Assembly: GCF_021462415.1 (NCBI RefSeq)
Contig: NZ_JAKEDS010000002.1
Span: 62,001 to 126,000 of the forward strand
Origin: Rhodohalobacter sp. 614A
Lineage (GTDB): Bacteria > Bacteroidota > Rhodothermia > Balneolales > Balneolaceae
DNA: 64,000 nucleotides
Direction: 5' to 3'
A program made the position numbers and the translations under genes. Positions 1-64,000 of the stretch are shown here, piece after piece (position 1 is the first letter of the stretch; the number at the start of each line of letters is the position of its first letter). Under the pieces are notes generated by a model. It was given only the letters and a program-made list of their open reading frames with translations, had not been told where the DNA came from and made no database searches.

Positions 1-33
1 GAAAAAGTACAGTTAGATAAAGAGATCGCCTAA
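1..33 (+). CDS. 3' end of an upstream gene (partial)
   Basis: The first frame is open from the window edge and ends with TAA at 31-33, encoding a short charged tail (EKVQLDKEIA). It is probably the last codons of a gene that starts outside the window. Too little is visible to name a product; it could also be a chance open frame. Confidence 0.35.
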   Translation, partial: EKVQLDKEIA

Positions 34-138
34 GCTGAAAAAAGCATCTGAATATGCCTTTCGAAACAAATCCGGGAGATCAGGCTACAAATTATTCAGA
101 CTTAGGTTCGAAATTCTTGTGTTTAATTAAATCCATTC

Positions 139-1791
139 GTGGCTTTGAAAAATCTGGGACAATATAAAGATCTCGCCTTCTTTCTGTGGAAATATGGAAA
201 CAGTAATTTCATTGAACAGGCGAAAATTCAGGAGATTGCAAGCGAAGAGTGGAACGAGCAAAAACAGATTTCGGGGGATGTTCTGCCATCACAAATGGTT
301 GAAGATCTTAAGGAAATGGGTCCGGCATTTATAAAACTTGGTCAGCTGCTTTCTACCCGCCCCGATCTGCTTCCACCGCCTTACATTCGGGAGCTTTCCA
401 ATTTGCAAGACCAGGTGGAGCCGTTTTCTTATGAACAGGTTGAGGAGATTATACAATCTGAACTTGGGGTTAAGATTTCAAAAGCATTTAAACATTTTGA
501 AAAGAAACCAATTGCCTCTGCTTCGCTGGGACAGGTTCATATTGCCGAACTCAGGAATGGCGGAATGGTAGCCGTGAAAGTTCAGCGGCCGGGCATCCGT
601 AAGAGAATCAGTGAAGACCTGGAAGTGCTTGAAAATACGTGTGAGTTCCTTGAAAAGAACACAGATTTCGGGAAGAGATATGGCTTGAATAAATTGTTTC
701 AACAATTCAAGAAAACGCTGATACATGAGCTGGACTATCTCAAAGAGGCTAAAAATCTTCGCATCTTTGAGAAGAATCTTTCGGAATTCAGGCGGATTGT
801 TATTCCCGAACCGGTTGAGGATTATTCCACAGATCGTGTGCTTACCATGCAATATCTCAAGGGGAGAAAAATCACTGAAATTTCGCCCTTGCAGCAACTG
901 GAGTTGGATGGTGATGAGATTGCTGACGAACTTTTTCGGGCGTATTTGAAGCAGATTGTGATTGACGGATTCGTTCATGCGGACCCACATCCCGGAAATA
1001 TTCACTTGATGAATGACAACAGGGTAGCCATGCTGGATTGTGGAATGGTTGCTCATGTTTCTCCGGAAATAAGGAATCAGTATTTAAAGCTTGTTCTAAA
1101 TATTGGGGACGGCAGTGCGGGCGAAGCAGTCGATAAACTGATAACGATGAGTGAGGAGCTGGAAAATGCAGATGAAGTTCAGTTTCGAAAAAGTGTCAGC
1201 AGCCTGATTCTTGACAACATGAATTCTACAGCCAGCGAACTTCAGACCGGAAAAATTATCCTTGATATAGTTAAAGTTGCAGGGAAAAGCGGATATTTAT
1301 TGCCGGTTGAAATGAGTATGATTGGGAAAGCGCTTCTGAATTTGGACCAGGTTGCGCGAATATTGTCACCGGAGTTCAATCCCAATGAGGCAATCCGTAA
1401 ACATGCGATGGAACTTACCAACAAACATTTATGGAAAGACCTGACGTCTTTGAACTTTTTTCCAACTGTTCTGGAGAGTAAGGAGCTGATTGAAAAAATG
1501 CCGGAGCGGCTGAATAAATTCCTGCGCAATGTAGCAGAAAATAAGGTTCAATTTAAAATAGATGCGCTGGATGAGGAACGCCTTATGATGGGCTTCCAGA
1601 AAGTAGCAAACCGGATTACAGTTGGCTTAATTCTGGCCGCACTCATTGTCGGTTCATCCTTGCTGATGCAGGTTCAAACTGAATTTACACTATTTGGTTA
1701 TCCGGGCCTGGCAATGATCTTTTTCCTCGTCGCTGTATTGGGATCCGGTATGCTTGCCTTTCGGATTTTTGTATCGGATAAAAACGAGTAA
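139..1791 (+). CDS. AarF/UbiB/ABC1-family atypical kinase
   Basis: This is a protein-kinase-like ATPase of the ABC1/UbiB family, which in other bacteria supports ubiquinone biosynthesis or membrane lipid homeostasis. The family hallmarks are in order: the KxGQ motif (KLGQ, residues 66-69), the Ala-rich loop replacing the Gly-rich loop (ASASLGQ, about 126-132), the invariant lysine in VAVKVQRPG (K147), ELDYLKEA near 197, the catalytic-loop equivalent HADPHPGN (280-287) and a DCG in place of DFG (300-302). Two hydrophobic segments at about 494-512 and 522-540 anchor the C terminus in the membrane, as in other long bacterial members. The length of 550 residues is normal. The chosen start is GTG. 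The next gene is convergent, 16 bases away. The specific substrate is not known; Bacteroidota relatives make menaquinone, so a strict ubiquinone role is unlikely. Confidence 0.88.
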   Translation: MALKNLGQYKDLAFFLWKYGNSNFIEQAKIQEIASEEWNEQKQISGDVLPSQMVEDLKEMGPAFIKLGQLLSTRPDLLPPPYIRELSNLQDQVEPFSYEQVEEIIQSELGVKISKAFKHFEKKPIASASLGQVHIAELRNGGMVAVKVQRPGIRKRISEDLEVLENTCEFLEKNTDFGKRYGLNKLFQQFKKTLIHELDYLKEAKNLRIFEKNLSEFRRIVIPEPVEDYSTDRVLTMQYLKGRKITEISPLQQLELDGDEIADELFRAYLKQIVIDGFVHADPHPGNIHLMNDNRVAMLDCGMVAHVSPEIRNQYLKLVLNIGDGSAGEAVDKLITMSEELENADEVQFRKSVSSLILDNMNSTASELQTGKIILDIVKVAGKSGYLLPVEMSMIGKALLNLDQVARILSPEFNPNEAIRKHAMELTNKHLWKDLTSLNFFPTVLESKELIEKMPERLNKFLRNVAENKVQFKIDALDEERLMMGFQKVANRITVGLILAALIVGSSLLMQVQTEFTLFGYPGLAMIFFLVAVLGSGMLAFRIFVSDKNE

Positions 1792-1807
1792 AATAGTTTG
1801 ACCCGAA

Positions 1808-4390
1808 TCAATCCACATATTTATGATTCCACCAGTCCGGCTGATCTTTTAAATATTTGTCAAACCAGGAAATGATGCTCTCTTTCCAGAGTTTGTATTT
1901 TTTGTAGTCGAGGATGTGATGATCCTGTCCGTCAACTGTAACTAAAGCAGTTTCTTTTCCAAGAAGTTTTAGAGCGGTGTACATTTGCAGACTTTCTCCG
2001 AGCGGGACGTTTGTATCCGCAGCTCCATGTACAAAAAGAAGCGGGGTGGTCACTTGGTCTGCTGAAAAAAGCGGGCTCTGGTTTACATAAATATCCTTTC
2101 GGTTCCATGGGAATGAATTAGCTGCTGCAACCGCATTGTATTGGAATCCCCAATAACCTACGCCCCAATAACTTGAAAGATTACTGATTCCTGCATGACT
2201 GACGGCCGCTGCAAATATGTCGGTTTCCGTCATCAAAAGCATCGTCATAAATCCACCGAATGAAGCCCCGATGGCACCCACATTTTCACGATCGGCATAT
2301 TCATGTTCATCCAAAAATTCACCCACTCCGGATATAATTTCTTGCGAAACAATTTTTCCCCAGTCGTTTACATGTAGCGCTGAAAAATCCTGTCCGTAGC
2401 CAACGGCACCACTGGGTTGCATCACATAGACAATGTAGCCCATCGCTGCATAAAGTTCTTTGGGATATCGTCCGCCAAAAGCACGGTTTACAGGAACGGT
2501 TCCCCCGTAATAGTAGGAAATAACAGGGTATTTTTTGTTCGGATCAAAATTTGGTGGGAAGTAGATCACACCGTCAATTTCAGTTCCTCTTTCGTTTGTG
2601 AATGTCCAAGTTTCGTGCTCGCCAAACTGTACATCAGCAAAATAGTCCTCTCCGGGATATCTCAGCAGAGTCGATTCATCATCTTCCAAATCATGCGTAT
2701 AAACCTGAATCGGCTGGGAAATTCCTGTTCCTGAATAGACGGCAACACTCCCGTCTTTCGAAATATCCACACTAGAAACGGCATCAAGTTCGGTGGTAAG
2801 TTTTGTGAAGCGGGAACGGCGCACATCATATTTGTAGAGAGTATTGAATGAGCGGTCTGTTGTCTGGAAATAAATCGTATTTGAATCTCCCCAAATAGCA
2901 TTGTCAATCGAGGGGGCAAAATCGTACGTGATGGGAGTGACATTGGCCGATTCGATCTCATACAAAAAAGCCTGGTAGTCATAATCATTTGGCGTCGTGC
3001 CTTCCGGTACATTCACGCCAATATCTCCAAACATTGTAGGTCCGCCTGTAAATAGTATCGTCTCGCCATTGGGAGAAAAACTTCCGCCACCGCCAAAATT
3101 GGCTGAGAAAAGAGAATCCGTTTCCAGGGTTTCAAGATTCAGCAACTGGTATTCGCTAATGCTGTAAGGACGCTGTGAATAATCGATATGAGCGCGTGAA
3201 TAGAGCAATTGCGTCCCATCGGGGCTGATATCAAGAAGTGAAGTTGTCAGGCTTCCGGCGGTAAGTCGTTGCGTGGTTCCGTCCGGCACGTTCAGTTTGT
3301 AAAGAAAATTTCTGTTGCCAAACCAGGGACGCCGGGCTTCCACATCACCAAGTAGTTCCACGCCGGAATCGTTGGACTCTGGTTCTTCGGAAATGGTATA
3401 AATAATGAATGTTCCATCGGGCGACCACCGGTAACTTCCGAAATCGGATACACCTTCCAAAAGCTTTTGCTGCGATCCGGTGTCCAAATCAGAAAGCCAA
3501 AGTGTAGTTTTCCCATCGTTTGATTCTGTATATGTAAACTTTAACCCTTCCGGAGCCCATTGTAGCCTTCCAAAGTTCTCCGTGCCCTTGTATTCCCGGT
3601 AGAGATCTCCTGAATCAGTTTCCCTGATTTCAATCCAGGATTCGGTTTTTCCATCCGGTGACGAAGATTTGCTAATTCGCATGGCTGCAAGGCTGCCATC
3701 TGCGGAAAGCGCAAGATTACTGACCGACGGCTGGTTGGACAATGTTTCCAAATCGAGAGTTTTCATGGGAGTGAGAGACGGAGAGACCGACGCTTCGCTG
3801 TTCCAGGAAACAGTAGCGGAAAGAGTAAAGTCAGCACTGTTTTCAGGATCGTACATGGAGCGAATCATTACGAGATGTTTGCCTTGGGTAAGCATTAATT
3901 TTTCGCTTTGAAAACCAGCCTCAGCATCTTCATCTTGGCTGCCGGTTTTGGTCGATTTGGCTGTTCCATTTATGTATAATTTAAAAGGATGATGACTCTT
4001 TACTTCGAGAGTTGCTTCCGTAAATCGTTCTGAACTCAGGTAGAATGCTGCCCAGTAATTTTGTGGATGTTGGCTTCCATTCGTTTCCAACACTAACGTT
4101 TCCCCAGACGCAGATTTCCACTCCAGTTCATTGTTCTGAGACCAGCCAATCACATTCCCATCTTCAGGATGCCAAGCGGAAACATCTACGGGTTCATGGC
4201 TCAGCAGATCAGACAATTCAAACGTTTTATTCTGAATGTTTTTTTGCTCGTGATAAACCGGGAGTTGCGTCTCAACCGGTCCGAGAATCAGCCATTCTGG
4301 AATAGTTGTTGAATTTTCCTGAGCATTCGCTGAAGAGAAAAAGCAGAAGACAAGAAGAATAAAGAACAATAGTGATTTATGTATACGCAT
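1808..4390 (-). CDS. Exported S9-family (prolyl oligopeptidase-type) peptidase
   Basis: This is a secreted serine peptidase with a seven-bladed TolB/WD40-like propeller followed by an alpha/beta hydrolase domain, related to dipeptidyl-peptidase IV and acylaminoacyl peptidases. The ATG at 4390 is chosen because it opens a clean signal peptide ending SSANAQ; the longer frame to 4441 adds 17 residues that fit no signal sequence. With this start the protein has 860 residues. The catalytic Ser lies in GASFGG (S710), the Asp in GAADTN (D792) and the His in GQDHH (H824 or H825). Repeated SPDG-type motifs mark propeller blades between about residues 240 and 560. An N-terminal carbohydrate-binding-like beta domain precedes the propeller. 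It probably degrades extracellular or periplasmic peptides. It stands alone, divergent from the following dioxygenase gene. Confidence 0.9.
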   Translation of the reverse strand: MRIHKSLLFFILLVFCFFSSANAQENSTTIPEWLILGPVETQLPVYHEQKNIQNKTFELSDLLSHEPVDVSAWHPEDGNVIGWSQNNELEWKSASGETLVLETNGSQHPQNYWAAFYLSSERFTEATLEVKSHHPFKLYINGTAKSTKTGSQDEDAEAGFQSEKLMLTQGKHLVMIRSMYDPENSADFTLSATVSWNSEASVSPSLTPMKTLDLETLSNQPSVSNLALSADGSLAAMRISKSSSPDGKTESWIEIRETDSGDLYREYKGTENFGRLQWAPEGLKFTYTESNDGKTTLWLSDLDTGSQQKLLEGVSDFGSYRWSPDGTFIIYTISEEPESNDSGVELLGDVEARRPWFGNRNFLYKLNVPDGTTQRLTAGSLTTSLLDISPDGTQLLYSRAHIDYSQRPYSISEYQLLNLETLETDSLFSANFGGGGSFSPNGETILFTGGPTMFGDIGVNVPEGTTPNDYDYQAFLYEIESANVTPITYDFAPSIDNAIWGDSNTIYFQTTDRSFNTLYKYDVRRSRFTKLTTELDAVSSVDISKDGSVAVYSGTGISQPIQVYTHDLEDDESTLLRYPGEDYFADVQFGEHETWTFTNERGTEIDGVIYFPPNFDPNKKYPVISYYYGGTVPVNRAFGGRYPKELYAAMGYIVYVMQPSGAVGYGQDFSALHVNDWGKIVSQEIISGVGEFLDEHEYADRENVGAIGASFGGFMTMLLMTETDIFAAAVSHAGISNLSSYWGVGYWGFQYNAVAAANSFPWNRKDIYVNQSPLFSADQVTTPLLFVHGAADTNVPLGESLQMYTALKLLGKETALVTVDGQDHHILDYKKYKLWKESIISWFDKYLKDQPDWWNHKYVD

Positions 4391-4563
4391 GAGAACAGTT
4401 TTAAATTGAAAATCTTGTTGTGTTGAAAGCCAACCCTGCAATCTTTAAAAATATACAATTAATTTGATAAGACTTCGGTAGATATCATGGTCAAGTGGAA
4501 CGAATCAGGAAGAAAATTAGTTTAACATTAAACAATTTTGAATCATCAAATGAAACAGGAATT

Positions 4564-5502
4564 ATGAAACGCGAGAACAAAGGAATTCACCACATCTCAA
4601 TTATTTCCGGGGATGCTCAAACCAATGCTGATTTTTATGTAAAGAAGCTTGGCCTGCGGATGGTTTTAAAGTCCGTGAATCAAGATGATGCGGGTACCTA
4701 TCACTTGTTTTATGCCAATGCCGAAGGTGAGCCAGGTTCAAGCATCACGTTTTTTCCCTGGAAGAGAGCTGTAAAGTCAATCAGAGGAGTGGGGGAGGTT
4801 GAACGCATTTCGTTTTCAGTACCTGAGGGCTCGATCTCTTATTGGAAGCAACGATTTGAGGATTTGGAGATTCCTTTTGATGAACCGTTTGAGCGATTTG
4901 GCAAACCTGTTTTACCGTTTGAAGATCCGGACGGATTGCAGCTTGAAATCATTGAAGACGGCCGGTCCAACGATTTACCCGGCTGGAAGGAAGCCGAAGT
5001 TCCACTCGAATATGCTATCCGCGGATTCTGGGGAGCGAATCTATTACTTCCCCAAATGGAAGAAACCGCTGAGATTCTGACCGATTTTTTGGGCTTTGAG
5101 AGATCAGGTGAGTCAGGAAATCAAATCTTATTTGAAGCAGGTAGTTCGTTAGGGCATTCTGTGATTCTGGAAAAAGCAGAGAATCCTCAGTACGGAAAAA
5201 CAGGACGGGGAACCGTGCATCACATTGCATTCCGGACTAAAGATGAAGAAGAATTGCAGGAGGTAAGGCAGAAGGTATTCACCAAAGGATTGTCGCCGAC
5301 CCAAGTGATTGATCGTCACGTTTTTAAATCCGTTTACTTCCATACTCCCGGCGGTGTTCTCTTCGAACTGGCTACCGATGGCCCCGGATATCAATCCGTG
5401 GCCTCCAGCGATGAAGAGATGGGCCGAGAACTGTTTCTGCCCGATTTCCTCGAACCAAAACGGGAAATGATCGAGCAAAGGCTGGAACCCATTTCGATCT
5501 AA
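4564..5502 (+). CDS. Ring-cleaving dioxygenase of the VOC (glyoxalase/bleomycin-resistance) superfamily, MhqO-like
   Basis: The protein has two tandem VOC units: the first begins at GIHHISIISGD and the second near residue 155 (IRGFWGANLLL). Metal ligands expected for the family are visible as the early HH pair, the HHIAF of the second unit, and late Glu residues in LQLEIIED and LFELATD. The whole pattern resembles the B. subtilis MhqO/MhqA group, which opens hydroquinone-type rings and protects against quinone stress. The ATG at 4564 is preferred, giving 312 residues, because the family starts with K-G-I-H-H-I and an AGGA lies just upstream; a GTG at 4495 would add 23 unsupported residues. 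The true substrate is unknown. It is a single gene. Confidence 0.82.
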   Translation: MKRENKGIHHISIISGDAQTNADFYVKKLGLRMVLKSVNQDDAGTYHLFYANAEGEPGSSITFFPWKRAVKSIRGVGEVERISFSVPEGSISYWKQRFEDLEIPFDEPFERFGKPVLPFEDPDGLQLEIIEDGRSNDLPGWKEAEVPLEYAIRGFWGANLLLPQMEETAEILTDFLGFERSGESGNQILFEAGSSLGHSVILEKAENPQYGKTGRGTVHHIAFRTKDEEELQEVRQKVFTKGLSPTQVIDRHVFKSVYFHTPGGVLFELATDGPGYQSVASSDEEMGRELFLPDFLEPKREMIEQRLEPISI

Positions 5503-5607
5503 AACTCCACTTTAAAGGAGGAGGGAATCAGCAAAGTTTATAATAGGAATGGTTACATTTCAAAGCTGAAAGACCTCTTTTATCTTCTTTCAAACGAAAT
5601 CAACCCA

Positions 5608-5734
5608 GTCATTGCGAGTGAGTGACAGCGATCGTGGCAATCCCCTAACATTGTTCCTCACTTTTGAGATTGCCACACATTGTTCCTCACTTTTGAGATT
5701 GCCACGTCGTCACTCCGTTCCTCTTCGCAATGAC
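5608..5734. repeat. Dispersed palindromic repeat (CATTGCGAG family) with internal 29-bp tandem duplication
   Basis: The element opens with GTCATTGCGAG (5608-5618) and closes with the inverted TCGCAATGAC (5725-5734), with GGCAATC and GATTGCC inside forming further pairing. A 29-base unit is exactly duplicated head to tail at 5648-5676 and 5677-5705. A second member of the same family sits at 62817-62905. Similar CATTGCGAG...CTCGCAATG intergenic repeats are common in many bacterial genomes. The rest of the 337-base gap between the dioxygenase and ettA holds no gene that I can see. Confidence 0.8.
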
Positions 5735-5839
5735 TATTTAAACATTTTCATTCCTCCACATTCAAAAAACTCCTGTCCATTTCGTACCTTTCGCTCTTGT
5801 TAAAATTCGATCCATTCAACATTTAAAAGTCAGGTTTCA

Positions 5840-7510
5840 GTGAGTGATCAAAAAGTAATTTTTTCGATGGTTGGGGTGAGCAAAGTTTACAAACCTCAAA
5901 AAACAGTTCTGAAGGATATCTACCTTTCGTTTTTTTATGGCGCCAAAATTGGTGTGCTCGGGGCAAATGGTTCCGGTAAAAGTACGCTGCTTCGAATCAT
6001 TGCAGGAGAAGATGAAGAGTACATCGGCAATATTTCCCGGCAAAAAGGAGTGACGTTTGGTTTGCTTCCCCAGGAACCAAAGCTCGATCCTTCCAAAACC
6101 GTGAAAGAGATTGTTCAGGAAGGTGTACAAGAGACGATGGATCTCATCAAACAATATGAAGAAGTAAATGCTGCGTTCAGTGATCCCGATGCGGATTTTG
6201 AGAAACTGATCGAAAAACAGGAGAAGCTGCAAAGCAGAATTGATCACTTGGGAGCGTGGGATATCGACAGTAAACTGGAACAGGCGATGGACGCGCTTCG
6301 AACACCTCCGGGAGATACGTCCGTTGAGGTGTTGTCTGGCGGTGAAGCCCGTCGGGTTGCACTCTGCCGATTGCTCTTACAAAAGCCGGATGTTCTTTTA
6401 CTTGATGAGCCCACAAATCACCTGGATGCCGAATCTGTTGCGTGGCTGGAACAACACCTGGCCCGATACGAAGGAACCGTAATTGCGGTGACGCACGACC
6501 GTTATTTCCTGGATAATGTGGCCGGCTGGATTTTGGAACTGGATCGGGGCGAAGGTATTCCGTTTGAAGGAAATTACAGCTCGTGGCTGGAGCAGAAACA
6601 ACAGCGCTTGAAAGTAGAAGAGAAACAGGAATCCAAACGGCAGAAAACTCTGGAACAGGAACTGGAGTGGATCCGGCAAAATCCAAAGGGTCGCCGGACC
6701 AAGAGCAAAGCCCGTATCAACAAATATGAGGAACTGCTATCCGAAGAGCGCAGTAAACAACGCGAAGACATGGAGATTTTCATTCCGGCGGGACCGCGAT
6801 TGGGTGACAAAGTGATTGAAGCCGATCATGTTTCTAAAGGTTATGGCGACCGCCTGCTGATAGAAGATATGAGCTTTAAACTGCCGCCCGGTGGAATTGT
6901 AGGTGTGATTGGCCCGAACGGCGCTGGTAAAACCACACTGTTTAAAATGATTACGGGAGAGGAAGAAGCTGATAACGGAACGTTTGAAACCGGCAGCACG
7001 GTAGAATTGGGATACATCAATCAAAAACGTCCGCTTGATCCCAATAAAACCATTTGGGAAGAAATTTCAGAGGGAAATGATATTGTAAAACTTGGAAATC
7101 GGGAAGTAAACTCGCGGGCCTATACTGCCCGGTTTAACTTCAGCGGAAGTGATCAGCAGAAGAAATGCAGCGAAATTTCCGGCGGTGAGAGAAACCGGGT
7201 TCACCTGGCCAAAATGTTGAAGCAAGGTGCAAATGTTCTATTGCTGGATGAGCCGACCAACGACCTGGACGTCCACACTCTCCGTGCGCTCGAAGAAGCT
7301 CTTCTCGATTTTGCCGGTTGTGTTGTGGTGATTTCCCACGACCGCTGGTTCCTCGACCGAATTGCTACTCACATTTTGGCTTTCGAAGGCAACAGCCAGG
7401 TGTACTGGTTTGAAGGAAATTACTCCGAATATGAAGAGAACCGAGAACAACGGCTGGGTTCAAAATATCATCCCGAAAGAATTCATTACAAGAAATTGAT
7501 GCGGGAATAG
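5840..7510 (+). CDS. ettA: Energy-dependent translational throttle protein EttA (ABC-F)
   Basis: This is a soluble ABC-F ATPase with two nucleotide-binding domains and no membrane segment. Walker A motifs are at 41-49 (GANGSGKST) and 358-366 (GPNGAGKTT); the first signature motif is LSGGEARR near 165-172, and the first Walker B is [11 protein letters not shown] at 186-196. The Arg/Lys-rich interdomain linker [15 protein letters not shown] (about 284-298) and the conserved C-terminal stretch [11 protein letters not shown] are typical of EttA rather than Uup or ribosome-protection ABC-Fs. EttA binds the ribosomal E site and gates the first elongation step according to the ATP/ADP ratio. The 556-residue length fits. 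The start is GTG at 5840; no strong ribosome binding site is seen. Confidence 0.95.
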
Positions 7511-7876
7511 TTAATCCCCTTTGCCCCGAAAGGATCCCTTTGGGAAAGGGGGAAAGTGACCACGACGAATGTCGTGGGAACTCGGTGGATGTCTCTCATT
7601 ACACCTTTCGATTTAACGATGTAAAGATTTAGCGACGTAACGATTTTCGATTTTACTTATATAGATCGATAAATCGAGGATCGGAAATCTTAAAGATCGT
7701 TACATCAAATGCATTACCTTTCTGCCGCAAGGTTGAAACTTGTGCGATGAATTTTCAAGTTAAAAACTTGAACCAGACTAGCGGCAATGACGAAGAATGA
7801 TTTCCGATTAGGAAAAAAACTTCTTCATTCAGATTTTTGTTTAGATTAACAGAACAGAGAAGCTGAAGACCTTGAT
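7511..7876. repeat. 366-bp intergenic region packed with inverted repeats
   Basis: No gene is seen here. In order there is a C-rich/G-rich inverted pair (CCCCTTTGCCC at 7516-7526 and GGGAAAGGGG at 7542-7551), which may end ettA transcription; a perfect 7-bp hairpin (CCACGAC/GTCGTGG, 7560-7577); a long imperfect inverted repeat of GATGTAACGAT-like sequence (7618-7706); and a perfect 8-bp palindrome TTCAAGTT/AACTTGAA (7754-7772). The mix looks like remnants of several dispersed intergenic repeats rather than one element. Confidence 0.6.
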
Positions 7877-8755
7877 ATGATTGATTCTTTTCGTGAAGCA
7901 CTGGTTTTTGAATATGAAAGATTGATAGCCTTTTTGCCGCGTCTGTTACTGGCGATTATTGCGGCCCTGATTATTTATACGCTGGGGAAATGGCTGGCCA
8001 AAGGGGTTATCCGATTTTTGAAGAGAAGTTCGATTCCCGAAACCTATCACGACTATTTTGGCAAACTGATCAAAATAATCGGGGCATTTGCCGCATTTGT
8101 CATTTTTTTGAATCTGATTGGATACCAAACTCTTGCCGCGAGTCTTTTGGCCGGCGGCGGATTAACAGCAGTGATGCTGGGATTCGCTTTCAAGGATATC
8201 GGCGAAAACTTCCTGGCGGGATTTTTCCTGGCTTTCAGTCGGCCGTTTACAACGGATGATATCATCGAAACAGACGGCATCCTGGGACAAGTAAAAAGTA
8301 TTCAGCTTCGTCACACACACATCCGAACCGGCGATGGCTGCGATGTATTTGTTCCCAGTGCACAATTATTCACCAAACCGCTTCACAACTATACGCTGGA
8401 TGGACTTCGCCGCGGCAGTTTTACTGTCGGGATTGATTATGCCGATGATGCCCAAAAAGCGGCTGATCTCCTTTTGGAATCAACAAACGAAACAGACGGT
8501 GTTCTCGAAATTCCCAAAGCGTCCGTACAGATTAAAGGTCTTGAACCTAATTACGTGGAACTTCAGGTTTTTTTCTGGATCAGGGCAAAAAACCAAGAGG
8601 CGTCTCTTGCCGGCGTAAGAACCCGGGCTATGAATAATTGCAGAAAAATGCTGATTAACCACAACTTTACAGTGAGTTCTAACGTCTCTACAGCAGTGGA
8701 TATGAATCCGATTGAAGTACTTCTTCAAAATCGTGAAGATACTCGGAAGGATTGA
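7877..8755 (+). CDS. Small-conductance mechanosensitive channel, MscS family
   Basis: This inner-membrane channel releases solutes on hypo-osmotic shock. Three hydrophobic helices are visible: about 19-36, 63-82 and the pore-lining helix 86-119, whose Gly/Ala-rich pattern (LLAGGGLTAVMLGFAFKD) is the MscS TM3 signature. The cytoplasmic beta domain follows (GILGQVKSIQLRHTHIRT, then PSAQLFT and the LRR-type segment near 178). The length of 292 residues matches the short MscS class. The gene begins with ATG at 7877 and ends 57 bases before the start chosen for the tricorn-like protease, so the two could be co-transcribed. Confidence 0.93.
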   Translation: MIDSFREALVFEYERLIAFLPRLLLAIIAALIIYTLGKWLAKGVIRFLKRSSIPETYHDYFGKLIKIIGAFAAFVIFLNLIGYQTLAASLLAGGGLTAVMLGFAFKDIGENFLAGFFLAFSRPFTTDDIIETDGILGQVKSIQLRHTHIRTGDGCDVFVPSAQLFTKPLHNYTLDGLRRGSFTVGIDYADDAQKAADLLLESTNETDGVLEIPKASVQIKGLEPNYVELQVFFWIRAKNQEASLAGVRTRAMNNCRKMLINHNFTVSSNVSTAVDMNPIEVLLQNREDTRKD

Positions 8756-8812
8756 TTCATGAGTTTACTTATTTTAAAGAACATCTACGATAATCACCTT
8801 AAGGGGGAGCAA

Positions 8813-11800
8813 ATGAATAAACAGATTTTATTTTCCTGTCTGATTTTACTGGCAGCTACACTATACACTTCCGAGGCAAATGCTCAAATTGATGCCCGCA
8901 TGCTTCGGCAGGCTGATGTTTCTGATACGCACATCGCCTTTTCTTATGCCGATGATATTTGGATCGTTCCGATAGAAGGAGGAATCGCGAACCGCCTTAC
9001 ATCAGCCAAAGGAACTGAATCATTTCCTCGGTTTTCTCCGGATGGTTCAACCATTGTCTTTAATGCTAATTACGATGGTAATACGGATGTTTACGTGATT
9101 TCTCCCCTGGGGGGAATTCCTGAGCGAATTACGCATCATCCCATGGAAGAACGGGTTTTAGGTTGGTTCCCTGATGGAGAATCGATTCTTTTCTCTTCCA
9201 GTATGAAGAGCGGTCGCCAGCGTTTTAACCAGTTTTATAAAGTCTCAAAAGAGGGAGGAAACGCTGAGAAGCTCCCGGTTCCATACGGAGAATTTGGGGC
9301 TATTTCTCCCGATGGAGATCGTATTGCTTATACTCCAATTTCCCGCTCATTCCGTACATGGAAACGATATCGCGGCGGCATGGCTCCCGATATATGGTTG
9401 TTCGATTTGGAATCGTACGAATCACAAAATATTACAAACAATTCGGCCAACGATGAACAGCCGATGTGGTACGGCTCTACCATCTATTTTTTATCTGACC
9501 AGGGAGAAAATCAAAGAAACAATATCTGGGCATATAACACTGAGTCCGAAGAGACTCGTCAGGTCACAAATTTCAGCGATTACGATATTCACTTTCCGGC
9601 AATCGGCCCGTCAAATCTTGTGTTTGAAGCGGGTGGTCATTTGTATCTGATGGATCTCGAAACGGAAGAGTACGAAGAAGTAAATGTGGATGTGATAACA
9701 GACCGTTCCACCGTTCAATCCAAAACGGAAAACGTAAGCAACCTGGCTCAGAGTGCATTCATTTCTCCGGGCGGAGAGCGCGTACTTTTCCAGGCAAGAG
9801 GAGATGTTTTTTCTATACCGGCTGAACATGGGCCAATTTTGAATCTGACACAAAGTTCCGGAGTTGCCGAGCGATATCCGGCATGGTCTCCCGATGGAAA
9901 ATATGTGGCCTACTGGAGTGATCGATCCGGAGAATATGAATTGACGCTTCGGGACAAAGCCGGCACAGGTGATGAACGGAAACTTACATCCACCGGCGAA
10001 AAATTTAAGTACAGTTTGTATTGGTCTCCAGACAGTGAAAAACTCGTTTTTGTAGATAATGCGATGAATATTCGCCTGTATGATATTGAGGAAGAGGAAT
10101 TTACAGAGATCGATAAAGGTCTCTGGATGTTTGAAGGCGGACTTCAGAATTTCAGTGCGGATTGGTCGTCAGACAGCAAATGGGTGGCTTACTCACGCGG
10201 GTTGGATCATCAGCAAAATGCTGTTTTTCTTTTTAATACGGAAACAGGAGAACGCCACCAGGTTACTTCAGGATATTATCATGACCGGAGCCCGGCTTTC
10301 GATCCGGACGGAAAATATTTGTACCTGTTAACGAGCCGTTCGTTTAGTCCCGAGTACAGCGATTTTGATGGAACCTGGATTTATGCCAACTCTACAACGA
10401 TTGCGGCAGTACCTCTGAGGGAAGATGTTTCATCACCACTGGCACCACGGAATGATGAAGTACAAATTGCCGATGAAGCAGATGAAGAAAATGGGGAAGA
10501 AGAAGGTGATGATCAGGAAGAATCTGATGAGCCAGAGGAAGTTGTTATTGATTTGGAAGGATTTGAAGATCGGCTGATTGAGCTCCCGGTGGATGCCGGG
10601 AACTATGGAAATATTAGTGGTGCATCCGGTAAAGTGGTTTATATGAAATATCCGAGAACAGGATCTGATGGACGAAGCGGAACTCTTGCATTTTTTGATT
10701 TGAAGGAGCGAGAAGAACAAACTGTCATTGAAGACATATTTGGATATCAGCTTTCTGCTGATGACGGCAAAATATTGGTTGGCAGTGGCGGAGGAAGGTA
10801 TGGAATTATTGATCTGGCTCCGGGACAAAGTATCGAAACTCTATTGCGCACCGGCGAACTTTCTATGATGGTCCAGCCAAAAGAAGAGTGGCAGCAGATT
10901 TTTAATGATTCCTGGCGGTTTGTGCGGGATTTCTTCTACGATCCAAATTTCCACGGAGTAGACTGGCCGGCGGTTAAGGAACGATATCAAACCATGTTGG
11001 ATGACGCAGAAACCAGAAATGATGTAAACTATGTAATCGGTGAAATGATTGCCGAGCTGAATGCATCACACACATACCGTGGCGGCGGAGATATTGAAGG
11101 TGCTGAAATGCGTGGTGTAGGATTGCTTGGAATTGATTGGAAATTGGAAAACGGCGCTTACCGCATTACAAATATTATCAAGGGAGCAACATGGGATAAT
11201 GAAGTTCGGTCACCGCTTGATATGCCCGGAGTGGATGTATCAGAAGGCGACTATATTCTTGCAGTCAATGGCGAACGAATAAATACGAATGAAGATCCTT
11301 ATGCGGCATTCCAGGGATTGGCCGGAAAAACCGTGGAGCTGACGATCAATGATTCACCCGATATGGACGGTGCCCGAAAAGTTATTGTAGAAACATTAAC
11401 CGACGAAACACGATTACGTCACCTCGCCTGGATGGAATCAAATCGAAAACGTGTGGATGAAGCCACGAATGGCCGCGTCGGATATATCTATGTGAGAAGT
11501 ACAGGTGTTGACGCACAAAATGAACTGGTTCGCCAGTTTTTTGCCCAACACGAGAAAGACGCCCTGATTATTGATGAACGGTTTAACAGCGGCGGTCAAA
11601 TTCCTGATCGTTTTATAGAATTGTTGAACCGACAGGAACTGGCACACTGGGCCGTACGTGATGGAAAAGATTGGAAATGGCCACCGGTTGCACATTTTGG
11701 CCCCAAAGTGATGTTAATCAACGGATGGAGCGGTTCCGGTGGAGATGCATTCCCGGCTTATTTCAAAGAAGCCGGGCTGGGTCCGCTAATTGGAACAACC

Positions 11801-12088
11801 ACCTGGGGTGGACTGATTGGGATTTCCGGATCGCCACAGTTAATTGACGGTGGAGGTGTAACTGTTCCAACATTCAGAATGTATTATCCCGATGGGGAGT
11901 GGTTCCCCGAAGGAGGTGGAGTTACGCCGGATATTCGTGTGGTTGATGATCCGACTCAACTGGCGAATGGAGTGGACCCGCAACTTGAACGAGCTATTGA
12001 AGAGGTTCAGCGGTTGATGAGAGAAAACCCGGATTCTTATCAACGTCCGGACCGCCCGCCATATGAAAACCGAACCGCAGATAATTAG
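8813..12088 (+). CDS. Exported tricorn-like protease (S41 family) with beta-propellers and PDZ domain
   Basis: This is a 1091-residue secreted peptidase homologous to archaeal/bacterial tricorn. The ATG at 8813 is chosen because a strong AAGGGGGAG ribosome binding site lies at 8801-8809 and the protein then opens with a signal peptide ending EANAQ. Two propeller domains with FSPDG and WSPDG blade motifs fill the first half. A run of almost only Asp/Glu (about residues 555-585, encoded near 10467-10545) precedes the catalytic half. The core has the tricorn Ser-His in NASHTYRG, a PDZ-like segment around GVDVSEGDYILAVNG, the nucleophile region WSGSGGDAF and the late Glu region FPEGGGVTPD. It probably completes peptide breakdown in the periplasm. 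The gene follows mscS on the same strand. Confidence 0.9.
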   Translation: MNKQILFSCLILLAATLYTSEANAQIDARMLRQADVSDTHIAFSYADDIWIVPIEGGIANRLTSAKGTESFPRFSPDGSTIVFNANYDGNTDVYVISPLGGIPERITHHPMEERVLGWFPDGESILFSSSMKSGRQRFNQFYKVSKEGGNAEKLPVPYGEFGAISPDGDRIAYTPISRSFRTWKRYRGGMAPDIWLFDLESYESQNITNNSANDEQPMWYGSTIYFLSDQGENQRNNIWAYNTESEETRQVTNFSDYDIHFPAIGPSNLVFEAGGHLYLMDLETEEYEEVNVDVITDRSTVQSKTENVSNLAQSAFISPGGERVLFQARGDVFSIPAEHGPILNLTQSSGVAERYPAWSPDGKYVAYWSDRSGEYELTLRDKAGTGDERKLTSTGEKFKYSLYWSPDSEKLVFVDNAMNIRLYDIEEEEFTEIDKGLWMFEGGLQNFSADWSSDSKWVAYSRGLDHQQNAVFLFNTETGERHQVTSGYYHDRSPAFDPDGKYLYLLTSRSFSPEYSDFDGTWIYANSTTIAAVPLREDVSSPLAPRNDEVQIADEADEENGEEEGDDQEESDEPEEVVIDLEGFEDRLIELPVDAGNYGNISGASGKVVYMKYPRTGSDGRSGTLAFFDLKEREEQTVIEDIFGYQLSADDGKILVGSGGGRYGIIDLAPGQSIETLLRTGELSMMVQPKEEWQQIFNDSWRFVRDFFYDPNFHGVDWPAVKERYQTMLDDAETRNDVNYVIGEMIAELNASHTYRGGGDIEGAEMRGVGLLGIDWKLENGAYRITNIIKGATWDNEVRSPLDMPGVDVSEGDYILAVNGERINTNEDPYAAFQGLAGKTVELTINDSPDMDGARKVIVETLTDETRLRHLAWMESNRKRVDEATNGRVGYIYVRSTGVDAQNELVRQFFAQHEKDALIIDERFNSGGQIPDRFIELLNRQELAHWAVRDGKDWKWPPVAHFGPKVMLINGWSGSGGDAFPAYFKEAGLGPLIGTTTWGGLIGISGSPQLIDGGGVTVPTFRMYYPDGEWFPEGGGVTPDIRVVDDPTQLANGVDPQLERAIEEVQRLMRENPDSYQRPDRPPYENRTADN

Positions 12089-12102
12089 AGGGTAATGTCA
12101 GT

Positions 12103-12146
12103 TTGAATACTATGATTAAATCGATTGATTAAGTTATAGTATTCAA
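12103..12146. terminator. Inverted repeat after the tricorn-like gene
   Basis: An 11-bp perfect inverted repeat (TTGAATACTAT at 12103-12113, ATAGTATTCAA at 12136-12146) lies 15 bases after the stop codon. No T-run follows, so a terminator role is only likely from position. Confidence 0.4.
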
Positions 12147-12288
12147 CATGGCGTATTTAATTCAAATACCTTAAGAAAATCTGGATAAAGGAGTGACTGA
12201 AATTGAAGGGTAATTATTCTTGATGGAGCACTAGTCAAACCAAACTATACGATTGGTATAAGAAATTTGCCAGACGGGGAAAAGAATT

Positions 12289-12750
12289 TTACGGGTTCAC
12301 TTTAGCAGACGGCTTCCAGAAAAGAAAAGCTGCCATCAACACAAAAAATCCATTTCGGATTACCATCTTCCAACCAAACTGACTCCCAAGCAAGCTGCCA
12401 ATCAGTGTGGATTCACCAAGTTCGCCGAAACATCCGCAATCCCCTTCTATTCCCTGGGTAAGTCCATAAATTGCAAAAATGAAGAATATCAGGTAGATGA
12501 TTGTAGCAATCGGGTCAACAATTTTTGAAAAAAGACTCAGTGCCAAAAGACCTCCAACCAGTACTTCCACATATGGAAGCAGGTCAATAATCAGAGACTT
12601 CAGCCCGATAGGCAACCAGGTAATGTAGGCCACTGATTCAAACAAGGCGGAGTTGTCCTGCATTTTCAGAATTCCGGCGAAGACCAAAAGTCCACCGAGA
12701 ATAAACCGAAAAAGATACTGAACGTAGGTAATGACTTTGTTTTTATTCAT
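12289..12750 (-). CDS. MauE/DoxX-like membrane protein
   Basis: This 153-residue protein has four hydrophobic helices and opens with the DoxX/MauE pattern RFILGGLLVFAGILKM. A CGCFGE motif follows the third helix (GDCGCFGELGES), which is typical of MauE-type proteins thought to take part in disulfide or redox chemistry at the membrane. The family was named from methylamine utilization, but no mau genes are nearby, so a general redox-partner role is more likely. It stands alone, convergent with the tricorn-like gene and divergent from purF. Confidence 0.75.
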   Translation of the reverse strand: MNKNKVITYVQYLFRFILGGLLVFAGILKMQDNSALFESVAYITWLPIGLKSLIIDLLPYVEVLVGGLLALSLFSKIVDPIATIIYLIFFIFAIYGLTQGIEGDCGCFGELGESTLIGSLLGSQFGWKMVIRNGFFVLMAAFLFWKPSAKVNP

Positions 12751-12910
12751 CGAACTAAATTACGAATATTTTGGATGAATATTTTTCAAGATAAAAGTTT
12801 TCACATTTGATGGCAGAAAAATCAACTCAACAGAATTAGAGTCTGTTATTTATAGCACTTTTCCATATCTTCCCTCTTACGATTAATTCTTTGATCATCG
12901 CCGTCAACAA

Positions 12911-14413
12911 ATGACCGACAAACCTCACGATTATTGCGGGATTTTTGGAGTTTATAACCATCCGGAAGCCGCAGTCCTCACCTATTACGGTTTACACGCA
13001 CTTCAACACCGTGGACAAGAATCAGCCGGAATTGTAACCACCTATTACGATATCAACAAAGGGCGATATGTAATGCCCATGCACAAAGATTTTGGGTTGG
13101 TTCTTTCTGTTTTTGATGATTCCAAGATCTTCAAAAAAGAATTGATTGGCCGATCTGCAATTGGCCATAACCGATATTCTACCTCGGGATCATCCAAAAA
13201 TCCGGCAAATATTCAACCGTTTCGGGTTCATTACCGAAATGGAAACCTGGCAATTGGCCACAATGGAAACCTGACAAATGCCCGCCAGTTGCGCGAGCGA
13301 TTTCGTGATGAGGGGGTTTTATTTCAAAGCACCTCGGATACGGAATTGATTCTTCACCTGATTTCTCACAGCAAAAAAGAGACAGTGGTAGACCAGGTTC
13401 TCGATGCTCTCAACCAGATTGAGGGTGCATACTGTTTAATGATTTTGACTGATGAGCAATTGATTGCTGTTCGCGATCCCAATGGGTTTCGGCCGTTGGC
13501 TTTGGGCATGATTGATGATTCTTACACCATAGCCAGCGAAACGTGTGCTTTTGATATTATCGGCGCGGAATATATTCGTGATGTTGAACCCGGCGAAATT
13601 GTGATTATTGACAGGGAAGCAGATATCAATCAAAAACCCAAGTCTCACTTTTTAAAACCAAAAGAAGGGACCGCACCCAGCCAGTGTATCTTTGAGTATG
13701 TCTATTTCTCCCGGCCAGACAGTAGAATTTTTGGCGAAAATGTCGATAAGATCCGGCGCAATCTTGGGAAGCACCTTGCCAAAGAACACCCGCTGAATGA
13801 AATCATTAAATATAACAGTGAGGACAAACGTCCCATTGTTATCTCAGTTCCCGATTCGAGTAACACAGCCGCCATCGGGTATGCCCATGAAAGCAAAAAA
13901 GCCGGTTATGATTGCAAGTATGATATCGGCTTAATTCGAAATCATTATGTGGGCCGCACCTTTATTTCACCGGGACAAAAATCGCGCGAGCAAAAAGTCC
14001 GTACCAAGTTCAATCCTGTTCGGGGAGTTTTGGAAGGGCGCTCGGTAATTATTGTAGATGATTCAATTGTGCGCGGAACAACGTCTCGTCATTTAGTAGA
14101 TATGATTCGCGAGGCCAACCCGCTGGAAGTTCACTTTTTAGTGAGTTCGCCGCCCATAACTCATCCATGTTTTTATGGAATGGATTTTCCCGATCCCGAT
14201 GAACTGATAGCCAATAAGTTTGACGGAAATACGGAAGCAATAGCCCGGGAAATCGGCGTAGATAGTTTGCGATATCTCTCAGCCAATGGGCTCGTTAGCG
14301 CTGTAAAAGAAGCCAATAATTCTCACCATAATTACTGTACTGCCTGTTTTACCGGAGACTATCCCGTACCGGTTAACTTTGGCGTGGAGAAAGAAGAAAA
14401 CGAAATTGTTTGA
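12911..14413 (+). CDS. purF: Amidophosphoribosyltransferase
   Basis: PurF makes 5-phosphoribosylamine from PRPP and glutamine, the first step of purine synthesis. The N-terminal nucleophile Cys9 (DYCGIFGVY) would be exposed by removal of an eight-residue propeptide. The glutaminase signature HRGQESAGI, RYST and HNGNLTN follow, and the PRPP loop is VIIVDDSIVRGTTSRH near residue 380. Cysteines in QCIFEY, HPCFYG and CTACFTG correspond to the 4Fe-4S ligands of the B. subtilis-type enzyme, so this is the oxygen-sensitive iron-sulfur form. The length of 500 residues is normal. Its TGA stop overlaps the ATG of engB by one base (TGATG), so translation is probably coupled. Confidence 0.97.
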   Translation: MTDKPHDYCGIFGVYNHPEAAVLTYYGLHALQHRGQESAGIVTTYYDINKGRYVMPMHKDFGLVLSVFDDSKIFKKELIGRSAIGHNRYSTSGSSKNPANIQPFRVHYRNGNLAIGHNGNLTNARQLRERFRDEGVLFQSTSDTELILHLISHSKKETVVDQVLDALNQIEGAYCLMILTDEQLIAVRDPNGFRPLALGMIDDSYTIASETCAFDIIGAEYIRDVEPGEIVIIDREADINQKPKSHFLKPKEGTAPSQCIFEYVYFSRPDSRIFGENVDKIRRNLGKHLAKEHPLNEIIKYNSEDKRPIVISVPDSSNTAAIGYAHESKKAGYDCKYDIGLIRNHYVGRTFISPGQKSREQKVRTKFNPVRGVLEGRSVIIVDDSIVRGTTSRHLVDMIREANPLEVHFLVSSPPITHPCFYGMDFPDPDELIANKFDGNTEAIAREIGVDSLRYLSANGLVSAVKEANNSHHNYCTACFTGDYPVPVNFGVEKEENEIV

Positions 14414-15006
14414 TGGCATTCGATACCGCCACATTTGTAACGAGTGCGCCCTCACTGAATGAGTGTCCGCCAGAAGGTCTGCCAGAAGTCTGTTTTGCAG
14501 GACGATCGAACGTTGGAAAGTCCTCGCTTATCAATACTCTTGTGAACCGGAAACGCTTGGCCAGAACAAGTAACACACCGGGAAAAACCCAGCAGATGAA
14601 TTACTACAACATCGATCAAAAATTTTATATTGTAGATCTTCCGGGGTTTGGATTTGCAAAGGTTCCTGAAAAGGAGCGACAGCGTTGGGGCCGGGATATT
14701 CAACAATACCTGCTGAAAAGAAATACGTTGAGTATTATTCTGCATCTCGTAGACTCACGGCATCATCCCACCAAATTGGATAAAGATTTTTTTTATTGGA
14801 TGGCGTCCAACCAGAAACCGTTTAGCGTGATACTTACAAAAACAGACAAGCTATCCGGGAATAAATTGGCAGCATCAAAAAAAGTTGTAAAAAAAACACT
14901 GGAAAAGATGAACATTGAAGTTCCGATTCTCGTCAGTTCATCAGAAACAGGCCAGGGAATGGACGAGCTTCAATCTCTGATTACAGAATTTGTTAACCGT
15001 AACTAG
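14413..15006 (+). CDS. engB: Ribosome-biogenesis GTPase EngB/YsxC/YihA
   Basis: This small GTPase assists assembly of the large ribosomal subunit. The G1 motif GRSNVGKSS, the G3 motif DLPGFG and the G4 motif LTKTDK are all present, and the 197-residue length is standard. The ATG at 14413 is used; it overlaps the purF stop by one base, which favours this start over a TTG one codon earlier. Linkage to purF is a local arrangement with no evident functional meaning beyond growth-related expression. Confidence 0.95.
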   Translation: MAFDTATFVTSAPSLNECPPEGLPEVCFAGRSNVGKSSLINTLVNRKRLARTSNTPGKTQQMNYYNIDQKFYIVDLPGFGFAKVPEKERQRWGRDIQQYLLKRNTLSIILHLVDSRHHPTKLDKDFFYWMASNQKPFSVILTKTDKLSGNKLAASKKVVKKTLEKMNIEVPILVSSSETGQGMDELQSLITEFVNRN

Positions 15007-15031
15007 TAAATATATTTGAACCCAAGAACCT

Positions 15032-16621
15032 ATGTCATTTAAAGTTTTATTGCTTGATAATGTAGACCCCGTTTGTGCGGATATTTTTAAAGAAAGAGGA
15101 ATAGAAGCCGATCAGCCTCCAAAAATGGAGCTGGATGAACTAAAAAAAATTATCGGCAATTACGAGGCGGTTGTTGTTAGAAGTGCTACAACTGTCAATG
15201 AAGATTTGCTGAAGCACGCAGATAACCTGCAGATCATCGGCCGTGCCGGTGTTGGGGTTGATAATATCGACATTCCTGCAGCAACCCAAAAAGGGGTGCT
15301 TGTGATGAATACTCCGGACGGAAACACAATTTCCACGGCGGAACACACTTGCGGTATGATCATTGCCCTGGCCCGGAATATTCCACAGTCTGTAGAGAAA
15401 GTGAAAGGCGGGGGATGGGACCGGAAAAAATACATGGGTACCGAAGTTCATGGAAAAACCCTCGGAATTGTTGGGCTCGGAAAAATCGGGACTGAAGTAG
15501 CCCTGCGGATGAAAGCATTCGGAATGGAGATTGTTGCTTATGATCCGTTCACTACACAGGATCATGCCAAAGATATTGGCGTAAAACTGATGGAACTCGA
15601 TGAATTATTGGGTGTCACAGATTTTCTAACTGTTCATACACCTCTCACGGAAAAGACCAAAAACATGATTTCTCTTGAAAATGAAGAGAAATTGAAACCC
15701 GGAATGAGATTGGTTAACTGTGCAAGGGGAGGAATTTATAAAGAAGAAGATCTTCCCGAACTCATTGAAAAACAGATTATTGCCGGTGCTGCACTGGATG
15801 TTTACACCACTGAACCTCCCTCAGAAGAGTTGTATGAAGTACTGAAAAATCCTGCAATTATTTCTACGCCTCACCTTGGTGCTTCAACTGAGGAAGCACA
15901 GGAAAAAGTAGCCGTGCAGATTGCCAGCCAGATTTCTGATGCGCTTGAGAACAAAAATTATAAAGGCAGTCTGAACAGCAAGTCTATTTCGTTGCTTACC
16001 AACGATGAAGTTCAGCCCTATGTTGAACTCGCTGAGAAACTTGGAAAGGTATCCGGACAGATCATGCCGAAAAATGCCAGTAACTTTTCTTTTGAATACA
16101 CCGGTGTTTGCACCAAATATTCTGAAGTACTGACCGATGCTGTTTTGAAAGGAATGCTTGCTCAGTTTGTGAGTGAATCTGTGAATTTGATTAATGCACG
16201 TCATTATGCCATTGAGCGCGGGTTCAAACTCAGTGAAACCAACAAGAGTGATGACAAAAACTATAACGATCTGATTACCATTAAACTTGGTGACAGCTCT
16301 GACTACAAGCAGATTTCTGCTGCGGTATTTGGCCCGGGCGATTATCGAATTGTTGAGATTGACGGATTTGGAATCGAGTTGCGACTTGAAGGGGATATCC
16401 TGATGTATCAAAACATAGATAAACCGGGTATGCTCGCTGCCGTTTCCAGCACATTAGCCAAGCAAAATATCAACATTGGCGCATTGAGTCTCGGCCGAAC
16501 AGGCAAGGGATCAAATGCCATTACGGCCGTCATTGTAGATAAACAGCTCGACACTGAAGAGTTGGAAGCTATTTACGAGCTTGATGGCGTAAGCAATGTA
16601 AAATACATTTCGTTGAGCTAA
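15032..16621 (+). CDS. serA: D-3-phosphoglycerate dehydrogenase
   Basis: SerA oxidizes 3-phosphoglycerate to 3-phosphohydroxypyruvate, committing carbon to serine. The NAD-binding fold shows GIVGLGKIGTEVA near residues 144-156; the active-site Arg is in CARGGI, and the His is in TPHLGAST near 280. After the catalytic core come the intervening allosteric-substrate-binding domain and a C-terminal ACT domain (DKPGMLAAVSSTL onward), so this is the long 529-residue type that can be feedback-regulated by serine. It lies 25 bases after engB and may belong to the same transcription unit. Confidence 0.96.
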   Translation: MSFKVLLLDNVDPVCADIFKERGIEADQPPKMELDELKKIIGNYEAVVVRSATTVNEDLLKHADNLQIIGRAGVGVDNIDIPAATQKGVLVMNTPDGNTISTAEHTCGMIIALARNIPQSVEKVKGGGWDRKKYMGTEVHGKTLGIVGLGKIGTEVALRMKAFGMEIVAYDPFTTQDHAKDIGVKLMELDELLGVTDFLTVHTPLTEKTKNMISLENEEKLKPGMRLVNCARGGIYKEEDLPELIEKQIIAGAALDVYTTEPPSEELYEVLKNPAIISTPHLGASTEEAQEKVAVQIASQISDALENKNYKGSLNSKSISLLTNDEVQPYVELAEKLGKVSGQIMPKNASNFSFEYTGVCTKYSEVLTDAVLKGMLAQFVSESVNLINARHYAIERGFKLSETNKSDDKNYNDLITIKLGDSSDYKQISAAVFGPGDYRIVEIDGFGIELRLEGDILMYQNIDKPGMLAAVSSTLAKQNINIGALSLGRTGKGSNAITAVIVDKQLDTEELEAIYELDGVSNVKYISLS

Positions 16622-16652
16622 GAAAACTTCCATCAAAGGGAGACTTATTTCA

Positions 16653-16713
16653 AGTCATCGGATGAGTTGTCAGTAATAGAAAAGAATTTGTTACAAATAC
16701 TCATCCGATGACT
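16653..16713. terminator. Bidirectional terminator with shared GGATGAGT arm
   Basis: A 15-bp perfect inverted repeat (16653-16667 and 16699-16713, arm AGTCATCGGATGAGT) lies between the convergent serA and permease genes; its right arm overlaps the permease stop codon by two bases. The central ATCGGATGAGT core recurs in the inverted repeat at 22628-22680. It probably ends transcription from both sides. Confidence 0.65.
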
Positions 16714-18007
16714 AAATTATTTCTGTCCTTTTCCTCTTAGCAATGGTGTGCCAGATCAATCCCACAACAAGAAAAGCCACACCTGAAATCCAAATAACGG
16801 GTTCAATCCAGAAGGAGAGAAAAAGGCATCCAAAAAGTCCCATAGCCGGAATCCAGACAGGATAGAGTCTTAGTTCTTTGGGCATCATCAAAGCAGAAAG
16901 ATTGGTGATGGAGTAATAGATCAAAACCGTGAATGCACTGAATGACCAGGTAAAAATCACATCGCCACTCATTACCAGCAACCCGATGATAATTCCTGTA
17001 ACCAAAACTGCCGCAGCGGGACTTTTGGTCTGAGGATTGATTTTTGATAAAACGTGAGGTACGTCACGTCGTCTTGCCATTCCCAGCAGTACCCTGGAAA
17101 GGCCTAAAATGAGATTGAGTAAAACCCCAAGCATTGCCGTTATGGCCGCGATCGTGATGACCGGACCAATGAGAGGAACGGAGAGTGTTTCGGCGACAAT
17201 CATAAGGGGAGCGGCTTCACCATCTATAGTGTGTCCGAATGCATCGGCTCCCATAATGGAAAGTGCCGTAAGAGAAACCAACAGGTACAAAACCACAATG
17301 ATCACCATCGCCAGAATAATTGCTTTTGGGATTGTAGTTCCCGGCGAATGAACTTCCTCGCCTAAAGTGGCAATTCGTCCATAACCTGTGTAAGCAACAA
17401 ACATGAGGGCAGAACCATAGAGAATGGATGATCCGGAGGTATCCGTCAAAGCATTTGTGATGGGTTCAACTGGCAGCCCGTTCACAAAACCCGCTGCAAC
17501 AATCAAAACAAAAAGTCCAAGAAGAGTTACCGATACAATCACTTTATTCGCAGTATTACTTCTTCGGATTCCGCCGGAAACCATAATCGTCATCACGAAC
17601 AGTATCGCCAAACCGGAAATCACAAGTGTAAGCGAACCGGCCTGAAAATCCACTGCATAAAAGATATAACCCACGCATCCCAGAACAGCTGTAGCAGCAG
17701 AAGCAGATTTGGCAATCATAAACATCCAGCCGGCAGTAAAACCGAGATAAGAATTCAAAAACCGGTATCCATATTCATATGTTCCTCCACTAACCGGATG
17801 AGCCGCAGCTAATTGAGCACTGCTTAATCCGTTAAAAGTGGCCAGGATTGCTGCTATTACAATGGAAATTATGATTCCGTTTCCGGCAATTTGTGTGGCA
17901 ATGGCGATACTCACAAAAATGCCGGTGCCTACAATGGAACCCAAGCCCATAAAAATGGCTCCGGGAGTTTTTATACTTCTCTCAAGTTCGTTTTTCAGGT
18001 TGCTCAT
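16712..18007 (-). CDS. APC-family amino acid permease
   Basis: This inner-membrane transporter has about 12 hydrophobic helices in 431 residues. The family signature in helix 1 is GLGSIVGTGIFVSIA, followed by SSAQLAAAHPVSGGTYEYG, the usual substrate-gate region of APC superfamily amino acid/polyamine antiporters. A hydrophilic segment ARRRDVPHVLSKINPQTKSP separates the later helices, as expected. The substrate cannot be read from the sequence. It is divergent from the AI-2E family gene downstream in window order. Confidence 0.88.
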   Translation of the reverse strand: MSNLKNELERSIKTPGAIFMGLGSIVGTGIFVSIAIATQIAGNGIIISIVIAAILATFNGLSSAQLAAAHPVSGGTYEYGYRFLNSYLGFTAGWMFMIAKSASAATAVLGCVGYIFYAVDFQAGSLTLVISGLAILFVMTIMVSGGIRRSNTANKVIVSVTLLGLFVLIVAAGFVNGLPVEPITNALTDTSGSSILYGSALMFVAYTGYGRIATLGEEVHSPGTTIPKAIILAMVIIVVLYLLVSLTALSIMGADAFGHTIDGEAAPLMIVAETLSVPLIGPVITIAAITAMLGVLLNLILGLSRVLLGMARRRDVPHVLSKINPQTKSPAAAVLVTGIIIGLLVMSGDVIFTWSFSAFTVLIYYSITNLSALMMPKELRLYPVWIPAMGLFGCLFLSFWIEPVIWISGVAFLVVGLIWHTIAKRKRTEII

Positions 18008-18133
18008 TTTTCATGATATTGATTGAGTTTCAAAAAGAGAAAAACATGTACATTGACTGCATCTGAATGTAACCAGCTTACAAAGATGAGTGAAGATCTA
18101 AAAATATCATGTACTTAAATAATATGGATTGAT

Positions 18134-19279
18134 ATGATATCAGAAAATAAATGGTACATCAAATATACTTTTGGATTAGCCGGCCTCATGCTGACCATTT
18201 ACACGATGGTGGTAGCAAAATCGGTTTTAGTGCCGCTTCTGTTTTCGTTGTTTTTTGCAATCTTGCTTTTACCGGTAAGCGGCTGGCTTGAGCGATATAA
18301 ATTTCCGCGGGTACTCTCATCTTTTGGCGCCATCTTTTTAGGGATTATTCTTTTTTCTGGGGTTTTGTTCTTTTTCTTTACTCAAATGAATGATTTTGCC
18401 CAGGATGCCGATATGTTTGTTGAGCGCCTTCAGGAAATGCTCGCGTCGTTGAACCAATTTCTTTCTCAGTATTTTGATGTGCAAAATGTAATCCGGCTGG
18501 ATCAAATTGTTGAGACACTTTTCAATTTTGTGCGCGAAAATACAGCCTCTCTTACCCGGCAGTTAAGCAGTGCGGCTTCAACACTTACAACAATTCTGCT
18601 TGTACCGATTTTTGTGTTTTTGATTTTGCTCCTCAGAGACATCCTCAAAAATTTTCTACTGAAAGCATTTGGACAAGGGGATTCCGGACAGGAGAAAAAA
18701 GTAAAAACGATCATTTTAAATGTGAAGGCAACGGTTCAAAATTACATTACGGGCGTGTTAATCGTGATGGGAATTCTCTCTGTTCTTTATTCCATTCTTT
18801 TGACTGTGATTGGAGTTGATCACGCTATTTTCTTCGGAGTTTTTGCAGGCATGATGAACATCATTCCATTTGTCGGCCCGCTTTTGGGTTCCGTTTTACC
18901 GATTCTTTATGCACTCATTACGATGGATTCTCTTTTCTATCCTCTCATGATTTTGCTCGGTTTTTACGTCATCCAACTCTTTGAGGGGAATTTAATTACA
19001 CCGGTGATTGTAGGCAGCCAGGTGAGTATGAACGCTTTGATTACACTTTTGCTTCTTTTTGTAGGTGCCCAGGTTTGGGGCCTTGCCGGTATGATTCTTT
19101 TTATTCCGCTCGGAGCCATCGTGAAAGTGATTTGTGATGAGGTTGATCAACTGAATCCCTACGGATATGTGATGGGACGTACCACAGAAGATAAAAGTGA
19201 AGAGCGGAGTATACTGGCAAAAAAATTAAGGCAGCTTTCAGAAAAAGCATCATCTGAAAAAGACAAAAAGCCTGAATAG
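18134..19279 (+). CDS. AI-2E family transporter (PerM/TqsA-like)
   Basis: This 381-residue membrane protein has the arrangement of the AI-2E exporter family: two to three N-terminal helices, a central periplasmic region (about 80-145), and a C-terminal block with the conserved FFGVFAGMMNIIPFVGPLLGS and VGSQVSMNALITLLLLFVGAQ-type segments. Characterized relatives export autoinducer-2 or act in Na+/H+ exchange, so the substrate is open. The C-terminal tail is charged and lysine-rich. The amidohydrolase gene follows 36 bases later on the same strand. Confidence 0.9.
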   Translation: MISENKWYIKYTFGLAGLMLTIYTMVVAKSVLVPLLFSLFFAILLLPVSGWLERYKFPRVLSSFGAIFLGIILFSGVLFFFFTQMNDFAQDADMFVERLQEMLASLNQFLSQYFDVQNVIRLDQIVETLFNFVRENTASLTRQLSSAASTLTTILLVPIFVFLILLLRDILKNFLLKAFGQGDSGQEKKVKTIILNVKATVQNYITGVLIVMGILSVLYSILLTVIGVDHAIFFGVFAGMMNIIPFVGPLLGSVLPILYALITMDSLFYPLMILLGFYVIQLFEGNLITPVIVGSQVSMNALITLLLLFVGAQVWGLAGMILFIPLGAIVKVICDEVDQLNPYGYVMGRTTEDKSEERSILAKKLRQLSEKASSEKDKKPE

Positions 19280-19315
19280 TTTCACAATCCTAAATTTAAA
19301 AAATCCAAGTCTGTT

Positions 19316-20671
19316 ATGAGATCTTTCAAACGAGTTTTTCTGATGATTTGTGTGATTTTCCCTTTGTTTGCGACAACTTCTTTTGCTCAGTCACTGGTTA
19401 TTAAAAACGTTCAGGTTCTGACGATGGAGAACGATCAGGTTCGGCAGAATCAAACCATTATGATTAAGGACGGATGGATTGAATGGGTGGGACCTGATAG
19501 CGAAGCCGAATATCCCGATGATGCAACCATTGTAGAGGGTTATTTTTACGTGATGCCTGGCCTTGCCGAGATGCATGCGCATATTCCTTCACCCGACCAG
19601 GGAGAACAGGCGATGCTCAATACGCTGGTTCTCTACCTTTCCCAAGGGATGACAACCATTCGCGGAATGTTGGGAGATCCTGTTCATCTTGAGTTAAGAG
19701 CCAGGGCAGAAGAGAGTGATTTTTTAAGTCCGAGGATTTTAACATCTGGCCCTTCTTTCAATGGAAATTCGGCCACTTCTCCGGAAATCAGCCGGCAGAT
19801 GGTTCGGGATCAGGTGGATGCCGGCTATAATTTGCTAAAATTTCATCCCGGGATTACACTTGAGAACTTCAGTGCTATTACAGATGAAGCGAACAGCCTG
19901 GGTATTGAATTTTCAGGTCATATTTCAGAAGGAATTGGATTAGAACGATCCCTTGAAGCAGGGCAGGGGACTATCGATCATTTTGACAAATATCTTGAAT
20001 TTCTGGCTGACGATGCCGAAAAAGAGAATGGATCTGTAATCTATTTTGGGTACGAAGAAACGCCCCGTGCGGATATTTCACTGATTGAAAATGCCGCTCA
20101 GATGACCGAAGATGCCAGTGCATGGGTAGTGCCGACAAATACACTTTTGGAGAATGTTTTCAATCCTGAATTGTCGGTTGAAGAAATGCAGCAATGGCCG
20201 GGAATGGAATACATGTCTGAAGACTTGGTTAATGGCTGGACCAATTTTGTGAGGCAACTCAGAAACAGCGATGACTATAACGAAGAACAAGCCCGCCAAT
20301 ACCTTGATATCCGGAAAGAGCTAACGCTTTCAGTTCATGAGCATGGCAGCCGGTTGTTACTTGGCGCCGATGCTCCCCAGATTTTTAATCCCCCGGGATT
20401 TGCCGCACACCGTGAGCTGGAACTGATGGTTGAATCCGGGCTTACTCCATTCCAGGCACTTCAAACCGGAACGGTAAATGTGGGCCGATATCTTCATGAA
20501 GAAGACACCGTTGGCAAAATAGCCGCAGGATATCGCGCGGATTTAATTCTGCTTGATGTAAATCCGCTTAAATCGATTCCATTTCAGAATCATATTCAGG
20601 GAGTAATTTATCGTGGCAACTATCTGAATAGCCAAGAATTACGCACTTTGTTGAATAATTTGAGGAATTAA
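19316..20671 (+). CDS. Exported amidohydrolase-family metal-dependent hydrolase
   Basis: This 451-residue protein starts with a signal peptide ending TTSFAQ and belongs to the imidazolonepropionase/prolidase-like amidohydrolases. The metal-binding HxH is EMHAHIP (H87, H89); a lysine in LLKFHPG stands where the carboxylated lysine is expected, and further ligands are in FSGHISEG, TIDHFDK and LLGADAPQ. The C-terminal return to the small beta domain (VGKIAAGYRADLILLDVNPL) is typical. Relatives cleave cyclic amides or Xaa-Pro dipeptides in the periplasm; the substrate here is not known. Confidence 0.87.
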   Translation: MRSFKRVFLMICVIFPLFATTSFAQSLVIKNVQVLTMENDQVRQNQTIMIKDGWIEWVGPDSEAEYPDDATIVEGYFYVMPGLAEMHAHIPSPDQGEQAMLNTLVLYLSQGMTTIRGMLGDPVHLELRARAEESDFLSPRILTSGPSFNGNSATSPEISRQMVRDQVDAGYNLLKFHPGITLENFSAITDEANSLGIEFSGHISEGIGLERSLEAGQGTIDHFDKYLEFLADDAEKENGSVIYFGYEETPRADISLIENAAQMTEDASAWVVPTNTLLENVFNPELSVEEMQQWPGMEYMSEDLVNGWTNFVRQLRNSDDYNEEQARQYLDIRKELTLSVHEHGSRLLLGADAPQIFNPPGFAAHRELELMVESGLTPFQALQTGTVNVGRYLHEEDTVGKIAAGYRADLILLDVNPLKSIPFQNHIQGVIYRGNYLNSQELRTLLNNLRN

Positions 20672-20708
20672 AAGAATCTGTGAAATGAATTTGAGTCATT
20701 GCACGAGA

Positions 20709-21953
20709 TCAGGAAAAGAGAACATCAGCTCCTTTACCCTGTGCGATGAGAGATTTATAGGTTTTCAGTTCCTCCTGAATATTTTGATCTGTCAAATCAA
20801 TGGTTACTCCTTTTTCGGCAGCCAAATACGCCGCCTGAACGAGCTTTGAAACTTCAACTCCGAATTCCCAATTCAGGAAGGCATCTTTACCATTTAGAAA
20901 AGAATGAACCACATCCTGTTGCTCTGTTCCATATCCATACAAATCCGCTTCATTTGGATGGACGGGAAGAAGTCCCCTAGAAGCTGTTGATTTTTCCATT
21001 GCCAATTCAGCATCTGCCACGCCTTCAGCAGCTTCATCACCAATAAATATTTCCGAGGGAGAAATCAGAGAATTGATCTCCATGGCATAACCGGGGCCTA
21101 AAGCATCCATAGAAAGGCGGAGCCCTTGTTTATCGTACATCCAGGAATTGGTGAATTGGCCTTTTACAAGCTGGCCGGTTTCCGGGTTTTTGAATGTGAT
21201 GATGCCTGTTACAAAGTCTTCCGCAGGAGTTTCAGCATAATCGACTCCAAATTTTTCCTTCAGTTGTTTGCGATATTTTGGTTGTCCCCATTTCAAAAGA
21301 GAAGTATCACATTGCACGGCAACCGGTTCCAGAAATGTGGGTGATTTTCCATGAGGAGTGAGAATGTGTCGACAAACTGCAATGCTATGGCAGCCCATGT
21401 CCGACAATACGCCGCCTCCCTGTTGGGCTGGATTCCAGAACCAGGCGTTATGTGGCCCCGCATGTTCTTCGGTACTTCGGGCCAGTGTAAACGAACCCAT
21501 CACTTCCTGCTGTGGACGTAGTTGATCAAGGGCATTATTAACAGCTTTCATATGCAGCTGATTCTCATAATATGCCGTCAAAAGATTGGCGCCACGGGCA
21601 AGGTCTACCATTTTTTGCGCTTCAGCTACGGTTCGCCCAAGTGGTTTTTCACAGATAACGCCTTTTAATGGAGCTCCTTTTTGAACGGCATCCGCAATTT
21701 CTTCCATAATTGCCAGCCGGGTATAATTGGGTGAGTAAATAGCGATGGCATCGCAATGATTACACATTTCTGAAACAGTATTGAAAAGTTCAGGGTTTCC
21801 AAGTCCGTTTTCCTTAGCATATTTTGCCAGCTCTTCAGCTTCTCCGCGTTTGTAGATCGCCGATATTTCAATGTGGCGAACCTGCTTCATAGCAACAGCT
21901 AAAAATTTGCCAATAAATCCTGATCCTACAATTCCAATCTTCAATGCTTTCAT
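20709..21953 (-). CDS. Gfo/Idh/MocA-family NAD(P)-dependent oxidoreductase
   Basis: The N-terminal Rossmann fold shows GIVGSGFIGKF at residues 7-17 and the family lysine in CEKPLGRTV near residue 100, followed by the alpha/beta substrate domain. Members of this family oxidize or epimerize sugars, inositols and related polyols. The 414-residue length is within range. There is no signal peptide, so it is cytoplasmic. It is convergent with the amidohydrolase gene and has no sugar-related neighbours, so the substrate remains unknown. Confidence 0.88.
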   Translation of the reverse strand: MKALKIGIVGSGFIGKFLAVAMKQVRHIEISAIYKRGEAEELAKYAKENGLGNPELFNTVSEMCNHCDAIAIYSPNYTRLAIMEEIADAVQKGAPLKGVICEKPLGRTVAEAQKMVDLARGANLLTAYYENQLHMKAVNNALDQLRPQQEVMGSFTLARSTEEHAGPHNAWFWNPAQQGGGVLSDMGCHSIAVCRHILTPHGKSPTFLEPVAVQCDTSLLKWGQPKYRKQLKEKFGVDYAETPAEDFVTGIITFKNPETGQLVKGQFTNSWMYDKQGLRLSMDALGPGYAMEINSLISPSEIFIGDEAAEGVADAELAMEKSTASRGLLPVHPNEADLYGYGTEQQDVVHSFLNGKDAFLNWEFGVEVSKLVQAAYLAAEKGVTIDLTDQNIQEELKTYKSLIAQGKGADVLFS

Positions 21954-22215
21954 TTAAAAATGTACTTTGGTGTGATAATTCAATAATGATTCTGACTTTT
22001 TAACGCCGTTAATCTACACAGTATATGAGATTCAAAAAATTTAAAAAGCCAAAAATTCGAAATATTTGACCTCATTGAGAGACCAGGTAATGATTTGTTT
22101 ATCAGGATTTTATGATTAGCCGGTTTATTTTATTTGCAAATTAAAATCGAGGAATTAAATTCAGTGAGGTCTGGCAGTGGAATAAACGTCTATCTTAAAT
22201 AAAAGAAGGAGAAAT

Positions 22216-22611
22216 ATGGCAGGTATCGATAATAAATACAGTGATTTAGCGCTGTTGATTCTGCGGATTGGAGTTGGAGTCATTTTTATTGTATCAGGCT
22301 GGGGGAAGTTGACCGGTATTGAAGGTGTGCAAGGTTTTTTTGGCACTGCTGGAATACCTCTTCCAGGGATTATGGCATGGGTTGTGGCTCTTATTGAGTT
22401 TTTTGGAGGAATGATGGTTGTTTTTGGCGCCTATGCAAAAATACCGTATTTGTTATTGGCTATTATAATGCTGGTAGCAATATTTACGGTTAAAATTGAT
22501 CAGGGATTTGGAGCATCTCGATTGGAGCTAATGCTTCTATTGACATGTTTCGCTTTGTTTTTGACCGGGAGTGGCCAATATTCTATTGATTACAAGATAG
22601 CGACTCGTTAA
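22216..22611 (+). CDS. DoxX-family membrane protein
   Basis: This 131-residue protein has four hydrophobic helices and the DoxX opening LLILRIGVGVIFIVSGWGKL, followed by an amphipathic GVQGFFGTAGIPLPG segment typical of the family. DoxX proteins are small inner-membrane proteins linked to thiol and oxidative stress responses or quinone chemistry. A strong AAGAAGGAG ribosome binding site at 22203-22211 supports the ATG at 22216. It is a single gene, ending at a shared inverted repeat opposite the cupin gene. Confidence 0.85.
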   Translation: MAGIDNKYSDLALLILRIGVGVIFIVSGWGKLTGIEGVQGFFGTAGIPLPGIMAWVVALIEFFGGMMVVFGAYAKIPYLLLAIIMLVAIFTVKIDQGFGASRLELMLLLTCFALFLTGSGQYSIDYKIATR

Positions 22612-22627
22612 TTCAGCAATAAAACTT

Positions 22628-22680
22628 ATCGGATGAGTGAATCATTTTAAAATGACATGGATTACAATCACTCATCCGAT
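22628..22680. terminator. Bidirectional terminator with shared GGATGAGT arm
   Basis: A 13-bp perfect inverted repeat (ATCGGATGAGTGA at 22628-22640, TCACTCATCCGAT at 22668-22680) sits between the convergent doxX-like and cupin genes. Its core matches the arm of the repeat at 16653-16713. Confidence 0.65.
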
Positions 22681-22692
22681 CATTCGTTTCTT

Positions 22693-23148
22693 CTACTCTC
22701 CTTCAACTTCAGATAAATGTTCTGTGAGTTCCATTCCCTCTTCGCCAATATAAAACACAACCAGTCGAACAGGCTCATCGCCAACGTTTTTCCCATAATG
22801 CCATGTGTTTACAACTTCGGCAAATGCATCTCCGGTCCGAAAAATTTTAGTCTCTCCATCTTTAATAGTAACCTCAAGTTCCCCACTCATAATATAGGCA
22901 AGCGAAGCCACAGGATGACGATGAAAAGCTGTTTCAGAACCCGGCGCAAATTCTATATGCAAAGCGGTTATTTCGGCAGATTCCGTCTTCGGATATTCAA
23001 TCGGTTGATTATTCCAGGCTGTAGAGGTTTGAAGAAGTTGAGTGCTGGTTACCGGTTCGTCGGCTGTTTGTGATGTGCTTTGTTCACAGGTAACCACTAA
23101 CAAAGAAATGGCCACGATAACGGCAAATAAGAGAAGTTTTAATTTCAT
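22693..23148 (-). CDS. Cupin-domain lipoprotein
   Basis: The protein has a single cupin barrel: LHIEFAPGSETAFHRHPVASLAYIMSGELEVTI holds the first cupin motif with its metal-binding His pair and Glu/Tyr neighbours, and NTWHYGKNVGDEPVRLVVFYI is the second motif. The ATG at 23148 is chosen because it opens directly on a lipoprotein-like signal (LLFAVIVAISLLVVTC) with a possible lipid-modified Cys near residue 22. It is therefore probably periplasmic and membrane-anchored. Substrate or ligand is unknown. It is followed upstream by a PH/SHOCT protein gene on the same strand, 26 bases away, so the two may be one unit. Confidence 0.75.
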   Translation of the reverse strand: MKLKLLLFAVIVAISLLVVTCEQSTSQTADEPVTSTQLLQTSTAWNNQPIEYPKTESAEITALHIEFAPGSETAFHRHPVASLAYIMSGELEVTIKDGETKIFRTGDAFAEVVNTWHYGKNVGDEPVRLVVFYIGEEGMELTEHLSEVEGE

Positions 23149-23174
23149 GGAAAGCAAGTTAAACGGTTAGGTTT

Positions 23175-23693
23175 TCAGTCTCCCTCAAAATGCTTCTTTT
23201 CCTGATTATATTCATCATTAGTTATCAGACCTTGTTGCCATAAGCCTGTCAGGTAATCCAGTCTGTCCATACTGCCGGGATTTAACTCCGTTTTTTGGGA
23301 ATTTCTTTTCTTTTGATCCAGAATTCGTTTTCTCTGCATTTCGGCAGCTTTAAGAATCATCTTGGCTAGATCCTCAGGATTTTCAAGTCCTATAAGTTCA
23401 ACTCTTCTTGTATTGGTTTTTAATTGAAGAGTACCGATTCCAAATTTTTTATCTGTCCAGCGCTGATGGATGTCAACCTCGTTGATGTTTTCAATGTCTA
23501 CCATCTCCGTGTATGTGGGATGAACAGTTGTAATAGACCGATCCGTAATTTTATAAAATGTGCCAGAAAGCTCACTGATTTTTTTGTAAAGAATATAAAG
23601 ACCAACAAGAAGAGGAGTTAAAAGAACACCGATTACATACCACCAAAAATGGTGGCTTTTTCTCGGTTCTAAACGGATTGTTTTTTCAGTCAT
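23175..23693 (-). CDS. Membrane-anchored bacterial PH (DUF304-like) domain protein with SHOCT tail
   Basis: One or two hydrophobic segments (about 13-33, FWWYVIGVLLTPLLVGLYILY) are followed by a compact beta domain of the bacterial PH type (FYKITDRSITTVHPTYTEMVDIENINEVDI...). The last 30 residues (DRLDYLTGLWQQGLITNDEYNQEKK) match the SHOCT pattern, a short helix pair often attached to membrane or secreted proteins in bacteria. The function is unknown. It is upstream of the cupin lipoprotein gene and divergent from the ccm operon. Confidence 0.7.
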   Translation of the reverse strand: MTEKTIRLEPRKSHHFWWYVIGVLLTPLLVGLYILYKKISELSGTFYKITDRSITTVHPTYTEMVDIENINEVDIHQRWTDKKFGIGTLQLKTNTRRVELIGLENPEDLAKMILKAAEMQRKRILDQKKRNSQKTELNPGSMDRLDYLTGLWQQGLITNDEYNQEKKHFEGD

Positions 23694-23861
23694 AGGTTTA
23701 AAATAACAAATGATCGTGAACAGTCATTCAGCTTTTCAAGCGATGACATGCCGATTAATCACAAGAAAATCTTCAAAACCTTCATAATCAGTTTATAAAA
23801 AACTCGTTCATTTTTGTTATCTTTTTCAACTGTACTAAATGCAAATTGAGCCATCACGAAT

Positions 23862-24509
23862 TTGAAAATTTGGAAAATTGTAGTGTCGGTTTGGATGACG
23901 ATTGTCATTACTGCCGGCTTCCTCATTCAGATACCCGATATTCCAATTTTACAGCAGTCAGCCCGGAATCTGTTTCTGCATGTGCCCATGTGGTTTACAA
24001 TGATGGTGGCGTTTGCCATGGGGTTTTATTTCAGCATCCGTTATTTGAATGATGAACAGATGAAATGGGATCGAAAAGCGGAAACGGCTACATCGGTCGG
24101 TTTGCTTTTTGGAATTTGTGGCCTGTTTACCGGATCGCTTTGGGCACGATTTACATGGGGTGCCTGGTGGACGTTTGCCGAACCCCGAATGAATTTAGCC
24201 GCTTTGGCAATGCTGGTTTTTGTAGCTTATTTTATTTTACGGTCAGCTTTTAACGATCCGGAAAAAAAGGCGAAAATTTCAGCAGTCTATAATATTTTTG
24301 GAGTTACCACGATCCCGTTTTTATTGTATATCATCCCGAGGCAGTTACCGAGTTTACATCCCGGTGCCGAGGGAAATCCGGCATTCAGCGAAATAACCGC
24401 GCCCGAACTGAGATATATTTTTTATCCGGCCATTATCGGCTTTATAGGATTATCAATCTGGATTATGGATGTTGTTAACAGGTATAAGATTTTGCGGGAG
24501 CGCGTATAA
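23862..24509 (+). CDS. ccmC: Cytochrome c maturation protein CcmC (heme handling)
   Basis: CcmC holds heme on the periplasmic side of the inner membrane and passes it to CcmE. Six hydrophobic helices fit the family, and the two external His ligands are in LFLHVPMW (H40) and LPSLHPGAEG (H166). The tryptophan-rich loop reads WGAWWTFAEPR (about 100-109) instead of the classical WWxWD form, so the acidic residue has moved to Glu. The first usable start is a TTG at 23862, since an in-frame TGA lies just upstream; there is no clear ribosome binding site. It begins the ccmCDEF operon. No ccmA or ccmB lies next to it. Confidence 0.88.
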   Translation: MKIWKIVVSVWMTIVITAGFLIQIPDIPILQQSARNLFLHVPMWFTMMVAFAMGFYFSIRYLNDEQMKWDRKAETATSVGLLFGICGLFTGSLWARFTWGAWWTFAEPRMNLAALAMLVFVAYFILRSAFNDPEKKAKISAVYNIFGVTTIPFLLYIIPRQLPSLHPGAEGNPAFSEITAPELRYIFYPAIIGFIGLSIWIMDVVNRYKILRERV

Positions 24510-24516
24510 GCGAATC

Positions 24517-24774
24517 ATGGGAATAAATATACAAGATTCAACAAAAACCGCCGTTGATACCCTTACAACCAGTTACTCCGGTAAATGGGATGGGGTTGAA
24601 GGCATTGAACAATCGTCCGGATTTATACAAATGATGGCATCCAACGATCTTATTTTTGTAGTTTTAGGAGTGAGTTTAATTATCTGGTTTGTATTACTTT
24701 TCTACCTGATACGGGTTGACAGAAAAGTGGGCAAGCTGGAAAAATCATTGAAGGAAGAATCAGATGAAGCCTAA
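24517..24774 (+). CDS. ccmD: Small CcmD-like membrane protein
   Basis: This 85-residue protein sits in the position of ccmD between ccmC and ccmE. It has one transmembrane helix near its middle (LIFVVLGVSLIIWFVLLFYLI) followed by a charged cytoplasmic tail (RVDRKVGKLEKSLKEE), as in CcmD-type proteins that aid release of heme-loaded CcmE. The N-terminal 40 residues are longer than in E. coli CcmD. ATG at 24517 is chosen because earlier in-frame codons lie inside ccmC. Its 3' end overlaps ccmE by 11 bases. The family assignment rests mainly on context and topology. Confidence 0.68.
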   Translation: MGINIQDSTKTAVDTLTTSYSGKWDGVEGIEQSSGFIQMMASNDLIFVVLGVSLIIWFVLLFYLIRVDRKVGKLEKSLKEESDEA

Positions 24775-25159
24775 ATTAATTATCGGTATTGTTTCCATTA
24801 TTGTTTTTACATCCCTTCTGATGTACAACTTTGGAAACAGCATTAGTACATATGTAAACTTTGAAGAGGCCGAAGGCCGGTCATCTTCGCACGTGGTTGG
24901 TGTGTGGGATTCTTCACAAGATTATGGATTTTCTCGGGATACCATGCAATTCGTTTTTTATATGGAAGACCGCTCCGGAAATGTTCGAAAGGTGATCTAT
25001 CCACGACCTAAACCGAATAATTTTGAACAGGCCACCCAGCTTGTTGTCATTGGTGAGATGAAGAATGATGTATTTTATGCAAACGAAATGCTCATGAAAT
25101 GCCCTTCCAAATATAATGACGAGCCGCAGTTTGAGCAGGTGAACGCGACAGAGAGCTAA
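24764..25159 (+). CDS. ccmE: Heme chaperone CcmE, CxxxY type
   Basis: CcmE carries heme covalently from CcmC to CcmF. The protein has an N-terminal membrane anchor (about 4-21) and an OB-fold beta domain (SSHVVGVW to VVIGEMKNDVFYANEML). In place of the usual HxxxY heme-attachment motif it has C113-P-S-K-Y117, so heme would be bound through cysteine. Such CxxxY CcmEs are known from Desulfovibrio, archaea and some Gram-positive lineages (system I*). The length of 131 residues is normal. It overlaps the ccmD-like gene and ends 4 bases before ccmF. Confidence 0.88.
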   Translation: MKPKLIIGIVSIIVFTSLLMYNFGNSISTYVNFEEAEGRSSSHVVGVWDSSQDYGFSRDTMQFVFYMEDRSGNVRKVIYPRPKPNNFEQATQLVVIGEMKNDVFYANEMLMKCPSKYNDEPQFEQVNATES

Positions 25160-25163
25160 CAAC

Positions 25164-27665
25164 ATGATTGCAGAAGCAGGACGCTGGTTTTTATCCATTG
25201 CTTTTATCTCCTCTGTGTTTACGATGGTTTTGTATGCGTATGCATCCATCAAACACGATAAAAAAGCGGAGCAGATTTCAAACTGGTTATGGGGCTTGAA
25301 GGGAATTCTTGTTACGGCTGCATCCGCAGCTTTGATCTACCTGATTATGACTCACCAGTTCCAATACTTTTACGTATGGAATTATACAAGCCTCGACCTT
25401 GAACCCCAGTATCTTTTTTCAGCTTTTTACGGCGGACAGGAGGGAAGCTTTCTTCTTTGGGTTTTCTTTGCTTTTTTAGTTGGCTTGGGTCTGATCAAAT
25501 GGACGAGAAAACCTTATCGCGGGCCCGTCATGTTTGTAATGGCGATGACCCAGTTTTTCCTGCTTTCCATGATTTTAGGCTGGGATTTTGGAGTGGCAAA
25601 GATCGGAGCCTCACCATTCCGAACCATTGCCCAGGAAATGCCCAATGCTCCGTTTTTGCAAGCCAACCCCGGATTTGTACCACAGGATGGAACCGGCCTG
25701 AATGATCTCTTAAAAAGTCCCTGGATGATGATTCATCCGCCTATCATTTTTCTTGGTTTTTCTATGATGACGGTACCTTTCGCATTTGCCGTAGCATCTC
25801 TCTGGACAAAGACTTATCACGAATGGATTCGTCCGGCTTTACCGTGGACTCTTGCTGCAAATCTTTGTCTTCTGACAGCAATTTTCCTCGGAGGATATTG
25901 GGCGTATGAAACTCTTTCATTTGGCGGTTATTGGGCGTGGGACCCTGTTGAGAATGCCTCACTCGTTCCCTGGTTAATTGGTACGGCCGGTATTCATGCG
26001 ATGATCATTCAACGGAAAAGCAAGCGAGCACATAAGGCATCCATTTTCTTTGCGCTGCTGGCGTATGTTTCTGTGATCTACCAAACATTTTTGACAAGAT
26101 CCGGTGTTCTTGCCGATCAGTCCGTTCACAGTTTCGTGGATTTAGGTTTATACAATCAACTGCTTGCTTTTATTTTGATCGTAACCTTTATGGGTATTGG
26201 TTTCTATCTCTATCGATATAAAGAGCTTCCATCACCAGAAAAAGAGTCGAAGTTTTTGAGCCGGGAGTTCATGACATTTACCGGGGCCATGCTTCTGTTC
26301 ATTCTCGGTATCGTAATTATTTTGGGTACCAGTTCTCCCATTCTTGGAAAGTTATTTGTTGATAATCCCACTCCGCCGGACATTCAGTTCTACAACGACT
26401 GGAGTATGCCGATAGCCATCATCATGGCGATTACCACAGTGATTGGCCAGTATTTGTTCTGGGAAAAACATACCTGGGAAAGTCTTGCAGGAGAATTAAT
26501 TACTCCACTCTTGGTTACTTCAACCATTTCTGTTATTTCCATTGTATTAGGGAATGTGACATCGCTGTACTACATGATTTACATTTTTGCCGGCTGGTTT
26601 ACAGTGATTGGAAATGGAACTGTACTGATCAGGTTGCTGAGAAAAAACCCAAAACTCGTGGGTGGCACACTGACACACATTGGTTTTGGTTTACTTCTTC
26701 TAGGAATTATTTCGTCATCGGTTTATACCACACCAATGCTCGATAAACGAACGGAAGATTATAATCTCAGGGTAGAACAGGGAGATGTGATTGATGAAGA
26801 AGGATTTCCCATCACACAAAAAGTGGAAATGTTTGAGTTGACCATCAATCAACCCAAGCTGATCAGTGATAAATATATGGTGACATACGAGGGCTATGAA
26901 CTAAGCGATTCACCTCGTCCGGGGCAACAAAATTATCGGCTGAAATTTGAACCGATTGAAGGCGGTAATCCATTCTATCTTTCTCCGGAAGTCTATCCAA
27001 TGCTTACTTCTTCAGGGCCTAATAGTGTTGAATGGTCGGTGGATCCTCACGTTCGCACAGGATGGTTTAATGATATTTATCTCTACGTGGCGGGTAGCCA
27101 ATATGTTGAAAAGAGGAATGAAGCGGTTGAGCAGAATTCTCAAAATCAGCCAATGATTCCGGTCGGTGATGCTCAAAGTGAAGATCAGCAAGCTGAAGAA
27201 GATGTTCAAACAATAGAGTTGAGCCAAGGTGAAACGACAACAGCCGGGCCATTTCAGTTCACGTTTCAGAATTTTGTACCTGCAAGTGAAGAGTCACTTC
27301 CCGAGAATACACAAATTGGAATTCGATCTCTTATTCGAATTGAGCACGAACCTTCTGGTCGTGCATTTGAAGCGGAACCACTATTTGCCGTGTATACAGA
27401 AGATGACAGAAGTTATACCTATTCACCGCCGATTGATATCCAGGAGTGGGGAATGAGTGTTCTGTTTACCAGTGTACATCCGGAAACAGATTCCATAGAA
27501 CTCAGTGTGTATGGATTGGACGAAAACTTTGAAGAGGATTGGGTTCTTGTAGTAGCGGAACAGAAACCGTTCGTTTCCATTGTTTGGATGGGAACTTTTA
27601 TGCTTATGGCTGGTTTTTCGGTATCCATTTTTCGGCATTGGGCTCGCGAAAAGAATACTGTTTAA
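25164..27665 (+). CDS. ccmF: Cytochrome c heme lyase subunit CcmF
   Basis: CcmF is the large inner-membrane protein that attaches heme to apocytochrome c. The WWD-type loop is clear (GGYWAWDPVENASLVPWL, about residues 252-269), flanked by paired His residues and many hydrophobic helices. At 833 residues it is much longer than E. coli CcmF (about 650): the C-terminal third is a large predicted periplasmic domain with a Gln/Glu-rich stretch (about 655-685, NQPMIPVGDAQSEDQQAEED) before the final helix. The extra domain may do part of the job of the missing CcmH, but that is inference. It is the last gene of the operon and is followed by a terminator. Confidence 0.92.
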   Translation: MIAEAGRWFLSIAFISSVFTMVLYAYASIKHDKKAEQISNWLWGLKGILVTAASAALIYLIMTHQFQYFYVWNYTSLDLEPQYLFSAFYGGQEGSFLLWVFFAFLVGLGLIKWTRKPYRGPVMFVMAMTQFFLLSMILGWDFGVAKIGASPFRTIAQEMPNAPFLQANPGFVPQDGTGLNDLLKSPWMMIHPPIIFLGFSMMTVPFAFAVASLWTKTYHEWIRPALPWTLAANLCLLTAIFLGGYWAYETLSFGGYWAWDPVENASLVPWLIGTAGIHAMIIQRKSKRAHKASIFFALLAYVSVIYQTFLTRSGVLADQSVHSFVDLGLYNQLLAFILIVTFMGIGFYLYRYKELPSPEKESKFLSREFMTFTGAMLLFILGIVIILGTSSPILGKLFVDNPTPPDIQFYNDWSMPIAIIMAITTVIGQYLFWEKHTWESLAGELITPLLVTSTISVISIVLGNVTSLYYMIYIFAGWFTVIGNGTVLIRLLRKNPKLVGGTLTHIGFGLLLLGIISSSVYTTPMLDKRTEDYNLRVEQGDVIDEEGFPITQKVEMFELTINQPKLISDKYMVTYEGYELSDSPRPGQQNYRLKFEPIEGGNPFYLSPEVYPMLTSSGPNSVEWSVDPHVRTGWFNDIYLYVAGSQYVEKRNEAVEQNSQNQPMIPVGDAQSEDQQAEEDVQTIELSQGETTTAGPFQFTFQNFVPASEESLPENTQIGIRSLIRIEHEPSGRAFEAEPLFAVYTEDDRSYTYSPPIDIQEWGMSVLFTSVHPETDSIELSVYGLDENFEEDWVLVVAEQKPFVSIVWMGTFMLMAGFSVSIFRHWAREKNTV

Positions 27666-27693
27666 TTATGTACAATTGAATGAAGATTGCAGA

Positions 27694-27720
27694 AATCAGA
27701 AGTGTTTCATGCTTCTGATT
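27694..27720. terminator. Bidirectional terminator after ccmF
   Basis: A 9-bp perfect inverted repeat (AATCAGAAG at 27694-27702, CTTCTGATT at 27712-27720) with a T-rich right flank lies between the convergent ccmF and DUF2237 genes. Confidence 0.65.
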
Positions 27721-27731
27721 TTAACTGTTTG

Positions 27732-28118
27732 CTATTCAGTTTTTCGGCCTTCTTTATACGCATATTCCAAAAGTACTTCCATTGAAACTACTTCTAAAGT
27801 CAGTTCATTTGTAGCTTCGAGTACTACCAGGGGAGCCATTCCTTCATTGTAAGCTTCTTTCCATCGGGCAGCACAAAGGCACCATTTATCGCCAGGTTTC
27901 AATCCGGGAAAATTGAATTGTGGCATTGGAGTGGACAGATCATTCCCTTTGGCCTTAGAAAATTCAAGAAATTCTTCAGTCATAATAGCACATACCATAT
28001 GATCTCCACGATCGTCCTCACCCGAATCACAACATCCATTTCTGTAATAACCGGTTACTGGATCGGTACTGCAATTTTGTAAAGATTCTCCAAAAACGTT
28101 TTTCGACTGAAAGTTCAT
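27732..28118 (-). CDS. DUF2237-family protein
   Basis: This 128-residue cytoplasmic protein matches the DUF2237 pattern: NVFGESLQNCSTDPVTGYYRNGCC near the start, a DRGDHMVCAIMTEEFLEFSKAKGNDLSTP block, and FPGLKPGDKWCLCAARWKEA. Several Cys residues (residues 16, 29, 30, 43 and the WCLCAARW pair) suggest metal or redox chemistry, but no function is established. Its ATG overlaps the stop codon of the HisI-like gene by four bases (ATGA), so the two are probably made together. Confidence 0.85.
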   Translation of the reverse strand: MNFQSKNVFGESLQNCSTDPVTGYYRNGCCDSGEDDRGDHMVCAIMTEEFLEFSKAKGNDLSTPMPQFNFPGLKPGDKWCLCAARWKEAYNEGMAPLVVLEATNELTLEVVSMEVLLEYAYKEGRKTE

Positions 28119-28522
28119 TCTTCTAAAAAATCTAATTCAAGAGAGTTAGTATTGATCTTCCTGTAAAAGCATGATTTTCTATGCTTGCCATCTTTATTGG
28201 TCGTATGGCAGGCGCCATCGCCATCCAGGGTTACTTTATAAATAATTGCATCCTGATCGCAATCCACAAGAATTTCATCAATTAAAAGGGTATTCCCGGA
28301 GGTTTCACCTTTCACCCAAAACTGGTTTCTGCTGGTGCTCCAAAAAGCAGCCTTTTTATTTTTGATGGAGTAATTTAAAGCCTCGCCATTGACAGAGGCT
28401 AGCATCAAAATGTTTCCGGTTGAAGATTCCTGAACCACTACGGGCAACAAGCCATTTCGCTTTTCAAATTGCATTTGAAGTTCTGTTCCTTCTTCGAGTT
28501 GCCGGGGATTGCTCTTGTCCAT
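28115..28522 (-). CDS. hisI: HisI-like phosphoribosyl-AMP cyclohydrolase
   Basis: The protein carries the PRA-CH block: AFWSTSRNQFWVKGETSG, DEILVDCDQDAIIYKV and GACHTTNKDGKHRKSCFYR, including the zinc/magnesium-binding Cys and Asp residues. HisI opens the adenine ring of phosphoribosyl-AMP in histidine synthesis. It is a stand-alone HisI of about 135 residues, not the HisIE fusion usual in Bacteroidota, and no other his gene is near. The ATG at 28522 is preferred over a TTG at 28537. Because it is coupled to a DUF2237 gene it may serve a side role; the assignment as true histidine enzyme is likely but not certain. Confidence 0.8.
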   Translation of the reverse strand: MDKSNPRQLEEGTELQMQFEKRNGLLPVVVQESSTGNILMLASVNGEALNYSIKNKKAAFWSTSRNQFWVKGETSGNTLLIDEILVDCDQDAIIYKVTLDGDGACHTTNKDGKHRKSCFYRKINTNSLELDFLEE

Positions 28523-28636
28523 AGAAATAAGATCCAAAATTTATGTCTGACGATAAGATAAAAGATTTGAGAAGCTGTTTTTGAACAACTTTAAAAATAG
28601 AGAGGAAATGAGGTATAAATTGTAGAAAGTGGCGGA

Positions 28637-29206
28637 TTAAATACTTTCTTTAATTTGGCTGTATAGCCAGGCTCGTGCCGTTGTCCAGTCACGTTTAACC
28701 GTCGCTTCAGATACACCGAGAATGTCCGCCGTTTCTTCTACTTTATATCCGGCAAAATATCTGCATTCCACAATTCTTCCCTGGCGTTCATTCATCTTTT
28801 CAAGTCTCGTCAGGGCTTCGTCCAATGCAATCAATTCATCAGCTTTTTTTTCAGTCATATAAAATCCTTCTTCAAACTCAACCGGTTGGTTTTCTCCGCC
28901 CCGTTTCTGGCGACTTCTTTTTTTTGCATAGTTCACCAAAATCTGGCGCATAGCCCGGGCGGCCACACCAAAAAAGTGTCGCCGGCCATCCCAATCACCT
29001 TCTGGTGGAAATTTAACCAGTTTCATGTACGCTTCATGTACCAGAGCGGTGGTATTTATAGTATGCCCGGGGCGCTCCCGACGAAGTTGGTGATGAGCCA
29101 TATTCCGCAAATCATCATATACGAGCGGCAGAATTTTTTTGATAGATTCAGAATCATCTCGTACAGAGTTCAGGATTGATGTCAATTGATGCTTTTCTTC
29201 AGACAT
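28637..29206 (-). CDS. ECF-like sigma factor (TIGR02999/Sig-70_X6 type)
   Basis: This 189-residue sigma-70-family protein has region 2 (LPLVYDDLRNMAHHQLRRERPGHTINTTALVHEAYMKLV) and region 4 (LEKMNERQGRIVECRYFAGYKVEETADILGVSEATVKRDWTTARAWL). The HTINTTALVHEAY stretch is the mark of the TIGR02999 group, common in Planctomycetes, Acidobacteria and Rhodothermia. These sigma factors often sit near Ser/Thr kinases, and phosphorylation rather than an anti-sigma factor may control them. A kinase gene on the same strand lies about 3.5 kb away, and three exported-protein genes on the other strand separate them. Confidence 0.88.
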   Translation of the reverse strand: MSEEKHQLTSILNSVRDDSESIKKILPLVYDDLRNMAHHQLRRERPGHTINTTALVHEAYMKLVKFPPEGDWDGRRHFFGVAARAMRQILVNYAKKRSRQKRGGENQPVEFEEGFYMTEKKADELIALDEALTRLEKMNERQGRIVECRYFAGYKVEETADILGVSEATVKRDWTTARAWLYSQIKESI

Positions 29207-29401
29207 AAATAGAAATCTATTATTAGAGCAAATTTATACTTCAAATAACCTATAGCCTAGTAAATTAGTTCTAATATCTACCACAAACCTGATTGGTTCG
29301 CCATCAGATTTATATACTACTCCTTTAATAGGGTTGAGCTGTTTCAAACATAAATAATGCATAGCAAATAAACCATAGCCATTAATTTATGTAGATTTGA
29401 A

Positions 29402-30601
29402 ATGAGTAGAATGAGTAGAGTTAAAAATAACACGAAAGATTATAATGTCAGTCAGTTTTTTACAGTGTTAACATTGGTTTCATTATTACTTTTTGGGACC
29501 ATTTCATGTAGTGATAATTCAACAGGCACAGAACCGGATCCTAAAGAACCAGAAAGTATTTCACAGGTAGATACGGCTGTAAATAGTTTTATGAGTCAAT
29601 ACAGTGTACCGGGTTTGTCAGTAGCGATTACAAAAGACGGAAATCTGGTGTATGCAAAAAGTTACGGACATGCAGATGCAGAAAATAATGTTGAAGTGTC
29701 TAATTCCAGTCTGTTCCGTATTGCCAGTGTTTCCAAACCTATAACCGGCGTCGCTATTATGAAATTGGCAGAGGATGGTTTGTTATCACTGGATGATAAA
29801 GTTTTCGGAGAGGGGGCCCTTTTAGGTACGGAATACGGCGCAAAAGCGTACAGCGCAAATCTGAAAAATATTACGGTTAATCATTTATTGCACCACACAG
29901 CCGGCGGTTGGGTGAATGACGAGACCGATCCGATGTTCCAAAATCTTGAAATGAATAATCATGAATTAATTTCATGGGTTCTTGATAATTATACACTCTC
30001 GAATGCTCCGGGGACAGCTTATGCCTATTCCAATTTTGGATATTCATTACTTGGCAGAATTATCGAAGAGGTAACTGGCCAATCTTATGAAAATTATGTT
30101 ATAAATGAGATTCTTGGGCCCATGGGGATAAACACCATGCAAATTGGTGGTAATACAGCGGGGGAGAGAATATCGAATGAAGTTAAATACTATGGACAGC
30201 ATAGCGATAATCCTTATGGCCATAATGTGACGCGAATGGATGCTCACGGCGGGTGGATCGCTACCGCCACCGATTTGGCAAAATTTCTTGTCCGGGTTGA
30301 TGGGTTGCCCTCAAAGAGCGATGTATTACAAGCGTCAACCATACAAACTATGACAACGGGATCACAGGCAAATTCAAGCTATGCGGCTGGTTGGTCTGTA
30401 AACTCAGCAAACAACTGGTGGCATTCCGGTTCATTACCGGGGACAGCAAGCCTTATTGTGCGAAGTTCTCAAGGTTACAACTGGGTCATCTTGTGCAATA
30501 CCCGGGCTTGGGAGAATACTTTTTTTAATGATTTGGATCTTCTTATTTGGAAAGCTGTTAATGATCCTAATACTGAATGGCCGGATGTGGACTTATTTTA
30601 A
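29402..30601 (+). CDS. Lipoprotein serine hydrolase (class C beta-lactamase/PBP-like)
   Basis: The mature protein follows a lipoprotein signal ending GTISC (Cys36). The serine-beta-lactamase fold shows SxxK as S109-V-S-K112, the second element YSN in AYAYSNFGYS, and a C-terminal WWHSGSLPGTASL-type box in the place of KTG (HxG). Such outer-membrane or periplasmic proteins act as esterases, D-amino peptidases or peptidoglycan-modifying enzymes more often than as real beta-lactamases. A linker rich in Pro/Glu/Asp follows the Cys. ATG at 29402 is used; another ATG nine bases on is equally possible. Confidence 0.85.
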   Translation: MSRMSRVKNNTKDYNVSQFFTVLTLVSLLLFGTISCSDNSTGTEPDPKEPESISQVDTAVNSFMSQYSVPGLSVAITKDGNLVYAKSYGHADAENNVEVSNSSLFRIASVSKPITGVAIMKLAEDGLLSLDDKVFGEGALLGTEYGAKAYSANLKNITVNHLLHHTAGGWVNDETDPMFQNLEMNNHELISWVLDNYTLSNAPGTAYAYSNFGYSLLGRIIEEVTGQSYENYVINEILGPMGINTMQIGGNTAGERISNEVKYYGQHSDNPYGHNVTRMDAHGGWIATATDLAKFLVRVDGLPSKSDVLQASTIQTMTTGSQANSSYAAGWSVNSANNWWHSGSLPGTASLIVRSSQGYNWVILCNTRAWENTFFNDLDLLIWKAVNDPNTEWPDVDLF

Positions 30602-30751
30602 ACAGTTTTAATGTTTAAGAATCAATGATCTGTATTTTGAGATAAAGCCTGAATGAAACAAGCTTTGAACTTCTGTTACTTTTACAAAATATGGAACTTT
30701 TTTTCTGATATCTTTTAACATTTAAAAACTAACGCATAAGACATAAAAATC

Positions 30752-31222
30752 ATGAAAAAAATCTTTGTACTTACATTTATAGTTATATGCAGTATTTCTG
30801 TTGTGGACTCCGCTCAGGCTCAGGACAGAAAATTTGGAATCGGTGGTATTATTGGTGATCCCAGCGGCGTAACTGCAAAAGGCTGGCTTTCCGAATCAAC
30901 AGCTATTGCCGGTGCCTTCTCAGTTAATTTGGGAGAGGACTATTCCTGGTTTCTTCTCCAGGCAGATTTCCTGAAGCAAAATACACTTGCCGTATGGGAA
31001 GAAGCTCTTCTGCAATCGCATTTTGGAGGTGGTTTAAGAGTAGTTTCCGGAGATTACTCGGATTATGTTGCACTTCGTGCCCCGATAGGAATTGATGTAA
31101 ATGCCATTGATGCCCCCGTTGAAGTGTTTATGGAGGTGGTTCCTACCATCGATGTGGATCCCGAAATCTTTTTCTATTTTACCGGCGCAATGGGCTTCCG
31201 GTATTATTTCGGAAGTGATTGA
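30752..31222 (+). CDS. Small exported beta-rich protein, likely outer-membrane or periplasmic
   Basis: The protein has a signal peptide ending SAQAQ and a 130-residue mature part of alternating hydrophobic strands (KFGIGGIIGDPSG, GAFSVNLG, YSWFLLQADFL, FYFTGAMGFRYYFGSD), ending in an aromatic residue-rich strand as outer-membrane barrels do. I do not recognise a named family; the IGGIIGDPSGVTAKGWLS opening is common to small hypothetical proteins of Bacteroidota. It stands alone with its own terminator. Confidence 0.65.
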   Translation: MKKIFVLTFIVICSISVVDSAQAQDRKFGIGGIIGDPSGVTAKGWLSESTAIAGAFSVNLGEDYSWFLLQADFLKQNTLAVWEEALLQSHFGGGLRVVSGDYSDYVALRAPIGIDVNAIDAPVEVFMEVVPTIDVDPEIFFYFTGAMGFRYYFGSD

Positions 31223-31254
31223 TATCCCTTTTACAGAAATACTATTATAATTTC

Positions 31255-31287
31255 AAAACCCCGGCATTTAATGTCGGGGTTTTTTTA
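31255..31287 (+). terminator. Rho-independent terminator
   Basis: The perfect inverted pair AAAACCCCG (31255-31263) and CGGGGTTTT (31275-31283) is followed by a T-run. It lies 32 bases after the exported beta-rich protein gene. Confidence 0.85.
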
Positions 31288-31407
31288 TTTCTTCAGATTT
31301 TATGAGCCATTATGGAGTTTGTTGTTGCATAGACCAAATGGATAACCACATATCAACCGAGGTGGATGTCCATATCTACAGACGATTAATTATAAAGATG
31401 ACTATCT

Positions 31408-32742
31408 ATGCGATCACAGTTTACAACTATTGCTTTATTGAAGAAATTAGCTGCAAATGGACTATTCTTTTTGTTGGCATTTATGCTCATAACATGCTCC
31501 GACAATCCAGGCAGCCCAAATTCGGAGCCTGAGCCGGAACCAGAGCCTAAGCCTACTCCCGAAGTGACAGTTGGGAATTTAGACATAACTACTGTTACAA
31601 CAGGATTGGATCCTGATCCGAGAGGGTATACCGTTCTTGTCGAAAATGGGGAAAGCATAGATGCAGGCCCCAATGAAGTTTTTACACTCGAGGAGATTGA
31701 TGAAGGGACGTATTCAGTAGAATTGAGTGATGTGGAGGAACATTGTACCGTCCAAAGTGCAAATCCTGTATCTGTGGAAATTGTGGCAGAGCAGACATCC
31801 ACAGTTGAGTTTGAAATTGAATGTGCAGGTATTTTCCGGGAAAAAGTAGTTTTCTTCAGAAATGGTACACAGAGTGCAAAAACCGGGTATTCGCTGGCAC
31901 AGCAAAGCTATTATGCAATGAACTATGATGGTTCAGAACTGGAAAGAGTGAAGGATTTAAATTTTGATGGACGAATTAATTTCTCATCAGATATTTCACC
32001 GGACGGCACAAAAATGGCTGTTATTTATATGGAAGACAGAGAATTTGATTCTCGGATCGGTATTATCAATGCTTATGATGATGAATTGATTTTCCTCAAT
32101 GATCTGGAATCGGATGTCTCATATTTTTACCCGGTTTTTTCTCCGGATGGAAGCAAGATTGCGTACATAAAAACCAGCGATTCATCTACAAAAAGAGATA
32201 TCTATATAATGGACTCAGATGGAACAAATATTGTTCAGGTTACAACATCAGGTGCGCTTGAGGAAAACCTGAATTGGTCGGCCGACGGTTCAAAAATTAT
32301 ATTTGAACGTTCAACGAAGGATTATAAATATCAGGGGATTTATTCAGTCAATACAGATGGAACCGGAGAGAAGCTGATAACTGATTCAGAAATGGAATTT
32401 ACAGATCCGGTATGGTCGCCAAATGGTGATAAAATTGCAGTCGTAGGTTCCCAATTTGAACCGTATTATTACAATGAGGTGTTTGTGATGAACCCGGACG
32501 GAACAAATATCCAAAAAATAGCGAGTAAGGAGGGACAAAGCATCTATTACAGCGGTTTAAAATGGTCGCCGGATGGTACTAAGATTTATTTCTTATCGAA
32601 CAGAGATGGTCAGCCGGATGCTGAGTTTGGATATGCTTATGCCTCCAAGGATATATTCATGGTAAATGCTGATGGCTCAAACCTTGTAAACATAACGAAC
32701 ACACCACAGGTTGATGAATCAAACCTCATGCTGACACCATGA
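31408..32742 (+). CDS. TolB-like beta-propeller lipoprotein
   Basis: A long lipoprotein signal (LLAFMLITCSDN, Cys near residue 30) is followed by a Pro/Glu linker (repeated EP and KP), a beta-sandwich region (about 50-130) and then repeated PD40/WD40 blades: FSPDGSKIAYIKT, WSADGSKIIFER, WSPNGDKIAVVG, WSPDGTKIYFLS. At least five to six blades are visible, ending with NADGSNLVNITNTP. It resembles TolB-type periplasmic propellers, but lacks the tol operon context, so it is more likely a surface or envelope binding protein. Its stop is two bases from the convergent kinase gene. Confidence 0.8.
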   Translation: MRSQFTTIALLKKLAANGLFFLLAFMLITCSDNPGSPNSEPEPEPEPKPTPEVTVGNLDITTVTTGLDPDPRGYTVLVENGESIDAGPNEVFTLEEIDEGTYSVELSDVEEHCTVQSANPVSVEIVAEQTSTVEFEIECAGIFREKVVFFRNGTQSAKTGYSLAQQSYYAMNYDGSELERVKDLNFDGRINFSSDISPDGTKMAVIYMEDREFDSRIGIINAYDDELIFLNDLESDVSYFYPVFSPDGSKIAYIKTSDSSTKRDIYIMDSDGTNIVQVTTSGALEENLNWSADGSKIIFERSTKDYKYQGIYSVNTDGTGEKLITDSEMEFTDPVWSPNGDKIAVVGSQFEPYYYNEVFVMNPDGTNIQKIASKEGQSIYYSGLKWSPDGTKIYFLSNRDGQPDAEFGYAYASKDIFMVNADGSNLVNITNTPQVDESNLMLTP

Positions 32743-32744
32743 GG

Positions 32745-35384
32745 TTATTCTACATCATTTGTGATTGTTTCAAAATCTTCCAATCGATTTTGGGTAGAAA
32801 GGAATTCTTTTAAACGTTCTTCGGCTTCCTGTGTAGACGTATGATTCTCCCCAAGTGATTGCAGCAGAATTTGGTAGCCTTCAATCAAAAGAGGTTCTGC
32901 TTCTTCCGTTCTGTTCAATGTAGCCAAACAATCTCCAAGCATACTGGTGGTAACACCACGTTCCGAACTGTTCGTGGACAACTGTTTAACCCGGATTTCG
33001 TATGCCCGCTGAAAATTAGGCAAAGCTTCTTGGGGATGATCTTGCAACATAAGTACAGAGCCAAGATTATGATAGCCATAACCCAAAAAAAGATGGTCTT
33101 CGGGTAAACCCTTTTCCCAAATATCAATCGCTTTTTTATAACTTTCTATGGCACCTTCCAGGTCTCCCGTTGTTCGTTTTGCATAAGCAATATTGTTGTA
33201 TTGAATACCAACATTTGGGTGCTCATTTCCATAAATACTCTCATAGATTTCTGCCGATTCCTGTTGCATTTTTAGTGCTTCTTCAGGTTCTCCCAGATTT
33301 GTAAGTACAGAGGCAAGATTATTCATCGCATAAGCTACATCTGCGTGGTCTTCTCCCTTTAATTCCCTGAACAGCTCAAGTGCCTGCTCATGGTTGATCC
33401 GCGCTTCTTCATACTCTTCTAAATCATCATAAATAATTCCAATATGGCTCAGAACCTGCGGTATGGATGGGTGTTGGTCGTTTTCATAATTGGACCGGTA
33501 AATGCCCAGTTCACGATTATATAATTTCAAGGCTTCATTATGATATCCCTGATCCAACAGCAACGTGGCCAGATTCCCGAGAGATACGGCAAGTTGTACA
33601 TCATTTGAATCCCGGAGTTGTTGTTCCAGTTCTAATGATTCGCGCAAAAGCTGTTCTGCAGATTCCAAATCGCCCATTTCCCACTTTAAAACGCCTCTAT
33701 CACTAATACGTATAGCGACAGTAGTATTTTCTTTTCCAAGCCTGCTGAGATCCGATTCAAAAGCCAGACGCAAAAGAGAATCTGCAACAGCGTAGTTTCC
33801 TTTTTTTTGCTCAAGTTTTCCATATTCAGCCTGAGAGTCCGATATATCCGGATGTGGAGGTGTATAAAGATTATTTCGAACCTTTAAAGCTTCGGCTAAA
33901 TGAACAGATGCCTTCTCCAAATCTCCGAGTTCACGATAAGTAACTCCCAGGGTATGATGAACAGCTGCTGCTACCGATGGATCCAGGTCTAATTCGTTGT
34001 CCATTCTTTCAGCAGTTTGATCAAGAATATCAATCACCCGAACATCCCGGCCATCTTCAAATGGGTTTGGAGAGGCGAGCATCTCCTGAAGAAAAGCATT
34101 GACCTGTTCCGTCTTCTGCCGTTCAATTTCAGTATTTCTGGCCTGAATTAATGAAAAAATAACTGTTCCAATAAGGATGAAAACTACAATCAGAGCTGCA
34201 GAGACGGCCGTTCGATTGCGCTGAACAAACTTTTTTGTGAGGTAACCTGCGCTTTCTGGGCGTGCTGAAATCGGTTCATTTTTTTGATAATGCCGAATAT
34301 CCTGTAATAGCTGATCTGCAGAACCATATCTTCGTTCTGATTCTTTGCGAAGAGCCTTCATAATTATATTGTCCAGGTCACCGCGCAATTCTTTTTTGAG
34401 ATATTTGGAATTTAAGCCGGTTCTAAGCCGTTTACTTTCTTCATTATTGATTTCCAAACCTTTGCCAACAAGGGTGCTTGGTTTGGTAGGGTAGGTCTCT
34501 GAAATAATGCTGCTGATTTCCATCGGGCTTTTTTCCGATAGATTGTATGGCAGGGAACCGGTAAGAATCTGGCATAGAATTAAACCAAGTGCATATACAT
34601 CTGTTGCGGTAGTGATGGATTCTCCCCGGACCTGTTCAGGACTTGCATATTCTGGTGTCATAAGGTATTGCCCGGTTCGCGTCAAAGCTGCTCCCTCTTG
34701 CGGATCTTCTTCAAGTATTTTTGCGATACCGAAATCAAGAAGTTTAACGCTGCCGTTATTATCTACAAGTATATTTGTAGGCTTTAAATCCCGGTGGACA
34801 ATCAGGCGTTGGTGTGCAAATTGTACTGCCTCGCAAACCTGCGCAAAGATATCAAGGCGTTGGGAAAACCCTATTTTGTTCTCGTAACACCATTCCGTGA
34901 TTGGTTTACCATCAATATATTCAAGAATAAAATAGGGGCGTCCCTCATCAGTCACACCTGCATCAAACAGTTGAGCTATATTTTTATGATGCAGCTTGGC
35001 GAGAATATTTTGTTCTAACTGGAGCCGTTTGTGCATGGATCGGCCCGGAATCAAACCATGCAAAAATTTGATGGCTACATCGCGTTCAAACTGGCCGTCT
35101 GCACGGGAAGCATGGTAAACGATACTCATCCCCCCACGTCCAATTTCTCTATTGATTTTCCAGGGGCCTACACGATCCCCCGCTTTGATGAAATCGTGCT
35201 CTAAGATATCATCTTCCAAAAAAGTACCGGATGAATAGTAAGCTTCCAGAAGTTTTTTCACTTCTTTTGCAAGACCAGAATCCTTTTCCTCAAGATTTTT
35301 AAGAAATATTTCCTGTTCATCAAGTGGCAGTTTTTCGCATTGATGGAAAAGTCCCTGAATTTCACCCCATTTATTTGAGTCCAT
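32745..35384 (-). CDS. Transmembrane Ser/Thr protein kinase with TPR tail
   Basis: The kinase domain spans about residues 72-345: glycine loop IGRGGMSIVY (81-90), Lys106 in VAIKF, catalytic HRDLKPTN (D199) and DFG (D217-F-G), then APE as SPEQ. A short N-terminal region precedes it, as in TIGR02999-linked kinases. One membrane helix (VVFILIGTVIFSLIQ, about 396-415) links it to an external C-terminal half made of many tetratricopeptide repeats (about 430-870). TPR tails bind partner proteins. The gene lies on the same strand as the ECF-like sigma factor, so control of that factor is plausible. Confidence 0.92.
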   Translation of the reverse strand: MDSNKWGEIQGLFHQCEKLPLDEQEIFLKNLEEKDSGLAKEVKKLLEAYYSSGTFLEDDILEHDFIKAGDRVGPWKINREIGRGGMSIVYHASRADGQFERDVAIKFLHGLIPGRSMHKRLQLEQNILAKLHHKNIAQLFDAGVTDEGRPYFILEYIDGKPITEWCYENKIGFSQRLDIFAQVCEAVQFAHQRLIVHRDLKPTNILVDNNGSVKLLDFGIAKILEEDPQEGAALTRTGQYLMTPEYASPEQVRGESITTATDVYALGLILCQILTGSLPYNLSEKSPMEISSIISETYPTKPSTLVGKGLEINNEESKRLRTGLNSKYLKKELRGDLDNIIMKALRKESERRYGSADQLLQDIRHYQKNEPISARPESAGYLTKKFVQRNRTAVSAALIVVFILIGTVIFSLIQARNTEIERQKTEQVNAFLQEMLASPNPFEDGRDVRVIDILDQTAERMDNELDLDPSVAAAVHHTLGVTYRELGDLEKASVHLAEALKVRNNLYTPPHPDISDSQAEYGKLEQKKGNYAVADSLLRLAFESDLSRLGKENTTVAIRISDRGVLKWEMGDLESAEQLLRESLELEQQLRDSNDVQLAVSLGNLATLLLDQGYHNEALKLYNRELGIYRSNYENDQHPSIPQVLSHIGIIYDDLEEYEEARINHEQALELFRELKGEDHADVAYAMNNLASVLTNLGEPEEALKMQQESAEIYESIYGNEHPNVGIQYNNIAYAKRTTGDLEGAIESYKKAIDIWEKGLPEDHLFLGYGYHNLGSVLMLQDHPQEALPNFQRAYEIRVKQLSTNSSERGVTTSMLGDCLATLNRTEEAEPLLIEGYQILLQSLGENHTSTQEAEERLKEFLSTQNRLEDFETITNDVE

Positions 35385-35602
35385 ACATCTTTTTTATTAA
35401 AAAGTTTAATCAGTATAACTTGAGGTGAGAATTGCCGCAAATTAATTTTGTTTAAGAATCAGCCGAAGCAGTTTGTGGATAGCAATCAAAAAAGATTAAT
35501 CGATTTTACCTAACTTATAGTAACTAATACGTTCGGTCTGAATTCTTTTGCGAATTAGATCTATATTCGAGTAATTTAAGGTATCATCTTAAACAGAGCT
35601 AA

Positions 35603-37684
35603 ATGAGACATTGCTCCCGACTTTTACTGCTTCTGGCAGTTTTACTTATCAGTTCATGTTCGAAAAGGTCTGATACTTATCATGTAAGTATTACCGCAGT
35701 TCCCACAGAAGCCGGAACTGTAACACCCGCTGAAGGTGATTTTAATATTGGCAGATCGCTTGAAATTTCCGCTTTTCCGAACGAACATTGGGTATTTGAG
35801 AGATGGGAAGGAGATCATACCGGAACGAATAATCCGGCAATTATCAATTTAGATACAGACAAGGATATTGCAGCTATCTTTGCCAAACGGGAATATAATC
35901 TTACTGTAAATATTGAGGGAGAAGGCTCTGTCAGCGAAAGGATTGTTCAACAAAAAGCTACCGAATATCCTCATGGAACAGTTGTAGAATTGACTGCAAA
36001 TCCGGCCGATAATTGGGAATTTATCGGTTGGCAGGGAGATATAACAGGAGCCGAAAATCCGGCTGAAATTACGATTGAAGGTGAAATGGAAGTCACAGCC
36101 GTATTCAGCAAGATTGAATATCCGTTAACTATCAATATTGTGGGCCAGGGAACGGTTACTGAAGAAATTGTCCAGGCCAAAGCCACTGATTATCCTTTTG
36201 GAACGGTTGTTAGATTAACGGCTGAAGCGGACTCAGGCTGGGCTTTCACAGAGTGGGAGGGAGATTTGGCAAGCACTGAGAATCCGGCTGAGATCACCAT
36301 CGACGAGCCCAAGACAGTAACTGTAAACTTCGATCGAACATTCAGGTTGAATACAATTTCGATTCCTGCCGCCGGTGGTACAATTGAACCTTTAGACGGA
36401 ACCTATGTGCGCGACACTTCTTTTGATGTAGAAGCTATTCCCAACGATGGCTGGCAATTCGTTGAGTGGCGTGGTGATTTTACGGGTACCACAAATCCGT
36501 TTAATCTTACTATGAATGGTAATAAAACTCTCGAAGCACATTTCGAACCTCTCAGTTTTACGTTGGATACAACCATAGTAGGAAATGGTCATATCTTGAT
36601 TGATATATTGAATGGAGGAGAAACAGAAGATGGCTACGAGTACGGTACTACCCTGGAATTAACAGCCGTTGCCGAAACTGACTGGTCATTCGTTCGGTGG
36701 CAAGGAGATGTGTCGGGTACCATAAATCCTACGCTTGTTACTATTGATGGAAGTAAATCTGTAACGGCCGTATTCCGGTTCTTCGATGGTGGGAACGGCA
36801 ATCCTGGAAATCCATATCAGATTTCCACATTGCTTCAACTCCAGGCCATGCAGGATTATCCCGATTCGCATTTTATTCTTACACAGGATATTGATGCAAG
36901 TGCAACTTCCGGTTGGAATATCGGTGCAGGATTTATGCCAATCGGTTCTGATGAAGTTCCATTTACCGGTGGTTTTAACGGTGCAGGATTCAATATTTCA
37001 AACCTGTTTATGAATCGGCCGGACGAACAGAATATCGGACTATTTGGCAATATTGGTACCGGAGTGGTTATTCAAAACACGATTCTAACCAATGCTGATG
37101 TTACAGGTAATGGAAATACAGGGGCTCTTGTAGGGCAAAATAACGGTGAAGTATTGCGCTCACACAGCACAGGAAGTGTGAGCGGATCATTCGCCAGCAG
37201 TGTTATTGGCGGCTTGGTTGGGCTGAATAATGGAACGGTTCAATCATCATCATCCAATGCAACGGTGATTGGTTATTCGAATGTTGGTGGATTAGTTGGA
37301 AGCAATACTTCCGATATTCTCAAATCCTATGCTCTTGGAGATTTTTCCGGCACTGACAATATTGGCGGTCTTTTGGGCGAAAATGTTGTGGGCGGTTTAG
37401 TTTCAGAATCGTTTGCAGCCGGCTCAGTATCAGCTTCACTTGGAAATGATGGCGGATTGGTTGGCGCAAACAATGCAACCGTAGAAATTAGTTATTGGGA
37501 TACGGACTCATCCGGTCAGATGGATGGAGATGGTGATGGCGATGTGACAATTGGACTAACCGGTTTAACGACACCCGAAATGTCCGGACCTGCTGCCGAA
37601 ACAAATATGAGTGATTTTAATTGGGTGGAAACGTGGACAACAACCCCTGCGTCTTACCCGATTTTACAATGGCAGTCTCAATAG
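35603..37684 (+). CDS. Lipoprotein with InlB-type repeats and GLUG repeats
   Basis: A lipoprotein signal (LLAVLLISSC, Cys near residue 19) leads to five tandem beta domains of about 73-75 residues, each with a motif such as W-x-F-x-x-W-x-GD-x-T/S-G-x-x-NP followed by a T-V/A-x-F strand. These match the divergent InlB B-repeat family found in surface proteins. The C-terminal third carries GLUG motifs (GGLVGLNNG, GGLVGSNTS, GGLLGENVV, GGLVGANNA), which occur in bacterial adhesins and autotransporter-like proteins, and ends in YWDTDSSGQ and a W-rich tail. A role in surface adhesion or ligand binding is inferred. The gene is followed by the tRNA/GIY-YIG locus. Confidence 0.82.
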   Translation: MRHCSRLLLLLAVLLISSCSKRSDTYHVSITAVPTEAGTVTPAEGDFNIGRSLEISAFPNEHWVFERWEGDHTGTNNPAIINLDTDKDIAAIFAKREYNLTVNIEGEGSVSERIVQQKATEYPHGTVVELTANPADNWEFIGWQGDITGAENPAEITIEGEMEVTAVFSKIEYPLTINIVGQGTVTEEIVQAKATDYPFGTVVRLTAEADSGWAFTEWEGDLASTENPAEITIDEPKTVTVNFDRTFRLNTISIPAAGGTIEPLDGTYVRDTSFDVEAIPNDGWQFVEWRGDFTGTTNPFNLTMNGNKTLEAHFEPLSFTLDTTIVGNGHILIDILNGGETEDGYEYGTTLELTAVAETDWSFVRWQGDVSGTINPTLVTIDGSKSVTAVFRFFDGGNGNPGNPYQISTLLQLQAMQDYPDSHFILTQDIDASATSGWNIGAGFMPIGSDEVPFTGGFNGAGFNISNLFMNRPDEQNIGLFGNIGTGVVIQNTILTNADVTGNGNTGALVGQNNGEVLRSHSTGSVSGSFASSVIGGLVGLNNGTVQSSSSNATVIGYSNVGGLVGSNTSDILKSYALGDFSGTDNIGGLLGENVVGGLVSESFAAGSVSASLGNDGGLVGANNATVEISYWDTDSSGQMDGDGDGDVTIGLTGLTTPEMSGPAAETNMSDFNWVETWTTTPASYPILQWQSQ

Positions 37685-37703
37685 AAGAGAAATAAAATCA
37701 TTG

Positions 37704-37742
37704 AAAAAAAAAGCTCAATCTGAATAAACAAATTGAGCTTTT
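37704..37742. terminator. Terminator of the defective tRNA-Gly copy
   Basis: A 9-bp stem (AAGCTCAAT at 37711-37719, ATTGAGCTT at 37732-37740) lies just after the 3' end of the tRNA-like sequence, with runs of A and T on the outer sides, so it can act in both directions. The same stem, with a different loop, follows the intact tRNA at 38102-38140. Confidence 0.7.
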
Positions 37743-37746
37743 AAAA

Positions 37747-37827
37747 TGGAGCGGGAAACGGGATTTGAACCCGCGACCTTCTCGTTGGTCCCGACGTTTC
37801 GGGACTCTGCCAATGAGCTATTCCCGG
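37747..37827 (-). pseudogene. Defective tRNA-Gly copy
   Basis: On the minus strand this reads as an 81-nt tRNA-like sequence. The 3' half including T arm, acceptor strand and CCA is identical to the tRNA-Gly at 38145-38219 over 42 bases. The 5' acceptor strand and D arm are tRNA-like but changed (first base C facing C). The 5' half of the anticodon stem and the anticodon are gone, replaced by the perfect hairpin GTCCCG...CGGGAC. It cannot decode. Its 5' end supplies the last two codons and the stop of the GIY-YIG gene. Confidence 0.8.
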
Positions 37828-38084
37828 TATTCGTTTTCATCTGAGTCAATCAGTTTTTGGATGAACACTTTGCTTTTCTGCCGTTTGATAAAATTTTCAA
37901 ATTTGATAGCCTCTGTTTTGGTGTCAAACGATTTGCAGAATTGAATCTCCCATGGTATTCCTGATTTTGTGGAAGGTGTAGATCCTTGATTATGAAGATG
38001 AAGTCGATTTTGAGGTGTATAGGAAGTGTAACCGGTATAAAATCGATCGGCTGATTGACTATGTAGGATGTAGGTATAAAACAT
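37818..38084 (-). CDS. Small GIY-YIG-domain endonuclease
   Basis: The 88-residue protein is little more than a GIY-YIG nuclease domain: the GIY element is YTYIL at the start, YIG is YTG (in RFYTGYT), the conserved Arg and His are in QNRLHLHNQG, and a Glu occurs in KFENFIKRQKS. Small proteins of this type (UPF0213/YhbQ-like) are frequent in Bacteroidota. The ATG at 38084 is preferred because the family begins at this point; another ATG lies at 38096. Its last codons CGG-GAA-TAG are the 5' end of the tRNA-like sequence at 37747-37827. The gene starts just after the terminator of an intact tRNA-Gly gene. DNA nicking or cutting at tRNA genes is inferred, not shown. Confidence 0.82.
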   Translation of the reverse strand: MFYTYILHSQSADRFYTGYTSYTPQNRLHLHNQGSTPSTKSGIPWEIQFCKSFDTKTEAIKFENFIKRQKSKVFIQKLIDSDENEYRE

Positions 38085-38101
38085 TGAAAAGCCCATGAAA
38101 T

Positions 38102-38140
38102 AAAAAAAGCTCAATTCGAGTGATCAAATTGAGCTTTTTT
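38102..38140 (-). terminator. Terminator of tRNA-Gly
   Basis: The 10-bp stem AAGCTCAATT (38107-38116) / AATTGAGCTT (38127-38136), with A- and T-runs outside, lies five bases beyond the tRNA 3' end on the minus strand. It ends six bases before the upstream possible start of the GIY-YIG gene. Confidence 0.75.
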
Positions 38141-38144
38141 AAAA

Positions 38145-38219
38145 TGGAGCGGGAAACGGGATTTGAACCCGCGACCTTCTCGTTGGCAACGAGATGCTCT
38201 ACCACTGAGCTATTCCCGC
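38145..38219 (-). tRNA. tRNA-Gly(GCC)
   Basis: The minus strand folds as a complete cloverleaf of 75 nt including an encoded CCA. The acceptor strands GCGGGAA and TTCCCGC pair fully, discriminator U is followed by CCA, the D arm is AGCTCAGTGGTAGAGC, the anticodon arm is CTCGT-TGCC-ACGAG type with anticodon GCC, and the T arm is GCGGGTTCAAATCCCGT. It is the intact partner of the defective copy downstream. Confidence 0.97.
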
Positions 38220-38350
38220 TTGTTGCAAGACTTCAAATATAAAGCCTTTCGGCCTTCCTTTTCAACACTATTTTTAATTTTTTAATCTGGTTTTTCAATT
38301 TCAAGCTTCAAAAAAATCATCAATAGACACCAGTTACAAGTAATAAACTC

Positions 38351-39661
<1,311 letters not shown>

Positions 39662-39690
39662 GTATTAAAATTTAAAAGGTTTAACAGCTA

Positions 39691-40035
39691 CTAGTTTTCC
39701 TGGTATGAGGCAATTGCTTCATCCAGCGTTTTGTAGTGCTTAAATACAGTAATGAGTTTTGTGATAATGAGCAAGCTTTCAATTTTATCTGTAGCGTTGG
39801 CAATTCGTAAATCACCACCTGCTTTCTTCATCGTTGTAAGTGCTCCAATAAGCATGCCCAATCCGGATGAGTTCATAAACTTCACTTTTCCGAGGTCGAC
39901 AACTACATTGGTTTTGTCGTTCTCGATCAACTCATGAAGTTCTTCATTCAGGCTAACGGCATCGGGTCCGCCCATTACATTACCTTTAAACTCGATTACC
40001 ACACAGTTGTATTTTTCAGAAACATTAAAACTCAT
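39691..40035 (-). CDS. STAS-domain protein (anti-sigma factor antagonist-like)
   Basis: This 114-residue protein is one STAS domain: FKGNVMGGPDAVSLNEELHELI, VVVDLGKVKFMNSSGLGMLIGAL and a helix to the end. The serine of the NSSGLG motif (S56 or S57) is where SpoIIAA/RsbV-type antagonists are phosphorylated by an anti-sigma kinase. Whether it acts on an anti-sigma factor here is unknown. It lies 30 bases after secF on the same strand. Confidence 0.85.
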   Translation of the reverse strand: MSFNVSEKYNCVVIEFKGNVMGGPDAVSLNEELHELIENDKTNVVVDLGKVKFMNSSGLGMLIGALTTMKKAGGDLRIANATDKIESLLIITKLITVFKHYKTLDEAIASYQEN

Positions 40036-40065
40036 AGGTCAAACTTTTTCTATTATCCGTTGTTA

Positions 40066-40980
40066 TTATTTGGCTTGCATTGCCCGTTTCTGAAGTTCTA
40101 CAACGAGCGCACTTGCAACAAATAGTGAGCTGTAAGTCCCTAAAACGATACCGATTACGAGAGCAAAAGCAAAGCCTTTTAGTACTTCTCCTCCAAAGAT
40201 AAACAGCACGGTTACCACAAACAAGGTGGTTAATGAAGTGATAACAGTTCGGCTGAGAGTGTCATTTAAGCTTTTGTTAATCATATCCTTGAAGTTCATG
40301 GTTTTGTAAACCAGCGAATTTTCACGAATACGGTCGAAAACAACCACTGTATCGTTCAGTGAGTACCCGACAATGGTCAGAAACGCAGCAATAATTGTTT
40401 GATCAATACTTACATCAAATGGCGCAAATTTTGCCATTATCGTAAAGATTCCGAGCACAACCAGTACGTCGTGTGCCAATGCGGCGATTGCTCCTGCCGA
40501 ATAATACCATCCTTTGAATCGAATAAAAATATAGATGAATACAACGGCGAGTGCGAACACAATAGAGTAAAGCGCACCCATACGCAGATCTTCGGCAAAT
40601 CGCGGACCTACAAGGTCGGTCTTCTCAATGGTAACAGGGTTGTCCGGATAGATTGACTCAAAATTTGAGAGGATGAGATCCTCTGTTTGAGTGATATCCA
40701 TCTCCGTATCTACCCGAACCAAAATTTCACTGCTCGATCCGAAAAGTTTTATTTCCGGGGTTGTACCCAGCGGTTCGGTTAGTTGGTCCCGGACTTCAAC
40801 GACATCCACGGGATTTTCGAAATCGAAAACGAACTCTTGTCCGCCACGGAAGTCAATGCCATAGGTCAAACCCATTGTAAAAATGGCCACAATGGAAATA
40901 ATGACCAGCGCACCAGAAAAGAAATAGGCGATCTTCTGGGCTCTTATAAAATCGTAATTTGGTGTTTCAAACCATCTCAT
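40066..40980 (-). CDS. secF: Protein translocase subunit SecF
   Basis: SecF works with SecD to pull preproteins across the inner membrane at the expense of proton motive force. Six helices are visible, with the opening helix 17-38, a periplasmic domain (FRGGQEFVFDFENPVDVVEVRDQL onward) and the conserved motif VGYSLNDTVVVFDRIREN in the helix region. The 304-residue length is typical. It sits between secD and the STAS gene. Confidence 0.95.
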   Translation of the reverse strand: MRWFETPNYDFIRAQKIAYFFSGALVIISIVAIFTMGLTYGIDFRGGQEFVFDFENPVDVVEVRDQLTEPLGTTPEIKLFGSSSEILVRVDTEMDITQTEDLILSNFESIYPDNPVTIEKTDLVGPRFAEDLRMGALYSIVFALAVVFIYIFIRFKGWYYSAGAIAALAHDVLVVLGIFTIMAKFAPFDVSIDQTIIAAFLTIVGYSLNDTVVVFDRIRENSLVYKTMNFKDMINKSLNDTLSRTVITSLTTLFVVTVLFIFGGEVLKGFAFALVIGIVLGTYSSLFVASALVVELQKRAMQAK

Positions 40981-41021
40981 AATGTATACCTGTTTATTTT
41001 AAATTCTTTTTGATTGAATGA

Positions 41022-42878
41022 TTATCCAAAGTTGATGTCGGCTGATTTATCGCGGGTCAGGTAATCAACAACCACGCGTGTAATCACAATTGCGCTAAAC
41101 AGCGATGCAACAATTCCTGCCATCAGAGTAACGGCAAAACCTTTAATCGGTCCCACACCAAAGCTGTACAGAATTACAGCTACGAAAAATGTGGTAATGT
41201 TAGCATCCATAATAGCACTCATAGCGTTGGAGTAGCCATTATCTATAGCTGCGCGTAATGTTTTGCCACCGCGCATCTCTTCGCGAATCCTGTCAAATAT
41301 CAGCACGTTCGCATCCACCGCCATACCAATCGTTAATACAATACCGGCGATACCCGGGAGGGTCAGCGTTGCGTTAAATGCGGCCAGAATTCCGAGAATA
41401 AAAATGATGTTTAGAATGAGAGCAAGATCGGCTATTCCACCACCGGCTCTGTAGTAAATAATCATAAAAAGAGCTACCACAAAAAGCCCGAAGAGGGTAG
41501 AATACAGACCCGCCTGGATAGAATCTTCACCTAAAGAAGCACCCACGGTTCGTTCTTCAATAATATCAAGAGGAGCGGGAAGTGCACCAGACAACAGAAT
41601 GTTTACAAGGTCTTCCGCTTCCACAACACCACCTAACCCGGAAATGGATGAGCGTCCATTGTTAATTTTATTCTGAACCGTGGGATAAGAGTACACATAG
41701 CCATCAAGTACAATTGAAACGGGTTTGCCAATGTTTGCTCCGGTAATTCGCGACCATCTTCTGGCACCTTCGGAGTTCATTGTCATGGAAACTTCGGCAG
41801 CATTTGTGGTCGGTTCAAACGCAACCCTTGCTTCTGAAATCACATCGCCGGTCAACTCAACCTGGTTTCTTACAGGTATCAATTCAAACAATTCTGTTCC
41901 GTTGTCTTCGGCAAAAGCACTGGCTCCCCACATCAGTTCGATATTTCGGGGAATGAAACTCTGAACATCTTCCTGTGCAAGAATATCATTTACAATGGAA
42001 GTATCTCTGCCGGCGGTATATCCGAATGAGTACTGATTGGTACCACGCAGGTCAAACACTTCGAGCAGGTTGGTCACGTCATCATTTGATGAATCTTGTG
42101 CTAAAGAATCACCCTCGGCCTGAGCGAGTGTATCAGCCTGTTCCTGTTCCATTTGATTGCTGAAATATTCAGCGATTTGCTGCTTAACAGCGTTGATTTC
42201 TTCCGGTTCGGGGAGTAATCGGAACTCCAGTCGAGCTGTTCCCCGAAGCAGGTCACGAACCCGCTCTTCATCGGCTACGCCCGGGAGCTCAACAACAATC
42301 CGGTTATTGCCCTGTTGAAGGATAGAAGGTTCGGTTACACCATACCGGTCCACACGAGAGCGGATAATTTCCATCGCGCGATCAACAGCCGCGTTGCGCT
42401 GCTCTCTGAGGTAGGTTGCAATCTCTTCGTTTGTGGAACGGCGAGTGATATTGTCGGCGTCTGATCTGTAGTAACGGCTCAAAAGCCCATCAGGATTGCG
42501 TGTTTCAAACTCGGTGACAAATTCATCAATGAAATCTGTTCGTTGTTCAAAAGCGCGTTGGCGTGCAATCTGGATGATTTCACGAAGTTGATCATCAGCA
42601 TATTCGCCGGCCAATTCGAGTAGTAATTGCGGAGTTCCTACTTCCAGTGTTACGTACATACCACCTTGCAAATCAAGGCCCAAAGAAAGAGATTCTTCTC
42701 GGAGGTTCTGTAATTTTGCAGCATTTTCTTCCTCGTATTGTGCTCGTTCCGATGGAACCATACTATTTATATGGCGTTGTTCCAATTGCCACTGAATAGT
42801 GGGGAATAGATAATAAATCGTCAATCCAAGGAACAGAACGATGCTTCCTATTTTAAATCCGTTGTTCTGTGATTTCAT
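41022..42878 (-). CDS. secD: Protein translocase subunit SecD
   Basis: SecD has an N-terminal helix (about 10-26), a long periplasmic region starting with LGLDLQGGMYVTLEV, the IVVELPGV segment, and five C-terminal helices containing IGMAVDANVLIFDRIREEMRGGK, which holds the proton-relay Asp. The 618-residue length fits. A Gln/Asp/Ser-rich insert (about 240-270, MEQEQADTLAQAEGDSLAQDSS) lies in the periplasmic part. It starts the secD-secF-STAS unit. Confidence 0.95.
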   Translation of the reverse strand: MKSQNNGFKIGSIVLFLGLTIYYLFPTIQWQLEQRHINSMVPSERAQYEEENAAKLQNLREESLSLGLDLQGGMYVTLEVGTPQLLLELAGEYADDQLREIIQIARQRAFEQRTDFIDEFVTEFETRNPDGLLSRYYRSDADNITRRSTNEEIATYLREQRNAAVDRAMEIIRSRVDRYGVTEPSILQQGNNRIVVELPGVADEERVRDLLRGTARLEFRLLPEPEEINAVKQQIAEYFSNQMEQEQADTLAQAEGDSLAQDSSNDDVTNLLEVFDLRGTNQYSFGYTAGRDTSIVNDILAQEDVQSFIPRNIELMWGASAFAEDNGTELFELIPVRNQVELTGDVISEARVAFEPTTNAAEVSMTMNSEGARRWSRITGANIGKPVSIVLDGYVYSYPTVQNKINNGRSSISGLGGVVEAEDLVNILLSGALPAPLDIIEERTVGASLGEDSIQAGLYSTLFGLFVVALFMIIYYRAGGGIADLALILNIIFILGILAAFNATLTLPGIAGIVLTIGMAVDANVLIFDRIREEMRGGKTLRAAIDNGYSNAMSAIMDANITTFFVAVILYSFGVGPIKGFAVTLMAGIVASLFSAIVITRVVVDYLTRDKSADINFG

Positions 42879-43020
42879 AATATTTATTAAATGATGTCTT
42901 AAAAAGGTTTAAATAATTTCATCGCGGTAGATAACAGGGTAAAATGTGATTGTGTTGAAATGAAAAGCCCTGTTAAATGGACAAATAAGAATGATTGTCC
43001 GGCATTTAGAAGAGATGATG

Positions 43021-43578
43021 CTAGGGAGCATTAATACTTATGCCGCTGATCAGCGGTTGCAGATTCTCGCCCAGTATAACTGCAAAAGAATAAAAAACCT
43101 CGTTTTGAGGGACGACCTGATGTGGGTTTGAATGATTTGTTATACCGGAAACATCAAGTGTTTGTGGAATCCAGTTGGGAAGTACTTTCAGGCTTTCAAC
43201 AAGCACTGAATTAAAACCAGATTTTTGATTCTGGAATATATTCCACTGCTCAATCAGCCAACCGGATTGGGATTGATTTTGAGTGTGGGTGTCCGATGAA
43301 ACCGGAATTTTGAAATGATCCCTGTGATTGGCCACCAGTTCGGAAGCTTCTTCTACAAGAATCCAGAAATCACCTGCCTGTTCCGGCAGTTCTTTGATCG
43401 TATTTCTGAGCTTAACCTCACTTTCATTTCCAGAGGAGACTACATTATGATCCAGCCATCGTGTAAAAGCCGTTTTTTGAGCCTGGCTTGAAAATGGCAC
43501 AAGCAAGTGCGCCAGGAACCCGGCCATCAAAAAAGTGATGGTAATTGACCGAAAGATATGTGTAGCTCTTTTATTCAT
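43021..43578 (-). CDS. Exported hypothetical protein
   Basis: No family is recognised. The ATG at 43578 gives a 185-residue protein with a signal peptide-like start (FRSITITFLMAGFLAHLLVPFSSQAQ) and a mature part with no obvious repeats or catalytic motif. A TTG at 43605 could add nine residues. It lies alone between secD and the SLC12-like gene on the same strand; no function can be given. Confidence 0.6.
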   Translation of the reverse strand: MNKRATHIFRSITITFLMAGFLAHLLVPFSSQAQKTAFTRWLDHNVVSSGNESEVKLRNTIKELPEQAGDFWILVEEASELVANHRDHFKIPVSSDTHTQNQSQSGWLIEQWNIFQNQKSGFNSVLVESLKVLPNWIPQTLDVSGITNHSNPHQVVPQNEVFYSFAVILGENLQPLISGISINAP

Positions 43579-43670
43579 CAGACTTGTAAAAATAGACAGA
43601 ATCAACCCTCATGACAAACATTATTTGCTGAGAATTTGAGACAAGAAATGGATCAAACTGATTCTTCAAA

Positions 43671-45905
43671 TCATTCCTGCTGAAACGTGTCTTCCTGCAT
43701 TAAAACTTCACCGAATGATATTTCCTCCGCAGCAAGAACCATGATGGTTGTGGGCAGGTTTTTAAGCCGTTTCTGAAGGGATTCATAATAAGAGGAAAAG
43801 TTTTCATCTGGCACGGCCATTCCCATAAATACAAGATCGGCATCACCGGAAGATTCGTGCAGAATTTGGGTAAAAGATTTACCTTCGGAAACCAACACCT
43901 GTGCTTCTGCACCAATCCGGATTTTTTGAATGATTTCAGTCAAATTCTGTTGAGCACTTTCAGCAGCCGCCTGATTATCTACAACCATTTTAATTCGTAC
44001 TTTGGCATCCCACCAGGGCCGGCTGCTTTGCAACAAATAGGCCAGAAGCATCATCAATCCGCCATTTCCCCTTAAACCTCCCCACCAGATATCAATGATT
44101 TCTTTGTCTCCATATCCTTTTTCCTTGTTGTCGTGGACAACAATTACGTTTCTTTTTTGGCGATGAAAATGGGTAATCATTCCACAGTATTCATCGATAT
44201 ATTCTTTATTCTCGCTGTCTCCAAGAATTACCGTGTTTGGAACCAATGCACCAAGGCCGTACGAATCCACAAGTTTCTTGCCGCCTTCGAATGCACTCGC
44301 CGCAGTAGTCACCCTGACCAATCCCTGAATGCTTCGTTTTGAAAGAAACTCGCGGATTTTTTCTTCCATATCCTGCTGCCTTTCAGGGCTGATATTATCC
44401 GTTGTCAAAACAGTTGATATCGTGAGAATGCCCCTGTTGTGAGTAATGGAGGAGGCAAATTCAATGAGATGAAATCGTTTTGTGGGAGCTCCTGAAAGTA
44501 CGAGAGGATGTGGCCGCCAGGTTTTGGCTTCAGTTTCAACACTCATTCGCATCAAACCTGCGCGGGTGATAGCCATCCAGATTCCGCGCCGTACATCTCC
44601 CCAAGTTGATTCTAGTTCTCTCCGTTGCAACCAGATAAAAATGACAATGACAAATAAAAAAGCAATTCCTGTAGCGAGTGCGTTGATCAGAAGCATGACA
44701 CTAATACACCCCAAAGCTCCAAGCAATGAGAAGCTCCAGTGCACCTTGAACTTGGGTCTGAATGAAGGGCTTTGCAACAACCGCTCAATTCCTGCGGTGA
44801 TATTGAGAACGCCATATGTGGTTAAAAAGAACATCGTAAGAATAGGAGCGATGATATTCAGATTGCCAAAGTAAACAGCGGTTAAAGCTACCAGTAACGT
44901 TATAACCGTACCAATTCTGGGGGAGTCGTCTTCGCCATCGCCCCGGCCGAGCCACCTCAACCATCTTGGTAAAACGCCATCACGGGCCAGAGCCTGGAGA
45001 ACACGCGGAGCTCCAAGAATACTGCCTACAGCACTGGAAAGCGTGGCGCCCCAAACGCCAATCAAAATAGCATCCCCCCAGTAAGACATTTTTCTCATGA
45101 TGAGGGGATCTTCGATCAATGTAAGTGCATCGGCCCGATTGGCCAGAATGATTGGCAGAACCATATAAATTAAATAGCCAACGCCAATTGCAGCAAAGGT
45201 TCCTTTGGGAATAGATTCGGCGGGATTTTCAAGATCACCGGACATATTTACCCCAGCCATAATTCCTGTTACAGCGGGGAAGAATACGGCAAATACAGTC
45301 CAGAATGGTTCGGAGTGGCGTTCGGCCGCTCCCCACATTTCAATATTGGATTGTTCAATCGGGCTGCCGAACAAAAGTGAAAGCAGTGAGAGCGCAATCC
45401 CAAACATGATGAAATACTGGGCACGGATGGCTGCTTTTGCCGAGATAATGGCAAGCACGGCGACACCAATAGTCGTGACCAGCCCTACAATCTTAAAATC
45501 CAATGCAGGAAAAACGCCAACTATACTTTCTGCAAATCCTACGGTGTACAAGGCTACAGAAAGTGCCTGGGCTATGTAGAGCGGAATACCGATAGCGCCG
45601 CCCGATTCAATTCCCAGGGATCGGCTGATCATGTAATAGGCGCCACCAATTCGTACGCGCTGATCTGTAGCGATAGCAGCAATGGAAAGGCCGGTTAGAA
45701 AAGTAATGGCAGTGGAAAGTGTTACAATCAGTAACGTACCGATAAGGCCAACATTCCCGACAACCCAGCCAAATCGTAAGTACATGATAACGCCGAGAAT
45801 CGTCAGGATGGAAGGAGTAAAAACACCACCGAACGTACCTAAACCACCTTTTTTTGATGGAATCACTTCCTGTTCAGGTACAGACTTCCGGAATGGATTT
45901 TTCAT
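43671..45905 (-). CDS. SLC12-like cation-chloride cotransporter family (APC superfamily) with soluble C-terminal domain
   Basis: The N-terminal membrane half (about residues 22-440) opens with GTFGGVFTPSILTILGVIMYLRFGWVVG, the pattern of the eukaryotic Na-K-Cl and K-Cl cotransporters, and contains 12 predicted helices with GVNMSGDLENPAESIPKGT. The C-terminal part (about 470-744) is soluble and looks like the CCC regulatory domain with stress-protein-like (Usp) folds. Bacterial members are little studied; amino acid or ion/chloride cotransport are both possible. The length of 744 residues is long for a bacterial APC protein. Confidence 0.82.
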   Translation of the reverse strand: MKNPFRKSVPEQEVIPSKKGGLGTFGGVFTPSILTILGVIMYLRFGWVVGNVGLIGTLLIVTLSTAITFLTGLSIAAIATDQRVRIGGAYYMISRSLGIESGGAIGIPLYIAQALSVALYTVGFAESIVGVFPALDFKIVGLVTTIGVAVLAIISAKAAIRAQYFIMFGIALSLLSLLFGSPIEQSNIEMWGAAERHSEPFWTVFAVFFPAVTGIMAGVNMSGDLENPAESIPKGTFAAIGVGYLIYMVLPIILANRADALTLIEDPLIMRKMSYWGDAILIGVWGATLSSAVGSILGAPRVLQALARDGVLPRWLRWLGRGDGEDDSPRIGTVITLLVALTAVYFGNLNIIAPILTMFFLTTYGVLNITAGIERLLQSPSFRPKFKVHWSFSLLGALGCISVMLLINALATGIAFLFVIVIFIWLQRRELESTWGDVRRGIWMAITRAGLMRMSVETEAKTWRPHPLVLSGAPTKRFHLIEFASSITHNRGILTISTVLTTDNISPERQQDMEEKIREFLSKRSIQGLVRVTTAASAFEGGKKLVDSYGLGALVPNTVILGDSENKEYIDEYCGMITHFHRQKRNVIVVHDNKEKGYGDKEIIDIWWGGLRGNGGLMMLLAYLLQSSRPWWDAKVRIKMVVDNQAAAESAQQNLTEIIQKIRIGAEAQVLVSEGKSFTQILHESSGDADLVFMGMAVPDENFSSYYESLQKRLKNLPTTIMVLAAEEISFGEVLMQEDTFQQE

Positions 45906-46034
45906 AAATTAATTTCTTGTCCCCTGAACCCTTCTGAAAAATTTATTGATTCTTTGGATTTCAATGTGTCAAAAGCCATGTGTATTGAGCCATTCAAAGA
46001 AAGCAATTTCAATAAAAAAGAAAAAGAGTTTATC

Positions 46035-48881
46035 CTAAGCGGATGATTTTTCTTTTTTAAGTTCACGGTCAAATTCCTGTTTTAAATAACGGCCGGTATA
46101 GCTCTCTTCTATACTGGAAATTTCTTCGGGTGTACCGGTTGCAAGAATTTCACCGCCGCCGCGCCCTCCTTCAGGTCCAAGATCAATAATCCAATCGGCC
46201 GCTTTAATAAGATCAAGATTGTGTTCAATTACAATAACGGTATTTCCCTTGTTTACCAGTTTTTGGATCACTTCCACCAGCATTTTTACGTCCTGAAAAT
46301 GGAGGCCGGTTGTCGGCTCATCCATAATGTAAACCGTATCCCCGGTGCCAATTTTCGACAATTCCCTGGAGAGCTTGATCCGTTGAGCTTCACCACCACT
46401 GAGTGTAGTACTGGACTGGCCAAGCGTCAGATATCCCAAACCGACGGAGTTTAAGGTTTTCAATTTTCGTTTTATAGAGGGGATGGAATCAAAGAACTCA
46501 TACGCCTCACTGATGGGCATCTGAAGAACATCCGAAATATTTTTTCCCTTGTAATGAATTTCCAGCGTTTCACGGTTATAGCGATCTCCATTACAATTCT
46601 CGCAATCCACATACACATCGGGAAGGAAATTCATCTCGATTTTCCGAACGCCATCGCCCTGGCAGGTTTCGCAGCGGCCTCCCTTCACATTGAAAGAGAA
46701 TCGACCCTGGTCATATCCCCTGATTTTAGATTCAGGAAGTTCAGCAAACAGAGAGCGAATATGATCAAAAACCTTTGTGTACGTGCCGGGATTTGATCGT
46801 GGTGTTCTTCCAATCGGGCTTTGATCAATCGAAATTACTTTATCAACGTTTTTCAAACCTTCTATTTCCTGGTAAGGAAGAGGTACATCTTTTGATTTAT
46901 AAAACTCGTTCGAGAGAATAGGCGCGAGTGTTTGGTTGATCAACGAACTTTTACCGCTACCACTGACTCCGGTTATACAGATAAATTTGCCAAGTGGAAT
47001 TTCCAGATCTACCTCTTTCAGGTTATGTCCGGTCGCTTTTTTAATTTGAATACTTTTTCCGGTTCCTTTTCGTCGCTTTTCGGGAAAGGGGATGGTTTCT
47101 TTATCCTGCAGGAACTTCATGGTCATGGAGTCCGGATCAAGTGCATCGGGCTTTCCTTTGGTTACAATGTAACCGCCTTCCGTTCCGGCGCCGGGGCCAA
47201 GGTCCACCACGTAATCGGCATGTTCAATCGTTTCGCGGTCGTGTTCAACTACAATTACTGAATTGCCAAGATCCCGCAACGTTTCAAGCGAACGGATCAG
47301 TTTGATATTATCTCTTTGATGAAGTCCAATACTCGGTTCGTCCAAAATGTAAAGTACGCCAACCAATTGAGTTCCGATCTGTGTTGCAAGCCGAATACGC
47401 TGAGCTTCTCCGCCACTCAATGTTTGCGCTTCACGGTCGAGAGTGAGGTAATTCAGCCCCACATTCAATAGAAAATCCAGCCGGTCGATAACTTCTTTCA
47501 ATACCTGTTGACCAATGGTTCGCTGGCGTTCATTCAGTTTTAAATTGCCAATCGTTTTTCGCAGGGTGTCAATATCCTGAACAACAAGATCGTGGATTGT
47601 ATACCCATCTATTTTATAGGAGAGAGCTTCGGGATTCAGCCGCCCGCCATTGCATTTGGGACATGTTATTTTGGATAAATATGCTTTTGCCTTGTCCCGC
47701 TGCTTATTCGATTTACTCTCTTCATACTGTTCCCGAATAATCGATCGAAGGCCTGAAAATTTATGCTTATAGGTTACATTGTTTTTCTTGAAATCATAAC
47801 TCACATTGAATTTTTGATCGCCACCACCTTCAAACAAAAGATCGAGAGCTTCCTCAGAAAAATTTTCAATGGGAGTATCAAAATCATAACCAACAGTTTC
47901 CAAAACAGCCCTTAACTGTTTGAATACAAAAATATCCCGCGGTGTACCCAAGAAACGAATAGCCCCTTCGCTGATTGATTTTTCCGGATTTTGGATGACA
48001 AGTTCGCGGCTTACATCATACCGGTAACCCAAACCGTTACACGCTTTACAGGCTCCAAAAGGAGAGTTGAACGAGAATAGGTTGGGAGCGGGATCTTCAT
48101 AAGAAAGCCCGCTTTCGGGATCATAAAGATTTTTGCTGAAGACTTTGTCGTGGATTTCACCATTTTCCTGGATTCCCAAAATCAGGTTTCCGTCGGCCAT
48201 TTCCAGAGCAAGATGAACACTTTCCGAAATTCTTTTCTCGCTTTTTTGTGAGATCACAAATCGGTCTACAACAACCTCAATATTGTGTGTTTTGTATCGG
48301 TCCAGTTTAATTTCACCTTCAAGGTCAATCAATTCTCCATCCACCCGCGCTTTGATGTAACCTTGTTTCTTCATCTGTTCAAAAAGTTCGCGGTAATGTC
48401 CCTTTCGTCCGCGGACCACCGGCGCCAGGCAGTAAGCTTTCGTTCCCTCTTCAAGCTCCATAATGGCAGCTACAATCTGATCGGATGTTTGCTTCTCCAT
48501 TTTATTCCCGGATTTATAGGAATAGGGGATGGCAATCCGTGCGTAGAGGAGCCGGAGAAAATCGTAGATTTCCGTTACCGTACCTACTGTTGAGCGCGGG
48601 TTTCTGTTTGTCGTTTTTTGGTCGATGGAAATAACGGGGGAGAGTCCGTCGATAAAATCAACATCGGGGCGTTCCATCATTCCTAAAAATTGCCGGGCAT
48701 AAGCCGAAAGCGATTCGAGAAAACGGCGCTGACCCTCCGCATAAATCGTATCGAAAGCCAGTGATGATTTGCCGGAACCGGAAAGACCGGTTAAAACCAC
48801 AAACTTCTCTCGGGGGATGTTAATATCGATATTTTTAAGATTATGCTCGCGGGCGCCGCGGATTACAATATCTTGTTGCAC
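46035..48881 (-). CDS. uvrA: UvrABC nucleotide-excision repair subunit A
   Basis: UvrA is the damage-sensing ABC ATPase of excision repair. It has two ATPase halves: Walker [20 protein letters not shown] near the start and [10 protein letters not shown] in the second half, [12 protein letters not shown] and [12 protein letters not shown] signatures, and three Cys-type zinc modules ([18 protein letters not shown], and [11 protein letters not shown] with CENCNGDRY). The 948-residue length is standard. It is divergent from the DAHP synthase gene; the gap of 305 bases holds both promoters and no other gene. Confidence 0.97.
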
Positions 48882-49186
48882 AGAAGAATGGATTGTAGGT
48901 TAAAACTTGTAAGATACAAAGAGTATTGATGAACAACATCCCTTTCAACAATGAAAAAAAGAAACGCATTCATGTTTTGCTAGATTGTTTTATGATTTAA
49001 AAAGTGAGTTCGGGCGAAGTCGAAAACCCGCTGAATATTTTCCGTCTTCCTTCTTAAAAAAGCTCAACACTTAGTTCATTGTTTCGTTCTCAATTGTATA
49101 ATTACAGGATGCACTATTAAAACTTTATCAATTCATAAAATGATGCTTATATTTAGGGTCTTTTTGAACCGTATTTAATTTTAGAC
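48882..49186. other. Divergent promoter region, no gene seen
   Basis: This 305-base AT-rich gap lies between the divergent uvrA and DAHP synthase genes and must hold the promoters of both. I see no convincing SOS (LexA) box, RNA gene or reading frame of significance. Confidence 0.5.
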
Positions 49187-50584
49187 ATGAGTACTATCGC
49201 CAAACGAGCCAATAAAATTGAAGTCCCCGATCTGATGGAAGGCCATGGTTGGCATCCGCTTTCCTGGAATGATAAAGAAATTGAACAACTCCCCGAGTAT
49301 CCTGATACCGCAGAACTTCAGGCAGCATTTGAAGAATTGAAGTCACTTCCTCCGCTGATTACATCCTGGGAAATTGAAGCTTTAAAAGAAAAACTAGCCA
49401 GAGTTTCCAAAGGAGAAGCTTTTTTGTTGCAGGGAGGCGATTGTGCTGAAACGTTCGATGCCTGCCGCTCTCCAAAACTTGTAAATCTGCTGAAAGTGAT
49501 TCTCCAGATGAGTTTCATTATGATTCATGAAATGGGAACCGAAGTGGTTCGTGTTGGCAGAATTGCGGGTCAGTATGCGAAGCCGCGTTCCAAAGATTTT
49601 GAAGAAGTGAACGGCGAAAAAATGCTGAATTATCGCGGAGATCTTATCAATAGCTTTAAACCCGATGTGGAGGCGAGAAAGCCGGATCCCAGGCGATTAC
49701 TCGAAGCATATCAAAAATCGGCTTTATCATTAAACTTTTTGAGGGCTCTTTCTGATGAAGGATTTGCGGATTTGCAACATCCAGAACAGTGGGAACTCGA
49801 TTTTATGCATAATAATGAGTTCTATAAAGATTATGAGAGCATGGTTGCCTCCATCAACAATGCCATCAAATTTATGGAGACCATTACTCCAAACCGGTTC
49901 AATACCATTCATAAAGTGGATCTCTATACGTCTCATGAAGCACTGAATCTTTTTTATGATTCTGCTCAAACAAGAAGAGTTCCAAGAAAACAGGGTTGGT
50001 GGAATTTAAGCTCGCATATGGTTTGGTTGGGCAATCGTACACAACAGCTTGATGGCGCACATGTTGAATATTTGAAAGGGATTCAAAATCCGGTAGGGAT
50101 TAAAGTGGGTCCTCCTTTTGATCTGGATAACCTGCTTTCCATGCTCGATGCCATCAATCCGTCTCACGAAGCCGGGAAAATTGTTCTGATAACACGAATG
50201 GGACACGGACAGGTTGAAAAAAATCTCCCATCGTTTATCCGTGCTGTTAAACAAAATGGGCATCCGGTGGTTTGGAGCTGTGATCCTATGCATGGCAATA
50301 CATATTCTACGGGAAATAACATCAAAACCCGGAAATTCGAAGAGATTCTTGATGAAATCAGAATGACGTTCGATGTTCATCGATCCGAAGCCAGCTACCT
50401 TGGCGGGGTTCACCTCGAGTTGACCGGAGATAACGTAACCGAATGTGTGGGTGGTGCTAATGGTTTGAACGAAGATGGCCTTAGCCACAACTACGAAACC
50501 TACTGTGATCCACGGCTGAATTACGAACAAAGCCTTGAAATGGCATTTCTGGTAGCGAAAGAATGGAATAGAAGTTATCGGTAA
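49187..50584 (+). CDS. Class II (plant-type) 3-deoxy-7-phosphoheptulonate synthase
   Basis: This enzyme condenses phosphoenolpyruvate and erythrose 4-phosphate to start the shikimate pathway. Class II features are clear: LLQGGDCAETFDAC (metal/substrate Cys), RVGRIAGQYAKPRS, the WNLSSHMVWLG-type block, KVGPP, and WSCDPMHGNT. The length of 465 residues fits the AroAII class. It is followed by a strong terminator, so it is a single gene. Confidence 0.96.
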   Translation: MSTIAKRANKIEVPDLMEGHGWHPLSWNDKEIEQLPEYPDTAELQAAFEELKSLPPLITSWEIEALKEKLARVSKGEAFLLQGGDCAETFDACRSPKLVNLLKVILQMSFIMIHEMGTEVVRVGRIAGQYAKPRSKDFEEVNGEKMLNYRGDLINSFKPDVEARKPDPRRLLEAYQKSALSLNFLRALSDEGFADLQHPEQWELDFMHNNEFYKDYESMVASINNAIKFMETITPNRFNTIHKVDLYTSHEALNLFYDSAQTRRVPRKQGWWNLSSHMVWLGNRTQQLDGAHVEYLKGIQNPVGIKVGPPFDLDNLLSMLDAINPSHEAGKIVLITRMGHGQVEKNLPSFIRAVKQNGHPVVWSCDPMHGNTYSTGNNIKTRKFEEILDEIRMTFDVHRSEASYLGGVHLELTGDNVTECVGGANGLNEDGLSHNYETYCDPRLNYEQSLEMAFLVAKEWNRSYR

Positions 50585-50607
50585 GACTTTTTTGCATTTC
50601 TGTTTTT

Positions 50608-50638
50608 AAAGGGAAGGCATTGTTGCCTTCCCTTTTTT
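50608..50638 (+). terminator. Rho-independent terminator after DAHP synthase
   Basis: A perfect stem of GGGAAGGCA (50611-50619) and TGCCTTCCC (50624-50632), extended by AAA/TTT, with a four-base loop and a T-run, lies 24 bases after the stop codon. Confidence 0.9.
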
Positions 50639-50879
50639 ATTTGCAGCCCATCTATACCCAAACTTACTCTCAAAAAAGACGAACCAAACCAATGGTTATC
50701 AGGATCAGACAAAAAAATATGTTCTGATTCACGGTTTATACCCATCTCCGCCAACTTTACAGTTCTATAAAGACAGGTTGACCAACACATAATGTCAAAC
50801 GGTCGGGTTACGTTATATAAATGAAATATCTGCAGATTGATATTTCAAGGTTGTCAGTTGTTTTTGTGGATTCTCAATT

Positions 50880-50895
50880 TGGCATTCAGATTGCA
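50880..50895 (+). promoter_or_regulatory. Sigma-54 (RpoN) promoter of hsp20
   Basis: The sequence TGGCAT-N5-TTGCA has the -24 GG and -12 GC elements at correct spacing and differs from the consensus TGGCAC-N5-TTGCW at one position. It would start transcription near 50907, about 40 bases before the hsp20 ATG. A sister site precedes the cbpA-like gene. Confidence 0.68.
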
Positions 50896-50948
50896 TAATT
50901 AATAAGTGAAAACATGAATTATTAATCTTAACCAAAAGGTGATTTACT

Positions 50949-51377
50949 ATGACACTTATTAAATATAATCAGCCAGGTAGAGATATTTTCGGAAAGAGAT
51001 TTTCAGACATTATGGACGAATTCTTTAATGATGCGGTAGCAACAAGACAAACGTCATTTGCACCAAGCATTGATATTTCCGAAACCGACAAACAATACCT
51101 TATTGATGTTGAGCTTCCCGGAATCAGCAAAGAAGACATCGACCTCAATATTGAAAACAACACATTGACCATTTCCGGCGAACGTAAGTTCGAGAAAAAA
51201 GAAGATGGCAAGCAATACCACAGAGTGGAATCACACTATGGCAGCTTCAGCCGATCTTTTACACTGCCGGACAATGTAAAAACTGACAGCATTAATGCCA
51301 CTTACAACAATGGAATACTGAATATAACCGTTGATAAAAGTGAGCAGCAAATGAAGAAGCAGATTAAGATTAAGTAA
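50949..51377 (+). CDS. Hsp20/alpha-crystallin small heat-shock protein
   Basis: This 142-residue holdase chaperone has the alpha-crystallin domain (APSIDISETDKQYLIDVELPGISKEDIDLN..., ending YNNGILNITVDKSE). The A-x-x-x-N-G-I/V-L signature is ATYNNGILNI near residue 120. Proteins of this family bind unfolding proteins under heat or other stress. A sigma-54-type promoter lies upstream and a ribosome binding site AAAGGTG precedes the ATG. Downstream come htrA and a dnaJ-like gene. Confidence 0.93.
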   Translation: MTLIKYNQPGRDIFGKRFSDIMDEFFNDAVATRQTSFAPSIDISETDKQYLIDVELPGISKEDIDLNIENNTLTISGERKFEKKEDGKQYHRVESHYGSFSRSFTLPDNVKTDSINATYNNGILNITVDKSEQQMKKQIKIK

Positions 51378-51436
51378 GTGAATGATTACAGAAGAGCTGT
51401 TCTACTTAGTCCCCTAAAGAGAGCAGGTTAGTTAGC

Positions 51437-51474
51437 GCCGGAGCTGCATTGACATGCACCTCCGGCATTTTTTT
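51437..51474 (+). terminator. Rho-independent terminator after hsp20
   Basis: The stem GCCGGAG (51437-51443) / CTCCGGC (51460-51466) with a second inner stem TGCAT/ATGCA is followed by a T-run (51468-51474). Confidence 0.88.
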
Positions 51475-51551
51475 GAATTTTAAATGTATCAGACAATAAG
51501 AGACAAGTACTACGTTAATTGTCATTGTAAAAATTAAACTAATATTTATCT

Positions 51552-53051
51552 ATGATGGACAGAATGAAAATAAGTATCCTTGCTATGCTGACAGTTGTAT
51601 TCCTGTTCCTGGGAATGCATTATGCAACTGATAATGGATCGGATCATGCATCTGTTTTTAGCATGCCTGAGTTTAACACTGCGGAGGTGACCAAAGCAGA
51701 AGATGCCCCCATTTCTTCGCTTAAGGATTTTAACGATGCAATTGTAAATATTGTAGATCAAACCAATAAAACAGTTGTTACCATTACTACCACTCAGACG
51801 GTAACGCGACGGCAACAATCCCCGTTTTCTTTTTTCTTTGATGATCCCCGGTTTAACCAGGAGCAGGAATTTAGCCGTCAGGGATTGGGTTCAGGCGTGA
51901 TTGTTTCAGAAGATGGATACATCCTCACAAACAATCACGTGATTGAAAATGCCGATGAGATTACGGTCAGACTTTTTGACGATGAAGAATTGGATGCGGA
52001 AATCGTAGGGACAGATCCGGCCAGTGATATTGCCGTTTTAAAAGTAGATACCGGTAATGAACTTCCAGCCATCTCGTTAGGAGACAGTGAGAATATTCGG
52101 GTTGGGGAAATGGTGCTGGCAATTGGTAGCCCATTAGGGCAGCAATTTGCACACTCCGTTTCTATGGGAATTGTAAGTGCAAGCGGCCGTTCCTCTTTGG
52201 GGTTAAATTCTTATGAAAATTACATCCAAACCGATGCCGCAATCAACCCTGGAAATTCCGGCGGTGCTCTTATCAATCTTGATGGAGAACTAATTGGAAT
52301 TAACACAGCGATTGCCAGCCGAACCGGCGGTTACCAGGGACTTGGTTTTGCTATCCCGGTAAATATGGCTCGCAATGTAATGGAAGCCTTGATTACAGAA
52401 GGCCGTGTTGCACGTGGCTATCTTGGAATTACCTTTGGCGGAGAAGTAGACCGTACGATGGCCCGAGCACTTGGGCTTGAAAATGCAAGAGGCATTGTAG
52501 TTGGAGATGTGATGTCGGACGGACCCGCCGGAGAAGCTGGCCTCAAAGAAGGAGATGTGATCTTGGAACTGAATGGTCAGCGGGTTCAAAGCTGGATGGA
52601 CTTCAGAGTGAAGATCGGAAACCGCAAACCCGGCGATGAAATTACACTTGGAGTCTTCAGAGATGGCGAGCGAATGGATTTTGATATCGAGTTGGGAGAG
52701 TTGGAAACTGAAGAAATGGCATCCAATAACATTCAGAATGAAGACATGGACAATCTCAGGGAAACACTTGGTTTCTCAGTGGAAGACCTGTCAGACAATA
52801 TTCGTCGCCAGCTTGACCTTGGAGAAGGCGTTAATGGTGTAATTGTGAGCAATATCTCGCAAGCAAGCCAGGCTTATCGACAAGGTCTGCAACGTGGTGA
52901 TGTGATTACGCGAGTGGGTGACGAAGAAGTTTCAACTCCCAATGAATTTTATAGTGCCATTCAAAGTTATATAAATGACGAAACTGAAGCTGTTTTACTT
53001 CGTGTAAATCGGCAAGGTAGAAACGTTTTTATTGCAATTGAATTGCAGTAA
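51552..53051 (+). CDS. DegP/HtrA-type periplasmic serine protease
   Basis: The protein starts with a signal-anchor sequence (ISILAMLTVVFLFLGMHYA). The trypsin-like domain has the catalytic triad H129 (TNNHVIENADE), D159 (ASDIAVLKV) and S236 (NPGNSGGAL), followed by two PDZ domains (GYLGITFGGEVDR... and GVNGVIVSNISQASQAYRQGLQRGDVITRVGDEEV). It degrades or refolds damaged periplasmic and outer-membrane proteins. The length of 499 residues is standard. The first ATG is taken; a second ATG follows directly. Confidence 0.95.
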   Translation: MMDRMKISILAMLTVVFLFLGMHYATDNGSDHASVFSMPEFNTAEVTKAEDAPISSLKDFNDAIVNIVDQTNKTVVTITTTQTVTRRQQSPFSFFFDDPRFNQEQEFSRQGLGSGVIVSEDGYILTNNHVIENADEITVRLFDDEELDAEIVGTDPASDIAVLKVDTGNELPAISLGDSENIRVGEMVLAIGSPLGQQFAHSVSMGIVSASGRSSLGLNSYENYIQTDAAINPGNSGGALINLDGELIGINTAIASRTGGYQGLGFAIPVNMARNVMEALITEGRVARGYLGITFGGEVDRTMARALGLENARGIVVGDVMSDGPAGEAGLKEGDVILELNGQRVQSWMDFRVKIGNRKPGDEITLGVFRDGERMDFDIELGELETEEMASNNIQNEDMDNLRETLGFSVEDLSDNIRRQLDLGEGVNGVIVSNISQASQAYRQGLQRGDVITRVGDEEVSTPNEFYSAIQSYINDETEAVLLRVNRQGRNVFIAIELQ

Positions 53052-53081
53052 AAAGCCATGTGGTTATGGTTAAGGTTAGGG

Positions 53082-53114
53082 CCTCTGTCATTTTTTTGAC
53101 AGAGGCTTTTTTTA
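53082..53114. terminator. Terminator after htrA
   Basis: A 10-bp perfect stem (GCCTCTGTCA at 53082-53091, TGACAGAGGC at 53098-53107) with a T-only loop and a following T-run lies 30 bases after the htrA stop codon. Confidence 0.92.
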
Positions 53115-53214
53115 TGTTTATGATTTCCAGTTAACCTGCAAAATGACAAAAGGAAAGTGTAACGTGATGCAAAATTCCATAAATGACTGTCAATATCGCA
53201 AAAGGGATTTGTAG

Positions 53215-53230
53215 TGGCATATCTTTTGCA
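53215..53230 (+). promoter_or_regulatory. Sigma-54 (RpoN) promoter of the cbpA/dnaJ-like gene
   Basis: TGGCAT-N5-TTGCA has correct -24/-12 spacing with one mismatch to the consensus. It is almost the same as the site before hsp20, including the flanking ATAwT bases. Transcription would start near 53242. Confidence 0.68.
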
Positions 53231-53263
53231 TATTGATGGATAGATGAATGATGAGGAGTAAGT

Positions 53264-54229
53264 ATGGAGTACAAAGATTATTATAAAATTTTAGGAGTTT
53301 CCAGAAGTGCTTCCCAGGACGAGATTAAAAAAAAGTATCGGAAGCTGGCGGCGAAATACCATCCCGATAAAAATCCGGACAATCCAAAAGCCGAGGATAA
53401 ATTCAAGGAAGTTGGCGAAGCTTACGAAGTGCTGAAAGATCCTGAGAAACGCAAACTTTATGATAAAGTTGGCTCCGACTGGAAACGGTATCAACAGGCG
53501 GGCGCCAGTGCCGATGATTTTAACTGGGGCCAATATGCCAGAGGCGGCGGTGGCCAGCGGATTAATATGGATGATATTTTTGGTGGAGGCCGATCTGGCG
53601 GAGGCAGCCCATTCTCCAGCTTTTTTGAAACCATTTTTGGAGGTGGAGATCCTTTTGCCGGCAGACAGTCTCAGGCTCGCCAATATCAAAGCAATGCACG
53701 AACAGCTGCTCCCCAAAGGGGCCAAGATACAAAGGCCGAGATTGACATAGATTTGAAAGACGCCATGACCGGTATTGAAAAGCAATTCCGTGTAAATGGC
53801 GAAAGGGTTAAAATCAAAATTCCTGCTGGCATTGAAAGTGGTAAGCGATTGAAGCTCAAAGGAAAAGGGTTGCCGTCACAAACGGGAGGAACAAAAGGTG
53901 ATTTATACCTGACGGTGAATGTAATTGAGCCTGAGGGCTTTGAACGCAGAGGAAGTGATATTCATCAAAAAGTACCCTTAAACCTTTATACGGCTGTTCT
54001 GGGAGGCGAGCTGACGGCTCAAACTTTGAATGGAAAAATCAAATTAAACATCCCGCCGGAAACTCAAAATGGAAAGATATTTCGTTTGGCCGGACGAGGT
54101 CTGCCTCCATTCAAAAAATCCGGAAAGAAAGGCGACTATTATCTCAAAACCGAGATCGTAATTCCCGAGAATCTCACCCCAAAAGAGAAGGAACTTTTTA
54201 AGAAGTTGGCTGAAGAACGTAAAAACTAA
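53264..54229 (+). CDS. CbpA/DnaJ-type co-chaperone
   Basis: An N-terminal J domain (residues 3-70, with the HPD motif in [10 protein letters not shown]) is followed by a Gly-rich region (about 95-135) and the C-terminal substrate-binding domains ([16 protein letters not shown]... and [26 protein letters not shown]). There is no cysteine-rich zinc domain, so it is CbpA-like rather than DnaJ. It would stimulate DnaK. A GAGGAG ribosome binding site precedes the ATG at 53264. The upstream promoter is sigma-54 type. Confidence 0.93.
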
Positions 54230-54237
54230 TTGAATAA

Positions 54238-54276
54238 TGCCACTGACTTACTGAGATTCTCATTAAATCAGTGGCA
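54238..54276. terminator. Bidirectional terminator
   Basis: A 9-bp perfect inverted repeat (TGCCACTGA at 54238-54246, TCAGTGGCA at 54268-54276) lies between the convergent cbpA-like and outer-membrane barrel genes. Confidence 0.7.
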
Positions 54277-54316
54277 CTTTAATTCAGCAAACTTCAATAA
54301 ATAATCCAGGGAAGGA

Positions 54317-55057
54317 TTAATCAAAAAGAACGCGTTTGTGGCCTCCGTGCAGAATATGAATCGGAATACTTAATCCCACATGAAAGCTAAGTGCATTCCC
54401 CTTTGAAACCAGTGTTTCAGTAAATTCTTCTCCATTTACGCTGTAGGTGACATCTGTAGTTTCAATACTTTGTAGCCCGTAATTATAAGTAACCCCGGCG
54501 GTCAGAATGAAATGCCGGAAAGGATAGATATTTAAATCTATTCCGGCCTCTGTCAGAAACTTATTCTTGTTTACAACATGGGTTACACTCCCGATTTCCT
54601 GAAAGTCAGTTTTGTTGATAGTACCATTAAGTACCTCTGTACTGTCTGAGTCTGTTTGATTGGTTAGCCAAACCAAACCAACTTTGGGTGCGAGGCTTAT
54701 CCCCTTTATAAGTTTGAATTCCTTACTGACAATCAACGGAACCTTTAACGTAGAAAGAGTACTTTCGTCATCATCTTTACTGCCATATTGCGAACCGTCA
54801 GGTGTTTTAAAGTAATATGCTCTTGAAAGATTTGTGGTATAAATTCCTGTTTGAAATGACCAAGTCCCTTTGGCTATTCGGATAGGAACGCCAAAGATCA
54901 ACTCTTCACTGGTTCCTGGTTGAAGAACATCTTCTTGCCCATCAACTGTAAAACTATACTGGTTCGTCCCGGCGGTAAACCCAGTATGTACAGAGAGTTG
55001 TGCGGTGGCAATAGCTGAGAAGAAAAAGCAGAAGATGAATAGAAAAAAGTACTTCAT
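54317..55057 (-). CDS. Outer-membrane beta-barrel protein (PorT-like)
   Basis: A signal peptide ending ATAQ is followed by about 225 residues of alternating polar and aromatic strands typical of the PorT/OMP_b-brl families in Bacteroidota (LSVHTGFTAGTNQYSF, TWSFQTGIYTTNLSRAYYF, HFILTAGVTYNYGL, ALSFHVGLSIPIHIL). No enzymatic motif is seen. It is followed on the same strand by another predicted barrel gene, 53 bases upstream, so the two may be co-transcribed. Confidence 0.78.
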   Translation of the reverse strand: MKYFFLFIFCFFFSAIATAQLSVHTGFTAGTNQYSFTVDGQEDVLQPGTSEELIFGVPIRIAKGTWSFQTGIYTTNLSRAYYFKTPDGSQYGSKDDDESTLSTLKVPLIVSKEFKLIKGISLAPKVGLVWLTNQTDSDSTEVLNGTINKTDFQEIGSVTHVVNKNKFLTEAGIDLNIYPFRHFILTAGVTYNYGLQSIETTDVTYSVNGEEFTETLVSKGNALSFHVGLSIPIHILHGGHKRVLFD

Positions 55058-55110
55058 ATAAAAAAAATTTTTAGTTGCGGTAATTTGGTTAAAAATAGTG
55101 AATAAAAGTA

Positions 55111-56478
55111 TTAAAAAAGACCGCGTTTGAAGTAGTAGCGTAAGCCGACATTAAAGCGAAAGCGTCTTTCGTCCTCTGATTCTATGAGAGAGCCATTTGA
55201 AAATGCTTGCCAACTGTTCCAGAAATACTGATAATCGGCACTAGCAAAAAGAGAAAAACTATCTTCAATAAAATAGTCAAAGCTTGACACGAGAAATAGT
55301 CTGCTCCAGGGGGCACTATTTCTTCCGAACCTTAAATAATTCAAAGTCGTATTGACAAGAAATCTGTCCGTAATTGTGTAAAGCCAGCTTGCGGACGAAT
55401 TGAAAATTTTATTGTTATTCAGTGGGGAGTCCTTACCCAGCACTTTATGATATTGGAATGATCCTGAGAATCCAATTTGATGTTTTAGCGAGAGGTTTTT
55501 AAACCATGAGCCACCAAATGTGGGGGTGAGAGAAGTTTGAGTTGAGGTTTCTTTGAAAGTATCTCCGTTATGCCTGTGTTCATCGAGTGAATAGTTTACG
55601 TTATGTTGCAGGTCAACTGTAGCAGAAACCTCCCAGCCTTCTCGCCTGGTACCTAAAGCTTCAGACGTTACATCAGTTAGATAAAGGAGATCGAATGGAT
55701 CCAAAGTAGATAAATCAGTAGCTAAACGTTCATCCATGTCTCCCCAAAAATATTTTTGAGGTCGGTCATATGTTTGTTGATATCCGTTCAGCCGGGTAAA
55801 TTGTTCTGCAGCCTGCATCATGTCTTGTTGAGTCATATTTTGGCTGTTATCCAGGGAGTTCATTCGTTCATTTAGCCGAAGAGACTTTATCATGGGGTTT
55901 ACAGTACGTAAGCGCCCGTAACCGATCCCGATGGATAAGGTTGGCTCGAAAACTCTGTTCAAAGATTTTTCATCATACTCGGCGACTGACTCTGACACGC
56001 TCTTGTCCCACAGATTTACTTGTCTGAATAAACCGGAGAAACTTCCTTTAAAAAAATAATCAGAGCCATCCAGGAATAATTTTTCATCCAGCGACCATTG
56101 AAGATATAATTCGATATCATCTCTTTCATCTTCAACCCCTGTTCTGGAAGTTTGATTTCTGACACTGTAATCAATAATTGGATTGATCCTATATGTGGAT
56201 ACCCTTGGCTCCGACTCATAATAACGAATATATTGGGGAGCTAATCGGCCGGTAAATAAATTATCGGTAGCCGATGAATTAGACATTGTTGATTTACTTT
56301 TTTGGAATGCTCCATCTAAAGAAAAATCCAGGAATAAATTTGTATATCCCCATTCCGGCAGACGATAGTCCAGCAAAGGTTGAATATTCTCAGGATTGGA
56401 AAAGCCAATAGATTCCTGGGCAACAGCATAAAATGGGACTGAACAGAATGTAAGTAGGATAAGTAGTTTTTTGCTCAT
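55111..56478 (-). CDS. Exported protein with outer-membrane barrel character
   Basis: The 455-residue protein has a signal peptide ending YAVAQ and many aromatic-flanked beta strands with acidic and polar turns, ending in FNVGLRYYFKRGLF, a barrel-like C terminus. A central helical stretch (about 205-250, RLNERMNSLDNSQNMTQQDM) is more hydrophilic. I do not recognise the family. It is probably a structural or transport outer-membrane protein. Confidence 0.6.
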   Translation of the reverse strand: MSKKLLILLTFCSVPFYAVAQESIGFSNPENIQPLLDYRLPEWGYTNLFLDFSLDGAFQKSKSTMSNSSATDNLFTGRLAPQYIRYYESEPRVSTYRINPIIDYSVRNQTSRTGVEDERDDIELYLQWSLDEKLFLDGSDYFFKGSFSGLFRQVNLWDKSVSESVAEYDEKSLNRVFEPTLSIGIGYGRLRTVNPMIKSLRLNERMNSLDNSQNMTQQDMMQAAEQFTRLNGYQQTYDRPQKYFWGDMDERLATDLSTLDPFDLLYLTDVTSEALGTRREGWEVSATVDLQHNVNYSLDEHRHNGDTFKETSTQTSLTPTFGGSWFKNLSLKHQIGFSGSFQYHKVLGKDSPLNNNKIFNSSASWLYTITDRFLVNTTLNYLRFGRNSAPWSRLFLVSSFDYFIEDSFSLFASADYQYFWNSWQAFSNGSLIESEDERRFRFNVGLRYYFKRGLF

Positions 56479-56720
56479 GATAAGTAGTCATTTAGTTAGT
56501 GTACCTTTTCAGCAAAATAGAAAATTGCAAGTAAATAACTACTGACATGATCATGTGATTCCATACCAGGTATTCTTAAAATAATCCGGTTAGCGTGTGT
56601 TTTTATAAGGTTATTTACATCAGAAAGATATTTTTAAAATTGGTTTCCAAACCCTTCAAACATTTTTACTTTCTGCTAATAACAAAGCTCGTATCTTAAA
56701 AGAAAAATAGTTAGACAGTT

Positions 56721-57491
56721 ATGAATTTTTTGATATCACTACTACTCATCACAGGCTTTTTATTGAATACACACGAATCAGAGCGCTGGGGACAAATCGG
56801 CCATTATGTAACCGGCGAAATTGCAGAACAACATTTAAACGAGCACGCCAAAAAACGGGTCCAGGATCTTCTTGACAGTTCTATGCCTATGTCTGCGGTT
56901 TGGATGGACGACATTCGTTCAGATAGCAGCTATGATTTTGATACTTGGCATTACGTTACCATTCCCGATGGCGAAAAGTACGATCGCAGCCTGCAACCAG
57001 AAAGCGGTGATATTATCTGGGCATTGGAAACACTCATTTCTGAATTAAAAGCCGGCGGACTTTCAGAAGAAGAAGAACTGGAAAAGTTGAAGTTAGTAAT
57101 ACATATGATCGGAGACATCCACCAACCACTGCATGTGGGAACCGGTGAAGATCGTGGTGGAAATGACGTTCGGCTCCAATGGTTTGGAGAGAACAGCAAC
57201 CTGCATGCCGTTTGGGATAGCGGCATGATTGATTCCATTCAAATGAGTTATTCAGAGATCGCTGAAGAGTTAAACGTGGTTTCTCCGGAACAGGTTGAGG
57301 AGTGGCAAAGTGCCACCGTTCGCGAGTGGGCATACGAATCCATGGAATACAGGGATGAAGTTTATGACTTGCCCGATAACATGCGAATTAGCTACGAATA
57401 CCGGTATTTCAAAAAAGACATTGCTTTCAAACGATTACTCCAGGCAGGTGTTCGAATGGCGGGAGTATTGAACGAAATCTACGGGGAATAA
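56721..57491 (+). CDS. S1/P1-type nuclease
   Basis: This zinc-dependent single-strand nuclease of about 256 residues has a short signal peptide and a Trp at the start of the mature domain (ERWGQIGHYVTGEIA). The zinc-binding residues are visible in WHYVTIPDG, IHMIGDIHQPLHVG and RGGNDVRLQWFGENSNLHAVWDSGMI, all typical of the S1-P1 family. It degrades DNA or RNA and may remove 3'-phosphates outside the cytoplasm. It is a single gene. Confidence 0.9.
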   Translation: MNFLISLLLITGFLLNTHESERWGQIGHYVTGEIAEQHLNEHAKKRVQDLLDSSMPMSAVWMDDIRSDSSYDFDTWHYVTIPDGEKYDRSLQPESGDIIWALETLISELKAGGLSEEEELEKLKLVIHMIGDIHQPLHVGTGEDRGGNDVRLQWFGENSNLHAVWDSGMIDSIQMSYSEIAEELNVVSPEQVEEWQSATVREWAYESMEYRDEVYDLPDNMRISYEYRYFKKDIAFKRLLQAGVRMAGVLNEIYGE

Positions 57492-57625
57492 GAATTTCCC
57501 AAAGTTTGTCTTTTTTTGAATTGATTACTCACCGGGATTTATCGAAATATACTTTAGCATGGCCCGTCAGCTTCATGATTTAAGAGAATTCAGTGGGTAG
57601 CTTAAAATATCAACCAACCGCTTGA

Positions 57626-58162
57626 TCAGCCCGTAATTTCTTTCAACACTTCTTTATGGATTTGATAATCATCTTCTCCAAAGAGCACAAACCTGACCAT
57701 GAGCACATGTTCAAAACTACCCGATAGATCCATCACTGTTGTTAATGCAATTTTTGCCGCTTCTTTTTTGGGATAACCAAATACCCCGGTAGAAATGGCG
57801 GGAAAGGCAATGGATGTGATCATATTTTCATCAGCTATTTTTAAAGCATTTTCATAACAATTTTTCAAGAATTTATCCTCAGGTTTGTCTTTTCCATAAA
57901 CAGGACCTAAGCAATGAATGATATGCTTATTGGGAAAATTGGGTGCTGATGAAATAACCGCTTCACCCGGAGATATTGGAGCCATACTTCGTGTCTCTTC
58001 TGTTAATTCGGGATCACCGATTGTGTGAATAGCACCGGCTACTCCTCCGCCGGTTCGCAATTGAGCATTTGCTGCATTTACAATCGCATCACAGTCGGGC
58101 TGATCAACAATATTTCCCTGTTTTATTTCTAAGATTATTGCATTGAATTTATTTTGTGTCAT
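57626..58162 (-). CDS. Macro-domain protein (O-acetyl-ADP-ribose/ADP-ribose hydrolase type)
   Basis: This 178-residue protein is a single macro domain: GNIVDQPDCDAIVNAANAQLRTGGGVAGAIHTIG with the ADP-ribose-binding NAAN and GGGVAGAIH motifs, ISPGEAVIS, IIHCLGPVYG, and IAFPAISTGVFGYP near the end. Relatives such as YmdB remove ADP-ribose or deacetylate O-acetyl-ADP-ribose. The usual length is 165-180. It stands alone, convergent with the S1/P1 nuclease gene. Confidence 0.92.
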   Translation of the reverse strand: MTQNKFNAIILEIKQGNIVDQPDCDAIVNAANAQLRTGGGVAGAIHTIGDPELTEETRSMAPISPGEAVISSAPNFPNKHIIHCLGPVYGKDKPEDKFLKNCYENALKIADENMITSIAFPAISTGVFGYPKKEAAKIALTTVMDLSGSFEHVLMVRFVLFGEDDYQIHKEVLKEITG

Positions 58163-58285
58163 GGTAATGTTACCTAAATATTATCAAGTTTACTCTCATC
58201 TTTCTTAATTTTGGACCCGTCGCTCTCAAAACCCGCACAAAAAAAATGCAAAATGCCTGTCAGAGTTACAAAAACGTAAAAAACG

Positions 58286-58293
58286 AAGCGCTT
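58286..58293. promoter_or_regulatory. LacI-type half-perfect operator-like palindrome
   Basis: The 8-base palindrome AAGCGCTT, within CGAAGCGCTTTT, shares its centre with the longer site at 58355-58366, 71 bases away centre to centre. Confidence 0.35.
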
Positions 58294-58354
58294 TTAGTCA
58301 TTTAAAAAGCAAAAAAATATATGTTTTTTTGTCAGAAATATGACTTAAAAAATC

Positions 58355-58366
58355 GAAAGCGCTTTC
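58355..58366. promoter_or_regulatory. LacI/CcpA-like operator palindrome
   Basis: The perfect 12-base palindrome GAAAGCGCTTTC resembles operators bound by LacI-family regulators (a CG at the centre with A/T arms). No LacI gene is in the window, so binding is a hypothesis. Confidence 0.4.
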
Positions 58367-58631
58367 TCTAAAAATAGAAAATGTAACCGCTTTTTTCGAG
58401 AAATAATCCATAATTAGTTTTGACTACACAAGGACGATATTAAGACAATGTTAAGGGAAAATAATAGAAAGGGCTTCCAATGATGAAAAGATGTAATTAT
58501 GACATTATCCTATAAAATAGACTGGAAAAAATACTGGATAAACTCTTGAATTAGGAGGCTTTCCCCCCCTAACTTTTAATCGAGTTGATAAACAATCAAT
58601 CTCAATTAAACCGCAATAAATAATCATACAA

Positions 58632-59105
58632 ATGAAAGCTCTAAAAATTGTAACCGCTGTTAGTTTCTTACTCGTAGCAAGCTTGTCAGCAGCAAGTAGC
58701 TTATTCGCTGCTTCTGATGTGGCTGAAGATTCTGTAGTAGTTGCAAAATTTCAAAATGAGAAAGAACTCTTCACCAAACTGGAAAGAGGACTGATCTATA
58801 ACTTGAATTCTAATGTAAAGGGAGTTGTTGAATCTTCTCTTTATAATGCAATCAACTATAAAATTGCTTACCCTGAATTCGATTCACAAAAAGTGAAAGA
58901 GTTGATCAGCAGAATTGCACTTGAGGGAGAGAGTCACTCACTGAGATACAAAGCATACCTCACTTTGGCTTATTACAAACACCCGAGTCAGTTTGATTCT
59001 CCCGAAGCGCTGTTGTCCATGTTGGATTACAAGCATCAGGACGGAATCTTCTTCTATCTACAGGACAAGGTTCAGACTGAACAATTCACTTCTAACATAA
59101 ATTAG
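58632..59105 (+). CDS. Exported hypothetical protein, helical
   Basis: A signal peptide ending LFAASD is followed by about 125 residues that look mostly helical (FTKLERGLIYNLNSNVKGVVESSLYNAINYKIAYPEFDSQKVKELISRIA...), with a pattern suggestive of HEAT-like helical pairs. I do not recognise a named family. Its 469-base upstream region with operator-like palindromes suggests tight regulation. It is a single gene. Confidence 0.7.
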   Translation: MKALKIVTAVSFLLVASLSAASSLFAASDVAEDSVVVAKFQNEKELFTKLERGLIYNLNSNVKGVVESSLYNAINYKIAYPEFDSQKVKELISRIALEGESHSLRYKAYLTLAYYKHPSQFDSPEALLSMLDYKHQDGIFFYLQDKVQTEQFTSNIN

Positions 59106-59284
59106 ATCCGAATACATGGTGAACTGGCTACTATAATAAAATGTCAGGTTGCCTGTGCTAATCAATGGAGCAGTTTTAGAAATTAAGACTGTAACCCACC
59201 ATACATCAATCCGGTTGATTCCTTCTCAACAGAATGCGAATCAGCCGGATTTCATTTTTTTCATGAACAGAAATGGAGGTTTTC

Positions 59285-59539
59285 ATGAAAACAGAGAAAG
59301 TCAGGATTAAAAACGGGGCCATAGAATTACCCGAAAAAGTACGATTATCTATGAATTTGAAAGATGACGAAACCGTACTTCTTGAACTGAATGAAGACGG
59401 AACCGTAACTCTTCGAAAGAATGATACGATTGCCAATTTGAAAGGAATTATCAAAAAGGGCGAAACCCCGGAAATACAGGTAAACGGGTTTTATAATTTA
59501 CAATTTGAGACGTCCTCAAACGGACAGGGGAAACAATGA
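59285..59539 (+). CDS. AbrB/MazE-like DNA-binding protein (antitoxin-type)
   Basis: The 84-residue protein has a SpoVT-AbrB swapped-hairpin pattern (KTEKVRIKNGAIELPEKVRLSMNLKDDETVLLELNEDGTVTLRK) used by VapB/MazE antitoxins and AbrB regulators. The ATG at 59285 is preceded by a GGAGG at 59275-59279, so the earlier in-frame start is less likely. Its stop overlaps the next gene by ATGA, so the two are translated together as in toxin-antitoxin pairs. Confidence 0.75.
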   Translation: MKTEKVRIKNGAIELPEKVRLSMNLKDDETVLLELNEDGTVTLRKNDTIANLKGIIKKGETPEIQVNGFYNLQFETSSNGQGKQ

Positions 59540-59922
59540 AAGCTTTAAATACTGAGATTTTATTGAAATACCTGGTAGAAGGCGAGGAAAACGCGGATGA
59601 TGCTGAGATGTTTTTTCATTCGGCATCACCTTCAGAAACCTATTTTTTAAATAATATTGTGTTGCATGAAGTTATCACATCCTTCGAGGAGAATGTGAAA
59701 TTTGATAAGACAGACATTCTTAAAGTACTCTCTGCGTTGATCTCAAATTCACAAATACGATTTGAAAGCCGGGAGGCTGTAACCGATGCGATTGAAATGT
59801 ATAAGATCGGGCGTGTTGGTTTTTCAGAATGTCTGAAAACAGTAATTAACAGAAAGCATCAATCAGAAGAAATTTCTTCTGTGCAGAGCACTAAAAAAAG
59901 AAAAATGAAAGCTGTTGTGTAA
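59536..59922 (+). CDS. PIN-domain protein (VapC-like) with degenerate active site
   Basis: The 128-residue protein follows the PIN layout: LNTEILLKYL at the start (LDTNILLRYL in VapC toxins), NNIVLHEVITSFE in the middle (E45 kept), and FSECLKTVINRK near residue 96-107 (FADCLI in VapC). The first catalytic Asp is replaced by N5 and the third acidic residue by E98, and the last Asp-containing strand (TFD) is missing, replaced by a basic tail. It is therefore probably catalytically weak or dead. The gene is coupled to the AbrB-like gene by a four-base overlap. Confidence 0.75.
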   Translation: MKALNTEILLKYLVEGEENADDAEMFFHSASPSETYFLNNIVLHEVITSFEENVKFDKTDILKVLSALISNSQIRFESREAVTDAIEMYKIGRVGFSECLKTVINRKHQSEEISSVQSTKKRKMKAVV

Positions 59923-59923
59923 T

Positions 59924-60031
59924 TTAGCTGTTTAGATTTTTTTTCTTCAAATACTCAGTGTCCATTCTGCCATAACCCTCATCTGTGTCATCAATATGAC
60001 AGTAATCTGCCAACTCCGTTTGTTTTTTCAT
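59924..60031 (-). pseudogene. Short coding remnant or small hypothetical protein
   Basis: On the minus strand the frame from ATG at 60031 encodes 35 residues (ending GYGRMDTEYLKKKNLNS) and stays open up to 60103. The composition is acidic and looks like a real protein tail, not random sequence, but no ribosome binding site and no full-length gene are visible. It abuts the PIN gene tail to tail. It may be a remnant of a lost gene. Confidence 0.3.
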
Positions 60032-60138
60032 TGAATTGGAGTCCGCAACGTCAGGAATCTGCAAATCCGACAGTTCTTTTTTGGGAGGTACGATTTTAGC
60101 AACTTACTTATAGAAAATGATCAAACTATAAGTGAGAT

Positions 60139-62775
60139 ATGAATTTCAATAAATTTACCATAAAAGCTCAGGAAGCCGTTCAGGCGGGGCTTGAACTTGC
60201 TCAAAATCATAATCACCAAGCGGTAGAACCGGCCCATATTTTGAGGGCATTGGTTTCTGATCCCGAGAATGTGACGGTAAACATTCTCAAAAAAGTGGGT
60301 GTTGCCATTCCCGCTTTGCATGACCGGTTGGATGGAATCATCAAGAAATTCCCGGTTGTAAAAGGCGCATCTGTTTCAGGCCAATATTTGTCGAACCATA
60401 CAAAAGAAGTGTTCGACAAAGCCCAGAAAGAAGCGGATGATTTGGGTGATGAATACATCAGTTCAGAACACATTTTACTTGGATTGCTCCAGGCTGGTTC
60501 TGAAACGGCTACGCTTTTAAAAGACCAGGGAGTTCAGAGAAAACAGATTTTAAAGATTCTCAAAGATGTTCGGGGCTCTCAAAAAGTGGATGACCCCAAC
60601 GCAGAAAGCCGTTACCAGGCTCTCGAAAAATATGCCCGAAATCTCAATGAATTGGCTGAAAAGAATAAGCTTGATCCGGTTATTGGGCGTGACCAGGAAA
60701 TTCGCCGCGTTATGCAAATTCTTTCTCGGCGGACCAAAAACAATCCTGTTTTGGTTGGGGAACCGGGTGTTGGTAAAACAGCGATTGCCGAGGGATTGGC
60801 ACTGCGGATTGTACGCGGTGACGTGCCCGAAGGCCTGAAAACCAAGCAAATCGTTGCGCTCGATATGGGCGCTCTGGTCGCCGGTACCAAATTCCGTGGA
60901 GAATTTGAAGAACGCCTGAAGGCCGTTGTCCGCGAGGTCATTGACTCTGACGGCGAACTGATTCTTTTCATCGACGAAATTCACACACTTGTCGGAGCCG
61001 GTGCTACAGAAGGTTCAATGGATGCAGCCAATATCCTGAAACCGTCGTTGGCCAGGGGAGAACTGCATGCTATCGGGGCAACAACTCTCACCGAATACAG
61101 GAAGTATATTGAAAAAGACAAAGCGCTTGAACGGCGTTTGCAAACGGTTTATGTAGGCGAGCCCTCTGTTGAGGACACGGTTTCTATTTTGAGAGGATTG
61201 CAGGAGCGTTATGAAGTACATCATGGAGTTCGGATTACCGATGCCGCCATTGTAGCTGCTGCTGAACTTTCTCACCGTTACATTGCGGATCGCTTTCTTC
61301 CGGATAAAGCCATTGACTTGATTGATGAAGCGGCCTCGAGACTTCGATTACAGATCGATTCAATGCCGGAAGAACTCGATAGCATTGAACGGCAAATTCG
61401 TCAGCTTGAGATTGAACGTGAGGCCCTGAAGCGTGAGAAAGATGATGCCAAGCTCAAGGGCAATGAAAGAGAGCTGGCCGATCTTGAGGAAAGAAGAAGT
61501 TCGATGCGGGCACAGTGGGACTTGGAAAAGAACCTGATCCAAAAAACACGTGAACTCAAGCAAGCCATCGAAACAGCCAGAATAGAGGCCGACAAAGCTG
61601 AAAGAGAAGGTTTGTACGAAAAAGTGGCTGAGTTGAGATACGGAACCATTACTCAGCTTGAGAAAGATTTGCAGAACACAAAGGCCGAACTTGACGACGT
61701 TCAGGAGGGCCGTTCATTACTCAAAGAACAGGTTGAGGCGGAAGAGATTGCCGATATCGTTTCACGCTGGACTGGAATTCCGGTGACTAAAATGCTATCC
61801 AGCGAACGGCAAAAATTACTGCTGCTCGAAGAAGAACTTCACAAACGGGTGATTGGTCAAGACCAGGCTATCGAAGCCGTTTCAGATGCTGTTCGCCGTG
61901 CTCGTGCAGGACTGCAGGATGAGAACCGTCCGATTGGTTCGTTCATGTTTCTCGGCTCAACCGGTGTTGGTAAAACCGAATTGGCAAGGTCTCTGGCGGA
62001 TTTTCTCTTCAATGATGAAGATGCCATGATACGGATCGACATGAGTGAATATATGGAAAAACACAGTGTGAGCCGATTGATTGGCGCACCTCCGGGATAT
62101 GTTGGATACGACGAAGGCGGTCAGTTGACAGAAGCCGTTCGAAGAAAACCGTATTCGGTGGTGCTGTTGGATGAAATCGAGAAAGCTCATCCGGATGCAT
62201 TCAACATTTTATTGCAGGTTCTGGATGACGGGAGGTTAACCGATAACAAAGGCGTGACAGTCGATTTCACGAATACCATTGTGATTATGACGAGTAACAT
62301 CGGTTCTCATTTGATTTCTGACCAGATCGAGAAAACCGGTGGAGAGATGGACGAGGAAATGTACAGAACTCTTCAGGATGAGTTGCTGGATCAACTGAGA
62401 AAAACCATTCGTCCAGAGTTTCTGAACCGGATTGATGATGTGGTTATTTTCCATCCGCTCAATCAAAAACACATTCGTTCTATTGTGGATATTCAGCTTA
62501 AACGCGTCGAAAAAATGCTTTTACGCAACAAAGTTTCACTTTCAGTAACCGACAAAGTGAAAGACTGGCTGGCCAAGCGTGGATACGATCCGGTTTATGG
62601 TGCACGGCCGCTCAAGCGGCTTATTCAAACCGAAATCGTTAACCAGTTAGCCAAGCAACTGATTAAGCGGGATGACGACTCACAACATATTGAGTACGAA
62701 GCAACGGTCAGCAAAGACGGAAACCGCCTCGAATTTGCAGAAGTGTTCAGCGATGCCGAAGCGTGGGCGGATTAA
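60139..62775 (+). CDS. clpB: ATP-dependent disaggregase ClpB
   Basis: ClpB solubilizes aggregated proteins together with DnaK/DnaJ. It has the Clp N domain (1-145), the first AAA module (Walker A GEPGVGKT at 207-214), a coiled-coil middle domain (about 400-525) and the second AAA module (GSTGVGKTE near 610, [14 protein letters not shown], and a C-terminal D2-small domain with [10 protein letters not shown]). The length of 878 residues is standard. The ATG at 60139 is preceded by AAGTGAGAT. No CIRCE-type repeat is seen before it. Confidence 0.97.
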
Positions 62776-62816
62776 TGAGAGAAAAGTGAAAGGTGAAAAG
62801 ACAGAAGAGAGCACAT

Positions 62817-62905
62817 GTCATTGCGAGTGAGTTTGCGAACGGGGCAATCCCCTAAACTGGAATCAGGAGATTGCTGCGGTGTCGCTATGCTCCTCCTCGC
62901 AATGA
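62817..62905. repeat. Dispersed palindromic repeat (CATTGCGAG family), second copy
   Basis: The element begins with GTCATTGCGAG (62817-62827) and ends with CTCGCAATGA (62896-62905), with GGGCAATCCCC inside. It shares the outer arms with the repeat at 5608-5734 but lacks the 29-base duplication. It lies after clpB. Confidence 0.78.
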
Positions 62906-62935
62906 TTTTTTAATGCCTATTCAATTTTTTCTTCA

Positions 62936-63346
62936 TTACCACCACCCGAGAACCAGGCCTGCCAACACCAATCCCACAACATGATATCCATTATCCAAAA
63001 AGTGCAGCTTCATCGGGATATTGGTAAAAATTCCGGTTGTTCCGGCAAGTGAAAAAACAAATCCAGCACCGGCGCCAAACCCTATTAAAGCGCCATTTCC
63101 GGCGCTGTTTACTCCAAGTACGGTGATAAACATTGCAAGGGAAATGACCCCGATGAATTGCAGGATAACCGAATAAAGATAAATAACAGGATTTGGTTGC
63201 TCCATGGTTTCTTTATCCAGATTTCGGAGCTTCATCCAGATATTTCCAAAAAGCACGGGGCTATACCAAAGCGCCCCTAAAACAAAATACACTACTGTTG
63301 CTACAAGTATCGAAAGCCAATTGAGAGAAGAAAGCAGTTCAGACAT
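62936..63346 (-). CDS. DUF1761-family membrane protein
   Basis: This 136-residue protein has four hydrophobic helices and the DUF1761 opening (LNWLSILVATVVYFVLGALWYSPVLFGNIWMKL). Members have no known function. It stands between clpB (convergent) and the M29 peptidase gene on the same strand. Confidence 0.88.
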   Translation of the reverse strand: MSELLSSLNWLSILVATVVYFVLGALWYSPVLFGNIWMKLRNLDKETMEQPNPVIYLYSVILQFIGVISLAMFITVLGVNSAGNGALIGFGAGAGFVFSLAGTTGIFTNIPMKLHFLDNGYHVVGLVLAGLVLGWW

Positions 63347-63452
63347 GAGTGTAGTTATTAGGTGAAAGTTTCACCCTATTTAGCTAAGAAAATCTGAAAA
63401 AACAATAGAGCTCTGTTAAGCTGTCATAAACAGCTTTTCAAGACAATCTTCC

Positions 63453-64000
63453 TCAAAGCAGTGTATCAGGATTCAGTCCTTTCAGTTCATCCTTTACAAA
63501 AGTTCGTCCTTCACGAATAAGTTCTCCATCGCAATAAACATCCGGACCGATGCAGACCAAATCCCAGTGAATGTTGCTGGAATTTCCGTTTGGAGCAATG
63601 GCATAATCTTTTCCAAGCGTAAGGTGATTTGAGCCGTAGATTTTTTCATCAAACAGAATATCGTACATCGGTTTTTCAATAACCGGGTTGAGACCAAAAC
63701 TGAATTCACCAAATCGCCTTGCGCCTTCATCGGTATCCAGAATTTCTTCTAGCGCTGTATTGTTTGAGGAATCAAAATCTACAACCACACCGTTTTTCAC
63801 CTCAAGTTTCACAAACTCAAATGGTTTTCCCTGGTAAACGGATGGGGCATAAGTGATATGACCATTCACAGAATCGAGAATGGGGGAGGAGAATAGTTCA
63901 CCATCCGGAATATTTCTCTTGCCGAAACATGGAATCCAGTTCTGTCCTTTGACGGAGAACTCAATGTCAGTGCCATCTCCTTTCATTCGAATTATATCTG
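63453..64000 (-). CDS. M29-family (leucyl/AmpS-type) aminopeptidase, 3' part
   Basis: Only the C-terminal part is present; the frame stays open past the window end, and the family length of about 370-410 residues means the start lies outside. Motifs of the metal-dependent M29 peptidases are visible: the IPDGELFSSP block with a likely metal-binding Glu, ARRFGEFSFGLNP, the GSNHLTLGKDYAI region and SNIHWDLVCIGPDV with further metal-binding His/Asp residues. M29 enzymes remove N-terminal residues from peptides. The Met at 63986 is internal. Confidence 0.85.
   Translation of the reverse strand, partial: DIIRMKGDGTDIEFSVKGQNWIPCFGKRNIPDGELFSSPILDSVNGHITYAPSVYQGKPFEFVKLEVKNGVVVDFDSSNNTALEEILDTDEGARRFGEFSFGLNPVIEKPMYDILFDEKIYGSNHLTLGKDYAIAPNGNSSNIHWDLVCIGPDVYCDGELIREGRTFVKDELKGLNPDTLL

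Follow-up and report, generated by a model that had tools for sequence, protein, structure and literature searches.

Free-standing GIY-YIG homing endonucleases are already known, and the closest described case is SegB, a phage enzyme of this kind that cleaves phage DNA in the tRNA region (Brok-Volchanskaya 2008, as cited in PMC13096335). SegB drives tandem amplification of a tRNA-Tyr segment, and the route proposed for it is recombination to which the tRNA gene contributes its 5′ part and segB its 3′ part (PMC13096335). As portrayed there, SegB of T-even phages resembles the bacterial units described below in three ways: the GIY-YIG nuclease stands alone and neighbours tRNA genes, tRNA segments are amplified in tandem, and the 3′ end of the nuclease gene is joined to the 5′ portion of a tRNA gene, a join also found in the bacterial arrays. 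The motif given for SegB, RAWTSGAAC (GTTCSAWTY on the opposite strand), resembles the tRNA T-loop, a resemblance noted in the present analysis. The bacterial units differ from SegB in being chromosomal, in occurring at many tRNA isotypes with matching nuclease clades, in having single-domain proteins of 80–90 aa and in carrying hairpin-broken tRNA copies; their cleavage of DNA is presumed. Further features of Seg-type homing endonucleases encountered here are a gene outside any intron or intein and the existence of sites with and without the gene (compared between species).

Elements that integrate at tRNA genes by means of a tyrosine integrase have in common with the present unit the tRNA site, a direct repeat of the tRNA 3′ part and the intact tRNA that is kept, whereas the GIY-YIG unit has no integrase, a single nuclease gene and, in the window, a length of 338 bp from nuclease start to copy end. 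REP palindromes are served by RAYT transposases and offer a likeness in that short perfect hairpins are linked to a nuclease-type gene; in the GIY-YIG unit, however, no transposase was found, its hairpins lie in the arms of tRNA copies and they number 14 in the own genome. The known single-domain GIY-YIG proteins of the Slx1 and UPF0213 types are repair enzymes or uncharacterised. They resemble the nuclease in fold and by a weak sequence match, UPF0213 also in size, but no result here ties them to tRNA genes.

The locus under study was found in Rhodohalobacter sp. 614A within a window of 64,000 nucleotides, the whole stretch of DNA that was analysed. It is one of many GIY-YIG units linked to tRNAs, which form a large family across Bacteroidota and allied phyla. 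With a probability of roughly 0.6, such a unit is a selfish, tRNA-specialised, free-standing GIY-YIG element of the homing type, spreading or amplifying via breaks repaired on tRNA repeats while an intact tRNA is retained. The full unit consists of the single-domain nuclease and a duplicated, usually hairpin-broken part of a host tRNA, and shares its strand with an intact tRNA of an isotype that mostly matches the nuclease clade. In the titles and abstract beginnings of the open-licence literature, no description of such an arrangement in bacterial chromosomes was recognised, and as far as this literature shows, a bacterial, isotype-clustered and hairpin-marked family at tRNA genes may be new.

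The unit behind tRNA-Gly(GCC)

On the minus strand, the intact tRNA-Gly(GCC) is followed by a terminator, the GIY-YIG ORF, a defective tRNA-Gly copy and a second terminator (Table 1), and the order and strand of tRNA, nuclease gene and second tRNA-like sequence given by the first-pass annotation were reproduced. The intact gene is the sole tRNA called by ARAGORN over the window, the defective copy not being called. Both terminators were recovered by the consensus scan, for which shuffles predict 0.7; they had been described as having matching stems, which is correct for the outer stems, whereas the inner stem and the loop differ.

Table 1. Features of the tRNA-Gly locus in window coordinates.
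Feature	Position	Strand	Basis
Promoter-like site TTGAAA-18-TATATT upstream of tRNA-Gly	38236..38265	-	Consensus match only
Intact tRNA-Gly(GCC)	38145..38219	-	ARAGORN; Rfam RF00005, 76.8 bits
50 bp of intact tRNA and flank, counterpart of 37739-37788	38137..38186	-	Sequence comparison
Terminator 1, in the spacer between tRNA and nuclease gene	38103..38140	-	Consensus scan
Stand-alone GIY-YIG nuclease, 88 codons from ATG	37818..38084	-	PF01541, E 3.5e-13
Defective tRNA-Gly copy	37747..37826	-	Infernal/Rfam RF00005, 35.4 bits (gathering cut-off 29)
Perfect hairpin TCCCGA-AACG-TCGGGA, 16 nt, replacing the 5′ part of the anticodon arm	37789..37804	-	Sequence comparison
3′ half of copy and flank, 50 bp identical to 38137-38186	37739..37788	-	Sequence comparison
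Terminator 2, 3′ of the tRNA copy	37709..37742	-	Consensus scan

The defective sequence is a full-length tRNA copy and thus more than a mere 3′ end. Its identity with the original starts inside the anticodon and covers, as had been reported, 42 nt within the tRNA, or 50 nt in total with the flank; upstream of this point there are few mismatches and the hairpin replacement. The codon overlap noticed earlier is likewise real, CGG-GAA-TAG being both the C-terminal codons and stop of the nuclease gene and nucleotides 2–10 of the tRNA copy. This fusion recurs beyond the window, since in 51 of 95 cases the tRNA-matching stretch starts no later than the last base of the nuclease stop codon, tandem copies being separate entries in this count as in the host-match, hairpin-interruption and genus counts and in the 114-row tree.

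The first-pass annotation also spoke of a replacement tRNA end, and a foreign origin of that end has to be given up. Among the 54 cases with a detectable 3′ piece behind the nuclease, 15 of which had one to three other tRNAs for comparison, the host's own tRNA is strictly the best match in 42 and the best or tied in 50, and the tRNA of another genome matches better in four. The 3′ piece of the window copy scores 42 with the own tRNA and 38 with the best other. The best or tied host match in 50/54 rules out a foreign end and indicates that the copy was made from the local tRNA or kept equal to it.

The frame of the nuclease is open to a TTG at 38114 (37818-38114, minus strand), and the ATG at 38084 is the likely start because the family alignment begins at that position. 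Y5, Y16, R27, H31 and E63, which we take to be the catalytic residues of a GIY-YIG nuclease, are present, E63 being lost in one of 14 aligned members. The protein is a member of the GIY-YIG nuclease superfamily, with a catalytic domain bearing the Y, Y, R, H and E residues. Its AlphaFold2 model consists of one confident domain (mean pLDDT 93.9), and among solved structures it comes nearest in fold to UPF0213 protein BH0048 and to the branched-DNA nucleases of the Slx1 type, followed more weakly by the catalytic domain of I-TevI, with no match as good as E 0.001. There is no separate DNA-binding domain within the 88 residues, and a Pfam search of the unit's protein returned PF01541 alone, with no Y1/HUH transposase.

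The nuclease gene lies outside any intron or intein, the intact tRNA being contiguous and the ORF standing behind the tRNA terminator. A group I intron with its nuclease was considered and rejected, as the tRNA is uninterrupted and Rfam detected tRNA families alone above threshold over 37000–39000. An element of the tyrosine-integrase type was also rejected, since the unit encodes no integrase, though the 50-bp direct repeat of the tRNA 3′ part is present; apart from the nuclease, the ORFs of at least 40 aa between the two tRNA sequences do not exceed 59 aa, overlap the nuclease or the tRNAs and include no site-specific recombinase. The likeness to integrative elements that had been drawn for this locus thus extends to the layout and stops at the integrase.

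The nuclease looks to be kept by purifying selection, on limited data, because dN/dS is 0.06–0.09 in the seven pairs of relatives with dS <2.5 that were usable among 40 (30 gave no dS estimate, three had dS >3, and one of the seven had dS <1). Such selection would also be expected of an ordinary host gene, for DNA repair or otherwise linked to tRNAs, that was caught in tandem tRNA duplications, the copies having decayed passively. Tandem duplications are generally frequent around tRNAs, and the host-matched 3′ pieces would fit simple duplication as well; this origin is nevertheless improbable in view of the patchy presence at orthologous tRNAs, the isotype clustering and the perfect hairpins standing in place of random decay, all of them unexpected for a host gene.

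Distribution and isotype of tRNA-linked nucleases

Nine GIY-YIG matches were found in the own genome. Two belong to longer frames, of 618 and 320 codons; of the seven small ORFs, five, at four loci, are located at tRNA genes or pieces of tRNA, namely for Val, Ser (a tandem pair), Asp and Gly, and two lie elsewhere. Across the genus, a same-strand tRNA or tRNA fragment is found within 300 bp of 68 of the 92 small GIY-YIG ORFs (80 loci; three non-genus loci, L159–L161, are left out), and an intact tRNA within 300 bp of 52, upstream in 46 and downstream in six; no opposite-strand tRNA neighbours are listed among the 92. These ORFs were taken from a Pfam search in 16 genomes (G000–G015), frames above about 170 codons being left out, and from matches to the window protein alone in G016–G024, the more distant GIY-YIG genes of those nine genomes being missing. 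Of the 82 regions listed, 80 were examined, the other two coming from outside the genus. Among the 24 ORFs without a tRNA within 300 bp, seven are near a contig end and three have a tRNA or fragment at 418–638 bp (tandem or second copies); the remaining ORFs distant from tRNA resemble, by eye, different subfamilies. Control loci with frames of UvrC length (615–643 codons) have a tRNA within about 1.5 kb in none of nine cases.

A phylum-wide draw gave a match at E 1e-8 in 183 of 296 genomes. An intact same-strand tRNA is present at 36 of 40 phylum loci, a non-random sample picked by hand from the best matches, the first 20 mostly for tandem arrays. For the named loci, taken as the best 80 of at least 474 confirmed, an intact same-strand tRNA lies within 300 bp at 65 (seven of the 80 repeat genomes sampled before and are kept in this count and in the 57/80 hairpin count below, and further overlaps are possible). 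These best 80 of at least 474 come from Balneolaceae, other Bacteroidota, Cloacimonadota, Neomarinimicrobiota and Ignavibacteria/Chlorobiota, together with one MAG each of Dojkabacteria and Gracilibacteria. The seven repeated loci were dropped from the hairpin-interruption survey, the 151-locus tree and the stop-codon overlap count; one genus locus, L012, is contained in L288, a record of Rhodohalobacter halophilus JZ3C29. The enrichment of small GIY-YIG genes at tRNA genes, which the first-pass annotation had proposed to look for, is thereby borne out both in the genus and among the best named loci. No vehicle between cells was seen, because viral contigs gave no confirmed relative, plasmids gave none, and phages gave one weak match (37.5% identity, E 4e-4).

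Nuclease clades follow the tRNA isotype, with leaks. On a tree of 114 labelled nuclease domains, the amino acid of the tRNA requires 20 changes (minimum 10, shuffled mean 76.4), and on a second tree, which includes the named loci and is limited to a single domain for each locus (151 rows), it requires 36 (minimum 11, shuffled mean 107.0). Arg forms no cluster in the 151-row tree, and many forks are unresolved because the alignment has just 85 columns.

The match between clade and isotype can also be read as a conflict at the RNA level, in which the nuclease would cut its cognate tRNA and the hairpinned copies would be transcribed decoys or antitoxins. Type III toxin-antitoxin loci, the model for such a conflict, comprise a repeated RNA, a terminator and an RNase gene, and the units offer counterparts in their tandem tRNA-like repeats, some of them upstream with, by eye, a promoter-like spacer of their own (L015/L088), and in the terminator that separates tRNA and nuclease. 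The window copy folds to -28.5 kcal/mol, but this is barely more stable than shuffles (z -1.72). Some copies, those of L222, have no 5′ half and therefore no possible acceptor stem, and to our knowledge no GIY-YIG RNase has been described, so that a conflict of this type is very improbable.

Hairpins in the tRNA copies

The hairpin is the most regular feature of the units, and also the most novel. The tRNA-matching sequence near the nuclease is interrupted at 198 places in 102 of the 199 loci examined, by rough position in the anticodon arm (95), the T arm (78), the D arm (24) and the variable arm (1); in L311, hairpins replace the D, anticodon and T arms together. A stem of at least six pairs is present in 137 of the 198 interruptions, against a mean of 5.2 and a maximum of 13 in 200 shuffles, and 88 contain exactly TCCCGA..TCGGGA. 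The stems vary across units (TCCCGA, TCCGCC, TCACGC) yet remain paired. We know of no named system that explains how one palindrome comes to occupy different arms, depending on the tRNA, across several phyla.

A TCCCG hairpin lies near 57 of the 80 named nuclease genes (again the best 80 of at least 474 confirmed). For the 114 tRNA-linked nucleases it is found in the downstream window in 34, in the upstream window in 20 and in either in 44, the last figure resting on two windows per gene and the control, 3 of 791 windows of similar size, on one; for nuclease genes without a tRNA label the figure is 7/26. The downstream hairpin accompanies Gly (12/15) and Ala (5/5) units, and none of the Met (0/13), Leu(gag) (0/3), Pro(ggg) (0/7) and Ser(gct) (0/7) units; these four and the Arg units are without the TCCCG hairpin and have other palindromes or none detected. 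At 22 tRNA-Gly loci, six with the nuclease and 16 without, a TCCCG..CGGGA hairpin lies within about 500–600 bp at 6/6 occupied and 0/16 empty loci. Because hairpin and nuclease presence coincide exactly at these loci, the mechanism is directly testable.

In the 4.69-Mb own genome the hairpin pattern occurs at 14 places, three of them within tRNA copies (backwards control 0), and in the window at one. The other palindrome type, TCCGCC..GGCGGA, occurs at 0 places in the own genome. A high-copy genome repeat was rejected on these figures, 14 places for the TCCCGA type and 0 for the TCCGCC type.

The hairpin itself could be what moves or is recognised, with the GIY-YIG protein as its handler, in the manner of REP and RAYT; an Slx1-like nuclease would then act on hairpins or cruciforms of tRNA arms, and palindromes would be placed into D, anticodon and T arms. 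The excess of stems over shuffles, the 88 exact palindromes, the proximity of the TCCCG hairpin to nuclease genes in the named (best 80 of at least 474) and tRNA-linked sets and the pairing retained by differing stem sequences are in agreement with such a role, and the modelled fold, nearest to UPF0213 BH0048 and Slx1, may point in the same direction. However, 61 of the 198 interruptions have no stem of six or more pairs, the 14 pattern copies in the own genome, with three in tRNA copies, do not amount to a large dispersed family, and the Met, Leu(gag), Pro(ggg), Ser(gct) and Arg units do without the TCCCG hairpin; a hairpin-driven system is accordingly judged unlikely. In the homing-type reading, the hairpin would mark the break point of the tRNA copy and render the copy neither a tRNA nor a target.

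Hairpins of this type were also met in the rRNA operon on C10 of the own genome (L049). Around 2083, the 5′ part of a tRNA-Ile with a TCCCGA hairpin adjoins, by eye, the intact tRNA-Ile, and no nuclease gene was noticed in this rRNA spacer. Around 1488, TCCCGA..TCGGGA is also present, presumably in the 5′ part of the 23S rRNA gene.

Empty sites, arrays and a proposed mode of spread

Empty orthologous sites, which the first-pass annotation had suggested to look for in relatives, exist in between-species comparisons. At tRNA-Leu(GAG), L082 is occupied and L275 empty, with flanks 79% and 83% identical and 362 bp versus 63 bp between them; in L082 a truncated nuclease follows the tRNA terminator and precedes the next gene, and no tRNA copy was detected in this otherwise clean example. 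At tRNA-Gly, the occupied L172 and the empty L173 are 77% identical over 1580 aligned columns, in a comparison that stops at the L172 contig end, 141 bp behind the copy, and so has the right flank outside it. The whole tRNA is identical in the two, and the copy with its terminator in L172 aligns again to the single tRNA and terminator of L173. Gain and loss are indistinguishable, because these comparisons are between species and not between strains.

Units also occur in tandem. L222 has five units of nuclease and tRNA copy with a 315-bp period behind tRNA-Asp, and L226 has three behind tRNA-Ser, while in L048 and L223 the intact tRNA lies downstream of the units, which bear the tRNA 5′ part. 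Series of hairpinned tRNA pieces free of nuclease are found in L258 and upstream in L015/L088. Degenerate units are represented by 12 of 70 tRNA-linked genus ORFs that are short and away from contig ends, two of the 12 being pieces of one gene (L111), in a count based on 93 ORFs and slightly different rules.

In the mechanism proposed, the tRNA gene would be the place where the nuclease nicks or cuts DNA, and repair by recombination, for which the tRNA repeats provide homology, would insert or amplify the unit and leave one intact tRNA; the unit would be selfish and sheltered behind an essential gene. This homing-type reading is favoured because the join of nuclease and tRNA proposed for SegB amplification is also found in the bacterial arrays. 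The earlier proposal of a mobile unit also survives, because small GIY-YIG genes are enriched at tRNA genes (68/92 in the genus, 65/80 in the best of at least 474 named loci) and empty orthologous sites exist; the movement itself we infer.

Several observations sit less well with homing. The identical intact tRNAs of L172 and L173 speak against simple cutting within the tRNA, since a target inside it would leave the immunity of the resident unexplained, and the target may lie elsewhere. Hairpinned tRNA copies can follow one another with no intervening nuclease (L258), the isotype clades are leaky, 24 of 92 genus ORFs have no tRNA within 300 bp, and the clean occupied site L082 combines a truncated nuclease with no detected tRNA copy. 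More tentatively, the units could be minimal mobile elements of about 300–400 bp in several phyla, in which a structure-sensitive nuclease of 80–90 aa reads hairpins of tRNA arms, mostly of one isotype per clade, the hairpin, in place of an arm of a duplicated tRNA, serves as an end or immunity mark and the intact tRNA is left behind.

If the homing-type reading is true, tRNA genes of a group of bacterial phyla host selfish nuclease units of very small size, which may rank among the smallest mobile elements that carry a gene, and amplification of tRNA segments of the phage SegB type extends to bacterial chromosomes. It would also account for stray GIY-YIG annotations and broken tRNA copies in such genomes, and the family would be a source of nucleases with a natural isotype-specific preference for tRNA genes.

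A few individual loci show further rearrangements. In L258 (G070 C14), non-coding units of about 68 bp lie between nuclease copies, each by eye like the 3′ part of tRNA-Asn with a hairpin in the anticodon arm. L257 contains, at 69-2633, a tRNA array of about 101-bp period in which an intact tRNA-Asp(GTC) stands beside an intact tRNA-Gly(GCC) among hairpinned Asp copies, an arrangement that suggests an anticodon change inside the array. On C1 of the own genome (L366 485-5391, about 952.2–957.1 kb), an insert of 4.9 kb that encodes a tyrosine integrase (PF00589, E 2.2e-21) is flanked by the intact tRNA-Asp and a second copy of the tRNA-Asp 3′ part from the anticodon onward, and now parts the GIY-YIG unit L042 from its tRNA-Asp. 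The tRNA-Leu(GAG) locus of L274 and G008 C103 appears split over two contigs with the tRNA 3′ end repeated, and looks as if it were occupied by another insertion.
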